Assembly (NCBI GenBank): GCA_026702755.1
Contig: JAPPBX010000103.1
Span: forward strand, 1 to 40,264
Length of the DNA stretch: 40,264 nucleotides
Direction: 5' to 3'
Origin: Candidatus Poribacteria bacterium
GTDB lineage: Bacteria; Poribacteria; WGA-4E; WGA-3G
Shown here: positions 1-40,264 of the stretch, in pieces
Layout of the letters: every line of letters begins with the position of its first letter
Numbering within the stretch: position 1 is the first letter of the stretch
Made by a program: the position numbers and the translations under genes
The notes under the pieces: generated by a model
Told to the model about the DNA's origin: nothing
The model's input: the letters and a program-made list of their open reading frames with translations, nothing else
The model's database searches: none

Positions 1-1
1 A

Positions 2-97
2 CACCCAAAAGCAATCAATACAGAACTCACGCGCCTTGTGGGGCTCGGTGAAATTATAAAGGTTCGACGGGGTGTTTACAGGCTTCCAGAACTTTAG
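2..97 (+). CDS. C-terminal fragment of a winged-helix protein
   Basis: An open frame enters from the left edge and ends at TAG 95-97, giving 31 residues. It ends in ELTRLVGLGEIIKVRRGVYR followed by LPEL. A helix, then 'G-x-I-x-K-V-R-R-G-V-Y', is the usual recognition-helix and wing ending of winged-helix domains, such as the N-terminal domain of AbiEi-type antitoxins. Only the end is visible, so the family cannot be fixed and no function beyond likely DNA binding is claimed. Confidence 0.4.
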   Translation, partial: HPKAINTELTRLVGLGEIIKVRRGVYRLPEL

Positions 98-405
98 AAC
101 GGAAGTATTCAGTCTTATCATTCACCAAATCTACATTCCTTTTTATAGTAGAATCCGAAAATATGTTTACAGTTCGTCAGGGAACGAACCCCCCACCGCC
201 GCTGGCGAGGATTGTATCCTCGCCCTTGTGTTGGTGTATAAATAATTACGGGTTTTACTATAATTCCAGGATCACTTCTTTATTTGTAGGAGCGATCTCC
301 AATCCCAGATTCAGAAGCCTCTTCTTGTAGGGGCGAGCTGTGCTCGTGGTCTTTGTCCCCATCAACTTTGGCGTAACATAGCAGTAGTTTGAAAAGGAGT
401 ATTGT
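98..405. other. Intergenic region with short palindromes
   Basis: No gene is visible in these 308 bases. The stretch contains a perfect 9-bp stem with a 3-base loop (GGCGAGGAT/ATCCTCGCC, 204-224). Two further TTGTAGG-type pieces follow: TTTGTAGGAGCGATCTCC at about 283-300 and TTGTAGGGGCGAGC from about 326. They resemble the TCGTAGGGGCG hairpins found at 12023 and 14563. A TATAAT box at 259-264 has no good -35 partner. Confidence 0.5.
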
Positions 406-1302
406 ATGAGACACAACGAGGTGCGATGGGAACGGATGTTTCCAGATGAGTTAGAAGCGGCGTTCGAGGCGTGTCCGATGGTGTATCTACCTTATGGGTT
501 GTGCGAACCACACGGTTGGCACAATGCGGTCGGGATGGATGCGATTCGGGCGCACGAATGCTCGTGTCAGGCGGCGCAAGCACACGGTGGGATTGTCGCA
601 CCATCGTTTTACTGGCACTGCCATGAGATCGGCGGCTACGGTGCATGGGGACACAACCAAGTGAATCAAGAGCGGCCGTGGCTGACGGCGATACCGCCTT
701 GGATGTTTTTGAAGAATATGTGCTATCATATCCGAGCGGTGGATGCCTTGGGTTTTCATGGTGCGATTCTGTTCTCAGGGCATTCGGGTCCGCATCGGTT
801 AGACGTGCCGGTGGTGATCGAAATTATGCAGGCACATGTCGGTGTTCGGATGTATTCGACGATGAGCATCGGTGCGGATATTGAGCGTTTTGAGGACGGT
901 AAAGGGTTGGGTGGACACGCTGGACGCGGTGAAACGTCCGTACTTTGGGCAGTTGCGCCAGACTGTGTGGATATGTCGCGGATGCCGACAGATGACGCAC
1001 GCGCACCTCATTTCGCAATGGGGTCTTTCAACGAATCCTCCAGCCGTCAAGTTGGGGAACAAATGGTGGCAGATATTGTGGGGCATTTCGGTGAAAAGAC
1101 GAAGGAATTGCTGTCGGCATACAAAGCAGAAGTGTCGAATCACACGCCACTGACGTTTGATGATGTGGAAGGAATTTGGGAAGACGAGATCCGACCGAAG
1201 TTGGCTGAGTTTGCTTCCATACAGCCTCCCGAACCAGCACCGCCTTCCAATTCCCGATGGTATCCGAACTCACAGGTGCCTAAGAAAGGGCGGATACTCT
1301 AA
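406..1302 (+). CDS. Creatininase-family amidohydrolase
   Basis: Likely a metal-dependent cytoplasmic amidohydrolase of the creatininase/creatinine amidohydrolase family; the substrate is unknown. The 298 residues match the family in length. E34, H36 and D45 in the N-terminal motif EPHGWHNAVGMD fall exactly where Pseudomonas creatininase has its metal ligands (from memory Glu34, His36, Asp45). FSGHSGPH (H126) corresponds to the usual NGHGGN segment, and GGHAGRGETS (H171, E176) to the HAGxxETS motif. The start is supported by AAAAGGAG seven bases upstream. The downstream membrane protein begins 35 bases after the stop on the same strand. The C-terminus is proline-rich and family members act on varied cyclic or linear amides, so creatinine itself should not be assumed. 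Confidence 0.85.
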   Translation: MRHNEVRWERMFPDELEAAFEACPMVYLPYGLCEPHGWHNAVGMDAIRAHECSCQAAQAHGGIVAPSFYWHCHEIGGYGAWGHNQVNQERPWLTAIPPWMFLKNMCYHIRAVDALGFHGAILFSGHSGPHRLDVPVVIEIMQAHVGVRMYSTMSIGADIERFEDGKGLGGHAGRGETSVLWAVAPDCVDMSRMPTDDARAPHFAMGSFNESSSRQVGEQMVADIVGHFGEKTKELLSAYKAEVSNHTPLTFDDVEGIWEDEIRPKLAEFASIQPPEPAPPSNSRWYPNSQVPKKGRIL

Positions 1303-1337
1303 CATATTCCGCTGCCAAAGCAGAGGCGTATGTCAAT

Positions 1338-2750
1338 ATGCAACTTAAACATCTCAGTCAATCAGCACTCGTAAAGAAGGTGGGAATTTGGGTGGTGTCA
1401 ACCCTACTCCTATTTTTCGGGTTTTACACGAACTTATGGCATGTTGCTGAACAGCAATGGTTTGCCAATCATCAGAAAGACACCGAAGCACATATCATGG
1501 GAAGAATGGTTAAATCTCGCCAAGATGGTATCTTCTCAGCGGGTGGTCTGAATGGTTGGGGAACAGCGAAAAGTACTGATGCGGAATGGATACCTTCAAC
1601 AGAGCTTGGACCCCAGTATACAGCTTATCTATACAAACTCTCCTTTGAAAAATTTTCAACGTACAATTCACAACCTGGCGGTCAAGGCATGATTTTTAGT
1701 CTCCTTGATAGACGCATTCCATTTTCGCCACAAACCAAATTAAAGTTATTCTATGTATTGACAGCTTTACTTTCCTCAATCGCTTTGACCTTCATTGTAG
1801 GTTGGTTTTATGAGGCGTTTGGCGGATGGGTCGCTATATTCGTCTTATGTTCGGCGGTGCTCTCGCAATGGTTGACAGTCTTTGGTAAAAATCTTTGGTG
1901 GAGTCTATGGGCTTTTTACCTGCCGATGATTGTTGTCATGTACTTCCTCAAACACAACAGAGTCCCAGCGAACCGTCAGTATATCAAGTTTGGAATTCTG
2001 ATCTTCATCGCGGTTTCCATTAAGTGTTTCATCAACGGCTATGAATACATTACAACCACACTATTAATGATGATGGTGCCGTTCGTCTATTATGTCATTC
2101 TTGATAGGTGGAGCCGCCGCCAATGTATGAAATGGACGCTTGCAGCCGGACTCGGATCAGGCGTGGCAATTTTTTTGAGTCTCATCATGTTATGTTTCCA
2201 GATCGGTGCTGCGAAGGATGGGTTTATGGACGGTGTTGGGCATGTGATCTGGTCTTTCGGTAAGCGTACGTACGGCGATGCGGAAAACTTTCCACCAGTA
2301 TATGCTGCCAGCCTTGAAGCCGGTACGATAGGCGTGGTCATTACCTATATGAACGGTATTTTCTTTGATCTCAACAACTATTTATCTAACACTAATTCCT
2401 TCGTCTCTAACTTCCTATTGAAAATCCGCTATTATTATCTAATAGTTCTCTTTATAGTGATGTCTGTGGTGCTATTTTTGCGTAGCAGAAAGATGGTAGC
2501 GGAGCGACGACAGCACTATATAGCATTAATCTGGACGACGTGGTTTTCAATCTTAGCACCTTTATCGTGGTTTGTCATCTTCAAGGCACACTCATACATC
2601 CATACGCACATGAGTTTTCTTTTGTGGCAGATGCCCTTTACGCTCTTCGGCTTTGCCGTGTTCGGATCCGCCATTATAGCGTGGAAAAAAACACAATCGC
2701 AAGTATTAACTAATGAGGCAAATGGACAAAGTAGAATGGAGGATGCATGA
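1338..2750 (+). CDS. Polytopic membrane protein, possibly GT-C-like
   Basis: A 470-residue integral membrane protein with about nine to eleven hydrophobic segments (for example residues 13-30, 135-158, 165-182, 190-207, 215-235, 240-255, 265-290, 370-385, 400-440). A soluble loop after the first helix carries an acidic motif, KDTEAHIMGRM (about 46-56). A first helix followed by a lumenal loop with an acidic residue is the layout of GT-C glycosyltransferases, but no diagnostic motif is convincing, so this is a weak structural guess. Its stop overlaps the start of the next gene (ATGA, 2747-2750), so the two are translationally coupled and probably work on the same substrate. The Shine-Dalgarno is weak (AGAGG at 1320). 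Confidence 0.6.
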   Translation: MQLKHLSQSALVKKVGIWVVSTLLLFFGFYTNLWHVAEQQWFANHQKDTEAHIMGRMVKSRQDGIFSAGGLNGWGTAKSTDAEWIPSTELGPQYTAYLYKLSFEKFSTYNSQPGGQGMIFSLLDRRIPFSPQTKLKLFYVLTALLSSIALTFIVGWFYEAFGGWVAIFVLCSAVLSQWLTVFGKNLWWSLWAFYLPMIVVMYFLKHNRVPANRQYIKFGILIFIAVSIKCFINGYEYITTTLLMMMVPFVYYVILDRWSRRQCMKWTLAAGLGSGVAIFLSLIMLCFQIGAAKDGFMDGVGHVIWSFGKRTYGDAENFPPVYAASLEAGTIGVVITYMNGIFFDLNNYLSNTNSFVSNFLLKIRYYYLIVLFIVMSVVLFLRSRKMVAERRQHYIALIWTTWFSILAPLSWFVIFKAHSYIHTHMSFLLWQMPFTLFGFAVFGSAIIAWKKTQSQVLTNEANGQSRMEDA

Positions 2751-4564
2751 GCATTAATCGATTGGATCGGTGGGTTGGCAGGAATCGGTTGAGCCCTAAT
2801 GAAATAGATGAGAACCGCTTCTTAAAAGCTACGAGTCTCTTTGCAGAGACAGCCATAGAATACGGGAGGGATAGATATAGTGGCAAAAATATGCCGCTCT
2901 TTGCCGACTGTCTTCATATCGACCATTTGAAAGCACCCAGGTCTATGACATCTCACCGCACAGGCACCGAGCCGAAACCAGCAGTCTGGAGTTTCTTCCA
3001 AAATCAGCAAAACCTGATGCGGTTGCTCGCCTCTTTAAGCCAGTTCACCGGGGATAGCAAATACGTCCATGCCGCGGGGGAAGCCGCCGAATACATGTTC
3101 AACAACTATTGGTATCCAGAGAGTGGCGTTTTGCATTGGGGCGGGCACGGCTATGTGGACTTGGTGACGGGTAACAGATACGGCATGAAAGGCGTTGTCC
3201 ACGAAATAGAGGATGTATACCCTTACTGGGAATTGCTGAGAGCCGTGGACCCGGATCGTGGCGAGATGCTGATGAAAGGGATTTGGGAGGCGAATATCAA
3301 AGATTGGGATGCCTTACACTACAACCGACACGGTGATTTCAAAAAGCAGGTTGACCACGCCAATACTTGGAAGAGACCTTGGAACGGATACAAAGCACCC
3401 GAAATTAGTGGGCATCTCTCGTTTATCAGTGTAGCACTGGATCTGGCTTACGCTGCTTACAGTTTGGGTTACCAAAAACAGGAAGAGGCACCGCGGATGT
3501 GGGCGGAACGCCTCTTAAATCTGATTATAAGGCAGCGAGATCCAGAAACGGGTATCTGGCCCAATCTGCTTCATCCACAAAGTGGCAAACGCGGACTGAA
3601 CGTATTCGGCAGAAAATATCCACAGGCAACTGAACCGAGAGTCTATGTCGGCAATCAGTTGAACCACACCATTACCCAAATGATGGGCATGCTGACAATC
3701 GCAGAAAATGCCCAAAAGTATGGTCGCATCGGTGAAATGGCGCACATCAAAGCGGCGGTTGAACAACATATCATCGGTTTCTTAGATGCCTCCTATGATC
3801 GAGAAAACAATACATTGAAAAGTATCGTTATTGACGGGACGGATCTCACAGATTTTCGGATACAGGGACCTTTCAGAGATGCGAAGTTATACTTTGGTGC
3901 AAAAGAAGGTGGTGCGTTTCTACCACAGAACATTACACCGCTCTTTACATCTGTCTGTGCGCGTGGATATCGGGTTTCTGAAGGCAGAAGCAAGTTCAGA
4001 GACTACCTGCGCACGATGTTTATAGCATTCGGAATCGGAGACATCGGTGCTGATAAAAATTCCCCACCGTCGTTGAATTTTGATACAACTGCCTTGGAAC
4101 CCGCTTATATCTTCGCGCTGGTGGATCTGTATCGGATAGAACCGAAGGCAGAATTTCTGGCAATGGCGGAGCGGATTGGGGATAATCTGCTGCAAGGTAG
4201 ACAACATACCGATAGCGGTCTTTGGGTGCTTGAAGATGATTTTATTCTCCATAGTAAGGTTATGGATAAACCGGAACTACAAGAGGGACATGAAGGGAAA
4301 AGTGTGGCTGAACTTCTGCAGGATACCCATAGAACCGCGAACCTTGATGCGATGGAGCCGTTGGCACTGCTCAGTATCTACGCCGCCCAAACCGGACGTT
4401 ACGATATCATGCCCGGATGGACAGCGGGTGGGCTTTACCTCAAGGTGAGCAGTGTTGGTCATATTGTGGGCAAAGAGATGCAGCTGTGGTTCGATAAGCC
4501 AGCACTCAAGCAATTTTACAAGGACAGTAATATCAACTGCACCTGGGCTATTGATGAAGACTGA
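2747..4564 (+). CDS. PL2-like pectate lyase family protein
   Basis: A 605-residue soluble protein rich in helices with the periodicity of an (alpha/alpha) barrel. It has no signal peptide. Motifs match polysaccharide lyase family 2: WGGHGYVDL (H134), VHEIEDVYPYW (E153) and YNRHGD (R194, H195). In the characterised Yersinia PL2 enzyme (from memory) metal is bound by His109, Glu130 and His172, with Arg171 as the catalytic base. The spacings 19 and 60 here compare with 21 and 62 there, which supports the assignment. PL2 enzymes act on oligogalacturonides in the cytoplasm. The start codon overlaps the stop of the membrane protein upstream, suggesting one transcript. A distantly related glycan-processing barrel with another substrate is the main alternative. 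Confidence 0.6.
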   Translation: MSINRLDRWVGRNRLSPNEIDENRFLKATSLFAETAIEYGRDRYSGKNMPLFADCLHIDHLKAPRSMTSHRTGTEPKPAVWSFFQNQQNLMRLLASLSQFTGDSKYVHAAGEAAEYMFNNYWYPESGVLHWGGHGYVDLVTGNRYGMKGVVHEIEDVYPYWELLRAVDPDRGEMLMKGIWEANIKDWDALHYNRHGDFKKQVDHANTWKRPWNGYKAPEISGHLSFISVALDLAYAAYSLGYQKQEEAPRMWAERLLNLIIRQRDPETGIWPNLLHPQSGKRGLNVFGRKYPQATEPRVYVGNQLNHTITQMMGMLTIAENAQKYGRIGEMAHIKAAVEQHIIGFLDASYDRENNTLKSIVIDGTDLTDFRIQGPFRDAKLYFGAKEGGAFLPQNITPLFTSVCARGYRVSEGRSKFRDYLRTMFIAFGIGDIGADKNSPPSLNFDTTALEPAYIFALVDLYRIEPKAEFLAMAERIGDNLLQGRQHTDSGLWVLEDDFILHSKVMDKPELQEGHEGKSVAELLQDTHRTANLDAMEPLALLSIYAAQTGRYDIMPGWTAGGLYLKVSSVGHIVGKEMQLWFDKPALKQFYKDSNINCTWAIDED

Positions 4565-4720
4565 ACTGAGCAGGTCATTTATATGGCGGAAAAATGCCCG
4601 TATATAACAGATGATAATCGCGACATCACACGCAAATCCTGAACAAAGTGCGTATTTATCCAATAACCGCAAAGTCCTGAAATTCCACACATTCCATTGG
4701 AACATCCAGCAAGACACTAA

Positions 4721-4763
4721 AAAATTTGTAGGGCAAGCACCGCGCCTTAACCCTACAAATTTT
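4721..4763. terminator. 13-bp inverted repeat between convergent genes
   Basis: AAAATTTGTAGGG and CCCTACAAATTTT form a perfect 13-bp stem around a 17-base loop. The stem ends in A and T tracts on both strands, and it lies between the convergent lyase and VOC genes, so it could terminate transcription in both directions. The TTTGTAGGG core also resembles the dispersed TTGTAGGGGC hairpins elsewhere in the window, so it may be a repeat copy used as a terminator. The rest of the 231-base gap (4565-4795) shows no gene. Confidence 0.55.
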
Positions 4764-4795
4764 AACACGTATTGCGTCCCGAACGAAATTTATTT

Positions 4796-5206
4796 TCACT
4801 GTGAATAATCGTTGCGTTTCGCTGGATCGTCCGTGAAGTACTCGACGAACTCCCATTCAAAACCGTCCGCATCAATGAAATAGATTCGCTTTCGGTGGGG
4901 ATGGGGTCCGACTTTATACCCCTCTTTATATCCGGCAGCCAGCAAGCGTTTTCTGATACCCTCAGCATCATCAACAGCAAAACCGAGATGGTTTACATAG
5001 GTCCCCTTACGGTCCCCTGTGAACGGATGCTTGCGGTCTGACAAGGCAATATAAAAATCATCAGTCCCAAGATGACACCATTTCGTTCCGTTCGCATTAT
5101 CACCGCCGCCCCTAACTCGAAAATCTGGAAAGGCAGTTGTTAGAAAATCGATTGCTTTTTCAAGGTCATTCACGGTCATGTTGGCGTGTTCAAGATAACG
5201 GCTCAT
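4796..5206 (-). CDS. VOC superfamily (glyoxalase-like) protein
   Basis: A 136-residue vicinal-oxygen-chelate domain protein. It has the two beta-alpha-beta-beta-beta halves and candidate metal residues H7 (YLEHANMTV), the His of YVNHLGFAVDD and the Glu of WEFVEYF. The segment IYFIDADGFEWEFVEY is a typical VOC C-terminal strand pair. The family includes glyoxalase I, extradiol dioxygenases and fosfomycin-resistance enzymes, and nothing here selects a substrate. The start is set by a strong AGGAGG eight bases upstream (complement of 5216-5221). It stands alone on the minus strand. Confidence 0.85.
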   Translation of the reverse strand: MSRYLEHANMTVNDLEKAIDFLTTAFPDFRVRGGGDNANGTKWCHLGTDDFYIALSDRKHPFTGDRKGTYVNHLGFAVDDAEGIRKRLLAAGYKEGYKVGPHPHRKRIYFIDADGFEWEFVEYFTDDPAKRNDYSQ

Positions 5207-5512
5207 TTTTAGATCCTCCTGAAATGTGGTAGTTATTGTAACTTATGCTGTTAGTCTGTGCTTCTGCGTCCGCAAACTAAAAAGTTTTGCGGCGTACTCG
5301 CCCGGATGCGACGTGCATCGCGCTACAAATAGGAAGCTCACGTTAATAGCAGTGCAAGTTTCATGCCAAATGTTCGGAACCTGGGTACAATTGAGGTATA
5401 TCAACATTTTATGGGTTAGAACGAAATTTCAGATTTTACGGATGTATTTCAAATCTGAAACAAAACCCGCACTAATTACTTGTGGGTCTTAGAAATAAAG
5501 GTTATTTCACAC

Positions 5513-5537
5513 ATGAAACGTTTTTCATTTATGAAAC
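5513..5537. promoter_or_regulatory. Candidate operator: three ATGAAA half-sites
   Basis: ATGAAAC (5513-5519), TTTCAT (5523-5528) and ATGAAAC (5531-5537) alternate in orientation. The last two form TTTCAT-TT-ATGAAA. They lie 8 bases upstream of the -35 box of the Rieske regulator gene, a position suited to autoregulation. The binding protein is not known. Confidence 0.35.
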
Positions 5538-5544
5538 AAAGCAC

Positions 5545-5573
5545 TTGACAGCCGCTTCACTATATGATAATCT
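5545..5573 (+). promoter_or_regulatory. Sigma70-type promoter of the Rieske regulator
   Basis: TTGACA at 5545-5550 and TAATCT at 5568-5573 have a 17-base spacer; GATAAT at 5566-5571 with 15 bases is an alternative -10. The GTG start follows about 45 bases downstream. Confidence 0.5.
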
Positions 5574-5618
5574 GTAACCCATAGGGAACAAATCCTGTTC
5601 ACGTGTGGAGGGAAAACG

Positions 5619-7781
5619 GTGAAGTGGATTAACATTGCCAAAACATCTGAAATTGGGCCGGGACAGAATATTGTCGTCAAATGTGAGGGGGAAGACATCG
5701 CGATCTTCAACGCAGGTGAAGCGTTTTATGCTGTCAATAACGCCTGTCCGCATCAGGGCGGACCGCTCAACCAAGGGGTATTGACAGACAACCTCATCAC
5801 CTGCCCGTGGCACGGTTGGAAATACGACCTGAAAAGCGGATGCCCTATTACCACGCCGAACCTCCGAACCTATCCACTCCGGATTCGGGGGGGAACGCTT
5901 CAGATTGCGATTACGCCTGAAGCATCAGCAAACAACAGGCTGGACGATACCCTTTTTAGCGAAACCATTGGAACCGATCAGGTCTATGAAATCCTTGAGC
6001 AGATTCAGCTCGGAAAGACACTCGATGAAGTCTTTGAGAACATCCATGCTGGACTTCAGAACATAGTGCCGCATAACCGGTTAGGTATCGCACTCATTGA
6101 CGAATCTTCCGGTGATTTAGTGCAGTGCAAAACGAAATCCAACAGAAAAATCTTGCTGGACAATGGGTTTTCAGCAAAAATCAAAGGGTCAAGCCTTGAA
6201 CCGATCCTCAATTCAGGTGAAGCACGGATTATTGACGATTTTAGGGAAATTCTCGCAAAAAGACCGACAAACTGGACAAGGCTGATGGTTCAAGAAGGGA
6301 TGCGCTCAAATCTGACACTTCCACTCAAGGTGCAGGGTAAACCGATTGGTGTCGTCTTTTTTACCAGTGAAAAACCCCGAGCATTCTCCGAGGCACATAT
6401 TGGGCGACTGAAACCCATTGCCGGACAACTCTCAATTCTGATTGAAAAAGGGAATTGGGCAGACAAACTCGCCGAAAACAACAAACGATACCGCACACTT
6501 TTTGAGATGTCCAACGACGCAATCTTCATTTGTCCATCACTGACAGAAGCGTTTGTTACCGTAAACGAAAATTTCTGTGCCTGGCTCGGTTACACACACC
6601 AAGAACTCATCAATCTGTCCCCGCGTGACCTAATGCCTCCTGATGAATTTCAAAGCACCCACGAAACGCTCAAAAAACTCGACCAACAGAATCCTATTAC
6701 CTTCCAAACTGAACTGTCCCGTAAGAATAAAAGCCGCTTACCCTTGGAAATTCGCGCGGTCCGAATTGCGCATGACGAGCGGGAGTTTATCCAGGGGTTT
6801 GCCCGTGATCTCTCGGAGGTAAAGGCACTCAGTGCCCAACTGAAGGCGCGCCATTCGTTTGGGAATCTCATCGGAAAAAATCGGAAAATGCAGGAGATTT
6901 TCGAGTTAATTCGACTCGTCGCACCCATGAAAACGACTGTCCTGATTCAAGGCGAAAGCGGGACCGGCAAAGAACCGATTTCCCACGCGATCCACTACAA
7001 TAGCGAGAGGGCAAAAAAAAACTTCATCCGCGTCAATTGCGCCGGTTTAGTTGATAATCTGCTGGAGAGTGAGCTCTTTGGACATGTCAAAGGGGCATTT
7101 ACCGATGCTATCGCAACGCGCGAAGGACGATTCGCAGCTGCGGATGGCGGCACCCTTTTCCTTGATGAAATCGGTGAATTAAGTCTCGGAACACAGGCGA
7201 AGTTGCTCCGCGTCTTGCAAGAGGGCGAATATGAAATGGTCGGTTCAACCGAGACAAAGAAAGTAGATGTCCGCGTCATTGCAGCGACAAATCGAATCCT
7301 GAAAACAGAAATTGATGCCGGACGTTTCCGCGAGGATTTATACTACAGGCTCAACGTCGTTCCGATTACGCCGCCGCCACTCCGCGAAAGACGAGATGAC
7401 ATCCCACTCCTCAGTGAACACTTCATCGAAAAATTTAGTCAACAGACCCGAAAATCCATTCATCGTATTTCACCCGATGCCCTTGAAATTTTAGTGGATT
7501 ATACCTACCCCGGCAATGTGCGAGAGTTGGAGAACATTATAGAGCATGCATTCGTCAAATGTCAGGGTGGAAGCATTGAAAAGCAACATTTACCACTCGA
7601 TCTTATTTCGTTGAGAGACGATATTGTTACGCAGGCACTCAGGGAAAGCAACCCGCTTGCTGCATTGGAACGTGAATTAGTCCAACGGGTTTTGGAGGAG
7701 TCTGATGGAAAGCCACAGCTCGCTGCACAGCGTTTGGGGATTAGTCGTACAACCCTATGGCGAAAACTTAAGGCGATATAG
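5619..7781 (+). CDS. Rieske-GAF-PAS-sigma54 activator-Fis HTH regulator
   Basis: A 720-residue cytoplasmic sigma54-dependent activator with an iron-sulfur sensor. Domains in order: Rieske [2Fe-2S] (about 3-105) with both ligand pairs intact, C43-x-H45 in ACPHQGGPL and C62-x2-H65 in CPWHGWKYD; a GAF domain (about 115-280); a PAS domain (about 288-395, FEMSNDAIF and FCAWLGYTHQEL); an AAA+ domain (about 420-650) with Walker A GESGTGK (445-451), loop GAFTDA (492-497, normally GAFTGA) and Walker B FLDE (D516-E517); and a C-terminal Fis-type helix-turn-helix (AAQRLGISRTTLWRKLKAI). The start is GTG with GGAGGGA just upstream. By analogy with other enhancer-binding proteins, the N-terminal domains should gate ATPase activity in response to redox or a ligand. 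The targets are unknown; the adjacent PhyH genes have sigma70-like promoters. Confidence 0.93.
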   Translation: MKWINIAKTSEIGPGQNIVVKCEGEDIAIFNAGEAFYAVNNACPHQGGPLNQGVLTDNLITCPWHGWKYDLKSGCPITTPNLRTYPLRIRGGTLQIAITPEASANNRLDDTLFSETIGTDQVYEILEQIQLGKTLDEVFENIHAGLQNIVPHNRLGIALIDESSGDLVQCKTKSNRKILLDNGFSAKIKGSSLEPILNSGEARIIDDFREILAKRPTNWTRLMVQEGMRSNLTLPLKVQGKPIGVVFFTSEKPRAFSEAHIGRLKPIAGQLSILIEKGNWADKLAENNKRYRTLFEMSNDAIFICPSLTEAFVTVNENFCAWLGYTHQELINLSPRDLMPPDEFQSTHETLKKLDQQNPITFQTELSRKNKSRLPLEIRAVRIAHDEREFIQGFARDLSEVKALSAQLKARHSFGNLIGKNRKMQEIFELIRLVAPMKTTVLIQGESGTGKEPISHAIHYNSERAKKNFIRVNCAGLVDNLLESELFGHVKGAFTDAIATREGRFAAADGGTLFLDEIGELSLGTQAKLLRVLQEGEYEMVGSTETKKVDVRVIAATNRILKTEIDAGRFREDLYYRLNVVPITPPPLRERRDDIPLLSEHFIEKFSQQTRKSIHRISPDALEILVDYTYPGNVRELENIIEHAFVKCQGGSIEKQHLPLDLISLRDDIVTQALRESNPLAALERELVQRVLEESDGKPQLAAQRLGISRTTLWRKLKAI

Positions 7782-7849
7782 GGTCAGGTATCAGGGCAAT
7801 CGCTTTGTGGTGGACCTTAGAAGAAATCCAGTGCCGACATATTTTTTCA

Positions 7850-7879
7850 TTGACAACTTCGTTGAGGGTAACATATCAT
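7850..7879 (+). promoter_or_regulatory. Promoter of the first PhyH gene
   Basis: TTGACA at 7850-7855 and TATCAT at 7874-7879 are separated by 18 bases, about 45 bases before the start codon. No GG-N10-GC sigma54 promoter was seen in the 144-base gap after the activator gene. Confidence 0.5.
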
Positions 7880-7925
7880 AGAAAGAAACGTTGACCCATG
7901 CTGTCGTCCGAAAGGAGTATCGAAA

Positions 7926-8729
7926 ATGGCGAAAGCCCTCTCACTTGTTGCTTATAACGATTTAGAAAGCCAAGTTGAGGCATTGGAAAGGGATGGGTAC
8001 GTCTATTTCCCCAGTGTGCTTGATGCCGATGAAATTGCTGACTTGCGCGCAACCATGGATCGATTAGAGGCAATTCCAGCGTCTCATGATCGGGACGAAA
8101 CACTTGAAAATGGCGATGCATTCCTCCACAAGCTCATCAGCAACTCGTTTAATCGAGACCTCTTGTATCTCCAATTTCTTGACAAATCACCGGTTTTTGA
8201 AGTCGCTGAGGCGGCACACGGTGAGGATTGTCATTGCATCGGTATGCATTCGTGGTTGACAGGACCCGGGCGGCCGGATCAAGGGTTACATACCGATTGG
8301 CTACCAATCAGTCTACCTGCGGAGATTCGTTCCGATCCACGCGTCAAAATCCCAATCTTCATCACTACCGCTCATTATTATCTCAACGATATGTATGAGG
8401 AGTTAGGACCGACGAAGTTTGTGCCGGGCAGCCACTTCTCAGGATGCTCCCCGAACGGGGCAACTGAGTGGAATAACCGGGGGGAAGAGAGTATCCTATG
8501 CAATGCAGGGGACGTGGTGCTTTTCCGCAGTGAAGTCTGGCATCGTGGCTCTGCCAATACCAGTAACGAAATTCGTTATCTCATGCAGGTACACTACGCC
8601 AATCGGATGATTACACAGAAATACCCGCCCTATCTGAATAAATTTCAATTTGATGAATCGATTCTCGCCCAAGCTAACCCTCGACAGAGACGGCTCCTTG
8701 GCGATCATCGACCGAGCAATTACGATTGA
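7926..8729 (+). CDS. Phytanoyl-CoA dioxygenase family protein (copy 1)
   Basis: A 267-residue Fe(II)/2-oxoglutarate-dependent oxygenase of the PhyH family. The facial triad is visible as H122-x-D124 (GLHTDWLP) and H206 (VWHRGSANTS), with R217 placed to bind 2-oxoglutarate. Such enzymes hydroxylate small organic acids, amino acids or lipids; the substrate here is unknown. AAAGGAG precedes the ATG by eight bases. It is about 87 percent identical by eye to the protein at 10057, with identical length, so the pair is a recent duplication. The main divergence is at residues 52-73, close to where substrate-contacting segments lie in this fold, so the copies may differ in substrate. Confidence 0.9.
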   Translation: MAKALSLVAYNDLESQVEALERDGYVYFPSVLDADEIADLRATMDRLEAIPASHDRDETLENGDAFLHKLISNSFNRDLLYLQFLDKSPVFEVAEAAHGEDCHCIGMHSWLTGPGRPDQGLHTDWLPISLPAEIRSDPRVKIPIFITTAHYYLNDMYEELGPTKFVPGSHFSGCSPNGATEWNNRGEESILCNAGDVVLFRSEVWHRGSANTSNEIRYLMQVHYANRMITQKYPPYLNKFQFDESILAQANPRQRRLLGDHRPSNYD

Positions 8730-8793
8730 AGGCAGCACATAATTTGAGGTGTGTCTTTGCTGGGTTTGTTTATAGCGATCCAGAAAAGCGATT

Positions 8794-9057
8794 TTATCCA
8801 ACAGCAACAGCGTATTCAGTTAACACAGGACTCCGCTTCCTTGCACGTTTAGCGGTATCAACAAGTTCTCTGACAGTGACCAGCAAGGCATCCATTGTCT
8901 CCGGCGTAAAAGAGGGCTCGCCATCCTCCGGACACACCCATGCCCAGACATTCTGGACTCGGACAGATATGCCATCCTCGTTGTATTCAAACACGGTCTG
9001 TTGCCATACTTTTTCTGTATTGTGTTGTGTGCAAACTGGGGATGGTTTAGGTGTCAT
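8794..9057 (-). CDS. YgiT/MqsA-like zinc-finger antitoxin relic
   Basis: An 87-residue protein resembling YgiT-type zinc-finger domains, the N-terminal part of MqsA-like antitoxins. The pattern is TxFEYNEDGISVRVQNVWAW followed by VC..DGE..FTPETMDALL. The usual N-terminal CxxC is degraded: only C9 is seen in KPSPVCTQHN, and the second site keeps a single Cys (VCPEDGE). Zinc binding is therefore doubtful. The last third (ARKRSPVLTEYAVAVG) has no HTH, as in the short YgiT group. Its usual partner, a DUF4258/MqsR-like toxin, survives only as a short C-terminal piece three bases upstream. The assignment is a family inference. Confidence 0.6.
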   Translation of the reverse strand: MTPKPSPVCTQHNTEKVWQQTVFEYNEDGISVRVQNVWAWVCPEDGEPSFTPETMDALLVTVRELVDTAKRARKRSPVLTEYAVAVG

Positions 9058-9060
9058 AAG

Positions 9061-9150
9061 TCATCTCTTTTTACGTCTCCGACGCTTAAAGGCTGGCGGT
9101 TCCCATTGCACCTCATCGGGAATATAAGCGGTCACAAATTCAATATAGAT
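9061..9150 (-). pseudogene. C-terminal remnant of a DUF4258-like toxin
   Basis: Directly upstream of the YgiT-like gene, the minus strand reads IYIEFVTAYIPDEVQWE, then PPAFKRRRRKKR and a TGA. This is the typical tail of DUF4258 proteins, which are usually encoded just before YgiT-type antitoxins. A TAA stop (9151-9153 on the plus strand) sits immediately before the first Ile, and there is no start codon, so only about 29 codons remain. The TGA lies three bases before the ATG of the antitoxin-like gene, the expected operon spacing. Confidence 0.55.
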
Positions 9151-9213
9151 TTAAGTTTAACACATCTTTCACATTTTGACAAATTAATATGTGTAGCACC
9201 CTCCAGCGAAGTT

Positions 9214-9243
9214 TTGACAGGACTTATGATGTTGTGGTATAAT
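9214..9243 (+). promoter_or_regulatory. Consensus promoter of the superoxide dismutase gene
   Basis: TTGACA (9214-9219) and TATAAT (9238-9243), both perfect, are separated by 18 bases. The expected transcript starts near 9250, leaving about 95 bases of leader before the sodC start. Confidence 0.7.
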
Positions 9244-9346
9244 TCTTATAGCTCGTTGCCGATGGTGACTCACGGCGGGGCATCTTTCTATCATATTTTT
9301 TCTCAAACTCACATTAGATTAACAAACTTTAACAAAGGAGCTGGCA

Positions 9347-9922
9347 ATGAAACAGCGTTTAATTTTCATCGGCGTAATGCCCACATTTTTCCTATTGATT
9401 GGTATCTCTATCCTATTGGTAGGGTGCGAGCGAGCGCACCAACAGGTAAGCGTTCTTCCAACTGTGCCTGCAAAACAAGCAAACGCTATGATTAGCGCAT
9501 CGAACGACAGTGGCTTAACTGGAATGGCAGTCTTCACACAAAATGGCGACCAAATCACACTCACGGCTGAAATCCAGGGCGCGTCCCCCGGTCTGCACGC
9601 CATTCATATCCACGCATACGGTGATTGCAGTGCACCCGATGGCACATCCGCTGGCGGTCACTGGAATCCTACCGATGTTGCGCACGGAAAATGGGGAGAA
9701 GGTGAGTTTCATCTTGGAGATATCGGTAATATCACCGTCGGAGAAGATGGGACGGGTCGTATTACGTTGACGACAGATCTCTGGGAAATCGGTACCGGCT
9801 CCGACATAGATGTTGTCGGCAGAAGTATCATTGTCCATGCTGATGCGGACGATTTCGTCTCGCAACCTTCAGGCAATGCAGGCGCGCGTATCGGATGTGG
9901 TGTCATCGTATTAGCAGAATAG
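9347..9922 (+). CDS. sodC: Cu/Zn superoxide dismutase lipoprotein
   Basis: Converts superoxide to hydrogen peroxide and oxygen outside the cytoplasm. Residues 1-26 are a lipoprotein signal with lipobox LVGC, so C27 would be lipidated. All metal ligands are visible: copper H87, H89, H105 and H164; zinc H105, H113, H122 and D125. The disulfide pair C94/C184 and the electrostatic-guidance arginine R181 (GARIGCGVI) are also present. Length (191 residues) is normal for a bacterial SodC. AAAGGAG lies ten bases before the ATG. A perfect sigma70-type promoter lies upstream. The gene sits between two PhyH paralogues, both iron-dependent oxygenases, but no shared transcript is evident. Confidence 0.95.
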   Translation: MKQRLIFIGVMPTFFLLIGISILLVGCERAHQQVSVLPTVPAKQANAMISASNDSGLTGMAVFTQNGDQITLTAEIQGASPGLHAIHIHAYGDCSAPDGTSAGGHWNPTDVAHGKWGEGEFHLGDIGNITVGEDGTGRITLTTDLWEIGTGSDIDVVGRSIIVHADADDFVSQPSGNAGARIGCGVIVLAE

Positions 9923-10030
9923 GACTTACGCAAAATTCCTTCCTTTCCTCATAGAATCGGAAGATTGGAAGGATGGAAGACTTGGGTTGGAAGATTGGAA
10001 GGCTCCCATCCTTCCTTTCCTTTCATCCCA
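9921..10030. repeat. Dispersed GGAAGGATGG hairpin repeat, copy 1
   Basis: A purine-rich intergenic element starts with GGACTTACGCAAAATTCCTTC. It contains the perfect pair GGAAGGATGG (9967-9976) and CCATCCTTCC (10006-10015), around a loop of further GGAAGATTGGAAG units. A diverged copy with the same 10-bp stem lies at about 15503-15657. Confidence 0.7.
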
Positions 10031-10056
10031 ATATTTGCTTTGAAGGAGTACTGAAA

Positions 10057-10860
10057 ATGTCGAAAGCTCTATCACTTGTTGCCTATAACGACTTAGAAAG
10101 CCAAGTTGAAGCCCTTGAAAGGGATGGTTATGTTTATTTCCCGAACGTGCTTAATGCTGAGGAAATCGCTGAATTGCGTGCAATGATGGATCGATTAGAG
10201 ACGATCCCTGAGTGTTTGGATCGGCACCAAGTGCCTCAAAATGGCGACGGATTTCTCAACAAAATCATCAATAATTCGTTTAATCGAGACTTGCTGTATC
10301 TCCAATTCCTTGACAAATCACCTATTATTGAGGTTGCCGAGGCGACGCACGGTGAGGATTGTCATTGTATCGGTATGCAATCGTGGATAACGGGACCGGG
10401 ACGTCCGGATCAGGGGTTACATACCGATTGGCTGCCAATCTCCCTACCGGCAGACGTTCGCTCCGATCCACGCGTTAAAGTCCCAATCTTCATCACTACC
10501 GCTCATTATTATCTCAATGATATGTCCGAGGAATTGGGACCGACGAAGTTCGTGCCGGGCAGCCATTTCTCAGGGTGCTCTCCAAACGGAGCAACCGAGT
10601 GGAACAATCGGAGTGAAGAGAGTATCCTATGCAATGCAGGGGATGTCGTGCTTTTCCGCAGCGAAGTCTGGCATCGGGGTTCTGCCAATACGAGTGACGA
10701 AACCAGGTACCTCTTGCAGGTACACTATGCCCAACGGATGATTACACAGAAATATCCACCCTATTTGAACAAATTTCAGTTTGACGAATCTATCCTCGCG
10801 CAAGTGAACCCTCGGCAGAGGCGGCTCCTCGGAGATCATCGACCAAGCAATTATGATTGA
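10057..10860 (+). CDS. Phytanoyl-CoA dioxygenase family protein (copy 2)
   Basis: A 267-residue Fe(II)/2-oxoglutarate oxygenase paralogous to the protein at 7926. H122-x-D124, H206 and R217 are all kept. An upstream in-frame ATG (9973) would add 28 residues encoded by the dispersed repeat. The start at 10057 is preferred because AAGGAG stands ten bases before it and the protein then aligns end to end with copy 1. About 34 differences in 267 residues separate the copies, clustered at 52-73 (PECLDRHQVPQNGDGF against PASHDRDETLENGDAF). A small membrane protein gene follows, almost without a gap. Confidence 0.9.
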   Translation: MSKALSLVAYNDLESQVEALERDGYVYFPNVLNAEEIAELRAMMDRLETIPECLDRHQVPQNGDGFLNKIINNSFNRDLLYLQFLDKSPIIEVAEATHGEDCHCIGMQSWITGPGRPDQGLHTDWLPISLPADVRSDPRVKVPIFITTAHYYLNDMSEELGPTKFVPGSHFSGCSPNGATEWNNRSEESILCNAGDVVLFRSEVWHRGSANTSDETRYLLQVHYAQRMITQKYPPYLNKFQFDESILAQVNPRQRRLLGDHRPSNYD

Positions 10861-10874
10861 GGATGACACAAAAA

Positions 10875-11207
10875 ATGAAAAAAGCATTGTTGGTTTCATG
10901 GGGTATTACACTAATTGGGTTGATTGGGCTCTTATTACATCCTGATCCACCTGATGGGTATAGCAGTTCTCTTCAAGGATATGGAGACGACCGTAGAATT
11001 GAAAGGATGAATCCCTACGATCCACCAATATATCATAGCCAAAAGGCCGAGGATGTAAAGATGGAACAGTATCAACAACAATATCCTTTTTTTAGTTTGA
11101 TTAATCATACCTTCTGGTTGGGATTTGTTGTAGCACTTCTTCTGTCAGCATACGCAATTTGCCGTGCAGCAGTACGGTTTCTGACGGTTTCATTGCTCTT
11201 ATTGTAG
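10875..11207 (+). CDS. Small two-helix membrane protein
   Basis: About 110 residues with hydrophobic segments near residues 5-22 and 82-105, and a polar middle rich in Tyr, Pro and Asp (HPDPPDGYSSS, NPYDPPIYHSQ). No family is recognised. Starts at 10863 (MTQKM) and 10875 (MKKALL) are both possible; the latter is chosen because GAGGA (10859-10863) is then correctly spaced. It begins 14 bases after the PhyH stop and is probably cotranscribed. Function unknown. Confidence 0.5.
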   Translation: MKKALLVSWGITLIGLIGLLLHPDPPDGYSSSLQGYGDDRRIERMNPYDPPIYHSQKAEDVKMEQYQQQYPFFSLINHTFWLGFVVALLLSAYAICRAAVRFLTVSLLLL

Positions 11208-11277
11208 TTGCTATTGGTGTTTCCGCGTGGTGACGCAAAAGAGATTACACAAAAAATAGAAATGCTGAAGGAGAATT

Positions 11278-11955
11278 ATGGCAAGAGACACCAACCGCCG
11301 AATTGAAGCTAATCTCAGGAATTCAGAGTTTAGAAAACTGCTTGAAGAAGCAAAACGCATGGTACAACCAGGTAAAAACCAAGACGCGGTGTACCATATT
11401 CTGAAACACATGGATCAGGAAAAGGACGAAAACGATCCTTCTCTGTTTTGGCATATCCCTGATAGGCAACTCGGTGAGATGATAGGTGTGAGTAAAACCG
11501 CTGTCTCGAACGCACGCCAACGTCTGATTCGGGAAAGGAGGGGTATAAAGAAAGTTGTAAAGAACGTTGGCACATCTAAGGCGAAGGTTATCGGTAAGGG
11601 AGGTGAGTCTGTTTATCTCTATTATTTTCCTACTTATCAACTATTCAATAAATTACACCTGGAAGTGCCTTATTTTCCATGCAACATCGGTAAGACTATC
11701 GGGGACGTTAAAGACAGGATCAGTGATCAAATTGGTCAGCAACTTCCAGAGAAACCCAAAATAGCACTCATTATCAGAACAGATGATTGCAAAGCATTGG
11801 AAACGAAAATACACGATGAATTAAAGAGGAGAGGAGACTGGCTTGATCCGAAGTCAGGTGCTGATGTTGTTGGAGTAGAATGGTTTCTGACGAATCCAGC
11901 CGAAGTTGAAGGAATCTTTAAGTCTATTCACAGAACGGAGAACTCCAATGAATGA
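11278..11955 (+). CDS. HTH protein with GIY-YIG/T5orf172-like domain
   Basis: A 225-residue protein. Residues 62-86 (DRQLGEMIGVSKTAVSNARQ) form a helix-turn-helix of the kind that reads DNA through a replication-initiator or regulator-like domain. Residues 130-218 match the T5orf172/MUG113 branch of GIY-YIG nucleases: IGKT at 137-140, R148, a conserved LETKIHDEL (E175) and GVEWF (199-203). A complete YIG tyrosine pair is not obvious (PYFPCNIGKT), so catalytic activity is uncertain. AAGGAG precedes the ATG by five bases. Such proteins are often found near mobile or phage-derived DNA, but no other such gene is adjacent. DNA-binding or nuclease function is inferred. Confidence 0.7.
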   Translation: MARDTNRRIEANLRNSEFRKLLEEAKRMVQPGKNQDAVYHILKHMDQEKDENDPSLFWHIPDRQLGEMIGVSKTAVSNARQRLIRERRGIKKVVKNVGTSKAKVIGKGGESVYLYYFPTYQLFNKLHLEVPYFPCNIGKTIGDVKDRISDQIGQQLPEKPKIALIIRTDDCKALETKIHDELKRRGDWLDPKSGADVVGVEWFLTNPAEVEGIFKSIHRTENSNE

Positions 11956-12022
11956 TGGAAATCAGTGATTAGCAGAAAATCTCCTGAACGTTGTATTAGC
12001 AGAACCTCCAATGATTTGGTAT

Positions 12023-12048
12023 CGGGCGAGGGGACCTCGCCCCTACGA
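12023..12048. repeat. 26-bp GC-rich hairpin repeat, copy A
   Basis: CGGGCGAG...CTCGCCC followed by CTACGA. Read on the minus strand it begins TCGTAGGGGCGAGG. It matches the element at 14563-14588 in 22 of 26 positions. The stem differences are compensatory (A to G on one arm, T to C on the other), so the hairpin is conserved. Here it is intergenic. Confidence 0.75.
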
Positions 12049-12096
12049 TACATAGCTCAAACCGAATCGCGGATTAACCAGAAACCTACCGTAATA

Positions 12097-12122
12097 AAAT
12101 TATGCCTTAAATGGCATAATTT
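12097..12122. promoter_or_regulatory. Perfect 10-bp palindrome before PhyH gene
   Basis: AAATTATGCC and GGCATAATTT flank a 6-base centre, 50 bases upstream of the PhyH start. With no U-tract after the stem it looks more like an operator than a terminator, but either is possible. Confidence 0.4.
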
Positions 12123-12171
12123 ATCTTTGCTTTACATTTGGAGAGCGGCCCAGGAGCAATAGTTAAAGAAA

Positions 12172-12999
12172 ATGAACACAGAAGTTACGAGCGAACAGAT
12201 TGAATTTTATCGTGAAAACGGATTTCTGATTCTTGACGACTTCCTAAAGGGTGCCGAATTGTCATCGTGGCAGGATGCTGTTGACGAGGCTGTTGCGCAG
12301 CATGTGAGCGATGATGATGCCTTTCACAACCAAAAAGGAGAAGACGGTTACTACAAAAACGTCTTTGTTCAATGCGTCAATTTGTGGAAGACGAGCGAGC
12401 AGATTAAACAGTTGATTCTTAACCCTGAATTGGGGAAGCTGGCGGCGGACCTCGCTGGCACTTCGGGCGTGCGATTGTATCATGACCACGCGATGGTTAA
12501 GCAGCCGTGGGCAAATCCTACGAACTTCCATGTGGATAATCCTTATGACCCGTTCTATTCACGTCAGGCGATCATGTTCTGGATAGCACTTGACGATACA
12601 ACGGTTCAGAACGGCTGCCTGTATTTTCTGCCCGGCACACATAAAACGAGCGGCTTTGAGATTGGCGGAAGTCTCGGACAGGCAGGTGTCGGCGAACTGT
12701 TCCGCGAATATCCAGAGTGGGCGGAGATTGAACCCTGCGCCGCTGAGATGAAAGCGGGAGCCGGTGTGTTTATCAGTGGGATGGTCGCGCATGCGGCGGG
12801 GCCGAATATGACGACGCACCCGCGCCGTGCGTTTGCAATGCTTTTTATGCCGGAGGATGCCACATTCAATGGGAAAAAGAGTGCCCTGCCCGATGAAATA
12901 TTTGAGAAGTTGAAGGCTGGCGATGTATTGGCGGATGATGAACATCTGCCAGTGGTTTTCTCATATCGAAACGGCAGTACATTGGCAAATCAGTCTTAA
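12172..12999 (+). CDS. Phytanoyl-CoA dioxygenase family protein
   Basis: A 275-residue Fe(II)/2-oxoglutarate oxygenase, only distantly related to the copies at 7926 and 10057. The triad is H120-x-D122 (NFHVDNPYD) and H207 (VAHAAGPN), with R218 or R219 for 2-oxoglutarate. The N-terminus (EQIEFYRENGFLILDDFL) is the standard PhyH opening helix and strand. The Shine-Dalgarno AGGAG lies 15 bases upstream, rather far. Substrate unknown. A small lipoprotein gene follows 29 bases after the stop. Confidence 0.9.
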   Translation: MNTEVTSEQIEFYRENGFLILDDFLKGAELSSWQDAVDEAVAQHVSDDDAFHNQKGEDGYYKNVFVQCVNLWKTSEQIKQLILNPELGKLAADLAGTSGVRLYHDHAMVKQPWANPTNFHVDNPYDPFYSRQAIMFWIALDDTTVQNGCLYFLPGTHKTSGFEIGGSLGQAGVGELFREYPEWAEIEPCAAEMKAGAGVFISGMVAHAAGPNMTTHPRRAFAMLFMPEDATFNGKKSALPDEIFEKLKAGDVLADDEHLPVVFSYRNGSTLANQS

Positions 13000-13028
13000 A
13001 TCGAAAACCAAATATCAGGAGTTTTCTC

Positions 13029-13436
13029 ATGTTAAGCGGAAACATGAATGGAAAAATCATCGTGTTGGTTCTATCGATGATATTATTTGTTTCCGCTTGC
13101 GGTGGTGATGAGGTTGATGTCGATTACCTTGGGGACTCCTATCCGCCGACTTCCGATGTGGATGTTTACTTTTCAGAGGAGGACATAACCGAAGGCTATT
13201 TGGTGATGGGACGTGCTACTGTAGACGGAGGTGACGCAGAGGCGTTAGAAGAAAAGTTAATAGAGAAGGCACGCGAGAGCGGTGCTGATGGAATCATATT
13301 TGAAGAATTTGATCGGGTAAAGACTGGAGAACAAACCATAGTCAATGACATAGGGGACGTAGAAATCGTCAACACGGACACCAAAAGCACATTACAGGTT
13401 AAAGCGATTTTTATCAAGTATAACAGAAATCTATAG
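13029..13436 (+). CDS. Small lipoprotein, YbjQ-like repeat region
   Basis: 135 residues starting with a lipoprotein signal: hydrophobic 9-20, lipobox VSAC with C24. The mature part is acidic. It contains GYLVMGRATVDGGDAEALEEKL followed by ARESGADGIIFEEFD, a pattern seen in heavy-metal-binding/YbjQ-like domains, where a strand is followed by a helix and 'GADGI'. That resemblance is only suggestive. AGGAG eight bases before the first ATG supports this start; an internal ATG at 13044 is the alternative. Probably cotranscribed with the PhyH gene upstream. Function unknown. Confidence 0.6.
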   Translation: MLSGNMNGKIIVLVLSMILFVSACGGDEVDVDYLGDSYPPTSDVDVYFSEEDITEGYLVMGRATVDGGDAEALEEKLIEKARESGADGIIFEEFDRVKTGEQTIVNDIGDVEIVNTDTKSTLQVKAIFIKYNRNL

Positions 13437-13540
13437 GGTGTTGGGAATGCCAGATGGTGTGCTTGCAAAATGCGCGCCAATCTAAAAGGAGTTATAATTT
13501 TTTCTAACTTGTAGGTCAGGATTTTCAAAATAGATCCGAA

Positions 13541-15481
13541 ATGCCGCACACAAAACCGACCCTATACCCACCAAAACCGTCCTCATCCGTCGGCTGGCGG
13601 TCTATAGCAATTGGACTTATTCTCATCCCCATCAATTGTTATTGGATCACCTATATTGAACTTGTACAATATTCCGCGCAGCCCACCATTGTCTCGCTTA
13701 TTTTCACGGTTGTTTTCAACGTCCTTGTGTTGATAGGACTCAACCAAATATTTAAGCGATTCCTGCCTCGGTTCGCACTATCCCAAGGTGAACTCCTTGT
13801 CATCTATGTCATGTTATCCGTTGCATCAGCGACAGCGGGACACAGCATGATGGAGATTTTGGTTCCCACATTGGGGCACGCGTTCTGGTTCGCAACGCCG
13901 GAAAACGATTGGAAAGATCTATTTTGGCGGTATATTCCGAGATGGCTTGCCGTAGTGGACAAGGACGTTCTTTCGGGCTACTACGAAGGAGATTCTACAC
14001 TACATACAAAGCAGCATCTGTTGGGCTGGTTAACGCCTGTGATCAATTGGTTTGCCTTCCTCTTTGCGCTGCTTTTTGTTATGCTTTGCATCAACCTTAT
14101 CGTGCGGAAACCGTGGACGGAAGATGAGAAGCTGGCGTATCCGATTATCCAACTTCCAGCGCGAATGACAAGCGAAGGTTTTTTCACGAATCGGCTGATG
14201 TGGCTCGCTTTCGGGCTTGTGGCGATTTTCGACATTATTAACGGCTTGCACCACATTTTTCCGGCGATACCCTCCGTATACGAGAAAGCGTACCGTTTCA
14301 GATTCACAGAGAAACCCTTCTCCGCAATGGGGTGGCTGAGATTGGGGATTTATCCTTTTGTTTTAGGCATCGGATTTCTGATTCCGTTGGATCTGCTGTT
14401 TTCGAGTTGGTTTTTCTTTTGGGTGTGGAAGGGGCAACAACTCATCGGAAGCGTCGCGGGTTTAGAAGGAACGGGCTATCCTTATATCAACTATCAGGGA
14501 TTTGGTGCGTATATGGGCATCTTTCTGATTGCTGTTTGGAGGGGCAGAAAATACCTTCAATACGGGCGGGGTAACCCCGCCCCTACGAGCCTAAAGGTCC
14601 ATTCCACGTCTACGCGGGATGAACCGATGTCGCCTCGAATTCTTGTTCTCGCGCTTATTGCCGGTGTTGCATTTCTGACCCTTTTCTGTTTGAAAGCAGG
14701 GATGTCCCTCTGGGCGATTCTTGTTTTCTTTGGACTTTACTTTGCCTTTTCAACGGCAGTTTCCCGCATGCGAGCGGAACTCGGATCACCGATGCACGAC
14801 TTGCACTATACGGGACCAGAACGGGTCATGGTCGCTGCTGTAGGCACCCGTCGGTTGGGACCGAACAATCTTTCAATGTTCTCTTTTTTCTGGTTTTTTA
14901 CGCGCACCTTCGATTCGCATCCGATGCCCCACCAACTTGAAGGTTTCAAACTCGCCTCAACGTCAGGCATCCGGAGCCGTTTTATGCTGTTTGCGATCCT
15001 TATTGCGCTGGTTGTCGGTATCCTTTCGCAATTTTGGGCACTTATATCCATCCCTTACCGACTCGGTGCTGTACACGAGATGTCTCGCGTGCCAATCGTA
15101 TACGGGTCTGAACCGTGGCGGAATTTGCAGAATTGGTTAACACATCCACTTTCCCCGGACTATTGGGCGTTAGGATTCACCGGAATTGGTCTACTGTTCT
15201 CCCTTTTCCTCATGCTGATGCGAATGAAGTTTTTCTGGTTCCCTTTTCATCCGGCGGCGTATGCTACTGTGTGCGGGAGCTGGGCGGTCAATTACATCTG
15301 GTTTAGTCTGGGGATCGTATGGGTGCTGAAATTGGTGCTGCTGAAATATGGTGGGCGAAATGCGCATCGAAAGGCGATGCCATTTTTTCTGGGATTGATA
15401 CTGGGACAATTTACCGTCGGGAGTCTATGGACGATTCTGGGCATGGTGTTTAATATACCGACTTATGGCATTTGGCCGTAG
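13541..15481 (+). CDS. DUF6785/OPT-like polytopic membrane protein
   Basis: A 646-residue membrane protein with roughly 12-14 hydrophobic segments. It carries motifs typical of the DUF6785/DUF6784 proteins of Planctomycetes-like and Poribacteria-like genomes: SQGELLVIYVMLSVASATAGH (about 86-106), RKPWTEDEKLAYPIIQLP (about 188-205) and SRMRAELGSPMHDL (about 407-420). The family is remotely related to oligopeptide transporters and its role is unknown. No Shine-Dalgarno precedes the only in-frame ATG (TAA lies 36 bases upstream). Residues about 341-350 (YGRGNPAPTS) are encoded by a dispersed 26-bp hairpin element that elsewhere is intergenic, so the gene seems to carry an in-frame insertion in a cytoplasmic loop. 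Confidence 0.75.
   Translation: MPHTKPTLYPPKPSSSVGWRSIAIGLILIPINCYWITYIELVQYSAQPTIVSLIFTVVFNVLVLIGLNQIFKRFLPRFALSQGELLVIYVMLSVASATAGHSMMEILVPTLGHAFWFATPENDWKDLFWRYIPRWLAVVDKDVLSGYYEGDSTLHTKQHLLGWLTPVINWFAFLFALLFVMLCINLIVRKPWTEDEKLAYPIIQLPARMTSEGFFTNRLMWLAFGLVAIFDIINGLHHIFPAIPSVYEKAYRFRFTEKPFSAMGWLRLGIYPFVLGIGFLIPLDLLFSSWFFFWVWKGQQLIGSVAGLEGTGYPYINYQGFGAYMGIFLIAVWRGRKYLQYGRGNPAPTSLKVHSTSTRDEPMSPRILVLALIAGVAFLTLFCLKAGMSLWAILVFFGLYFAFSTAVSRMRAELGSPMHDLHYTGPERVMVAAVGTRRLGPNNLSMFSFFWFFTRTFDSHPMPHQLEGFKLASTSGIRSRFMLFAILIALVVGILSQFWALISIPYRLGAVHEMSRVPIVYGSEPWRNLQNWLTHPLSPDYWALGFTGIGLLFSLFLMLMRMKFFWFPFHPAAYATVCGSWAVNYIWFSLGIVWVLKLVLLKYGGRNAHRKAMPFFLGLILGQFTVGSLWTILGMVFNIPTYGIWP
14563..14588. repeat. 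26-bp GC-rich hairpin repeat, copy B, inside a gene
   Basis: CGGGCGGGGTAACCCCGCCC followed by CTACGA. This is a near copy of the intergenic element at 12023 with compensatory stem changes. It lies within the membrane-protein reading frame, which stays open through it. Confidence 0.8.
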
Positions 15482-15502
15482 TCCGGGGGCAGACAAGTTG
15501 TA

Positions 15503-15657
15503 CAGGATAGGCGCGAAATTCCTTCTTTGCTGGAGGAATCGGAAGCTTGGAAGATCGGAAGGATGGAGAACACTTCAGGGCACCGTCTCCCATCCTTCCA
15601 TCGAACAGGAAACGGACAGAGGAATGGAAGTAGATTTCTTCCATTCTTCCATCCCTA
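15503..15657. repeat. Dispersed GGAAGGATGG hairpin repeat, copy 2
   Basis: Begins GGATAGGCGCGAAATTCCTTC. It holds the same perfect 10-bp stem as the copy at 9921 (GGAAGGATGG 15557-15566, CCATCCTTCC 15590-15599) and a longer run of GGAAG/CTTCC units, ending near CTTCCATCCC. No gene lies in the 256-base gap 15482-15737. Confidence 0.7.
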
Positions 15658-15737
15658 AATAGACGCGTTGTGCGTGGTCCCTATTATATTTTGTTATCTC
15701 GCAAACACCAATTAATCTAAAAGGAGATAAAAACAGT

Positions 15738-16865
15738 ATGAGAATTCAAAAAGTTCGGGCGTTTCCACTTGCTTACCCGGAGCCACACTACAAAGGTATC
15801 GAACGCTATATCACGCTCGCCCGTGTGGAAAGCGACGATGGTCTTGTGGGTTGGGGGGAGTGTATCTCACAATTTCGAGAAGCGACACTCGCAACAAAGA
15901 TAATCATTGAGCAGGGATTTGCACCGATGCTTACCGGTGAAGATGCTTTAGATGTGGAACGACACTGGCAGAAGATGCTCGACCACATCTGGTGGTATGG
16001 ACCCGAAGGCATCGCTGCATTCGCTGTCAGTGCTGTAGATATGGCGTTGTGGGACTTAAAAGGCAAGGCACTCGGTTTACCCGTTTGTAAACTCCTTGGG
16101 GGTCAAATACACGACAAAATTATTGCCATGGCATCAATCATCTTTGATATGGAAGACTTGGACTGGACACTCAACGAATTTGGGTGGTTGCGAGAGCAGA
16201 ACTACCGCGTTGTCAAAGGCGGTTGGGGGATGCGCCCAGAGGCGGTATTCGGTCTCGACCGCCAGCGTGACATTGAGATGGTGCGTCGCGTGCGTGAGGT
16301 CATCGGAGATGAGCTTGAGTTGGTCGTTGATACGCCTGGGCACCGTCGCGTTTGGGATGTCCCGACAGCCATCCAACGCTTCCGAGATTTGGAGCCCTAT
16401 CGGCTCAAATGGATCGAGCAACCCTTACCGCCCGATAACTTTGAAGCGTACGCCCAGCTACGTGCATCGGTCATGACACCCATCGGTACAGGTGAGGATG
16501 AGTGGGACGTTGAGAGTTACAAACGGCTCATCCAATCCGGTGGGGTCGATATCGTACAAATTGATCCGGGACGTTGCCATGGGCTCACCGGCTGCCGACA
16601 TGCTATCAAATTGATTGAGGCGGAGAGTCTACAGTTCAGTGCCCATACATGGAGCAGTGCCCTAAACACTGCTGCGAGTTTGCACATGCTCGCGATTTCG
16701 GCACATGCCGATTGTGCAGATTTCAAGCCCCACGAATCCCCAATGCAGCATGAATTGGCCAGCGATCCGTGGGTACAAGAGGACGGTTATATCGCCATTC
16801 GCGACACGCCAGGATTGGGGATTACGGTGCGAGAAGATGTTGTGGAAAAATATTCGTTTGGATAG
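15738..16865 (+). CDS. Mandelate racemase/muconate lactonizing enzyme family protein
   Basis: A 375-residue enolase-superfamily enzyme. The N-terminal capping domain (GLVGWGECISQF) precedes the barrel. Metal ligands are D198 (VVDTPG), E227 (IEQP) and E253 (GTGEDEW). K160 (VVKGGWG) and H303 (SAHTWSSA) are candidate acid/base residues. The first Lys of the usual KxK is Val here, so this is not a standard muconate lactonizing enzyme; a sugar-acid dehydratase or racemase is likely. AAAAGGAG precedes the start. It converges on the repeat protein gene, with a strong hairpin between them. No neighbour defines the substrate. Confidence 0.88.
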   Translation: MRIQKVRAFPLAYPEPHYKGIERYITLARVESDDGLVGWGECISQFREATLATKIIIEQGFAPMLTGEDALDVERHWQKMLDHIWWYGPEGIAAFAVSAVDMALWDLKGKALGLPVCKLLGGQIHDKIIAMASIIFDMEDLDWTLNEFGWLREQNYRVVKGGWGMRPEAVFGLDRQRDIEMVRRVREVIGDELELVVDTPGHRRVWDVPTAIQRFRDLEPYRLKWIEQPLPPDNFEAYAQLRASVMTPIGTGEDEWDVESYKRLIQSGGVDIVQIDPGRCHGLTGCRHAIKLIEAESLQFSAHTWSSALNTAASLHMLAISAHADCADFKPHESPMQHELASDPWVQEDGYIAIRDTPGLGITVREDVVEKYSFG

Positions 16866-16879
16866 TAAGTCCGCTGCTG

Positions 16880-16930
16880 CGGAAGCACGGACGACGAACC
16901 ACTTTGGGGTTAAGTGATTTCGTGCTTCCG
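16880..16930. terminator. Intrinsic terminator between convergent genes
   Basis: CGGAAGCACG and CGTGCTTCCG form a perfect 10-bp stem followed by TTTATT on the plus strand. It lies directly after the enolase-family gene stop and before the stop of the convergent gene. Confidence 0.7.
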
Positions 16931-16938
16931 TTTATTAA

Positions 16939-17409
16939 TTAGGGTTTTAATACACGCGCAGTACCCAATTTATCAACTAAGTAAGCAACACCACCACCCT
17001 CATCTATACCCAAGAGAATCCTTGCGTTTCCATCAGGCGCGAAAAGTGATAGGACCCCGCCGCCCTCATTCACCATGAGAGAAGCCCCGGTTTTCTCCTT
17101 TGACCCCTGAACTGTCACAAAGCCATTACCCTCCGCAACCAAAAGAGAAGCGGCACCCACCCCTTTTGGACCATAAGTTACTACACGTCCGCCATCTCTA
17201 TTCCAAGAGATATGAACCCGAGGATCCATATCATCACTCATTACCCTTATATCTTTACGCACGATTAGCTCTCGGACGGTCAGTTTATCAAACGTTTCAG
17301 ACCCAAATTGTGCTTCAGTATTGCTGTTCATGTTCCCGATCATAAAACCAGCAAGGGTCAGCAATCCCCCTAAAGTCATATATTTCAATTTTTCACGCAA
17401 TCTAAACAT
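16939..17409 (-). CDS. Secreted or anchored protein with 22-residue repeats
   Basis: 156 residues when started at the ATG preceded by GAAGGAG; a longer upstream start (17439) lacks such a site. Residues 8-25 form a hydrophobic segment ending in an SNTEAQF region, either a signal peptide or an anchor. From residue 71 a four-fold repeat with exact 22-residue spacing appears: RDGG (71-74), EGNG (93-96), EGGG (115-118) and EGGG (137-140), each followed by hydrophobic alternation (FVTV, VLSL, VAYL). This suggests a beta-solenoid or stacked hairpins. No enzyme motif is seen. It follows the dehydrogenase gene by 40 bases on the same strand. Confidence 0.65.
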   Translation of the reverse strand: MFRLREKLKYMTLGGLLTLAGFMIGNMNSNTEAQFGSETFDKLTVRELIVRKDIRVMSDDMDPRVHISWNRDGGRVVTYGPKGVGAASLLVAEGNGFVTVQGSKEKTGASLMVNEGGGVLSLFAPDGNARILLGIDEGGGVAYLVDKLGTARVLKP

Positions 17410-17449
17410 TATAGATTCTCCTTCTATTGTCGAAGCCAATTGTGGTTCG

Positions 17450-18382
17450 TTACGTTGCTTTCACGACACCTTTGATGTAACTTCCATCACCACTCGTCGC
17501 TTCTTTGAGCAGTGCTGGATAATCCTTAAGCGACACAGTGTGCGTTATGAGGGGCTTTAAGTCAATGATACCCCGTTCGAGGAACCGGATCGCTGGCAGG
17601 AACGGGTCCCGAATCTTTGCGCCGGGCGATGAACTCACCAAATTAAACGCGCCGCCGTGCCACGCGGCACCGTTGAATGTTACTTCCTCGCGAATACAAC
17701 CGAAAAGATTGATATGTCCACCTTGGCGAACAATCTTCGTGGCGAGATTTAACCCTGCAGCCTTACCGGAACAGTCGAATACCACGTCAATCGGGCGTGC
17801 TCTTAGCTCTGATATTAACTCGGAGGCATCAATTTCCTTAGGATTATACGTAGATTCAGCACCGAGCGATTCTGCCAGTTCCAGACGTTTCTCAACGAGA
17901 TCAATGGCGATAAGATCATGCGTGTAGAATCGGCTCAATGCCTGAACAAACATAAGTCCCATAAAACCGCATCCGATAACTGCTACGTTGTCGGCGGGTC
18001 GCAAGGGGGCAGTGTCGAGACCTGTTACAACGCACGAAGCCGGCTCAACAAGCCAGTATTCGTCCGCAATATCCGATTCTGGAAGGATATATAGGTCTTC
18101 AGTTGAACAGTTCTTGATACCATCGAACCCCAACGCTACGCTCGCAACACGCATCCCTTCCTCAATATCTCGGACACCGCTCCCAACTTTGGTGACATAA
18201 CCAACGCCTTCATGTCCCGGCGGCGCGTAACCACCGTCCCGAAAGGTTGCTAAGTCCCAGGCGCAGACACCACATGCAGCATGCTGAACCTGCACTTCAC
18301 CCGCCTGTGGATCAGCGACATCAATATCAATAATTTCGACACCGCCGTTTTCTCCATACTTAACCGTTTGCGTTTTCATCAT
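17450..18382 (-). CDS. Zinc-type alcohol dehydrogenase-like protein
   Basis: About 310 residues of the medium-chain dehydrogenase/reductase family. The catalytic zinc segment is CGVCAWD with the GHEGVG box (PPGHEGVGYV). The cofactor site is AVIGCGFMGLMF. The structural-zinc lobe with four Cys is missing, and the protein is shorter than the usual 340-350 residues because that loop is reduced. Likely NAD(P)-dependent oxidation of a sugar or polyol; the substrate is unknown. Of several near starts, ATG at 18382 has GAAGGG correctly spaced; the first in-frame ATG at 18391 directly abuts that site. An extended -10 promoter lies upstream. Confidence 0.85.
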   Translation of the reverse strand: MMKTQTVKYGENGGVEIIDIDVADPQAGEVQVQHAACGVCAWDLATFRDGGYAPPGHEGVGYVTKVGSGVRDIEEGMRVASVALGFDGIKNCSTEDLYILPESDIADEYWLVEPASCVVTGLDTAPLRPADNVAVIGCGFMGLMFVQALSRFYTHDLIAIDLVEKRLELAESLGAESTYNPKEIDASELISELRARPIDVVFDCSGKAAGLNLATKIVRQGGHINLFGCIREEVTFNGAAWHGGAFNLVSSSPGAKIRDPFLPAIRFLERGIIDLKPLITHTVSLKDYPALLKEATSGDGSYIKGVVKAT

Positions 18383-18438
18383 TTGGCACATCCCTTCTTA
18401 CATTGCTCCAATAGAGAACGATAACACGATTTCTTCAG

Positions 18439-18447
18439 ATTATAGCA
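18439..18447 (-). promoter_or_regulatory. Extended -10 promoter of the dehydrogenase gene
   Basis: On the minus strand TGCTATAAT is an extended -10 box (TGn plus perfect TATAAT) about 57 bases before the chosen start; no good -35 is visible, as is common for this class. Confidence 0.5.
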
Positions 18448-18479
18448 TACATCAGATGAGATATGGACGATTTTTTGGA

Positions 18480-19367
18480 TTACTCGGTGGTGTCGTTTTC
18501 ACAGCCATCAGATTCTATGAGGTACGGAACCCGCCAGTCAGTCTTTGGGATATAGCGTTTCCAGAATAGGATAACGCATGGGACGCTAATGACAAGTGCT
18601 ATCAGCCCTATGCTCCAAGATTCTTGAAATCCGGCAATTGTTTCGTACGAAATGGAGGAATCGATGTCCATTGTAAGAGACTCCATAATCCAAGCGGTTA
18701 GGTTATTTAGAATGTGGAGGCTAATCGGTATAAAAAGGGATTTTGTCCGAATATAAAGAATAGCCATCGCACAAGCAAAGCAGAACGCACCGAGGAAATT
18801 AGTATGCAGAAGTGCAAAGACAGCTGATGAAGCGAAAATAGCCCGTGGTATACCCCACTTGACAGTCCATCGCGTTAGCAAAATTCCACGTGCGAAAAAC
18901 TCCTCCAGCACAGGTGCAACCAACACAATTGTGAGGTAATTTACCATATTCGCGAGGATATGGTTATCACCGCTCTTCCAAATCATTATTGTGGAACTCT
19001 CGAGGTACCACGACTTGACAAATCCCGGAAAAACGTAGGATAATGGCAAAAATAGAAGGTAAAGAGAGGCAATGGCGACGACCACAAGTGGCACTACCCA
19101 GAGGCTATACCGTCCCAGTGTACGCCATGTCGGAAGTGTTCCAAACAGTCGGTCATAAGACAAATTTGCGCGGGATAGTCCCCCAAGGTTAAACAGAAAG
19201 AAGAAGCCGTACAAAAATAAACTCAATAGTGCGCTTGGAAGTGGAGAGCCGCTGAATCTAAAGAGAATAGCGATAGTAATGAAACTGGCGACAAGTGCCA
19301 AAATACCCTTTATTATCAGTGTCCTACTGCGAAGTCCGCGACACGTTTCAAACGGATTATCTTGCAT
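18480..19367 (-). CDS. CPBP (CAAX-like) intramembrane metalloprotease
   Basis: A 295-residue membrane protein with about seven or eight hydrophobic segments. The CPBP/Abi protease motifs are all present: E155-E156-x3-R160 in LEEFFARG, H188 in FALLHTN and H218 in SLHILNN. Family members cleave membrane substrates or process and protect against small peptides; no target is indicated here. No clear Shine-Dalgarno precedes the ATG. It lies 48 bases downstream of the galactonate-dehydratase-like gene on the same strand. Confidence 0.85.
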   Translation of the reverse strand: MQDNPFETCRGLRSRTLIIKGILALVASFITIAILFRFSGSPLPSALLSLFLYGFFFLFNLGGLSRANLSYDRLFGTLPTWRTLGRYSLWVVPLVVVAIASLYLLFLPLSYVFPGFVKSWYLESSTIMIWKSGDNHILANMVNYLTIVLVAPVLEEFFARGILLTRWTVKWGIPRAIFASSAVFALLHTNFLGAFCFACAMAILYIRTKSLFIPISLHILNNLTAWIMESLTMDIDSSISYETIAGFQESWSIGLIALVISVPCVILFWKRYIPKTDWRVPYLIESDGCENDTTE

Positions 19368-19415
19368 ATTGATATTTGCTTTTGCTGAGTAGTTGTCTGT
19401 TTATACGGTGTACTA

Positions 19416-20576
19416 CTACCAGTTCGTATGTGATCCGTCCCGTCGGCGTAGATGTGGCGGTTCCGCGAATTTGAATGTCTGTGCCGTTCCCAATTCTTCG
19501 TTAACCTCAACCCCCAAGCCGGGACCGTCCGGTACCGGTATAGATGCGCCTTCGAGCATGAGTTGCACAGGAAATAGGTCCTCGTCATAGTGTCCAGAAC
19601 TTTCTGTCGGCGAGGTGCGGATTTCTAACCAAGCGAAGTTGGTAACCGCCGCTGCGAGATGAACCGTCGCAGCCGTGCAGATGGGACCTAACGGGTTGTG
19701 TGGCATCAGGTCGATATAGTGCGCTTCTGCCAAGCCAGCGACCTTCATCGACTCGGTCAAACCACCGACATTGCACACGTCAAGACGAGCAAAGTTCGTG
19801 ATACCACGTTCCAGATAGGGAAGGAACTGCCATTTGCTGGAAAATTCCTCTCCAATCGCAAACGGCACATCCACCATCGTTCTTAGGGATTCATAAGCCT
19901 CTGGGGTCTCATCTCGGATGGGCTCCTCCAAAAAATCAAGCGTGCCAGAGGGCATACGTTGACAGAAGGACGCAGCTTCCGCAACACTTAGTCGGTGATG
20001 ATAATCGATGCCGAGAACAGGTTCAGATCCGATGGCTTCTCGAAGTGCCGTCAACCACTCCGCTGCGAGGCTGATAGATTCACGTGGTTCAAAGATATTT
20101 TCCTCACCCGGTTTTGCGCGATACAACACGTTTGTTCGGATGACGTTCCAACCCTTCTCAAGCAATAAATTTGCGTTCGCAATTAATTCTTCGAGCGTTG
20201 CAGCACCCGTCGTTGCAAAGCACGGGACCGCATCCCGTAGTTTGCCACCGAGCAATTGGTAGACCGGCACGTTCAACGCCTTCCCCACGATATCGTGGAG
20301 TGCAATGTCGATTGCTGAGATTGCACCTGTCAAGGCACGACCGCCTTCAAAATATTGGCTCCGGTACATCTCCTGCCACAACCCGCCGATCTGCATCGGG
20401 TCGCGCCCAATCAGGAATTCTCGGTAGTGCTTAACCGCGCCTGCCACAGCCAATTCTCGACTTGAAAGTCCGGATTCACCCCACCCATAAATACCTTCGT
20501 CGGTCTCCACTTTAACGATGTGTTGATTTCTGTGCCCTACCCAAACAGGATAAGGTTTGATGTCGGTAATTTTCAT
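19416..20576 (-). CDS. Galactonate dehydratase-like enolase-superfamily enzyme
   Basis: A 386-residue sugar-acid dehydratase candidate. Its active-site residues match E. coli DgoD with a constant offset of eight (DgoD numbers from memory: D183, H185, E209, E235, H285): D191 and H193 (GIDYHH), E217 (FLEEP), E243 (IGEE) and H293 (MPHNPLGP). The second-strand lysine is Arg here (VIRTN), again as in dehydratases of this group. GGGAG lies about ten bases before the start. It would convert an aldonate to its 2-keto-3-deoxy acid; which aldonate cannot be told from sequence. Confidence 0.88.
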   Translation of the reverse strand: MKITDIKPYPVWVGHRNQHIVKVETDEGIYGWGESGLSSRELAVAGAVKHYREFLIGRDPMQIGGLWQEMYRSQYFEGGRALTGAISAIDIALHDIVGKALNVPVYQLLGGKLRDAVPCFATTGAATLEELIANANLLLEKGWNVIRTNVLYRAKPGEENIFEPRESISLAAEWLTALREAIGSEPVLGIDYHHRLSVAEAASFCQRMPSGTLDFLEEPIRDETPEAYESLRTMVDVPFAIGEEFSSKWQFLPYLERGITNFARLDVCNVGGLTESMKVAGLAEAHYIDLMPHNPLGPICTAATVHLAAAVTNFAWLEIRTSPTESSGHYDEDLFPVQLMLEGASIPVPDGPGLGVEVNEELGTAQTFKFAEPPHLRRRDGSHTNW

Positions 20577-20710
20577 AATCGGTTTCTCCCGTAAGTCTTG
20601 ATTTTACTGAGGAAGTGATCTATCTGCTGTAGGGCGATGAATGGTAGATTGAGGAAGAATAGTGATATTAGCGACGACAGGATCGTTTGCGTTGCGGGGC
20701 TGCGGACGAT

Positions 20711-21121
20711 TTAATCCGTAAAGATGTGCCAGAGCCAGAGCGTTGCCACCATTGATACGACCCAACCTACTGCTGATATCTCTATCCGTCGGTCCTTGAT
20801 AAAATTTTTGTATGCCTCGGTATAGGTGCTAACATATTTAGGGGACTTGCCTAACAGCCGATCACTCGGAACTGTCGGGTTACTTACGCTTGCATGGACG
20901 ACGGCGAACACCCAGCACCCAGTGCCGTAAGTGAACCAACGCAAGTCTGCGTTGATTCCCACGTCGTTTCTGGCGTTTTCTTGCGCGAGTTTGATGGTTG
21001 GATCAACACGTGGTCCTTCCATTTCTGGTCATGTCATTGCTTCTGCTGGAAGTATCAGCACATAGATACTGGTCAGCATGAGGATTATCATCATCGTGGT
21101 GTATCTAAAAATGGGGTTCAT
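20711..21121 (-). pseudogene. Membrane protein gene interrupted by in-frame TGA
   Basis: From an ATG with AAGGAG well placed, the minus strand encodes a clear signal peptide (MNPIFRYTTMMIILMLTSIY, then VLILPAEA). It meets TGA as codon 31 (21029-21031) and continues in the same frame for 105 more codons. The continuation has LAQENARNDV, a GTGCW segment, then SDRLLGKSPKYVSTYTEAYK and a final hydrophobic helix. That layout matches a small two-helix membrane protein family (RLLGKSPEYV-type) known from related genomes. As it stands, translation would give either a 30-residue peptide or, from the internal ATG at 21022, a 103-residue protein without its signal. A nonsense mutation or an assembly error is most likely; TGA is used as a normal stop elsewhere here. 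Confidence 0.65.
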
Positions 21122-21201
21122 AGGTTCTCCTTCACACCTAAGAAAATTTGAATGCCTTATCTACAGCCGATTTACGTTAATATAATGGGTCTATTACGGA
21201 A

Positions 21202-21230
21202 ATTATATCGGATTCTGATGTGTATGTCTA
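21202..21230 (-). promoter_or_regulatory. Promoter of the interrupted membrane protein gene
   Basis: On the minus strand TAGACA, a 17-base spacer and a perfect TATAAT, about 80 bases before the start codon. Confidence 0.5.
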
Positions 21231-21252
21231 TTCAAATTTGTAATACCACATC

Positions 21253-21281
21253 TTGAATCAAATAGGCGGATATGCTACAAT
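21253..21281 (+). promoter_or_regulatory. Promoter of the nitrilase operon
   Basis: TTGAAT (21253-21258) and TACAAT (21276-21281) with a 17-base spacer; the expected start of transcription is about 20 bases before the ATG at 21308. Confidence 0.6.
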
Positions 21282-21307
21282 GCCAAAAACGCAAAGGGGA
21301 TATTCAG

Positions 21308-22150
21308 ATGGCTGATAACCAGATTAAAGTGGCGGCATGCCAATTGCTTACAAGTGAAGACGTTTCCACCAGTACCGCAAAGGTGCTTCAGCAGATTGAA
21401 ACATGTGCGGAGATGGGCATCCAGATTGCGGCATTCCCTGAAGGATGTCTATTCGGCTACTGCTGTCGAACAGATTATTGGGAACGGACCTCTCCACAGG
21501 TTTTCAAGGAGGCTGAGGCGAAAATTGCCGAAGCTGCGCGTCGGCACGGGATGGCGGTTGTCGTCGGCTCCGCGCATCACGATGGGGAGAACTGGCACAA
21601 CGACTTGGCGATTTTTGACCAACAGGGAAGCCTCAAATACCGTTACGGCAAGACATTCCTCGCTGGGGAGCAGTGGTGCACGAACAACCGTAGTAAACTA
21701 CCGATTGTGCAGTTGGCGGGTGTTGACTGTTGCTTCATCATCTGTCACGATGTACGCTATCCAGAGTTAGTCAAACTTCCAGCAGCGATGGGTGCACAAC
21801 TCTGTATTTTCTGCTCCTGTGAATCGGGGTTGTTATCGGAATATAAACTCTCCGCGTATCGTGCGATGCCGATCTCACGTGCGACGGAAAACGGTATCTA
21901 TCTCATGATGGCGAATACGCCCGCGAATCCTGATGACATCCGCTCACCAGGTTCATCACACGGAAACTCGAAAATTGTACATCCGGATGGCAATATCATC
22001 ACGGAGGCTGGATTTTTCGGGGATGACATCGTTTCAGCGACAATAGACCTCTCACAGGCGACAGGTTCATCTGCGAAGCGGACTTGTAATGAAGACACAA
22101 TCCTTCGAGAATGGTTCCGACAGGGTTGTGAGTTTGTTGTGAAAGTCTGA
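21308..22150 (+). CDS. Carbon-nitrogen hydrolase (nitrilase superfamily)
   Basis: A 280-residue amidase/nitrilase fold enzyme with the catalytic triad E45 (AFPEG), K115 (YGKTFL) and C146 (IICHDVRYPE). The motif ICHDxRYPE is more typical of omega-amidase and N-carbamoyl-type amidases than of true nitrilases. The start at 21308 is chosen because GCAAAGGGGA precedes it by about seven bases and homologues begin with IKVAACQ; an upstream ATG at 21272 would overlap the promoter region. First gene of an apparent operon with an amidohydrolase and a Nudix protein. Substrate unknown. Confidence 0.9.
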   Translation: MADNQIKVAACQLLTSEDVSTSTAKVLQQIETCAEMGIQIAAFPEGCLFGYCCRTDYWERTSPQVFKEAEAKIAEAARRHGMAVVVGSAHHDGENWHNDLAIFDQQGSLKYRYGKTFLAGEQWCTNNRSKLPIVQLAGVDCCFIICHDVRYPELVKLPAAMGAQLCIFCSCESGLLSEYKLSAYRAMPISRATENGIYLMMANTPANPDDIRSPGSSHGNSKIVHPDGNIITEAGFFGDDIVSATIDLSQATGSSAKRTCNEDTILREWFRQGCEFVVKV

Positions 22151-22152
22151 AA

Positions 22153-22247
22153 TCAACCGTCAACTGTCAGTGGTCAGTAAAGAGGATTTCGGTTAACCGA
22201 GCGTCTCTTCCACTGATAGCTGATGGTCTCCGACAGCCGATAGCCAC
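22153..22247. repeat. Dispersed TCAGTAA/CTGAtnGCtGA repeat, copy 1
   Basis: Between the nitrilase and amidohydrolase genes. It starts GTCAGTGGTCAGTAA, has a middle GGATTTCGGTTAACC and ends in tandem CTGATAGCTGATGG units. A reverse-oriented, diverged copy with the same order of blocks lies at about 32556-32640. The downstream Shine-Dalgarno AAAGGAG follows directly. Confidence 0.65.
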
Positions 22248-22263
22248 TAAAGGAGTTGGATTT

Positions 22264-23517
22264 ATGTCAAATCAAACTGTTCAAATCCGTGCCGCTCGAC
22301 TCGTTGACGGGGTAAGCACATCCAGCAAAACGGATCAGGCGATTCTTGTGACCGATGGACGGATTGATACCGTTGGATGTCAAGAAGAAATTGAGAAACG
22401 AACACCACCTGACGCGCAACTTATCGACCTCGGGGACGCGTATCTTGCGCCGGGTCTCATTGATGGGCATACGCATCTGAGCCTTGCAGGCGATGGACGG
22501 AACTACGTTCAGATGTTCTCTGAAACCGATGAGATGATGGTATTGACGGGTGCGATGAACCTGCAACGCCACCTTGCCGCAGGGATTACGACGATCCGTG
22601 AGCACGGCGCGAGGAATAAGGTCGGTTTTACACTCAAGGAAGGACTGGAACGCGGTTATATTCCGGGTCCCCGCACCTTAGTGAGTGGACGACCTATCAC
22701 CTGTACAGGTGGACACTTCCACATGTGTAACGAGACAGCGGATGGCGAGGCTGAGATGCGCCGCTCGGTCCGTCGATTAGTTCACGAAGGGGCAGATTAT
22801 ATCAAGATCATGGCATCAGGCGGTGGGACTGCTGGGACGATTCCTGGACGCGCCAGTTACTCTGTCGCCGAGTTGCACGCCGCTGTCCACGAGGCGCATC
22901 ACTTCCATCGACTCACGGTGGCACATTGCCGCGCGAAGGAATCGATGGTACGAGCGGTTGAAGCAGGAATTGATTTGATGGAGCATGCCGAATTTCTCGA
23001 TCCGGACGGCGAACTCCGTTTTGATCCAAAAATAGCTGAGATGATGGCGGAATCCGGTATCTGGATTAGTCCGACCCTTCAAGCGTGGACAGGTTATCCA
23101 CGCATCGTTGAACTCCGTACGAAACGTGACACCGATACGATTTCCGGTGATGAAATGACCGAATTGCAACGGCTTGAAGCGCGGGCAGAAGTGCGCTTAG
23201 ATGTGATGCGCCGCATGCTCGACTACGGACTCCACGAACGGATTGTTCCGGGCACCGATTCAGGGGTCGGCAATCTCGCATTCGGTCATCTCGACTACGA
23301 TTTGCAATTGCTTGTCCAAGTCGGGTTTACACCTGCGGAGGCATTCATCTCGGCGACCCGTATCTCCGCTGAAGCGATCGGCATGGCAAATGACATCGGG
23401 ACCATTGCACCCGGTAAGATCGCCGATCTCGTTGCTTTCGAGGGCGATCCTACGAATGATGTAAATGCTTTTAGCCGAGTAACTGCAGTATTTCAAGCGG
23501 GGCAACGCGTGAAATGA
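22264..23517 (+). CDS. Amidohydrolase, imidazolonepropionase-like
   Basis: A 417-residue metal-dependent amidohydrolase with a small composite beta domain at both ends. Metal ligands visible: H69-x-H71 (DGHTHLSL), K181 as a candidate carboxylated lysine (YIKIMASGG), H221 (VAHCRAK), H241 (MEHAEF) and D332 (PGTDSG). This set resembles the Xaa-Pro/imidazolonepropionase-related group, which cleaves cyclic or peptide amides. AAAGGAG precedes the ATG. The stop overlaps the next start (ATGA), so coupling with the Nudix gene is likely. With the upstream amidase it could form a pathway for an amide or hydantoin-like compound, which is an inference. Confidence 0.88.
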   Translation: MSNQTVQIRAARLVDGVSTSSKTDQAILVTDGRIDTVGCQEEIEKRTPPDAQLIDLGDAYLAPGLIDGHTHLSLAGDGRNYVQMFSETDEMMVLTGAMNLQRHLAAGITTIREHGARNKVGFTLKEGLERGYIPGPRTLVSGRPITCTGGHFHMCNETADGEAEMRRSVRRLVHEGADYIKIMASGGGTAGTIPGRASYSVAELHAAVHEAHHFHRLTVAHCRAKESMVRAVEAGIDLMEHAEFLDPDGELRFDPKIAEMMAESGIWISPTLQAWTGYPRIVELRTKRDTDTISGDEMTELQRLEARAEVRLDVMRRMLDYGLHERIVPGTDSGVGNLAFGHLDYDLQLLVQVGFTPAEAFISATRISAEAIGMANDIGTIAPGKIADLVAFEGDPTNDVNAFSRVTAVFQAGQRVK

Positions 23518-23990
23518 GCCACAATATGCAGTCAAACATTGGCCACACTCTCATTCAGCAATTGTTAACTGAGGCTCAAAGAGACAGCGTGCAAAAGTTG
23601 GTCGTGGGTGCTGTCATCTGTAAAAACAACAAATTCTTGCTCCTGGAGCGAGTGCCTTCTGACTCTATGGGTGGATTTGTTGGGATTCCAAGTGGTACCG
23701 TGGAGACGGGGGAAGACCTACTCACAGCACTCGCCCGGGAAGTACAGGAAGAGACAGGACTTCTCGTAACATCAGTTCTTGAGTATCTCGGATCCTTTGA
23801 TTGGACATCCAGTTCCGGCAAGAAAACGAGACATTTCAACTTTTTTGTTGAAGTTGAGGATGGTGAAATCAAACTCAGTTCTACTGAACACCAAGCATAC
23901 TATTTTGTGGAGTTTTCTGGTGAAAATTTCACAACGCTTAACATCTCAAACGAGACAAAAGAGGTTCTCAGGATTGCGGCACAACAGTAG
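23514..23990 (+). CDS. Nudix hydrolase
   Basis: 158 residues with a perfect Nudix box at 61-83, G-x5-E-x7-RE-V-Q-EE-T-G-L (G61, E67, R75-E76, E79-E80, G82). The family hydrolyses nucleoside diphosphates linked to another moiety, using Mg2+. The first ATG overlaps the preceding stop (ATGA); an ATG at 23526 is an alternative start. The N-terminal helix (HTLIQQLLTEAQRDSVQKLV) before the domain suggests a GDP-mannose or ADP-sugar type member, but the substrate is not determined. It converges with the PhyH gene, with 18 bases between stops. Confidence 0.9.
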   Translation: MSHNMQSNIGHTLIQQLLTEAQRDSVQKLVVGAVICKNNKFLLLERVPSDSMGGFVGIPSGTVETGEDLLTALAREVQEETGLLVTSVLEYLGSFDWTSSSGKKTRHFNFFVEVEDGEIKLSSTEHQAYYFVEFSGENFTTLNISNETKEVLRIAAQQ

Positions 23991-24008
23991 CTTAAGCACT
24001 TGGTCAGA

Positions 24009-24761
24009 TCAAAACTCATAGATGTCAGCACGCTCTTTCGCGACCTTATGCCTCACAAGTGCTTGTAGGTCTTCTGGCATCCGTGAAAAGGTCTCAGGAA
24101 AAACGGGTTGATGGCCACCCTCACGCATTAGATTCCACCACGCGGGATAGTAAGCGATATTCAACGCCATACGATGTTGATCGTCTGTTGTGTTCGCACC
24201 CTGTCCGTGCCATGTACCGCCGTGCCATAATAGCACAGAACCGCGCTGTCCGCAGACAGACACCGGATGACTTTCGGCAATATCGGATTGTGTCGGTCTA
24301 CGCCGTGCGCGATGGCTAAACGGTACGACGAGTGTCGCGCCGTTCTCAACGGTAAAATCCGTTATCATCCAGATGGAATTAATCATCCACGGCGTTTCGG
24401 GAAGGCGCGCTGGCAGATCATGTGTTGAATCGGAGTGTATACCACCTTGCGGGGCACGTGGTTTGACCCATTTCGTGCAAGCCTCACCCAACCGTACACT
24501 GTCGCCGAGAAAATGGCGGACGACCTGTAGCACCTGTGGATGCGCGATGCACTCCCAACACATCTCATCAAGGTTGACCACACCGAAAAGCGTTTGATAC
24601 AGTTCATCATTTGGGTCTTGAAAAGCCTGTCGATTTGCTGGGTCTCGGTGGAGTTGAAAATACGTCTCTGCCATTGCGTCTGCTTGTGCTGCCGGGATCG
24701 CATCTTCAATCAGGCAGTAACCGAATGTTTCGAGATGCTCTATTGCGTCTTGTTGTGCCAT
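24009..24761 (-). CDS. Phytanoyl-CoA dioxygenase family protein
   Basis: A 250-residue Fe(II)/2-oxoglutarate oxygenase. The triad is H109-x-D111 (GGIHSDSTHD) and H185 (GGTWHGQGAN), with R197 for 2-oxoglutarate. An acidic N-terminal helix and FGYCLIEDAI are the usual PhyH start. AGGAG lies ten bases before the ATG. It is not close to the other three PhyH proteins in the window. Substrate unknown; single gene on the minus strand. Confidence 0.9.
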   Translation of the reverse strand: MAQQDAIEHLETFGYCLIEDAIPAAQADAMAETYFQLHRDPANRQAFQDPNDELYQTLFGVVNLDEMCWECIAHPQVLQVVRHFLGDSVRLGEACTKWVKPRAPQGGIHSDSTHDLPARLPETPWMINSIWMITDFTVENGATLVVPFSHRARRRPTQSDIAESHPVSVCGQRGSVLLWHGGTWHGQGANTTDDQHRMALNIAYYPAWWNLMREGGHQPVFPETFSRMPEDLQALVRHKVAKERADIYEF

Positions 24762-25022
24762 TTATGAAACTCCTACCCTTTTCGGAGAATCTTTCGGTAT
24801 CAGTACGTCCTTATTCTATCGTCTATCTGAAGTAACCAATCAATGCGAGGGCTGTCCTGAAAAGCGTATTGGCTATTTTACCACGCTTTATCGTGTCAGA
24901 ACAAGCGGAAAAATTACGAATTTTCAAGACCATATAAAATTTAAGTTGTTGAACAGGTTTCAGCGGATCCTTGTTATAATTGAACTTGGTCGTTAGACAT
25001 CAATATTTCGGAGATAAAATCA

Positions 25023-25826
25023 ATGCAGGAAAAAAATGAAGTTGAAATTGGGGAATGGCATCGACTTGTGAAAGATGCCTATAACTCACTGGAGTTTCTG
25101 GTCACGATGCATTACCTTCGGGAACACCTGCCTGAGACAGGTAAGATTTTGGATGCAGGTGGCGGACCTGGACGTTATACGCTTGAACTTTGTCGAGCAG
25201 GCTATGATGTCGTTCTCTTGGATATTGACCCAACGTACACGGCTTTTGCTGAAGAAAAAATCAAATTAGAACCGAAACCCGTTTCAGATCGATTGATTGC
25301 GTCGGTTGTTGGAGATGTCCGAGACCTCTCATGTTTTAAGACGAACGACTTTGACGCAGTGTTGTGTCTCGGCGGTCCGTTAACATATATCAGTGATGAA
25401 ACCGAGCGAATCCAAGCAACCTCTGAATTGGTTCGGGTCGCTAAACCTGGGGCAATTGTCTGTATGAGTGTTATGGGATACTTGGCGATGCTGCGTACCG
25501 TTCTCAGTCGTGTAAGTGAGGAGTTGATAATGCCGCAGTACTGGGAGTTAATAAGGGAAGGAAAAGGGAACAACCTCGTTCAAGATAGTCTATGGCATTT
25601 TTTTCGGGCATCTGAACTTCAACAACTTGCCGAATCGTGTGGATTGACGACACTGGAAATGGTGGGATGTGAGGGGCTCTCAACAGGTTTATTTGAAGCG
25701 ACCAACACGGTGGCGGAAGATCCAACAAAGTGGGAACGTTGGGTGGAATTAGTTTTAGAAACAGCGACAGAACCCGCTATAGTGGACATGGCTGCACACA
25801 TCTTATATATTGGTCGGGTCGGCTAA
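25023..25826 (+). CDS. Class I SAM-dependent methyltransferase
   Basis: 267 residues. Motif I is ILDAGGGPGRYTLEL (about 39-53) and the acidic end of beta2 is VVLLDIDPT. Motif VLCLGGPLTYI follows at about 116-126, where the loop LGGPLTY faces the substrate. The family acts on many small molecules. GGAG lies about ten bases upstream of the ATG. A TATAAT box (24975-24980) precedes it, but the best -35 (TTGAAC) is 20 bases away. No substrate can be deduced. Confidence 0.85.
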   Translation: MQEKNEVEIGEWHRLVKDAYNSLEFLVTMHYLREHLPETGKILDAGGGPGRYTLELCRAGYDVVLLDIDPTYTAFAEEKIKLEPKPVSDRLIASVVGDVRDLSCFKTNDFDAVLCLGGPLTYISDETERIQATSELVRVAKPGAIVCMSVMGYLAMLRTVLSRVSEELIMPQYWELIREGKGNNLVQDSLWHFFRASELQQLAESCGLTTLEMVGCEGLSTGLFEATNTVAEDPTKWERWVELVLETATEPAIVDMAAHILYIGRVG

Positions 25827-25840
25827 AAATTATCCAACCC

Positions 25841-26521
25841 TCATCCTTTTTTATTTGAAAACACCAACATAAATCTGTTTTCTTCTATTTGTACTACCTC
25901 TTCTAAAGGGAGATGTTTTTCAACAATGTACTTAGCAAAGGCAACTGTCCAGAAGTACCATGGCGACGCGTACGTGCCTTTGTCTGGAATTGTACGACTT
26001 CCTCCTATCAAACCGGTCTGGACATCGTATCGCTCTGGAAGAGTTTCCTCCCCTGCACTTTTGATTAATTGATCTTGCATAGTTAAAACGAAAATACCGT
26101 TATCCGATAGTATCCGTTTGAGCTGGACTGATAGGCTCTCCAGTGCCTGGTAAGGTAAGTACCCAATGTTGTGCGGGAGCAACGCAAAATCGAAAGAATT
26201 CTCTTTGTAAGGTAGTGCAGCCATATCCCCGATATTAAACTGACAGCGACTCTTTCTTTTCTGTGCCACCTTTTTGGCGTGGAGGAGTGGAATCTCTGCG
26301 AAGTCAATACCGGTTGCTATTGCGCCCATATCTTCCATGGCAAAGGTAAACCGTCCTGCATTGCAGCCTAAATCTAATGCACGCATGCCGGACTTTATCA
26401 GTTTGGGTAGGTGGTCTTCATACCTATCGACAGCAAATTGCGATCTCGGATCATCAGGATCGGTTGTCGGGTGGACACCTGCCGCATTGTAATGTTTCCG
26501 AGTTGCATCAAATGTGCTCAT
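25841..26521 (-). CDS. Class I SAM-dependent methyltransferase
   Basis: 226 residues from the ATG preceded by GAAGGA. Longer in-frame starts upstream run through the promoter region and are rejected. Motif I is ALDLGCNAGRFTFAM, then TGIDFAEIPL and DFALLPHNIGYL. The N-terminal FDATRKHYNAAG...YEDHLPKLI is typical of methyltransferase-11/25 group enzymes. It converges on the other methyltransferase gene with 14 bases between stops, but the two proteins are not close relatives. Divergent from the BNR-repeat gene, with which it shares a promoter region. Confidence 0.85.
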   Translation of the reverse strand: MSTFDATRKHYNAAGVHPTTDPDDPRSQFAVDRYEDHLPKLIKSGMRALDLGCNAGRFTFAMEDMGAIATGIDFAEIPLLHAKKVAQKRKSRCQFNIGDMAALPYKENSFDFALLPHNIGYLPYQALESLSVQLKRILSDNGIFVLTMQDQLIKSAGEETLPERYDVQTGLIGGSRTIPDKGTYASPWYFWTVAFAKYIVEKHLPLEEVVQIEENRFMLVFSNKKG

Positions 26522-26556
26522 ACATTTCTTTCCTTCAAATATGGTTTCAGTGTTAT

Positions 26557-26586
26557 AATGTAAATGAGTTGAATGGTATATGTCAA
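26557..26586 (-). promoter_or_regulatory. Promoter of the minus-strand methyltransferase
   Basis: On the minus strand TTGACA (26586-26581), an 18-base spacer and TACATT (26562-26557), about 36 bases before the ATG. Its -35 box is one arm of the palindrome at 26581-26597. Confidence 0.5.
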
Positions 26587-26597
26587 ACATTTTGACA
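26581..26597. promoter_or_regulatory. Palindromic operator in divergent region
   Basis: TGTCAAACATTTTGACA is a perfect 7-bp inverted repeat with a 3-base centre. It lies between the divergent methyltransferase and BNR genes and overlaps the minus-strand -35. A dimeric regulator binding here could control both sides. Confidence 0.45.
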
Positions 26598-26647
26598 TAA
26601 TTCATCGCGTTAGACAAGAAAAAATTTACTGTGGAGGAGTTCCGCAA

Positions 26648-27712
26648 ATGCTATCAACCGAAAACATGGGAGGCGTTGTCGTCACGCCGAGCCAATTGAG
26701 CGATATGCAAGCGGGTGACTATATCCTACATGCCCGCGATGGTGTGCTGAACAAGGTTCCGGTGGAGAAAATTCGCCTGCCTTTAGACCCACAGGCGCAT
26801 TATCAAGGGTTGAACCTCGTTTTAACTCCCGGTGGGGTTATCTATGCAGTGCAGCAGACTATCATCTCCAAGTCCACAGATGGTGGTAAAAGTTGGGAAC
26901 ACCTCAATAGAGATCCATCAGCGTTCGGTTTCAACGGATGGTTGTTGCAAGCCAATCGTCGCGGGCAGCTGATTAATGTGAATCAACCGGGCGAAGAGCA
27001 ACCAATCACCGTTTGGGTGTCCGACGATGAGGGTGAAACGTGGGAGCGGACAGGCGAAATAGACGTTGCACCATTTCAGAAGACCGTCGCTGGTGCAAGC
27101 CTGACGCGCCTCAGCGATGGGACGCTCCTGCTACCAATCAAAAGACGTGATGACCCGTTTGAGGAAGGCACGAATCCAACTTACGTCTTCGTTTCCGATG
27201 ATGACGGATACACCTTCTCAAACCGCTTCTTCTTGTCAGATTACGGCAATGAGGTCAACATCGCAGAACTTTTCCCGGGGCTGCTGCTTGGTGTCATCCG
27301 CTACCAACCGGGACCACCAGATCAACCGCATACGAACAAAACAGTTTTCCTCTCGGATTCAACGGACAACGGCGAAACATGGACGGATCTGCGCCAATTG
27401 ACGAGTGTACATGGACAGTGTCACGGTGCAGCGGTTGGGCTTTCTAACAACCGCGCTGTTGTGGCGTATGACCACCGTTATCCAAGAGAACTCGGCAGTG
27501 GTCGCGCGATGGTAAGTGATGACAACGGCAAAAATTGGCATGATGAAGTCTACTATCTCTGTCACGGACACGTCGCTGGTTTCCCGCGACACATTAGTTT
27601 AGATGGCGAAGATATATTGACCTTCATCGGCTCCTGCTATGGCGATGTGAGTAAATGGGAGAACGCCACAGGAAACTCGCACTTCTGCATCATCCGGTGG
27701 CAACCGGTTTAG
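26648..27712 (+). CDS. Sialidase-like BNR/Asp-box repeat protein
   Basis: 354 residues from the ATG with GGAGGAG just upstream (longer starts lack a site). Five Asp-boxes (S-x-D-x-G-x-x-W/F) are visible: STDGGKSWEH, SDDEGETWER, SDDDGYTFSN, STDNGETWTD and SDDNGKNWHD. They define a six-bladed beta-propeller of the sialidase superfamily. No signal peptide is seen, so it may act in the cytoplasm or be a non-sialidase glycoside hydrolase. The catalytic Arg triad of true sialidases cannot be confirmed by eye. The galactonate-dehydratase-like gene starts 10 bases after its stop, which suggests joint degradation of a sugar or uronate-containing substrate. Confidence 0.85.
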   Translation: MLSTENMGGVVVTPSQLSDMQAGDYILHARDGVLNKVPVEKIRLPLDPQAHYQGLNLVLTPGGVIYAVQQTIISKSTDGGKSWEHLNRDPSAFGFNGWLLQANRRGQLINVNQPGEEQPITVWVSDDEGETWERTGEIDVAPFQKTVAGASLTRLSDGTLLLPIKRRDDPFEEGTNPTYVFVSDDDGYTFSNRFFLSDYGNEVNIAELFPGLLLGVIRYQPGPPDQPHTNKTVFLSDSTDNGETWTDLRQLTSVHGQCHGAAVGLSNNRAVVAYDHRYPRELGSGRAMVSDDNGKNWHDEVYYLCHGHVAGFPRHISLDGEDILTFIGSCYGDVSKWENATGNSHFCIIRWQPV

Positions 27713-27722
27713 GACAGCAACT

Positions 27723-28847
27723 ATGAAGATTACCGGATTTGAGACGATACCCATCCAAGGTCGCGCAATGGTCCTGAAAATGTTTACTGACGAAGGGATC
27801 ATCGGCTACGGCGAACCGATGAACTACGAACATTGGCGTGTTGTCGCCCAAGCCGTGGACGACATGGCGGAATACCTTGTCGGTAAAGATCCACTACAGA
27901 TAGAAGACCACTGGCAAGCGATGTACCGGTCAAGCTACAGCCGGAGTATGCCGGTATTGGTTGGTGCACTGAGCGGTATTGAGATGGCGATGTGGGATGT
28001 CTTCGGCAAAGTCGTCGGGATGCCAGTATGGAAGCTCTTAGGCGGTTCGGTACGAAAGCGGATCCGTGTCTATACCGGTATCGGCGGTACAACACCTGAG
28101 GCGTGTGCAGAGAGTGCCAGAAAAGCAGTTGCAGCCGGATTCCGTGCTGTGAAAATGGGTGCTTCGCCACAACCTGTAAGATTTGTAGATACGCCGAAGG
28201 CAATTGACGTAATGGTGGCGAGAGTCGCGGCAGTCCGCGAAGCAGTGGGTGACGAGGTAGACATTGCGGTTGATCTACATCGACGGTTAAGCCCAACAAT
28301 GGCAATGATTCTCGTGAAGGAATTAGAACCCTTTCGGCTCCTGTTCGCTGAGGAACCGTGTCATCCAGAAAATAATGAACCGCTATTGGCACTATCTCAG
28401 TCCACAACAGTCCCGATCGCTACGGGCGAACGGCATTTAACACGATGGGGTTTCAGAGAGGTAATCGAACGTGAAATGTGCGCGATTTTGCAACCGGACG
28501 TCCGGCACTGCGGCGGGATATTGGAACTGAAAAAGATCTCAGCAATGGCGGAAATTCACAATATGGCAGTCGCTCCGCATAACGCCGCCGGTCCCATCGG
28601 AGTTGCGGCATCGGTACACGTAATGGCAACAGTGCCGAATTTGTTGATATGCGAGGGTGGACACCGACGTGGAGAAGGGCTATTTTCGACCCCTTTGGTA
28701 TTCAAAGATGGATTCATCGAATTACCAACAGTTCCGGGACTCGGTGTAGATATGGAGGATGCGGCTATCGAAGCGGTTCGAGATGAGACATTTCGTTTAC
28801 GTGGGATGTTCCGGCACTCAGACGACGGGGCTTTCGCTGACTTCTAA
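27723..28847 (+). CDS. Galactonate dehydratase-like enolase-superfamily enzyme
   Basis: 374 residues. Active-site positions coincide with E. coli DgoD with a constant shift of one (DgoD numbers from memory): D184 and H186 (AVDLHRR), E210 (FAEEP), E236 (ATGER) and H286 (APHNAAGP), with K144 on the second strand (VKMGA). This is stronger evidence for sugar-acid dehydration than general family similarity. Closely linked to the upstream BNR-repeat protein gene; its translation may be coupled, since only a weak AGGA precedes the ATG. It would yield a 2-keto-3-deoxy sugar acid, but no aldolase or kinase gene for the next steps is in the window. Confidence 0.9.
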   Translation: MKITGFETIPIQGRAMVLKMFTDEGIIGYGEPMNYEHWRVVAQAVDDMAEYLVGKDPLQIEDHWQAMYRSSYSRSMPVLVGALSGIEMAMWDVFGKVVGMPVWKLLGGSVRKRIRVYTGIGGTTPEACAESARKAVAAGFRAVKMGASPQPVRFVDTPKAIDVMVARVAAVREAVGDEVDIAVDLHRRLSPTMAMILVKELEPFRLLFAEEPCHPENNEPLLALSQSTTVPIATGERHLTRWGFREVIEREMCAILQPDVRHCGGILELKKISAMAEIHNMAVAPHNAAGPIGVAASVHVMATVPNLLICEGGHRRGEGLFSTPLVFKDGFIELPTVPGLGVDMEDAAIEAVRDETFRLRGMFRHSDDGAFADF

Positions 28848-28857
28848 CAGCGATTCC

Positions 28858-29148
28858 TCACATCGTGTTGTCTCGATCGGTCGGGCGTGTGGAAAGATTT
28901 GTTTTCGGTGGAATATCATAAGAGATGTAGCCACAGCGCGGACAACGCAATTCAAGTTCAACGAGGTTTCTGATTGTACCTGTTTTTTCGGGTTTCCGTC
29001 GGGTTTGACATTGCGGACACCGAACAGCGCGGAATTCATCGGCATCGCTTCTACCAAAGTATGCGCCTATCTTAAACAAAACAAGCAGTAACACGACGAT
29101 AAAAACACATACAAAACTAAAAATGAGAAAAGGCAAGAATGTTGGCAT
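28858..29148 (-). CDS. Membrane-anchored zinc-ribbon protein
   Basis: 96 residues: an N-terminal membrane helix (about 5-30), then a zinc-ribbon-like pair CPQC and CPRCG spaced by about 23 residues (CPQCQTRRKP...ELRCPRCGYIS). GAGGAAAG lies just before the ATG. Such small ribbon proteins often bind nucleic acid or other proteins, but here the function is unknown. It starts 23 bases after the DUF309 gene on the same strand and is probably in its operon. Confidence 0.65.
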   Translation of the reverse strand: MPTFLPFLIFSFVCVFIVVLLLVLFKIGAYFGRSDADEFRAVRCPQCQTRRKPEKTGTIRNLVELELRCPRCGYISYDIPPKTNLSTRPTDRDNTM

Positions 29149-29170
29149 GTTGCTTTCCTCAAAATCTGTG

Positions 29171-29798
29171 TTAATCTTGCAACAGTATTAGCGGTTTAAT
29201 TGACTCCTGACGATAGGTAGTTTCTGAAATGGTATCGGCAAAAAAAGGAGCGAAAAACGCATCAGCGGTGTCCAAAAACGTTGGTAGGTTGAGTCCCATA
29301 TAGTTTCCCGATGTATCGGTACATTCGGCAACGACTTGTCGTAATTTATCGCGCCCAGCGGTAGAAAGTGTGCGTAGCGGACGTAGCATTCGTGTATGGT
29401 ACTTAATCATGGATGCTGATATTTGAATTAATCCTTGAAGGAAAAGGCGATACGTATCTTCTGCTTGGTGCCATAACCCTTCCCACGCCTCATGTGCCTC
29501 CCACCAATAGGCAAAGTTGTATAGATCTACACCGTAGAGGTAATCCTCATTCTGCTGCCAGAATTCTGGTGGCAGCGGGTCAGCATCGTGTTCCTCTGCC
29601 AAGCCATAACTGTGTCCGCTTGGGTCGCGAATCGGATGCGGTGTGACACCCGGTATGTGGCGATACGGTGGAAAAGGTTTTTGTGGGCAGTATCGCTGCC
29701 AATTTGGATCAAAAGGTTCAGGTTGTTTTTTAATTATTCCTTGCGGTTAAACGACGGGATTTGTGCTTTGACGGTTTTCGCTTAAGTCCGCCCTCCAC
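29171..29798 (-). CDS. DUF309 protein, frame interrupted near 29732
   Basis: The C-terminal part is a DUF309 domain (GVDLYNFAYWWEAHEAWEGLWH, then QGLIQISASM), a helical family of unknown function. The conserved region continues upstream in the same frame through PPYRHIPGVTPHPIRDPSGHSYG, well known in this family. That frame has no ATG, GTG or TTG before a stop, so it cannot start normally. A second frame begins with GTG at 29798, four bases after the ugd stop. It encodes a basic stretch (VEGGLKRKPSKHKSRRLTARNN) and runs into TAA at 29732-29730. Removing one T in AATAATTAAAAAAC would fuse the two frames exactly. The intact gene would be about 209 residues. TTG at 29602 gives only the C-terminal 143 residues. 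Confidence 0.7.
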
Positions 29799-29802
29799 TA
29801 TG

Positions 29803-31179
29803 TTACGCTCTGCCGATCCCAATGTAATGAAAACCTGCGGTTCTCGCTTCCTCTGGCGAATAAACGTTGCGTCCATCAATAAGAATTGATGTTTTCATCT
29901 GTTTAGCGAGTCTACGGAGTTCCAACTTATGATAGGAGTCCCATTCGGTAACAAGTACCAGCGCGTCAGCATCGTAAGAAAGTTCGTATACATCTTCTGT
30001 GAATTTCAGTTCAGGAATAGTTGCGTTTTCTCTGTGCAAAGCGGCTTGTGCATTCGGAATAGCGATCGGATCGTGTGCCCGAACAGTTGCCCCTGCTGCA
30101 ATTAGTTCTCGAATAATGTCCAATGCGGGTGCTTCGCGAACGTCATCTGTGTTTGGCTTGAAGGCAAGTCCCAAAACACCGATGATTTTACCTTTGAGCG
30201 TGCCTAATGTGCTATATAACTTTTCAACGATGCGCTCACGTTGACGAAAGTTAACAGTTCGCGCTGCCTCGGTAATCGGCATTTCATATCCAGATTGCGC
30301 TGCGACCCCTAACAGTGCTGCTGTATCCTTGGGATAGCAACTCCCACCCCATCCGAGACCCGCTCGTAGAAACTGACTTCCGATACGCGCGTCAAGTCCG
30401 ATCCCGCGTGCGACCTCTGTTACGTCTGCATCAACTTCTTCACAGAGTCCAGCGATTTCATTGATAAAACTAATTTTAAGGGCGAGAAATGTGTTCGCTG
30501 CATATTTAATCATCTCGGCACTGCTTGGATCCGTTGTCATCATCGGTGGGAGGTGGTAAGCGGATGGACGTGGAAATTCACTCGGTGGATCAAACGTTTG
30601 TTCAAGGATGGGTTGATAGAGATGTCGTAAGGTATCAATCGCTTCATCGCTGTTCGCACCGACGACAATCCGATCTGGATAGAACGCGCCTTGCAACGCC
30701 AATCCCTCCTGCAAAAACTCAGGGTTTGAAGCAACAGAGATGTTCCCTCGAGCACCACGCGCTGAAAAGACATTCTCTACAACTTCCACAACACGTCGAT
30801 TTGTGCCTATCGGAACTGTAGATTTGACAACAAGCGTATAATGTCTATCGGGTAGGCAGACCTGTGCGACTTCTTTAGCGGCTTGTTCCACATGTCGCGT
30901 ATCTGCTTCACCGTTCTTCTTCGGCGGTGTACCGACAGCAATCAGGATCAGTTCCGCTTCTGGGACAACTTCCGCTACACTCGGTGTGAAACGGATCGTG
31001 TGCTGTACCTCATCAAGCAGACTTTGGATGCCCGGTTCATGGATCGGGCTTTTTCCTTCCTGCAAAAGGCTTAGTTTGCTTTCATCTTTGTCCACTGCGG
31101 CGACATCATGATTGAGATAAGAGAGTACCACAGCTGTGGTCAAGCCAACGTACCCTGTTCCTATAATTGCAGTTTTCAT
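29803..31179 (-). CDS. ugd: UDP-glucose 6-dehydrogenase
   Basis: Oxidises UDP-glucose to UDP-glucuronate with two NAD+. 458 residues from MKTAIIGTGYVG, with the Rossmann GxGYVG at residues 7-12, the central-domain segment FLALKISFINEIAGLCE and the catalytic cysteine C281 in GWGGSCYPKD. The C-terminal UDP-binding domain includes VLGLAFKPNTDDVREAP. A GTG start at 31203 would add MRRPEYYK; MKTAI is chosen as the usual family start, although the nearest AGGAG is 16 bases away. The frameshifted DUF309 gene follows within five bases. UDP-glucuronate would feed capsule or surface polysaccharide, which fits the heptose-kinase-like gene in the same strand block. Confidence 0.93.
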   Translation of the reverse strand: MKTAIIGTGYVGLTTAVVLSYLNHDVAAVDKDESKLSLLQEGKSPIHEPGIQSLLDEVQHTIRFTPSVAEVVPEAELILIAVGTPPKKNGEADTRHVEQAAKEVAQVCLPDRHYTLVVKSTVPIGTNRRVVEVVENVFSARGARGNISVASNPEFLQEGLALQGAFYPDRIVVGANSDEAIDTLRHLYQPILEQTFDPPSEFPRPSAYHLPPMMTTDPSSAEMIKYAANTFLALKISFINEIAGLCEEVDADVTEVARGIGLDARIGSQFLRAGLGWGGSCYPKDTAALLGVAAQSGYEMPITEAARTVNFRQRERIVEKLYSTLGTLKGKIIGVLGLAFKPNTDDVREAPALDIIRELIAAGATVRAHDPIAIPNAQAALHRENATIPELKFTEDVYELSYDADALVLVTEWDSYHKLELRRLAKQMKTSILIDGRNVYSPEEARTAGFHYIGIGRA

Positions 31180-31290
31180 TTTATAATATTCTGGTCTCCT
31201 CACCGATCGAGTGTCTGAGATTTGGATAGTTATAAATGTGCAGTAGAGTTAAAAAGTATCAACAGCACGGATGTTCTAATGAGAAGATAC

Positions 31291-31509
31291 TCAACTTGGT
31301 ATGAATTCAACAACTTCAAGAACTCTTTGGAGTCGTTCGGTAGTTGGATCGTAGCCATAGTTAATCTACCGCATTAATTCGAGGGCTGCCATACGTTCTT
31401 GTGGCGTTTTAGAATGCCAATATGCTTTGTCAGCGTCATCGGCTTCTTGAAAAGAGGATAGTACAGAGAACTCTTCCTTATCCATTCTAAAAGGGTCAAT
31501 TGTACGCAT
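31291..31509 (-). pseudogene. Small conserved gene interrupted by in-frame TAG
   Basis: The minus strand encodes MRTIDPFRMDKEEFSVLSSF, then QEADDADKAYWHSKTPQERM and AALELMR, then TAG as codon 48 (31366-31368). The same frame continues with INYGYDPTTERLQRVLEVVE, FIPS and TGA. The pattern 'YWhSKTPeERl-A-LE-mRq-inYGYD-TeRLQRvLEV' is a small family known in related genomes, usually upstream of a nucleotidyltransferase-like gene, with Gln at the stop position. A single C to T change (CAG to TAG) explains the break. No nucleotidyltransferase gene follows. GGAG lies about 12 bases before the ATG. Confidence 0.6.
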
Positions 31510-31532
31510 TGTTCTTATACTCCGTCTACTTA

Positions 31533-32549
31533 CTACACCACTGGCGGTTCAACCTTTTCTAACAGCCCATTGATAATATCCAAACTCGTGATACCGTCCG
31601 CTTCCGCGTTAAAATTGGTTAAAATTCGGTGGCGCAGGACAGGTACAGCGACTGCTTTGATATCCTCATAAGCGACATGATAGCGTCCTTGAAGAATAGC
31701 GCGCGCCTTTGCACCCAATACGAGATACTGTGATGCCCGCGGACCTGCTCCCCATTGCACCCAATCCTGAACAAACTCAGGAACATCTGAAGCAGGACGC
31801 GTCTGCCGACTCAATTCCACTGCATAATCCACAATCGCCTCGGCGATAGGTACCTTCCGCACGACCTGCTGTATTTGCAGTACCTCTTCTCCGGTGACAA
31901 CAGGGTTTATCTCGGGTTCATAAGCCGCCGTGGTCGTCATCACAATGTCTTTTTCGGCAGCTTTATCGGGATAGTCAATTGTGATATGGAACATAAACCG
32001 GTCGAGTTGTGCTTCCGGTAAGGGGTAAGTCCCTTCCTGTTCAATCGGGTTCTGAGTTGCTAAAACGAAAAACGGACGTTCCAATGGATATGTTCTGCCG
32101 CCTGCGGTGACTTGGTATTCCTGCATTGCTTGTAGAAGCGCAGCTTGTGTTTTAGGAGGTGTCCGGTTAATCTCATCAGCAAGGACAACGTTAGCAAAGA
32201 CAGGTCCTTTGATAAAGCGGAAGGCGCGTTTTCCGGCTTCACCTTCCTCAATAATATCGGTGCCGATAATGTCCGACGGCATCAGGTCTGGTGTAAATTG
32301 GATTCGGTTGAAAGGGAGTTTGAGAATCTGCGCGAATGTACTGATTAATAGGGTTTTCGCTAACCCTGGCACTCCTACAAGTAGGCAGTGCCCCTGTGAG
32401 AAGAGTGCGATAAGAAGTTGTTCAATAACTTCATTTTGTCCGATGATTCGTTTTCTCAGTTCGTTTAAAATATTTTCTTTTGCCGTTTTCAAAGATTCGG
32501 CGGTTTCCATATCCGTTGTGGCTTGTGTTGTTGAGATGTCATTTTTCAT
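31533..32549 (-). CDS. MoxR-family AAA+ ATPase
   Basis: 338 residues with Walker A GVPGLAKT (59-66), Walker B VVLADEINR (D125-E126) and the MoxR signature AALLQAMQEYQVTAGG and FFVLATQNPIEQEGTYPLPEAQLDRF. MoxR ATPases act as chaperones for von Willebrand factor A-domain partners or metal enzymes. The usual DUF58 and VWA genes do not follow here. The start is uncertain: no Shine-Dalgarno precedes ATG 32549, and a dispersed repeat begins only a few bases upstream; an internal ATG (residue 14) is possible. Confidence 0.9.
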   Translation of the reverse strand: MKNDISTTQATTDMETAESLKTAKENILNELRKRIIGQNEVIEQLLIALFSQGHCLLVGVPGLAKTLLISTFAQILKLPFNRIQFTPDLMPSDIIGTDIIEEGEAGKRAFRFIKGPVFANVVLADEINRTPPKTQAALLQAMQEYQVTAGGRTYPLERPFFVLATQNPIEQEGTYPLPEAQLDRFMFHITIDYPDKAAEKDIVMTTTAAYEPEINPVVTGEEVLQIQQVVRKVPIAEAIVDYAVELSRQTRPASDVPEFVQDWVQWGAGPRASQYLVLGAKARAILQGRYHVAYEDIKAVAVPVLRHRILTNFNAEADGITSLDIINGLLEKVEPPVV

Positions 32550-32555
32550 AAAAAA

Positions 32556-32640
32556 TAGCCATCAGCGGTCAGCAGTCAGCAAGAGGGTTGCCTCGCAGTG
32601 AGAGTTCACCAGAAAACCTACTTACTGATAACCGAAAGCC
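32556..32640. repeat. Dispersed TCAGTAA/CTGAtnGCtGA repeat, copy 2
   Basis: Fills the gap between the GHMP kinase and MoxR genes. Read on the minus strand it gives TTATCAGTAA, then GGTTTTCTGGTGAAC and a tail of GCTGACTGCTGACCGCTGA. The blocks are in the same order as in the copy at 22153. It forms the leader of the MoxR gene, so it may affect its expression. Confidence 0.65.
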
Positions 32641-32647
32641 GTTCCTT

Positions 32648-33706
32648 TCAATCGTTTGAGACCTTCCATACTTGAAGTCCGTCAACATCGAAGTTAACAT
32701 CAATAACTTGCGCACCTGCTTCTTCAAGTTTCTGACGGACACGATGTTCGCGCGTGGGTTCGCAGTAAAAAAGTAGACACCCACCGCCGCCAGCACCACA
32801 GGCTTTCCCGCCGATAGCACCGTGCGTCATGGCAATTTTAAAGAGGGATTCGATCTGTTCATTTGTGACAGAGGGGTGTAACTTTTTTTGATTGTACCAA
32901 TTTTGGGTGAGGAGTTCGCCGAATTCAGTTAAGCGACCACGCATAAGTGCTGTTTTCGTCGCTTCGGCGGTGGCTTTAAGAGTGTTCAATGCATCTCGGA
33001 CACTGGGTTGCCCGCTCTTATAAGCATCGGTCACATTCTGATGTATATTACCAGAGAGGCGGGACTTTCCAGTATAACAGAGTACAAGGTTCTTTTCGAG
33101 TTCGCAGCGGATGTGCGGTGGAAAGCGTAAAGGCGAGGTTTTCACCTCTTCTCCCTGAAATTCCATGAAGTGAATTCCACCGATCGCGCTTGCGTAATGA
33201 TCCTGTTTCCCACCTAAGATACCGAGTTCATGACGTTCGATATTGCTCGCCATATCCGCATATTCATAGGGGAGGTAGGTAGCGTCCTTAAGTGCGCCGA
33301 GTACACCGACGAGCGCGACACCCATTGCTGCAGAAGTACCTAAGCCACTGCCCGGCGGTGCAGTGGACTGCGTAATCAGATCGAAACCGCCAATCTGTAT
33401 GGACATCCGCCGTACAGCCGCCTTGACTAAATCAATGTTCCCGTCATATTCGAGTTGACGTATATCATCGGCTTCAACGGATGTATCAAAATCTGCAGAA
33501 TAGATACGGATGCTCTTATCTAAAACACGCTGCAGTTCAACGGAATCATCGTGTCCCACCTGGCGTTCACAACGAAGAGTCGCATAAGCGTATCGATTAA
33601 TCGCCCCGTTGACGACAAGCCCTTTTGAATCCTCAGTAAAGAGGGCTACATCGCTCCATCCACCAGCAAAGTCAATTCGGACTGGAGCTCTCGTTCGGAT
33701 TAACAT
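32648..33706 (-). CDS. GHMP kinase, heptose 7-phosphate kinase-like
   Basis: 352 residues with the GHMP fold: N-terminal MLIRTRAPVRIDFAGGWSDV, ATP loop PPGSGLGTSAA (117-127) and C-terminal motif GKACGAGGGGCLLFY. The opening RAPxRIxFAGGxSD and the 'DVNFDVDGLQVW' ending match D-glycero-D-manno-heptose 7-phosphate kinase (HddA-like) proteins, which supply activated heptose for capsule or S-layer glycans. Other sugar kinases of the family are possible. AGGGGAC about seven bases upstream decides for this start over the ATG at 33742. Confidence 0.87.
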   Translation of the reverse strand: MLIRTRAPVRIDFAGGWSDVALFTEDSKGLVVNGAINRYAYATLRCERQVGHDDSVELQRVLDKSIRIYSADFDTSVEADDIRQLEYDGNIDLVKAAVRRMSIQIGGFDLITQSTAPPGSGLGTSAAMGVALVGVLGALKDATYLPYEYADMASNIERHELGILGGKQDHYASAIGGIHFMEFQGEEVKTSPLRFPPHIRCELEKNLVLCYTGKSRLSGNIHQNVTDAYKSGQPSVRDALNTLKATAEATKTALMRGRLTEFGELLTQNWYNQKKLHPSVTNEQIESLFKIAMTHGAIGGKACGAGGGGCLLFYCEPTREHRVRQKLEEAGAQVIDVNFDVDGLQVWKVSND

Positions 33707-33877
33707 GACGAGTCCCCTGACATCAGTTTTTAGCGAACGCACCTCAAAGGTGTGCCTCGGAATGATGCGGATAAAGATCGCAAAAGGCTCCTACAAATGA
33801 TTGCAGATAAGAGTATAGTATTGAAATATAGTGCTAAAACAGTCTCTATAGAGCCTTTTATAAATAGGGGTAACATG

Positions 33878-33933
33878 GAAAAGCCGCAGCTGTCCCTTTA
33901 TTAAACAAGGAGGCACAGCCCAGCGGCTTTTCC
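33878..33933 (-). terminator. Long hairpin downstream of the HU gene
   Basis: GGAAAAGCCGC and GCGGCTTTTCC form a perfect 11-bp stem with an inner GCTGT/ACAGC pairing. It lies 29 bases past the HU stop and ends in TTTTCC on the minus strand. Likely an intrinsic terminator, although its T-run is short. The remaining gap to the GHMP kinase gene (33707-33877) shows no gene; CATTTGTAGGAGCC on its minus strand is another piece of the TTGTAGG repeats. Confidence 0.55.
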
Positions 33934-33961
33934 AGAAACTGAGCGAAAGAACCGCTGGTTT

Positions 33962-34243
33962 TTAGGCGGCAGCGTCGCGAAGTTTCTTGCCAGCTTTGAA
34001 GACAGGGACTGTCTTTGCCGGAATATCAAGCGGATCCCCAGTCTGCGGGTTGCGACCTGTGCGGGCTGGTCGATGTTTGGTTTCAAATGTTCCGAAACCA
34101 ATTAATCCAACGGAGTCGCCGTTACTCAAAGCATCACAAATAGTCGCACCCATAGCATCAACAGCGGCGTTTGCATCTTTCTTGCTGAGGCCAGTCCGTT
34201 CAACGATGCTGTTGACGACATCGCTTTTCATTAATTTTGCCAT
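33962..34243 (-). CDS. hup: HU-family DNA-binding protein
   Basis: A 93-residue histone-like nucleoid protein that bends DNA as a dimer. It has MAKLMKSDVVNSIVERTGLS, the core GDSVGLIGFGTFETKHRPAR and the DNA-binding arm motif RTGRNPQTGDPLDIPA (61-76) with proline P66 at the tip. The ATG is preceded by GAGGAAC; an upstream ATG in frame (34351) would add a non-HU leader. Two promoters lie upstream and a hairpin follows, so it is probably monocistronic. Confidence 0.95.
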   Translation of the reverse strand: MAKLMKSDVVNSIVERTGLSKKDANAAVDAMGATICDALSNGDSVGLIGFGTFETKHRPARTGRNPQTGDPLDIPAKTVPVFKAGKKLRDAAA

Positions 34244-34369
34244 GTCAAATGTTCCTCTAATTTTTAGTCCGAACAAGAAAACGCTGCTATTTCCGAAAAG
34301 AATCCGAAAGTAGCGGTTCTTACGCCTCGGACCTAAATTTGGATTTAACAAAAAACTAATAGTAATAAT

Positions 34370-34398
34370 ATTATACTATACAGATATAGATATGTCAA
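34370..34398 (-). promoter_or_regulatory. Fully consensus promoter of the HU gene
   Basis: On the minus strand TTGACA, exactly 17 bases, then TATAAT; both boxes are perfect. A leader of about 120 bases would precede the ATG. Confidence 0.75.
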
Positions 34399-34549
34399 GA
34401 TAAAATTTCGGTTAGGGTGGAAATTAACCGGAATTATAGGATTAACTGGAAATTATAAGTAAAAACTTAGGCTTAACCCTAAATCTCTCTATTAGAGCGA
34501 AGGAAAATCTAATAAAGTCAACTTGACATAATACATGAGTCTCTTAAAA

Positions 34550-34578
34550 TTAATACCATAGATTGTGCTATTTGTCAA
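34550..34578 (-). promoter_or_regulatory. Second upstream promoter for HU
   Basis: On the minus strand TTGACA, a 17-base spacer and TATTAA; it uses one arm of the ACTTGACA inverted repeat. Confidence 0.4.
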
Positions 34579-34636
34579 GTTTTTTTACTTTAAGGTGGTG
34601 AATTTTCTGACGCATACGCAATTTATACCGAAATAT

Positions 34637-34665
34637 TTGCTTAAAGTGCCTGTTTATGGTAGAAT
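34637..34665 (+). promoter_or_regulatory. Promoter of asd
   Basis: TTGCTT (34637-34642), 17 bases, TAGAAT (34660-34665), about 46 bases before the asd start. Confidence 0.5.
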
Positions 34666-34711
34666 TATATTACAAAAAGCCTGAATCAGACAATAGAGGA
34701 AAATATCAGAA

Positions 34712-35716
34712 ATGCGTGAGAGTTATCGTGTCGCGGTTGTAGGTGCAACGGGGGCTGTCGGCAATACTATGCTGCAGCTTCTTGAAGAGCGATCGTTCCC
34801 TATCGCTTCCCTCAAACTTCTGGCATCGCACCGTTCTGCTGGCGAAATCCTGTCCTTTAAAGATACCCCTATTATTATTGAAGAATTGACGCACGATTCA
34901 TTTGAAGACGTAGATGTAGTGTTCTCATCAGCGGGCGCGTCTGTCAGTCGCGAGTTCATTCCGACCGCTGTAGAAAAAGGTGCGCTTGTTATTGACAATA
35001 CCAGCGCATTCCGTATGGACGCAGCCACACCGCTCGTTGTTCCAGAAGTCAATATGGATGCTGCGCGTACACACAATGGACTCATAGCCAATCCAAACTG
35101 CTCCACTATACAAATGATGGTGGCACTCAAACCGATTTACGATATTGCTGGTATCAAACGGATCGTTGTTTCCACCTACCAGAGCGTCTCTGGTAAAAGC
35201 GGACGTGCTGTTATGGAGCTCGTCCAACAAACGACTGAAGCACTAGAAGGCAAGCCGGTTACTTTAGATAAATTCCCGCACCAAATGGCGTTCAACGTCT
35301 CATTTGATTGGCCCTTCTTAGAAAGCGGCGACAACGAAGAAGAGGTCAAGATGATCAACGAGACCCGGAAGATACTTGAGGACGATACGATTGGTGTCTC
35401 TGCTACAACCGTCCGAGTTCCAGTCTTCTTTGCACACTCCGAATCAATAAACATTGAGACGCATGAAAAACTCACGGCAGCCCAAGCGAGAGAATGCCTC
35501 GCCGCTGCTCCCGGTGTGAAACTTGTGGACGACCCGAGCAACCAACAGTATCCTCTCGCCGTGGATGTCGCAGGTGAAGATGAGGTCTATGTAGGTAGGA
35601 TCCGTGATGATGCTTCCATAGACAACGGTTTGAATCTTTGGGTTGTTGCGGACAACCTCCGCAAAGGTGCCGCCTTAAATGCTATTCAGATAGCTGAGAA
35701 CCTGCTGTCCATTTAA
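34712..35716 (+). CDS. asd: Aspartate-semialdehyde dehydrogenase
   Basis: Reduces aspartyl phosphate to aspartate semialdehyde with NADPH, the branch point for lysine, diaminopimelate, threonine and methionine. 334 residues. The cofactor loop GATGAVG (11-17) is present, with catalytic C130 in NPNCST, substrate-binding STYQSVSGKSG and the base H242 in VFFAHSESIN. This sequence is of the type found in many Gram-positive-like and deep-branching lineages. AGAGGA precedes the ATG by about 12 bases. It is followed within ten bases by mtnK, so methionine-related genes are grouped. Confidence 0.95.
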   Translation: MRESYRVAVVGATGAVGNTMLQLLEERSFPIASLKLLASHRSAGEILSFKDTPIIIEELTHDSFEDVDVVFSSAGASVSREFIPTAVEKGALVIDNTSAFRMDAATPLVVPEVNMDAARTHNGLIANPNCSTIQMMVALKPIYDIAGIKRIVVSTYQSVSGKSGRAVMELVQQTTEALEGKPVTLDKFPHQMAFNVSFDWPFLESGDNEEEVKMINETRKILEDDTIGVSATTVRVPVFFAHSESINIETHEKLTAAQARECLAAAPGVKLVDDPSNQQYPLAVDVAGEDEVYVGRIRDDASIDNGLNLWVVADNLRKGAALNAIQIAENLLSI

Positions 35717-35725
35717 TAGAAAAAC

Positions 35726-36862
35726 ATGGAACTCAACCTTGCCACGCTGCCGGGCTACCTGCGTCAACGATATGCTGAAATTCGTATATTTGAATCGGAG
35801 ACGGAACTCCATATAGAAGAGATTGGCGATGGAAACCTTAATATAGTTTATCGTGTCTGGGATGCAGAGCGTCCAGAACGTTCGCTTGTCTTGAAACACG
35901 CGCCGCCCTACATCAAGATATTAGGTCCCGACTATCCGCTGTCCACAGAACGCTTGACGTATGAATCCCGCGCCCTTGACGTTTACAATCAGTTAGCGAG
36001 TGGTAGTGTCCCCGCACAATACAATTTTGATGCGGAAATGGCAGTCATAGCCATGGAGGACCTTCGAGATGCCAGCGTGCTACGTGATGACCTAATCGCA
36101 GGGCGCGTAGATATCGCTATCGCTGAACAAATTGGGCGATTCATGGGCAGCGTTCATAGCCATACACACATCGAGAATCTTGACAGCGGAGCCGTTCAGC
36201 AGTATAAGCAGCAATTTGCGAACACGACCATGCAGGCGATAACTGCTGATTATGTGTTCACCTTCCCGTATACTGAACACGAAACGAATTTCTGGACACC
36301 CGGATTAGAACCTGATGTCCAGCGACTGAAAGCAGATACGGATTTTTTGGTGCAAGCGGCACACCTCAAACAGATTTTCCTGACAATGCAGCAAACCGTA
36401 ACCCACGGGGATCTGCACACGGGGAGCGTCCTCGTCCAAAACGATACAGCGAAAGTTATCGACGCTGAATTTGCCTTTTACGGTCCGCCGGGATTCGACC
36501 TCGGATTATATTGGGCAAATTACTTCTTATCCTATTTCTCGCACCAAGACACTTTAGACGTGCAGTCGGCACTTAAAACAGCGGTTGTGCAAACTTGGCA
36601 CACCTACACGACTGAATTCGGAATGGCTGATGCTACCCTGAAAGCACAGACATTACAAAACATCTTCCATAACGCAGTAGGATTTACAGGACTGGAGATA
36701 CTGCGCCGTCTTATCGGTGCAGCGCATGTTAAAGATATAGAAGGTATTACTGATATACCACGAAAACTAAGCGTGGAAAGGGCAGCACTTCAGTTCGGAT
36801 TAACACTCGTTAAACAGCACCAATCCTTACGAGATGTCACAGCGGTTCTGGCGATGCTTTAA
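35726..36862 (+). CDS. mtnK: S-methyl-5-thioribose kinase
   Basis: Phosphorylates methylthioribose in the methionine salvage pathway. 378 residues with the aminoglycoside-phosphotransferase-like fold: [13 protein letters not shown] (about 32-44), [11 protein letters not shown] with the ATP lysine, [10 protein letters not shown] at the hinge, catalytic loop [12 protein letters not shown] and metal site [16 protein letters not shown]. These are diagnostic for MtnK rather than other kinases. No mtnA is adjacent. No Shine-Dalgarno is evident and the gene follows asd by nine bases, so coupling is likely. Confidence 0.92.
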
Positions 36863-36893
36863 TGCGCAACTGCAGCACTATTTTTACAATATT

Positions 36894-37763
36894 ATGAGAG
36901 ACTACTACGAAATCCTCGGTGTGAATCGAGGTGCCACCGCAGAAGAAATCAAGAAAGCCTATCGTAAACTCGCTGTTCAGTATCATCCGGATAAGAATCC
37001 CGGTGACAAAACGGCGGAGGAGAAATTCAAGGAGGCATCGAACGCGTATTCCGTACTCTCCGATCCGGAAAAGCGACGCATGTATGATATCCGCGGGCAC
37101 GCGGGTGTTGAGGGTATGGGGTTTGAGGGGTATCGGACGATGGACGATATTTTCAGTAACCTGAACCTCGACGATATTTTCGGACGCGGCGGATTCGGTA
37201 GTTTCGGTGGTTTTGGTGATGCGTTCGGCGATGCGTTTGGACAACGGCGCACGGCTGCGCCGCCTCGCGGACGTGATATCCGTATGGATGTCAGTATCCC
37301 TTTTGAGGACGCGGTGTTAGGCAGCAAGAAAGAGATGAATGTCCAAGGGAAACGTCTCACACTTACAATTCCACCCGGTATTCAGGACGGAAATACCTTA
37401 CGTATTCGGGGTCATGGAGAATCTCTCGGTAATGGCATGTCGGGCGATCTGTTGGTGACAGTCTCGGTCCAATCGCATCCGACACTGACGCGTGAAGGTA
37501 CTGATTTGCTGACGGATGTAAAGGTCTCCATGACAACAGCAGCGTTAGGCGGTTCCGTTCGGGTACAAACATTGACTGGAGATGTGGACCTGAAAATTCC
37601 GTCGGGTGCTCAACCCGGACAGCAGTTCCGCTTGCGCGGGCGCGGTGGCGTAGATGCCTCCGGCAGAAAGGGTGATTTGCGCGTCCGATTGGTTGTGGAA
37701 ATCCCGAAGTCCTTGTCCCGAAAGCAGCGAAATCTCCTGAAAGAACTTGATAAGACGCTGTGA
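36894..37763 (+). CDS. DnaJ/CbpA-type cochaperone without zinc finger
   Basis: 289 residues. The J domain (1-66) has HPD at 31-33. A G/F-rich linker ([17 protein letters not shown]) and the two C-terminal beta domains follow. The CxxCxGxG zinc-finger repeats of true DnaJ are absent, as in CbpA/DjlA-like type II members. It should stimulate an Hsp70 ATPase. An in-frame ATG at 36834 inside mtnK is rejected because [10 protein letters not shown] is the canonical start. No clear ribosome binding site is seen. Same strand as mtnK, with 31 bases between, but without a functional link. Confidence 0.92.
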
Positions 37764-37849
37764 CAAGTACAAACAAACCAGGACCATGGTAGTATTGGCT
37801 TTCTTTTGGTGCAACTCCGCGTAATTCGTAATTCAGACACTAAAAAACG

Positions 37850-37879
37850 TTGATATTCATCAACAAATCGGTGTATGAT
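37850..37879 (+). promoter_or_regulatory. Promoter placed for a leaderless transcript
   Basis: TTGATA (37850-37855), 18 bases, TATGAT (37874-37879). The predicted +1 falls at or next to the ATG at 37886. The -35 lies in a small palindrome, TTGATATTCATCAA (37850-37863). Confidence 0.5.
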
Positions 37880-37885
37880 CTTTGT

Positions 37886-38821
37886 ATGCAAAATATCTTA
37901 CACGAACACGAATTCTTTGAAAACTTACCGCACAACCGATTCGATATTGTGAGTAAGGACATATTTGGGACGTTCACTGAAGATTTATTGAGGAAACTGA
38001 CCAATATCCCCGGCCTGAAGTTCATAGAACAACTTGAGACAGAACTGCCGACCGTTGAGATACGGCGTATGGATACTTTGTCAAAGGCAGAGGTAAGCGG
38101 TAAAGAAGTTTTGGTGCATATTGAGTTCCAAGTGAGTCGTGAGAGTGCCCCAGAAATACTAAAGCGTAAGGTTGGCTATTTCGGAAGGTGCTTTGAAAGA
38201 TATGGCTTGCCGATTTTATCTTTTACTATCTATCTCCGTTCAGATGCCGGTGGAAATGACCCGGGCGAGTATAGCCAAGATTTTCCCGGACACAATGTGC
38301 TAATAGAGTATCAAGTGGTCCGGTTGAGCGAGTTCGATGGACAATCCATTTTTGACACGGATCAGACCAGTCTGGTGGCGTTTACGCCGTTGATGCAACC
38401 CCCGGAGGGCGTATCCGAGGTTGGATGGATTGAGCAGTGTCATAAAATGACACTTGCCCTCCCACTTGCTCCGGATCTACAGAATAATTTATTGATATGG
38501 CAATGGATTTTGAGCGGTTTGATCGTTGATCCTGCCGAAATTCGTCATCTGTTGGAGGGACCTATGTTAGAATCATCAACTTACCGATACATCCTACAGC
38601 AAGGTATCGAGCAAGGTATCGAGCAAGGCGCACGAGAAAGCACTATTGAAGGCATTCTTGAAGCCTTGGAGATTCAATTCCGCGGGAGCGGTGCGCAAAC
38701 ATTAAAGCCGATGCTTGAATCCATTGAAGAGTTACAGCGTCTCAAAGATTTGCGACGCGCAGTGTTGCAGGTAAATAGCCTTGATGAATTCAAAACCCTT
38801 TTGGCATCAAATGGGAGTTGA
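37886..38821 (+). CDS. Rpn-family PD-(D/E)XK nuclease
   Basis: 311 residues of the Rpn (recombination-promoting nuclease, formerly transposase-like) family. The nuclease core has D63 (RRMDTLSKAE) and E80-x-Q82 (VLVHIEFQ), preceded by the HNRFDIVSKDIFGTF opening. Rpn proteins nick DNA and are frequent in genomes with many repeats. The C-terminal region repeats QQGIEQGIEQGA before a helical tail. A TTG start at 37850 is rejected, since the ATG at 37886 begins the family's usual MQNILHEHEFF. It appears single and carries its own promoter. Confidence 0.85.
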   Translation: MQNILHEHEFFENLPHNRFDIVSKDIFGTFTEDLLRKLTNIPGLKFIEQLETELPTVEIRRMDTLSKAEVSGKEVLVHIEFQVSRESAPEILKRKVGYFGRCFERYGLPILSFTIYLRSDAGGNDPGEYSQDFPGHNVLIEYQVVRLSEFDGQSIFDTDQTSLVAFTPLMQPPEGVSEVGWIEQCHKMTLALPLAPDLQNNLLIWQWILSGLIVDPAEIRHLLEGPMLESSTYRYILQQGIEQGIEQGARESTIEGILEALEIQFRGSGAQTLKPMLESIEELQRLKDLRRAVLQVNSLDEFKTLLASNGS

Positions 38822-38824
38822 ACC

Positions 38825-39067
38825 TGCGTAGGAGAAATATGTATTCCTGTTTGTACGGAACCCTCTCTTATCCTCTATTATTTAGCGAAAACAGAGGATG
38901 TGGAGGTCTATCTTGAACGCGTGAGACAACTTGACGAGGCAGCAGAGCGGAAACAACTGCGGAATCCGCCACCTTTCGTCGTTGAATTGCGGGAACGTTT
39001 CGCGAAGGTTTCCCAAGAATTGCTTGAAGCGAAAAGAAGACCTACCAAATCGACAGATGTTCTATGA
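38825..39067 (+). pseudogene. Unidentified short frame, probable gene remnant
   Basis: In the same frame as the preceding gene after its stop, about 80 codons read LILYYLAKTEDVEVYLERVR, QLDEAAERKQLRNPPPFVVE and LRERFAKVSQELLEAKRRP before TGA. The composition is clearly protein-like and helical. No ATG exists in the frame; GTG at about 38900 is the only likely start and would give about 54 residues. It may be the end of a lost gene or a small helical protein. Not recognised. Confidence 0.35.
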
Positions 39068-39105
39068 GACCTCGGTTTCTCCTCTAAAGGAATTGTGCAA
39101 ATGTT

Positions 39106-40242
39106 ATGAGAAACTTAGAAACAGTGTGGTGCTGCCAGCACTCGCGTTCCCAACCTCGTTATCCGTTCAAATTGTGTCTTGATTGTCGTGCGGAGGCACC
39201 ATATGAAGCCATAGTGGTAGAGGCTGTTGTCAACTATTTTTCTAGGACTGAATTTCAAGAGTTTGTTATTGAGACGGAAAAATCAATTCGGATGGGGATA
39301 GAGCCCCGCCGAGCGGACATCGTACTTCTTGATGGTGAAGGACACTTCATTGCTATTGCAGAGTGCAAACGGACAGGAGTTGTAACTTATGGTCGTGAGC
39401 AGTTAAAGTCCTATCTTTGTGCAACCGATACACAGTTTGGTGTTTTTGCTAATAGCATAAACCCCGACGAGTGGGAATTTTATGAGAATTTGAGGCGAAA
39501 TCAGTTCACTTCTATGGGACGCTCGCCCTTTCAAAGAAAGATCGCTACGTGGAGGACAATAGAATCTATTCGCGGGGAGAAAAACAAGTTAGATTGGGAA
39601 ATCCAGAAGGCAAGTGACCAATACGCGCAAAAAACCCGTGAAATAGACTCCTCTTGTAAACAGTTAGATGAACTAAAGGAAAACATTAAGCGGAAGAACA
39701 AGCAATTCGCACAGATTGAAGAAGAGGTCGTCCCATTAAGGAAAGAAAGCAGCGACCTGAAAGAAGAAAACACTCGCCTCAAAGGCGAAATCACCCAGAA
39801 CTCTAAAAGAGCAAAGGTCGTTGAGGGACTAAAGTTAGAATCTACTCACGACAGTCTAAGAAAATCCATCGACTTGTTAAGTAGTGAGAGAAATCAACTG
39901 CAAAATGAAATTGGAACGAAGGAGCAACAACGCTGGCGTCTATCAAAAAAAATCAATTTATTAAGGGAAGATGAGGATAAACTTGATAATTTATCCAGGG
40001 AAAACACGGACAAGCTCAAGAGAGCTGAAAATAAAATCAGATCTGAGCGGGGAACACTCGAAAGGGAGAAGAAAATTTGGAAGGATGGTGAAAAAGAACG
40101 TCAGAATTACAACGATTACTTAGAGCAGATAAACGCTAAACTAGAAAAAAGTATTAAGCATAAGAATGATGCAGTTCGAGATCTTGACAGGTTATCAAGA
40201 TTAGATGAACTAGTAGTCTGTCACAATTATCTTGATAGTTGA
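39106..40242 (+). CDS. PD-(D/E)XK (HSDR_N-like) nuclease with coiled coil
   Basis: 378 residues. An N-terminal cysteine set (CC at 9-10, H12, C24, C27 in CLDC) may form a zinc site. Residues 30-120 match the HSDR_N restriction-nuclease core: E40, D71 (RRADIVLLD), E86-x-K88 (IAIAECKR) and YGREQLKSYLCATDTQFGVF. From about 148 to 365 there is a long charged coiled coil (for example KNKQFAQIEEEVVPLRKESS). The nuclease is therefore probably intact. No methylase, specificity or helicase gene is visible, but the gene lies at the right edge. AAAGGA is 13 bases before the ATG. Defence or DNA repair is a plausible role. Confidence 0.8.
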   Translation: MRNLETVWCCQHSRSQPRYPFKLCLDCRAEAPYEAIVVEAVVNYFSRTEFQEFVIETEKSIRMGIEPRRADIVLLDGEGHFIAIAECKRTGVVTYGREQLKSYLCATDTQFGVFANSINPDEWEFYENLRRNQFTSMGRSPFQRKIATWRTIESIRGEKNKLDWEIQKASDQYAQKTREIDSSCKQLDELKENIKRKNKQFAQIEEEVVPLRKESSDLKEENTRLKGEITQNSKRAKVVEGLKLESTHDSLRKSIDLLSSERNQLQNEIGTKEQQRWRLSKKINLLREDEDKLDNLSRENTDKLKRAENKIRSERGTLEREKKIWKDGEKERQNYNDYLEQINAKLEKSIKHKNDAVRDLDRLSRLDELVVCHNYLDS

Positions 40243-40264
40243 TCTAAAATCTGGTATCCTTAGG

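Follow-up and report, generated by a model that had tools for sequence, protein, structure and literature searches.

The window analysed here, a stretch of 40,264 nucleotides of a Candidatus Poribacteria genome (contig JAPPBX010000103.1), carries on its plus strand a gene (13541..15481) for a membrane protein of 646 residues with matches to DUF6785 (E 1e-155) and DUF6784 (E 2e-30), whose nearest relatives are all from Ca. Poribacteria. An earlier note on this DNA had reported a GC-rich palindrome within this gene at 14563-14588 and again at 12023, and both copies are indeed found there. The focal unit is 25-27 nt long (14560/14563 to 14586/14587): as a 27-nt unit on the minus strand it spans 14560..14586, and the asymmetric REP core covers 14563-14587. 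A left stem arm GGGCGGGG (14564..14571, plus strand) and a right stem arm CCCCGCCC (14575..14582, plus strand) enclose a TAA loop at 14572-14574, and the plus strand from 14560 to 14586 reads ATACGGGCGGGGTAACCCCGCCCCTAC, that is, ATAC-GGGCGGGG-TAA-CCCCGCCC-CTAC. The minus strand of these positions, CGTAGGGGCGGGGTTACCCCGCCCG, forms a GTAG-tagged hairpin with a stem of 8 bp; on the plus strand the tag appears as CTAC at 14583-14586.

The second copy (12020..12046, minus strand) is intergenic and also asymmetric, with the structure TATC-GGGCGAGG-GGA-CCTCGCCC-CTAC and its tag at 12043-12046; relative to the focal copy one stem pair is altered on both sides (A-T for G-C). As single strands, both fold better than shuffled sequences (z of -2.9 for the focal and -4.0 for the second copy). 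No empty site for the second copy is readable in the sister genome and the other relatives compared, since none of them is syntenic with the window upstream of 12172. That upstream region also holds a 300-nt direct repeat (7912-8211 and 10043-10342, 80% identity) that reflects a duplicated gene region, and elsewhere in the window a purine-rich repeat, GGAAGATYGGAAGGATGGAR, occurs twice (9959-9978 and 15549-15568) and not at all in shuffles.

The focal element encodes residues 341-349 of its host protein, YGRGNPAPT, in agreement with the earlier estimate of about nine residues. It is present in 2 of 23 genus orthologues of the gene (84-100% DNA identity), those of the window genome and its sister G032 (L104; 95.5% identity across the gene); the other 21 lack it, so these residues are not ancestral. 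The earlier note had proposed this alignment and a genome-wide count, and had staked its reading on what they would return: 21 congeneric orthologues prove to lack the element, which is thus derived in the DUF6785 gene, and the genome holds at least 51 sites of the same family (see below). Most relatives have a gene 18 nt shorter: between the same flanks, the empty sites carry 9 nt (e.g. GAATTTATT, GAATCTATT) where the occupied ones carry the 27-nt unit, in frame, a net gain of six codons that turns Q-NLL-G into Q-YGRGNPAPT-S, with a junction placement that is uncertain by about 2 nt, less exact than for the symmetric copies described below, in a copy carried by two genomes only. An AlphaFold model (pLDDT 51) places the element between two predicted helices, in a loop, and the copy probably arose in this variable loop before the window species parted from its sister. 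Nothing points to an advantage for the host protein.

The same gene has changed in other ways among its orthologues. Three of them (L123, L124, L125) carry an insert of about 96 nt, unrelated and in frame, a few bases downstream of the focal site. The orthologues of three further species (L118, L120, L111) have a different family member close to the gene start, where it replaces 6 nt. In L111 the loop that holds the focal site also contains a TAG codon, which may mean a broken gene or readthrough at that point.

A dispersed family in two forms

A search of the window's own genome with GGGCGNGGNNNCCNCGCCCCTACG at up to 3 mismatches gave 71 matches (38 and 33 on the two strands, perfect palindromes being counted twice because they match on both), whereas the reversed control pattern gave none in the same search. 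Widening the search to related stems and merging overlaps left at least 51 separate sites. The number of pattern matches per genome varies from 0 to 150 across 38 congeners; all of these genomes are MAGs, our own being 96% complete with 4% contamination. A blind census of GTAG-tagged hairpins over 460 kb found 18, hardly above the 0-12 found for other tags; generic hairpin counts being uninformative, we relied on the specific pattern. We found no viral contigs carrying the symmetric element.

Thirty of the 51 copies are symmetric, consisting of GTAGGGGCGAGGTNACCTCGCCCCTAC or stem variants of it, 27 nt long with the tag at both ends. The remaining 21, which include both window copies, are asymmetric, with GTAG at one end only, and among these are three inverted pairs with their GTAG ends outward (C6:18941/18968, C96:48800/48823 and C126:27756/27787), the classical build of GTAG-REPs. 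Stem variants are complementary, at pairs 9-19 (GC in 34, TA in 12) and 10-18 (AT in 29, GC in 15).

A search for ORFs and Pfam matches places 15 of the 51 copies firmly within genes, most of the 15 host ORFs matching Pfam families, and four further copies near N-termini, where the start codon is uncertain, would raise this to 19 (about 30-37%); this is the fraction that the earlier note had wanted counted. The hosts are unrelated to one another and are entered in both orientations: gyrA, transketolase, priA (two copies), a fusion of an S-methyltransferase with MTHFR (MetF), where the element lies between the two domains, an ABC transporter, a GT2 glycosyltransferase, a C25 protease, an AI-2E transporter, the C-terminus of an adenosine deaminase, and others. 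The two forms differ in this respect: 13 of 30 symmetric copies are intragenic vs 2 of 21 asymmetric ones (Fisher P = 0.012), the other 19 asymmetric copies lying outside genes. Symmetric copies encode peptides of the RGEVTSPL or VGARSPRPY type, and their third frame holds TAG; the focal asymmetric copy is read in that third frame, which stays open because its tag is on the antisense strand.

Tolerance of the unit within genes would be favored by its length, 27 nt or nine codons, by the possibility that the symmetric form reads stop-free in two frames out of three, and by encoded peptides (RGEVTSPL, VGARSPRPY, YGRGNPAPT) that may suit loops and linkers, while damaging events would be purged by selection. 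The location as such has precedent: intragenic GTAG-REPs, including some in replication and repair genes, are already known (PMC3733652).

Occupied and empty sites

In all 20 comparisons of occupied with empty sites, 4-27 nt of target have given way to the 27-nt unit; a site with zero loss was found in 0 of 20. The losses are 4, 6 (three events), 9 (five), 11, 13, 15 (three), 18 (four), 21 and 27 nt, each measured against the single empty relative that scored best at that site; the length sometimes changes with the relative chosen (C81, C99 and the gyrA tail), as expected in variable linkers, and in hypervariable targets such as the gyrA tail later indels could mimic target loss. All genic losses are multiples of three, whereas the three events taken as intergenic lost 4, 11 and 13 nt; one 15-nt event (L280) is not assigned to a gene. 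The clearest case, C45:28395, is a swap of 27 nt for 27 nt in which the ancestral bases are nearly the same in three relatives, and other strong ones (L232 vs L236, L244 vs L242, and C15:27848 vs G021) have flanks of about 90-97% identity. Two sites with composite or unreadable empty counterparts, C15:26155 and C62:11008, were left out of these 20; the former could be a gain without loss, but the site is composite. Element ends and target ends share 26 bases in total, where random window segments would be expected to give 12.4 (P = 0.002), a result that is suggestive only, since it depends on junction placement.

The earlier note had spoken of an element inserted in frame. In frame and derived it is, and at several sites the copies are recent; as for the insertion, the aligned sites show that target is lost, and the element is better described as an overwrite of a few codons. 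We infer a strand-replacement route, in which copies would spread as a discrete short hairpin strand, perhaps supplied by a Y1/HUH (IS200-type) transposase. This strand may pair at microhomologies of a few bases with an exposed single strand, for example at a replication fork; by copying or joining, it would then take the place of the short stretch that the microhomologies enclose. Our tentative proposal, to which we give slightly less than an even chance, is that such microhomology-flanked short-patch replacement of host DNA carries a 27-nt, frame-neutral palindrome across a bacterial genus and into its genes as well.

Ordinary REP transposition, in which a Y1 enzyme (RAYT or IS200-like) inserts a hairpin strand without loss and small adjacent deletions follow, favored by selection on protein length, is a possible but rather unlikely account. 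A hairpin with a GTAG tag is a known type of substrate for these enzymes, and the window's own genome has five Y1 transposases, four of them IS200-type. A different GTAG palindrome, GTAGGTGCGGTTTGTAACCGCACC (L060:2097, on C21), lies about 240 bp from the start of one Y1 gene, and its stem type recurs elsewhere in the genome. However, no clean addition is seen at any of the 20 sites, and since an added 27 nt keeps the frame, selection on frame does not explain the missing class; the exact 27-for-27 swap with intact flanks would need a perfectly matched second event; and target was lost at intergenic sites too. 

The Y1 genes also bear on the strand-replacement route proposed above. Against it, none of them reaches the NCBIfam RAYT cut-off, and none is flanked by the 27-nt REP in our genome or at the congener loci examined, which are part of the congener hits. 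In its favor, Y1 genes are present, and one of the IS200 type (C21:2352-2696) adjoins an array of about 50 bp of GCCCC-GTA-GGGGC hairpins that share GTAGGGGC with the REP, with similar units at its homologue in the sister genome. In L061:1892-2455 (on C21) and in L188 (sister G032), such units form a tandem array (period 50/100) ahead of an IS200-type Y1 gene, which could be the mobilizer locus of a related repeat.

If a small DNA fragment were captured at a double-strand break and sealed in by non-homologous end joining after end trimming, a discrete insert together with target loss would be explained, but we consider this improbable: no Ku homologue was found in any of the 38 congeneric genomes by a search whose control was positive in Bacillus subtilis, an objection that does not reach alternative end joining.

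Quite improbable, in our judgment, is that selection for a role at the RNA or DNA level, such as terminator or mRNA stabilizer, keeps the hairpin within the gene. Its strength and the complementary differences among copies would fit such a role, and the earlier note had taken compensatory stem changes as a sign that the hairpin is maintained, drawing on two non-orthologous copies. Such changes do exist between copies, but at one orthologous site, in the MTHFR (MetF) fusion, several stem pairs are mismatched without compensation among 9 distinct sequences. The compensatory differences therefore set subfamilies apart, which is what one expects when each new copy derives from a hairpin whose arms already match, and the occurrence of copies in unrelated genes and in both orientations also argues against a selected function. 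In three of the MTHFR-fusion linkers (L279, L286, L288) the element is longer by 21 nt that hold CTTGGGTGTTTCTTC, a sequence also present in other dispersed GTAG repeats (L366), which suggests nested elements. A chance GC-rich palindrome in ancestral coding sequence was rejected as having a negligible probability, given 71 matches vs 0 for the control and the absence of the element from 21 orthologues.

Relation to other small repeats

GTAG-REPs are defined as stem-loops of 20-40 nt with GTAG at one end that are dispersed and form inverted pairs (Di Nocera et al., 2013, PMC3733652). Like them, the Poribacteria family consists of dispersed hairpins that end in GTAG, some of them in inverted pairs and some within genes, with subfamilies set apart by complementary stem changes; it differs in having a symmetric 27-nt form tagged at both ends, in the share of its copies within genes, and in that no matching REPtron was found. 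That paper does not mention the phylum Poribacteria, and a word search of its main text returned no target replacement. We think it fairly probable that the focal hairpin belongs, as one copy among many, to a GTAG-tagged REP family of Ca. Poribacteria, a judgment that covers the whole explanation, spread by strand replacement included.

The earlier note had likened the element to Rickettsia palindromic elements, which are about 150 bp long or CGTC-tagged (Ogata et al., 2000, 2002, as reviewed in PMC10969869). The likeness holds for in-frame entry into coding sequence and the many copies in unrelated genes, apparently at tolerant surface or linker positions, whereas the 27-nt size, the GTAG tag and the inverted pairs are those of GTAG-REPs, the unit replaces its target, and no sequence relation is seen. 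Common descent with the Rickettsia elements was rejected, as tag, size and taxon all differ. The small dispersed repeats of cyanobacteria, hairpin units of 21-27 nt, are reportedly regarded as very small mobile elements and are said to show complementary stem changes; they resemble the Poribacteria element in size, hairpin and stem changes but differ in sequence and taxon.

With regard to replacement, short-patch double illegitimate recombination in Acinetobacter reportedly replaces short stretches of the genome by unrelated short DNA. At E. coli microdiversity loci, short segments are likewise replaced by unrelated short DNA, with palindromic units among the variable segments (PMC2884548). 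In both systems the incoming DNA is arbitrary, whereas in Poribacteria a single 27-nt unit with fixed ends comes in. Short-patch illegitimate replacement may apply here too: target was lost at every site compared, and terminal bases are shared above the random level, a measure in which junction placement matters. What is new is a REP family in this phylum with such an intragenic share, together with short-patch replacement.

The movement of REPs and other tiny palindromes is still largely inferred, and dozens of occupied and empty pairs in conserved genes make the junctions readable; these junctions point to replacement, which classical transposition does not predict. The swaps of nine codons in essential proteins (gyrase, transketolase and PriA) also form a natural set of tests of how foreign peptides are tolerated. 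If our reading is true, this would be one of the smallest mobile elements known, rewriting codons rather than interrupting them.
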